NCBI GenBank assembly: GCA_014377915.1
Contig: JACMOT010000143.1
Span: 1-11,766 of the forward strand
Length of the DNA stretch: 11,766 nucleotides
Reading direction: 5' to 3'
Origin: Tardiphaga sp.
Lineage (GTDB): Bacteria; Pseudomonadota; Alphaproteobacteria; Rhizobiales; Xanthobacteraceae
Positions 1 to 11,766 of this stretch are shown here, piece by piece. The notes beneath the pieces were generated by a model, which searched no databases, had not been told where the DNA came from, and saw nothing but the letters and a program-made list of their open reading frames with translations. The position numbers and the translations under genes were made by a program. Every line of letters starts with the position of its first letter. Positions within the stretch are counted from its first letter, which is position 1.

Positions 1-3000
1 ACGTCGCCCGCGATCCCGGGCAGGCTTCCGCCGATATCGTCGTGCTGTCGGCGGCGGACAGCGATCTGGCGTCGTTCCACGCCGCGCATGCGGTGCTGCC
101 GCCGGACTTCCCGAGCCTGCGGCTGACCAACCTGCTGGCGCTCGGTCATCCCGCCTCGGTCGACCTCTATGTCGAGCGCACGTTGGCCAAGGCAAAGATT
201 GTCGTGCTGCGCATGCTGGGCGGCATCGGCTACTGGCCGCATGGTGTCGAGAGCCTGCGCAGTGACGCGCTGCGTAGGGGCGCCATGTTTGTCTGCATTC
301 CCGGCGAGATGTACTGGAACGCCGAACTGGCGGCGCGCGGCACAGCCGATAGCGAAGTCACCCATGCGATGTGGCGCTATTGCAGCGAAGGCGGCATCGA
401 CAATGCCCAACTGGCGCTGCGCCTCGCGGCGTCTTTGATCGGGCATGGCGACGCCCCGCCGGCGGCTCGGCCGATGCCTTCGGCCGGGTTCTGGCCGGCC
501 GAACCGGCGGCAGACGATCGTCCCAACGCTATCGTGATCTGTTACCGCGCGCTGGTCGCCGGAGGCGATACCGCGGCGATCGAGGCGCTTCGCCGCGCCC
601 TCGAGGCGCGCGGCCTCAACGCCGTCTGCATTTACGTCGCCAGCCTGAAGGACGAAGGCTCCGCCGCCTTCCTGCGCGCCGCGCTGGCGGCGCATCCGGC
701 TGATATCATCGTCAACGCCACCGCCTTTGCGACCGCGACCGCGCATGACGATGCCGGCGTGCTGGCGGCGTCGGGGTGCCCGATCCTGCAGGTGGCGCAG
801 GCCGGCACCTCGCGCGCCGCCTGGGACGCCTCGCCCCGCGGCCTGACACCGCGCGATCTGGCGATGCATGTGGTGTTGCCGGAAGTCGACGGTCGGATCT
901 TTGCCAATGCCATCGCCTTCAAGGAACGCGGCGACAGCAGCACCGGTTTTGCTCCGGTCACGTTCCAGCCGGTGCCGGACCGGATCGATGCAACAGCCGA
1001 TCTGGCGCGGGCCTGGGTGCGGCTGCGCCGCGCAGCTGCGCCGCAGCGCCGGGTCGCGCTGGTGCTTGCCAACTATCCGAATCGCGATGGGCGCATAGGT
1101 AATGGCGTCGGCCTCGATACGCCGCAGAGCCTGATCGACGTGCTCGCTTCGATGTGCGGCGCCGGCTATTCCATCGACGACGCACCAGTGGACGCCGCGG
1201 CGATGATGGCGCTGCTGCAGCCGGGGCCAACCAACGCGCTCGATACTCGTGATCGTCATGGTGAGGAGCTCTTGCGACGAAGCAATCCAGTTCTTTCTTC
1301 GCCCGACGGCTCTGGATTGCCGCGTCGCTCCGCTCCTCGCAATGACGTGGAGAGAACCGAGCGTGCCTCTCGCGTCGGCGGAACGACATGGTCACTGCTG
1401 GACTACAAAACCGCTTTTGCAACATTGCCAGACAACGTCCGGCTCGCCGTCGAATCGCGTTGGGGCAGGGCGGAGAGCGATCCTCATGTCGCTGAAGGGG
1501 AATTCCGCCTCGGGCTGCATCGCTTCGGCAATATCGTGGTCGGCGTGCAGCCGGCGCGGGGCTACAATATCGATCCGAAGAGCACCTATCACGATCCCGA
1601 TCTGGTGCCGCCGCATCATTACCTCGCCTTCTATCTCTGGCTGCGGCGTGAATTCGATACGCACGCAATCGTGCATCTCGGCAAGCACGGCAATCTCGAA
1701 TGGCTGCCGGGCAAGAGCGCGGGACTTTCCGCCGACTGCCTGCCCGATGCGGTGCTGGGTCCACTGCCGCATCTCTATCCCTTCATCGTCAACGATCCCG
1801 GCGAGGGCATCCAGGCCAAGCGCCGCGCCGCGGCCGTGATCATCGATCATCTGACGCCGCCGATGACCCGCGCCGAGCTGCATGACGATCTGGCACGGCT
1901 GGAAAACCTGGTCGACGAATATGCGCTGGCTGCCGATCTAGATCCGAAACGCGCGGCCTTGATCGCCGAGGACATCCTGTCGATGGCCCGCGCGCAGCGG
2001 CTTGACGCTGATGTCAACATCACGCGCGATACGCCGGCCAACGACGCGTTGCGCGCGCTCGACGCGCATCTGTGCGATCTCAAGGAAATGCAGATCCGGG
2101 ACGGGTTGCACGTGTTCGGCCGGACGCCAGAAGATGCTCAGCGTAACGATCTGCTGGTCTCGATCGCGCGGTTGCCACGCTCGGAGACGACGCCGCAGGA
2201 CGCGTCGTTGCATCGAGCGATCGCGGCGGATCTGGGCTTGGGCGATTTCGATCCGCTGACGCGCGATCTGGCGCTGGATTACGAGGGGCCGCGGCCAGCA
2301 TTGCTAGCCCATATCAGCGATGCGCTATGGCGCACGACGGGCGATACCGTCGAGCGCATCGAAGCGCTGGCGCTGCGAATGGTCTCGAATGTTTCGGATA
2401 GAGCGTCGTCGTCTTCCCCTCTCCCCTTATGGGAGAGGGGAGGAGAGTGCGCGGTCGCTGATGAAAATTGGCCCGCCACCTCCGCCGTTCTTGCCTGGAT
2501 CTCCATCACCCTGCGTCCCGCTATCGATGCCTGCGGCGCGGCTGAAATGAGTGCCTTTCTCACCGGCCTCGATGGCCATTTCGTCCGTCCCGGTCCCTCC
2601 GGCGCGCCGACGCGTGGGCGGCCCGACGTGCTCCCCACCGGGCGAAATTTCTTCGCCGTCGATGTCCGCGCGGTGCCGACGCCATCGGCTTGGCGGATCG
2701 GGCAGCTCGCCGCGGAGCGGCTGGTTGAAGGCTATTGGCAGGAGGCCGGCGAATGGCCGCGCGCGATCGCGCTATCGGCGTGGGGAACGTCCAACATGCG
2801 CACCGGTGGCGACGATGTCGCGCAGGGGCTGGCCTTGATCGGCGCGCGTCCGCTGTGGGAGGAAACCTCCGGCCGCGTCACCGGCTTCGCCATCATACCG
2901 CTGTCGGAGCTGAAGCGTCCGCGCGTCGATGTCACCTTTCGCGTCTCCGGCCTGTTTCGCGACGCCTTCCCGACCCAGATGGATCTGATCGGCTCCGCGG

Positions 3001-3836
3001 TCGCGGCGATCGCTCTGCTCGACGAGCCCGACGAGGCCAATCCGATTGCCGCGAATGTCCGGGCCAAGGCCATGGCGTTGCAGGCCGCCGGCATGAGCGA
3101 TGAAACCGCGCAGCGTCAGGCCGCGCGTCGGGTGTTCGGCTCGAAGCCGGGCGCCTATGGCGCGGGGCTGCAGGCCTTGATGGATGAAGGCGGCTGGGAC
3201 AAGCGCGCCGATCTCGCTTGCGTCTATCTCGACTGGGGCGGCTATGCCTATGGCAGCGGTGGCGAAGGCGAGGACGCGCGCGGCGACTTCGCCGAGCGGC
3301 TCAAGAGTATCGATCTGGTCGCGCAGGCCCAGGATAATCGGGAGCACGACATTCTCGACTCCGACGACTACTATCAGTTCATCGGTGGTCTCGCCGCGAC
3401 GGTGCAGACGCTGCGCGGCACCGCGCCCCGCATCGCTCATATCGACACCTCGCGGCCGGAGGCGCCGGTGTCGCGGCCGCTGAGCCATGAAATCTCACGC
3501 GTGGTGCGCGGCCGCGCCGCCAATCCGAAATGGATCAGGGGCGTGATGCGTCATGGTTACAAGGGCGCGTTCGAGATCGCCGCCACCGTGGACTATCTGT
3601 TCGGCTTTGCCGCCTCGACCGACGCGGTGTCGAACCACCATTTCGATCAGCTGTTCGCGTCCTATCTCGAAGACGAGGTGGTCCGCGACTTCATGCATGA
3701 TGCCAATCCCGCGGCGCTGCGTGAGACCGCCGCGCGCTTCGCCGAAGCGATCCGGCGGGGATTGTGGACCCCGCGCTCGAACCGCGCCGCCGACCTGATC
3801 GCCGAACTGCTGCCGACAAGCAAGGAAATCGCATGA
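1..3836 (+). CDS. cobN: CobN, large subunit of the ATP-dependent aerobic cobaltochelatase (5' partial)
   Basis: This subunit inserts Co2+ into hydrogenobyrinic acid a,c-diamide, working with CobS and CobT in the cytoplasm. The reading frame is open from base 3, giving 1277 visible residues. The true start lies upstream, because the visible N-terminus (ADIVVLSAADSDLASF) matches a CobN segment slightly inside the family start, so probably fewer than 20 residues are missing. Family signatures, numbered from base 3, are HLGKHGNLEWLPGK at 558-571, DVLPTGRNFFAVD at 875-887 and the C-terminal segment VMRHGYKGAFE. The protein is oddly interrupted by two repeat-derived segments (about residues 418-449 and 804-814), both in frame, so the gene looks intact and probably functional. 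The TGA stop overlaps the cobO start (ATGA), indicating an operon with translational coupling. Identity is near certain; activity with the insertions is inferred. Confidence 0.97.
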   Translation, partial: VARDPGQASADIVVLSAADSDLASFHAAHAVLPPDFPSLRLTNLLALGHPASVDLYVERTLAKAKIVVLRMLGGIGYWPHGVESLRSDALRRGAMFVCIPGEMYWNAELAARGTADSEVTHAMWRYCSEGGIDNAQLALRLAASLIGHGDAPPAARPMPSAGFWPAEPAADDRPNAIVICYRALVAGGDTAAIEALRRALEARGLNAVCIYVASLKDEGSAAFLRAALAAHPADIIVNATAFATATAHDDAGVLAASGCPILQVAQAGTSRAAWDASPRGLTPRDLAMHVVLPEVDGRIFANAIAFKERGDSSTGFAPVTFQPVPDRIDATADLARAWVRLRRAAAPQRRVALVLANYPNRDGRIGNGVGLDTPQSLIDVLASMCGAGYSIDDAPVDAAAMMALLQPGPTNALDTRDRHGEELLRRSNPVLSSPDGSGLPRRSAPRNDVERTERASRVGGTTWSLLDYKTAFATLPDNVRLAVESRWGRAESDPHVAEGEFRLGLHRFGNIVVGVQPARGYNIDPKSTYHDPDLVPPHHYLAFYLWLRREFDTHAIVHLGKHGNLEWLPGKSAGLSADCLPDAVLGPLPHLYPFIVNDPGEGIQAKRRAAAVIIDHLTPPMTRAELHDDLARLENLVDEYALAADLDPKRAALIAEDILSMARAQRLDADVNITRDTPANDALRALDAHLCDLKEMQIRDGLHVFGRTPEDAQRNDLLVSIARLPRSETTPQDASLHRAIAADLGLGDFDPLTRDLALDYEGPRPALLAHISDALWRTTGDTVERIEALALRMVSNVSDRASSSSPLPLWERGGECAVADENWPATSAVLAWISITLRPAIDACGAAEMSAFLTGLDGHFVRPGPSGAPTRGRPDVLPTGRNFFAVDVRAVPTPSAWRIGQLAAERLVEGYWQEAGEWPRAIALSAWGTSNMRTGGDDVAQGLALIGARPLWEETSGRVTGFAIIPLSELKRPRVDVTFRVSGLFRDAFPTQMDLIGSAVAAIALLDEPDEANPIAANVRAKAMALQAAGMSDETAQRQAARRVFGSKPGAYGAGLQALMDEGGWDKRADLACVYLDWGGYAYGSGGEGEDARGDFAERLKSIDLVAQAQDNREHDILDSDDYYQFIGGLAATVQTLRGTAPRIAHIDTSRPEAPVSRPLSHEISRVVRGRAANPKWIRGVMRHGYKGAFEIAATVDYLFGFAASTDAVSNHHFDQLFASYLEDEVVRDFMHDANPAALRETAARFAEAIRRGLWTPRSNRAADLIAELLPTSKEIA
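1254..1347 (+). repeat. Long imperfect palindromic repeat inserted in frame in cobN
   Basis: A left arm of 37 bases (1254-1290) and a right arm of 36 bases (1312-1347) are inverted copies pairing at 29 of 36 positions with one bulged base, around a 21-base loop. The right arm read in reverse starts CGTCATTGCGAGGAGC and ends GCAATCCAG, a sequence I recognise as a dispersed repeat in Bradyrhizobium, Rhodopseudomonas and other genomes. Its reverse-strand translation contains RHCEERSDAAIQ, a familiar artefact of spurious ORFs. It encodes an Arg/Ser-rich stretch (RHGEELLRRSNP...PRRSAPRND) between PTNALDTR and GGTTWSLLDYK, where CobN proteins usually have only a short variable linker. The palindrome is 94 bases, not a multiple of three, so flanking bases up to about 1380 probably belong to the insertion. 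No target-site duplication is visible. Confidence 0.85.
2412..2444 (+). repeat. Short palindromic repeat (CCCTCTCCC...GGGAGAGGG family) inserted in frame in cobN
   Basis: A perfect 10-base inverted repeat, CCCCTCTCCC at 2416-2425 and GGGAGAGGGG at 2431-2440, flanks a 5-base loop (CTTAT). The pairing extends to 14 bases with one G-U-type mismatch. Its translation SPLPLWERGG, and LPLSPYGRGE and PPLSHKGRGE in other frames, are well-known signatures of a dispersed hairpin repeat in Bradyrhizobium-like and some other proteobacterial genomes. In cobN it lies between NVSDRA and WPATSAV, adding roughly 10-24 residues. The palindrome itself has no stop codon in any of the three plus-strand frames. The exact insertion ends cannot be fixed without an uninterrupted relative. 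Confidence 0.75.
3822..3826 (+). promoter_or_regulatory. Ribosome binding site of cobO
   Basis: AAGGA lies 6 bases before the ATG at 3833, inside the last codons of cobN. It supports the ATG that overlaps the cobN stop as the cobO start, rather than an earlier in-frame position inside cobN. Confidence 0.7.
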
Positions 3837-4456
3837 CCGACCTTTCGCCCGACGACGAAAATGCGAAACACAAGATCAAGGCGGCGAAGCACAAGGCCGC
3901 GCGTGACAAGATCATGGCTACCAAGGTAGGCGAGAAGGGCCTGCTGATCGTCCACACCGGTACCGGCAAGGGCAAGACCTCGGCCGCGCTGGGCATGGTA
4001 TTCCGCCATATCGGCCACGATTATCCGGTCGGCGTGGTGCAGTTCACCAAGTCGCCGGAATGGGACACCGGTGAGGCGCGGCTGCTGAAGACGTTTCCGG
4101 ATCTGGTGACGCTGCACATCATGGGTGAGGGCTTTACCTGGATTACCCAGGACCGCGAGCGCGACATCGCCGCCGCCACCGCCGGCTGGGAGCGCGCCAA
4201 GGAAATGATCCGCGACGATCATCACCGCATGGTGCTGCTGGATGAGCTCAACATCGTGCTGCGTTACGACTATCTCGACCTCGAGGAGGTGCTGAAATTC
4301 CTGCGCGAGGAGAAGCCGGCCGACAAGCACGTCGTCATCACCGGCCGCAATGCCAAGCCGGAACTGATCGAGATGGCGGACCTGGTCACCGAGATGACGT
4401 TGATCAAGCATCCCTTCCGCGCCGGCGTGAAAGGCCAGAAGGGCATCGAATTCTGA
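3833..4456 (+). CDS. cobO: Cob(I)yrinic acid a,c-diamide adenosyltransferase (CobO/BtuR/CobA family)
   Basis: This enzyme transfers the 5'-deoxyadenosyl group of ATP to the reduced cobalt of cobyrinic acid a,c-diamide, the step after cobalt insertion, in the cytoplasm. The 207 residues match the usual family length of about 200. The sequence shows a Lys/Ala-rich N-terminal helix (residues 10-30), the P-loop TGTGKGKTS at 42-50, WDTGE at 77-81, MGEGFTW at 97-103, LLDELN at 135-140 and the family C-terminus [15 protein letters not shown]. Frame-compatible starts exist further upstream inside cobN. The ATG at 3833 was chosen because it overlaps the cobN stop, has an AAGGA at the right distance and gives the family N-terminus. 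The stop shares one base with the cobQ start. All key motifs are present. Confidence 0.97.
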
Positions 4457-5940
4457 TGCCTGTAACCCCGGCGCTGATGATCCAGGCGACCGGCTCCAAC
4501 GCCGGCAAGTCGACGCTGGTCGCCGGGCTGGCGCGGGCGCTGGTGCGGCGTGGCTTGAAGGTGGCGCCGTTCAAACCGCAGAACATGTCGAACAATGCCG
4601 CTGTCGCGGTCGATGGCGGCGAGATCGGCCGCGCGCAGGCGGTGCAGGCGCGCGCGGCGCGGCTGCCGCCGAGTGTGCATATGAATCCGGTGCTATTGAA
4701 GCCGGAGACCGACACTGGCGCGCAGATCATCGTGCACGGCCAACGCTGGGGCACATTGCGCGCAAAAAACTATCTGGAAAAGAAGGCGCTGCTGTTGCCG
4801 GCCGTGCTGGAAAGTTTCGCGCATCTCGCCCGCGAGGCCGATATCGTTCTGGTGGAAGGCGCGGGTTCGCCGGCGGAGATCAATCTACGCGCCGGCGACA
4901 TCGCCAATATGGGTTTCGCCACGGCGGCGAATGTGCCGGTGCTGCTGGCGGGCGATATCGACCGCGGTGGCGTGATTGCCAGTATTGCCGGCACCCATCT
5001 GGTGCTGCAGCCGGAAGAGCGGACGCGCATCCACGGCTTCATCATCAACAAGTTTCGCGGCGACCCGCGCTTGTTCGACAGTGGCCTCAGCGCGATCACC
5101 GGGCTGACCGGTTGGCCGTCGTTGGGTGTCGTGCCCTGGCTGCCGCAGGCGGCGTGGCTGCCGGCGGAAGACGCGGTGGATCTGGATCGCACGCACGCGT
5201 CATCGGCGACGCGCATCATCGCGGTGCCGGTGTTGGCGCGGATCGCCAATTTCGACGACCTCGATCCGCTCGGCATGGAGCCCGGCGTGAGGCTAGTGTT
5301 CGTGCGGCCGGGCGAGCCGATCCCCGGCAATGCCGATGTCGTGATTCTGCCCGGCTCGAAATCCACCATCGGCGATCTGGCTTATTTGCGCGCGCAGGGC
5401 TGGGACATCGACATCAAGGCCCATGTCCGCCGTGGTGGCCATTTGCTTGGCCTGTGCGGTGGCTACCAGATGCTGGGCCGGACGATTAACGATCCCGACG
5501 GCGTCGATGGATCGCCCGGCACGGTCGACGGCCTCGGGTTGCTCGATATCACCACCCTGATGAGCGCCGACAAATCCACCACGCTGATCTCGGGCACGCA
5601 TTGCGCGACGGGGGCGGCGATCGAAGGTTACGAGATCCATCTCGGCCGCAGCGAGGGCGCGGATTGCGCGCGACCATTGCTGACGATCGACGGCCGTTCC
5701 GATGGCGCGGCATCACCCGACGGCCGCGTGCAGGGCACCTATGTACACGGCCTGTTCACCGGCGACGCGTTTCGCAAGGCCTGGCTGGCCAATCTCGGCA
5801 TCGCCTCGACGCTGGCCTATGAAGCGCGGATCGAGATAGCGCTCGACGCGCTCGCCGATCATTTCGAAACTCATCTGGACGTCGACCAGATGTTGAAGAT
5901 CGCCCGCAGCCGTCAGAGCAGCAACGCCAGCGCGGCATAG
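4456..5940 (+). CDS. cobQ: Cobyric acid synthase (glutamine-dependent amidotransferase)
   Basis: CobQ amidates the b, d, e and g carboxylates of adenosylcobyrinic acid a,c-diamide, using glutamine and ATP, to give adenosylcobyric acid. The 494 residues are the normal length. The N-terminal dethiobiotin-synthetase-like ATPase domain begins with ATGSNAGKS at residues 11-19, followed by [11 protein letters not shown] and [12 protein letters not shown]. The C-terminal class I glutamine amidotransferase domain has VILPGSKST, the nucleophile Cys334 in [10 protein letters not shown] and the histidine His431 in GTYVHGLF. The ATG at 4456 shares its A with the cobO TGA; the nearest purine-rich stretch (GAAGGG, 4438-4443) is 12 bases away, so initiation probably depends on coupling to cobO. 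The last 28 bases overlap the end of cobD on the other strand. No missing residues were noticed. Confidence 0.97.
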
Positions 5941-6884
5941 ACGATCGCCTGCAACAGGCACGCCGCCGCGAACAGGTTCAGCGCACGGTCGATATCATTC
6001 GCGGAGGCTTCCTTGCGGGCTTCGGGATAGAGCCAGGGCTCGTTGACCTCGCCTTCGGCGTAACGCCTCGGCCCGGACAGCGCGATGCCGAGTGCGCCGG
6101 CCATTGCGCTCTCCGGCCAGCCGGCATTCGGTGAGCGGTGATGCGCGGCGTCGCGCCACATGATCCGCAACGCGGTGGTGATCGATCCCTGAACGACTGG
6201 CGCCACCAGCGCCACCAACACGCCGGAGCATCGCGCCGGGATCAGATTGACGAGATCATCGAGCCGTGCCGCGGCCCATCCGAAATTTTCATGGCGCAGG
6301 CTACGATGGCCGATCATCGAATCCGCGGTGTTGATCGCCTTGTAGGCGATCAGGCCGGGCAGGCCGAGCAGCGCCAGCCAGAACAGCGGCGCCACGATGC
6401 CGTCGGAAAAATTCTCGGCGGTGGATTCGATCGCCGCCCGCGATACGCCGGCCCTATCGAGTTGCTCCGGATCGCGCCCGACAATCATCGCGACCTTGGC
6501 TCGCGCAGCCTGGAGGCCGCCTTCGGAAAAAGCATCGCGGACGCGGGCGACATGCTGGTACAGGCTGCGCTGCGCCAGCAACACCGAGGCAAGGAAGCCC
6601 TCGACGACAACGCCACCCCAACTTTGCCTCAAGAGCTGATCGAGAACGAAACCGATCACGCCGGCGCCGGTGACCAGCAAAACCATCGTGCCGACACCCG
6701 CCAGTTGGCGTTGCGTCGGTGACCACGCTTCGCGGTTAAGCCGTCGATCGAGCCAGCCGATGGTATTGCCGATCCACACCACCGGATGCGGCAACCGCCG
6801 CCAGATGAAGTCGGGATCGCCGATCACCGCATCGAACAGGATGGCGACGACGACAAGCCACAGCGCATGGTCGGCGATTAGCAC
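5913..6884 (-). CDS. cobD: Adenosylcobinamide-phosphate synthase CobD (CbiB in enteric nomenclature)
   Basis: This inner-membrane protein joins adenosylcobyric acid to aminopropanol or its phosphate, giving adenosylcobinamide (phosphate). The 323 residues and about four or more hydrophobic segments fit the CobD/CbiB family. Signatures are DAVIGDP at 18-24, HPVVWIG at 33-39, VGRDPEQLD at 135-143, [10 protein letters not shown] at 153-162, [13 protein letters not shown] at 181-193, [12 protein letters not shown] at 207-218 and [15 protein letters not shown] at 251-265. The start is GTG, one base after the stop of the binding-protein gene, with a GGAG seven bases before it; no in-frame ATG fits better. 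It is therefore the second gene of a two-gene leftward unit. Its 3' end overlaps cobQ tail to tail. This CobD is not the Salmonella CobD, which corresponds to CobC here. Confidence 0.96.
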
Positions 6885-6885
6885 G

Positions 6886-7770
6886 TCAGCGCTCCACGCG
6901 TTCGAGTTCGGCTGCCAGCCGGTCGAGCGCCTCGGCCAGCATCGGGCCGCCGCAGTTCATTAGCCGTTCCGGGATCACGAGCCGCTTCGAGGGTGGATAG
7001 AAGCCCTGCAGCGCCGGATGCAGCAGGAAGGCGCGACCCTCATCCTCGGCAAAATTGTCGCCTTCCGACAGCAACAGAAAATCCGGTTTTGCCGCAACAA
7101 TTACTTCCAGCGACGCAAAGCCGCCGCCGCGCAGGCCGAGATCCTTTGCCGCGCTATTCAGTCCGACGGCCGCCAGCAGCGCACCGGTCAGGCTGTCGCT
7201 GCCGGACACCCAGCCGCGCCGCGACAGCGCCAGCACGCGATAGGCTTTTTTCGCCGCGACGGCGCGGGCGCGTGCAATCGCGGCATCGAGTTTGGCGATC
7301 TCGGCGATGGCGCGGTCGGGGTGCTTCACGACGTCGCCCATCCGCAGTATCTGCTTCCTGACGTCCTCCATCGAGCGCGGCACATCGAATTCGGTGACGT
7401 TGAGGCCCTTGTCCTTCAGCAGTTCGCGGGTTGCGCGCTTGGTGTAGCGGCCGGCGACGACGATATCGGGCTTCAGCATCAGCACGTCTTCGGCCTCGCC
7501 GGAAAGCCGAGGAAATTGAGCAGCCCGGGCGGCATCCCAGGAACGTGTCTTATCCCGGGAATAGGGGCTGAGCCCCAAAATCTGCTCGGGATCGGCGAGC
7601 GTCATCAGTAACTGGTCGGTGCATAGATTGATCGAGGCGATGCGCGGCAGATCGGCGGCGAAGATTGGCGTTGCCAACGTCAGACCGAGCGTGGCGATCA
7701 ACGCGATGAAGGTTGCTCGCACCCCCTCGCGCTGGCTGCGGGATGATGGCATGAAGCGGACATGAAACAT
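6886..7770 (-). CDS. BtuF-type periplasmic substrate-binding protein of a corrinoid/metal-chelate ABC transporter
   Basis: This is a helical-backbone periplasmic binding protein that would capture a corrinoid (or iron chelate) in the periplasm and deliver it to a FecCD/BtuC permease. With the ATG at 7770 it has 294 residues. The N-terminus has a basic region, a hydrophobic core (about residues 19-34) and a likely signal peptidase site after IFA (residue 38). The mature start PRIASINLCTDQLL and the C-terminal RLMNCGGPMLAEALDRLA match PF01497-type proteins found in cob clusters. A second ATG at 7752 (288 residues) is also possible; neither has a strong ribosome binding site. The frame stays open upstream to 8763, but that part is antisense to cobC and was excluded. 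Stop and cobD start are one base apart. B12 as substrate is inferred from context. Confidence 0.9.
   Translation of the reverse strand: MFHVRFMPSSRSQREGVRATFIALIATLGLTLATPIFAADLPRIASINLCTDQLLMTLADPEQILGLSPYSRDKTRSWDAARAAQFPRLSGEAEDVLMLKPDIVVAGRYTKRATRELLKDKGLNVTEFDVPRSMEDVRKQILRMGDVVKHPDRAIAEIAKLDAAIARARAVAAKKAYRVLALSRRGWVSGSDSLTGALLAAVGLNSAAKDLGLRGGGFASLEVIVAAKPDFLLLSEGDNFAEDEGRAFLLHPALQGFYPPSKRLVIPERLMNCGGPMLAEALDRLAAELERVER
6892..6896 (-). promoter_or_regulatory. Ribosome binding site of cobD
   Basis: On the minus strand TGGAG ends seven bases before the GTG at 6884-6882, within the last codons of the upstream binding-protein gene. It supports the GTG start and translational coupling of the two genes. 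Confidence 0.65.
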
Positions 7771-8754
7771 GGCGGCGATCTCAGCGAGGCGATGGCGCAT
7801 TCTGGCGGCGATGCCGCGGCGTGGCTCGATCTGTCGACCGGGATCAATCCCTGGTCGTGGCCGAGCAGCGGAGTATGGCCTGATGCCGTCTGGCAGCGGC
7901 TGCCGTCTCGTGCGGATGAAGCGGCGCTGCTGGGTGCGGCGCGGGCCGCCTATCGCGTACCCGCTGGCACCGACCTTGTCGCGGCCGGGGGCACCCAGGC
8001 GCTGATCCAGTTTCTGCCCTATCTCGCAGCGCCCGGACCGGTGGCTATCGTCGGGCCGACCTACCATGAGCACGCCGCGGCCTGGCGCGACGCCGGGCAC
8101 CAAGTGATCATGATCGACGATTTCGCCGCGTTGCCCGGCAACGTCATTCACGCCGTCATCGTCAATCCCAACAATCCTGACGGGCGTATCGCCGGTCACG
8201 CCGCGCTCGCCGAGGTCGCCGCGGAACTGCGGCGGCGCGGCGGCTGGCTGGTGATCGACGAGGCCTTTGCCGATGTCGATCCGGCGAGCAGCGCGGTGGC
8301 GCTGTGCGAGGCAGGGCCGATCGTGATCCTGCGCTCGTTCGGGAAGTTCTATGGGCTGGCCGGATTGCGGCTCGGCTTTGCGATTGCCGAGCCGGCCATC
8401 GCGCAGCGCATTGCTGCCGCGCTCGGCCCGTGGGCGGTCTCCGGTCCCGCGCTGCGGATCGGCGCCGATGCGCTGGGCAATGAGGCATGGAGCGAACGCA
8501 TGCGCGCGGCGCTGACGCGCCAGGCGCAGCGGCTCGACGCGGTGCTGACAGAGGCCGGTTTCGAGATTGTCGGCGGCACCTCGCTGTTCCGGCTGGCGCG
8601 GCATCGTGAGGCTTTGAAGCTTCATGCTGCTCTGGCGCGACAGCAGATCTGGTGCCGAAGGTTCGATTATGCCGAGGACTGGCTGCGCTTTGGCTTGCCG
8701 CCAGATGATGCCGCATTGGAGCGGCTCGCTGCCGCACTGAAATCCATCGTTTAA
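7762..8754 (+). CDS. cobC: Threonine-phosphate decarboxylase CobC (PLP-dependent aminotransferase family)
   Basis: CobC decarboxylates L-threonine O-3-phosphate to (R)-1-amino-2-propanol phosphate, the linker that CobD attaches to cobyric acid. The 330 residues show the class I/II aminotransferase fold. The N-terminal WLDLSTGINP is typical of CobC, followed by VNPNNPDGR (Asn135 onward), the PLP-contacting Asp166 in VIDEAF, the Schiff-base lysine Lys195 in RSFGKFYGLAG and Arg203 in LRLGF. The ATG at 7762 gives the conserved MKHGGDLSEA start; the upstream purines (GAAGCGG) are a weak ribosome site. It is the only plus-strand gene between two leftward units, with its 5' end overlapping the binding-protein gene and its stop 12 bases from that of the ATPase. 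Naming caution: Salmonella calls this enzyme CobD, and its CobC is a phosphatase. Confidence 0.95.
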   Translation: MKHGGDLSEAMAHSGGDAAAWLDLSTGINPWSWPSSGVWPDAVWQRLPSRADEAALLGAARAAYRVPAGTDLVAAGGTQALIQFLPYLAAPGPVAIVGPTYHEHAAAWRDAGHQVIMIDDFAALPGNVIHAVIVNPNNPDGRIAGHAALAEVAAELRRRGGWLVIDEAFADVDPASSAVALCEAGPIVILRSFGKFYGLAGLRLGFAIAEPAIAQRIAAALGPWAVSGPALRIGADALGNEAWSERMRAALTRQAQRLDAVLTEAGFEIVGGTSLFRLARHREALKLHAALARQQIWCRRFDYAEDWLRFGLPPDDAALERLAAALKSIV

Positions 8755-8766
8755 GGGCGGCATCGC

Positions 8767-9545
<779 letters not shown>

Positions 9546-9549
<4 letters not shown>

Positions 9550-10574
9550 GCGATGCCTCCGCCGAGCGCGCGGCGCTCGCGCACGATCAAATAGAGAAAG
9601 AACGGCACGCCGATGATCGAGGTCAGCACGCCGACCTTGATATCGGTGGTGGAGGGAATGATCCGCACCGCGATGTCGGCGGCGAGCAGCAGCGCCGATC
9701 CGGTTAGCGCGCTCGGGATCAGCAGACGACCGGGATCGTGCCCGATCAGCGGCCGCATCAGATGCGGCGCGATCAGGCCGATGAAGCCGATGGTGCCGGT
9801 GACAGCGACCGCGCCGCCGACGCCGAGCGCGACGCCGATGATCACCAGCAGCCGCAGTCGGCCGACATCGACGCCGAGGCTCTGCGCGGTTTCCTCGCCA
9901 AGGCTGAGTGCACGAAACGCTGAGCGCTGGCTCATCAGCAGGATCGCGCCGGCGACGATGAAGGGCAATGCGAGCTGCACATGGCGAAAGCTGCGGTCCT
10001 CCAGCGAGCCGAGTAGCCAGAACGCGATCTCCAGCGCGGCGAACGGATTGGCCGACAGGTTCATCACCAGCGCCGTCGCCGCGCCCGCGAGGCTGGAAAT
10101 CGCCAGTCCCGCGAGAATCAGCAGCAACAGTCCGGCACTGCGGCCAGCAATGCTGAGCAACACAAAGACCGAGACGAAAGCCATGGTAATGCCGGCCACT
10201 GGCAGCGCCCAGGAGCGCACATCCGCCCAGCCCAGCGAGATCATCAGCACGGCGCCGAACGCCGCGGATTGCGGCGCTCCAAACAAAGACGGCGAGGCGA
10301 GGGGATTGCGCAGCAATCCCTGCAGGGCCGCGCCGGAAAGTCCCAGAATCGCACCGATGGCGAGGCCGAGAATGGCGCGGGGCAGGCGGATTTCGCGCAC
10401 GATGGTCTGCTGAACGTCGCTGCCACCGCCGAACAGCGCGTCGAGTACGGTGAGTGGCGAGAGTTTCACCGGGCCAGTTCCGAGCGAGCCCAGCGCCAGC
10501 AGCGTCACCAGCACGGCGAGCGTGGCCGTGGTCACGACGAGTGGCCGCCGCGTCGAGGGTGCCAGTTTCACCAT
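9546..10574 (-). CDS. ABC transporter permease, FecCD/BtuC family
   Basis: This inner-membrane permease would form the translocation channel for a corrinoid or similar metal chelate. The 342 residues contain about ten hydrophobic segments, as expected for BtuC/FecCD. Family motifs are RLPRAILGL at 63-71 with GAALQGLLRNPLASP at 81-95, the loop LSLGEETAQSLGV at 223-235 that would contact the ATPase, and IGFIGLIAPHLMR at 262-274. The ATG at 10574 overlaps the last codons of the receptor gene by 7 bases and has no clear ribosome site, so coupling to the receptor gene is likely. Its TGA overlaps the ATPase start. Only one permease gene is present, consistent with a homodimer. Confidence 0.95.
9556..9560 (-). 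promoter_or_regulatory. Ribosome binding site of the ABC ATPase gene
   Basis: A perfect GGAGG on the minus strand lies six bases before the ATG at 9549, inside the last codons of the permease gene. It settles the ATPase start within a much longer open frame. Confidence 0.75.
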
Positions 10575-11766
10575 GTGGCGTTGACGCCGGCATAGGCCGC
10601 CGGTCCGGTAGTTCCGAAATTCAGGACTTCCTGATAGTGCGCGTTCAAGATGTTCTCACCGCGGGCAAAGACCTTCCAGTTGGCGTCGAGTCTGTATTCG
10701 CTATAGAGGTCGACGCGGGTATAGGCATCGACCTGGCCAACCTGGTTGGCGCTGCTGTAGCGTTTTGACACCGTGGTGACGCGGGGCTCGATCGTCCATT
10801 TGTCCGTCGGCGTGATGGTGAGCGCGAAACGTGCGAGGTTCTTCGGACGCCGCGCCAGGATCGCGCCGTTCGACAGGTCGATGGCGTGCAGATAGGTGTA
10901 GGCCATGTTGAGTTTCACCAGACCCGGCAAAATGTCGACGTCACCGCCGAGTTCGAGACCGCTGGTCTCGGCGCGGGCGACGTTGATGTAGCAGCCGATA
11001 GTCTGGGTCGCGAGACAGGGATTTCCGACGGCGGTCGGCGATACGAAGTTGATCAAATTGCTGTAGTCGGTGACAAATCCGGTCAAGGAAATAATGACGC
11101 GGCCGTTGAACAGCGACTGGTCTATGCGGGCGTCGTAGCCGAAATTGGTTTCGGAAACCAGCGACGCCGTGCCGTTGTCCGGCGAATATAATTGAAACAG
11201 CGTCGGCGCCTTGGCGCCGGTGCCGACACTGGCGCGCAGCTTGGTGGCGGTTTCGAAAATATTGTAGGCCGCCGTGCTGCGCCAGGTCTCGAAACGCCCC
11301 GAATTGTCGAGATTGCGCGGGCGATCGCCGGCGGTCGCCACATCGTCGACGCGGCCACCCATGGTGATGTTGAGGCGCTCCCCGATCGGCAGCGACCACA
11401 GCGCAAATAGCGAGTTGGTTTCCTGTGCGGCGGCCACCACCGGTGTCAGCAGGCCGCGCAGCGGCTGGATGGCCGTCGTGTAGGTCTGCGCGGTCTCTCG
11501 CTGGGTACGGGCGCCATATACCAGTGATCCGAGTGGCCCCAGTTTCAGCGTCGCCTGATATTCGGCGCCGACGCTGTCACCGATATAGTCAGAGATCGTG
11601 GAGGTCGTGTTCCGCGGCAGCGTGTTGGTCTTGTAGGAGACGTCGTTGAATGAACGCTCGACATGGGTATCGAACACGTTGACGCTGTGCGTGAGGATGC
11701 CGTCGAGCGTATCGACGGTGGCGCGGGCCCAGACCTGCCGCAGCCGCTTGGTCGATGCTGACGGCG
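10568..11766 (-). CDS. btuB: TonB-dependent outer-membrane receptor, BtuB type (N-terminus beyond the window)
   Basis: The visible 398 residues are the C-terminal part of a TonB-dependent beta-barrel that would import cobalamin or another corrinoid across the outer membrane. The frame is open to the window edge, so the signal peptide, TonB box and plug domain are not seen; an apparent GTG start at 11677 is internal. Barrel signatures include GTGAKAPTLFQLYSP, ETSGLELGGDVDI, YTRVDLYSEYRLD and the C-terminal ARGENILNAHYQEVLNFGTTGPAAYAGVNATW segment (in parts), ending in an aromatic residue as outer-membrane barrels do. A Cys pair (visible residues 250 and 258) probably lies in a surface loop. 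The stop overlaps the permease start, placing it first in the uptake unit. Corrinoid specificity is inferred from family resemblance and the cob neighbours; a siderophore receptor is the alternative. Confidence 0.9.
   Translation of the reverse strand, partial: PSASTKRLRQVWARATVDTLDGILTHSVNVFDTHVERSFNDVSYKTNTLPRNTTSTISDYIGDSVGAEYQATLKLGPLGSLVYGARTQRETAQTYTTAIQPLRGLLTPVVAAAQETNSLFALWSLPIGERLNITMGGRVDDVATAGDRPRNLDNSGRFETWRSTAAYNIFETATKLRASVGTGAKAPTLFQLYSPDNGTASLVSETNFGYDARIDQSLFNGRVIISLTGFVTDYSNLINFVSPTAVGNPCLATQTIGCYINVARAETSGLELGGDVDILPGLVKLNMAYTYLHAIDLSNGAILARRPKNLARFALTITPTDKWTIEPRVTTVSKRYSSANQVGQVDAYTRVDLYSEYRLDANWKVFARGENILNAHYQEVLNFGTTGPAAYAGVNATW

Follow-up and report, generated by a model that had tools for sequence, protein, structure and literature searches.

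CGTC-tagged palindromic repeats within CobN of a Tardiphaga relative: an in-frame insertion and its probable recurrence in the same linker

The stretch of DNA analysed here, which we refer to as the window (11,766 nucleotides in all), carries cobalamin genes, the first of which, cobN, lacks only its 5′ end. A 94-bp palindrome (window positions 1254-1347) lies within the intact cobN frame. This raises the questions of where such a palindrome came from, how it can be accommodated in a conserved metabolic enzyme, and whether the same linker has been entered more than once. The features on which the argument depends are the following.

3-3836, plus strand: cobN, cobaltochelatase subunit CobN (NCBIfam TIGR02257, 1472 bits; Pfam PF02514); the 5′ end lies outside the window.
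1242-1358, plus strand: site 1, the inserted segment, CobN residues 414-452 (DTRD...VERT, 39 residues), from the alignment with 120 homologues and absent in empty relatives.
1254-1290, plus strand: left REP arm, 37 nt, with outer CGTC tag and inner AATCCAG; it shares 35/37 positions with an arm found in genomic copies such as L082.
1291-1311, no strand assigned: spacer between the arms, 21 nt.
1312-1347, minus strand: right REP arm, 36 nt, with its outer CGTC tag on the minus strand; it shares 35/36 positions with an arm found in genomic copies such as L085.
2382-2468, plus strand: site 2, a variable linker spanning CobN residues 794-822, with a net gain of 19 residues over empty relatives.
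2412-2444, no strand assigned: a 33-nt hairpin, probably left over from a second palindromic repeat (read as SPLPLWER), from self-alignment, folding and longer relatives at the same place.

The cobN frame runs uninterrupted across the palindrome, two stretches of the protein match the NCBIfam cobalto_cobN model, the Pfam CobN-Mg_chel profile is covered almost completely, and outside the insert the protein is 96% identical to its homologue P0001; together, the open frame, the family-model matches and this identity rule out a broken gene. Among named organisms, the best match to the CobN locus is Tardiphaga robiniae (81% over the best segment), with genomes of the genus group reaching 89%; the host is accordingly Tardiphaga-like. 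Further along the window (6886-11766), genes for a periplasmic binding protein, an ABC ATPase, a BtuC-like permease and a TonB-dependent receptor, the last of which runs past the window end, adjoin the B12 synthesis genes, and they look like an uptake set.

In line with the preliminary description, the palindrome consists of arms of 37 and 36 bases around a 21-base loop. The arms match one another at 29 of 37 aligned positions, and the differences between them follow the same pattern as those between the two arms of a genomic copy. The folding energy of the 94 nt as RNA is -53.7 kcal/mol, whereas shuffled versions average -28.7 (z -8.3; 0 of 200 shuffles equal), and this folding, together with the copies found elsewhere, rules out a chance palindrome. 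A known structured RNA was likewise rejected, with no Rfam match at the gathering score. The element is open in four of six frames (offsets 0 and 1 on both strands), as had been claimed for its own frame, plus frame 1 and at least one minus frame, and because two of three frames per strand are open it can be read through. Among 41 full dimers from two relatives, at least four frames are open in 28, three in 10 and two in 3.

By its sequence, the window element is a head-to-head pair (heterodimer) of CGTC-tagged REPs, a class defined by Di Nocera et al. 2013 (PMC3733652) and reported there, in the sections available, from Bradyrhizobium and Rhodopseudomonas. The CGTC tetranucleotide stands at both outer ends, and AATCCAG ends both arms, giving a CCA tail at the inner end of each unit, so that both arms read CGTC-AT...AT-CCA with AT complementarity as the first two stem residues. 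According to the same sections, the CGTC-REP unit has an 8-9 bp stem and a 4-5 nt loop, head-to-head dimers predominate, and heterodimers occur in some families. The window's single arms fold weakly and differently from this (-6.3 and -6.9 kcal/mol) and pair mutually. They are of two types, with the tags outside; by rough arm-type labels, 27 of the 41 full genomic dimers also clearly combine two types, while one arm is unclassified in 13 and both arms are alike in 1. A GTAG REP mobilised by a RAYT is ruled out by the CGTC tags, as is a Rickettsia palindromic element (RPE) proper, since the insertion is in frame but the nearest CobN comes from Tardiphaga. No transposase was found among the nine window proteins scanned; CGTC REPs themselves seem to have no dedicated transposase according to the part of PMC3733652 consulted, which leaves their mode of movement open. 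A second paper, PMC5082802, describes two other Bradyrhizobium REPs, and the string HCEE occurs nowhere in the portion of its text that was available.

The site-1 repeat is dispersed and mostly intergenic, with dozens of copies in Tardiphaga relatives. T. robiniae (G001) and a second relative (G008) each gave 68 DNA matches, a count that includes both strands of a palindrome; of 65 and 95 first-look candidates, 40 were scored in each case. The genomic copies read HCEERSDAAIQ in one frame, and their close identity to the window's arms bears out the earlier attribution of these arms to a normally intergenic repeat with that reading. We then compared copies inside and between genes, a check proposed at the outset, by counting in the relatives rather than in the window's own genome, and by asking whether each element is flanked on both sides by coding-like sequence that shares one open frame. 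The 73 copies tested are made up of 40 from G008, one for each distinct scored place, and 33 of the 34 places among the matches listed for G001. At a strict cut (0.18) none of the 73 was intragenic, but some control flanks also fell below this cut; longer flanks and a lower cut were then used, with which both flanks exceeded 0 in 7 of 7 known intragenic controls (lowest value 0.13). Three copies (L087, L121 and L146) had both flanks above 0 in this longer-flank test: the weaker flank of L121 and L146 reached only 0.01-0.02, and L087, with flanks of 0.25 and 0.23, lies in a frame that opens just 39 nt before the element. Six further copies sit 33-111 nt inside a coding-like stop-to-stop frame, at its upstream end. 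We read these edge-case copies as probably lying ahead of the true start codon, and the number of clearly intragenic copies in the two relatives is 0 of 73.

For the 66 between-gene copies with both neighbours called in the two relatives, the neighbours are convergent in 26 cases, co-directional in 40 and divergent in none; divergent neighbours are found for one of the six edge cases. By eye, CTCTCC is frequent directly outside the CGTC tag of genomic copies (loci L082, L085, L087, L121-L150 and L168-L207). No clear target-site duplication was seen in the flanks of the window element, of 14 empty relatives or of the genomic copies. A protein search for large proteins with the insert of homologue P0078 as query returned P0078 and one PBP1C (P0121) with the repeat at its N terminus, where the REP peptide perhaps lies upstream of the true start owing to start-site misannotation; the same search with the window insert as query gave no match.

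Alignment with the homologues located the insertion in a linker that follows PTNAL and is 7 residues long when empty. The 39 residues DTRD...VERT replace one residue of empty relatives (net +38), which agrees with the gap of 30-43 residues after PTNALDTR that had been predicted. An insert is also present there in 3 of 120 homologues (P0001, P0002 and P0078), whereas the other 117, including the close relatives P0004 and P0007, are without one; the ranking that gave these best 120 of 7993 used a region including the insert, so that carriers are over-sampled among them. In a wider draw from the family, 43 of 391 genomes match a CobN piece carrying the P0078 insert, and no aligned insert was found, as all 44 matches start at query residue 46-51, the insert end. 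Of the 30 loci fetched from this draw, 28 were readable, all with the empty linker length (L228 after an early pattern match was allowed for), and 2 were unreadable; of the remaining matches, those not read elsewhere in the analysis were judged by match start alone, and an insert in another frame would not align. On these sequences the site-1 insert is rare, and the open frame, with the linker unoccupied in almost every relative compared, upholds the suggestion of a frame-preserving entry into a tolerant part of CobN.

Furthermore, the carriers are not grouped in the gene tree. REP dimers occupy the site-1 linker in three separated lineages, one of them in the opposite orientation, and the four carriers need 3 changes both on a 62-row tree and on a 30-row whole-gene tree built without the insert columns. 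An unlikely alternative is that a single ancestral insertion was followed by clean losses in most lineages or passed on through local gene exchange, and that the palindrome was turned round on the way to P0002. The window, P0001 and P0002 do share the net +38 length and the flanks NALD and RVGG, and as one clade they are not rejected on 260 columns around the linker (AU p 0.145); because of these shared features and this local tree, exchange of the region together with inversion of the element is conceivable. Against a single event, with the whole gene the same grouping is rejected (AU p 1.1e-5), and a single clade of all four carriers gives p 0.02 in the local test. In addition, local trees pair P0002 with its nearest row, P0024, which is 92% identical and empty at site 1 (support 81/84 and 91/89, neither at the starred level). 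The insert peptides of the window and P0001 best match genomic dimers one way round and that of P0002 the other way, and a clean loss back to the identical 7-residue linker would be required several times. From these comparisons we take two origins (P0078 versus the rest) as firm and a third as likely, which would mean that CGTC-REP dimers entered the site-1 linker in no fewer than two lineages and probably in three.

A second linker of the same cobN suggests that site 1 is not alone in receiving repeats. Runs of at least 8 columns filled in fewer than 10% of rows occur in three places only: site 1, the surroundings of residues 794-822 and the N terminus. Within the second of these, the window's 33-nt hairpin (folding z -4.0, matched by 1 of 200 shuffles) is probably the remnant of a repeat of a second kind. 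Among the 113 rows longer than 1000 residues (window included), site 2 is empty in 95, of PLPLWER type in 13 and occupied by a CGTC...GAAA-type palindrome in 5, the types being sorted by pattern and some being short remnants. The three states require 7 changes on the 62-row tree, but filled versus empty only 3, so the site may often be refilled or switched in type rather than filled from empty. The DNA of relatives shows long hairpins at site 2. A 116-base query from one site-2 repeat gave 103 and 119 matches in two genomes and a 137-base query from the other gave 79, 80 and 23 in three, counts that include both strands and single arms; both repeats are dispersed. With the window's own remnant as query, 2 partial matches were found in one of two relatives, and a full-length relative was used instead. 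The 137-bp palindromic repeat (SPLPLWERV reading; L164, G008 and G013) is abundant, with 197 first-look candidates in G008, of which 40 were scored. The two site-2 repeats are unrelated to each other and to the site-1 REP. The second, unrelated insert and the recurrence at site 1 both go beyond the preliminary description.

Recurrence at one linker could also reflect targeting. It is improbable that independent CGTC-REP dimers arrived three times, in one or the other orientation, at the same few codons because these form a true insertion target recognised by a mobiliser, and slightly more doubtful still that a CGTC-REP mobiliser prefers site-1 DNA, recurrence then arising by targeting rather than by tolerance alone. 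In favour of a target, the insert has the same residue position in the window/P0001 and in P0002 and a position two codons off in P0078, all 28 readable family loci agree in the length of the empty linker, and small changes at site 1 are few among the 120 homologues (P0086 and P0116); however, the second linker was struck by other repeats, the flanks of genomic copies have no common target by eye beyond the frequent CTCTCC beside the tag, and carriers are rare.

What the insertions would do to the protein was assessed with a structure model of residues 201-1277 (44 sequences, mean pLDDT 75), which has the fold of solved CobN and ChlH; the best solved relative by sequence is CobN 9uk9. Thirteen stretches have pLDDT below 50, and the two longest, CobN 411-455 and 799-820, overlap the inserts 414-452 and 794-822, both of which are accordingly predicted to be disordered, although gappy columns may lower pLDDT at the inserts and the eleven other, shorter stretches also fall below 50. 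Between the window and P0001, 29 of 39 insert residues are identical, compared with 1191 of 1238 elsewhere, 33 of 40 immediately before the insert and 30 of 40 immediately after it. As the flanks vary almost as much as the insert, the whole site-1 linker region appears to be under weak constraint, and the insert seems to lie in a fast-changing stretch without changing faster than its surroundings. Despite the very stable hairpin, co-option of the inserted peptide or of the mRNA hairpin, for example as a pause in CobN translation, is very improbable, given the low conservation of the insert, although neighbouring stretches vary as well, and the close relatives P0004 and P0007 that manage without it.

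Taken together, we favour, with a probability of roughly 0.8, the reading that a CGTC-REP heterodimer inserted in frame after PTNAL as a neutral selfish passenger, in a protein whose linkers took up repeats recurrently. The 94-bp head-to-head heterodimer would have entered the linker in recent Tardiphaga-like ancestry, as a presumably mobile element, and the second linker would have taken up two other palindromic repeats. Such selfish repeats would persist in CobN because two linkers tolerate extra residues, which, following the model, may hang out as a disordered loop and leave the chelatase unharmed, so that repeat-bearing CobN would retain its function.

The preliminary description regarded a protein-invading use of this repeat family as little described. 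This needs correction: intragenic CGTC-REP units, in frame, were already described in 2013 in the available sections of PMC3733652, although CobN is not among the cases named in that text, and no title on this case was found among the papers listed for palindromic insertions in cobN, for in-gene REPs or for recurrent insertion (subscription journals being mostly outside their scope). The kind is thus known, and what would be new is that several families of palindromic repeats have invaded the same CobN linkers more than once. If this is correct, small palindromic repeats add new peptide segments to a conserved enzyme of metabolism in bacteria other than Rickettsia, repeatedly at one linker, and CobN of this clade offers a natural series (empty, filled, flipped and decayed) for studying junctions and CGTC-REP movement. 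Were site 1 a true target, it would provide a defined site for finding the missing enzyme of the CGTC-REP superfamily. For annotators, part of the length variation of CobN is a warning in itself, as it would be repeat DNA.

The element resembles the CGTC REPs, as far as the consulted part of PMC3733652 describes them, in its outer CGTC, inner CCA, spaced head-to-head heterodimeric arrangement and alphaproteobacterial host, and in that copies lie mostly between convergent or co-directional genes while intragenic units exist; it may differ in the fold of its units, as the 8-9 bp stem and 4-5 nt loop were not recovered for its 36-37 nt arms. The likeness to Rickettsia palindromic elements suggested earlier gains from the same source, which in those sections equates RPE-4 and RPE-6 with CGTC-4 and CGTC-1 elements. 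Like RPE-4 and RPE-6, palindromes in frame inside protein genes, the window element may be said by analogy to work as an RPE does without being one; its host belongs to another bacterial group, and the likeness is taken from published description. More distantly, enterobacterial RU elements in genes (PMC2759123) are small mobile sequences that overlap coding sequence, and palindromic sequences overlap coding sequence in Nematomorpha mitochondria (PMC6649704), although in both, as far as the available text goes, element, host and size are different. Finally, the REPs in recB of two Xanthomonas species, which occupy one sentence in the accessible text of PMC3733652, are similar in involving about one site in one gene of more than one species, whereas for cobN the origins were tested here on trees.
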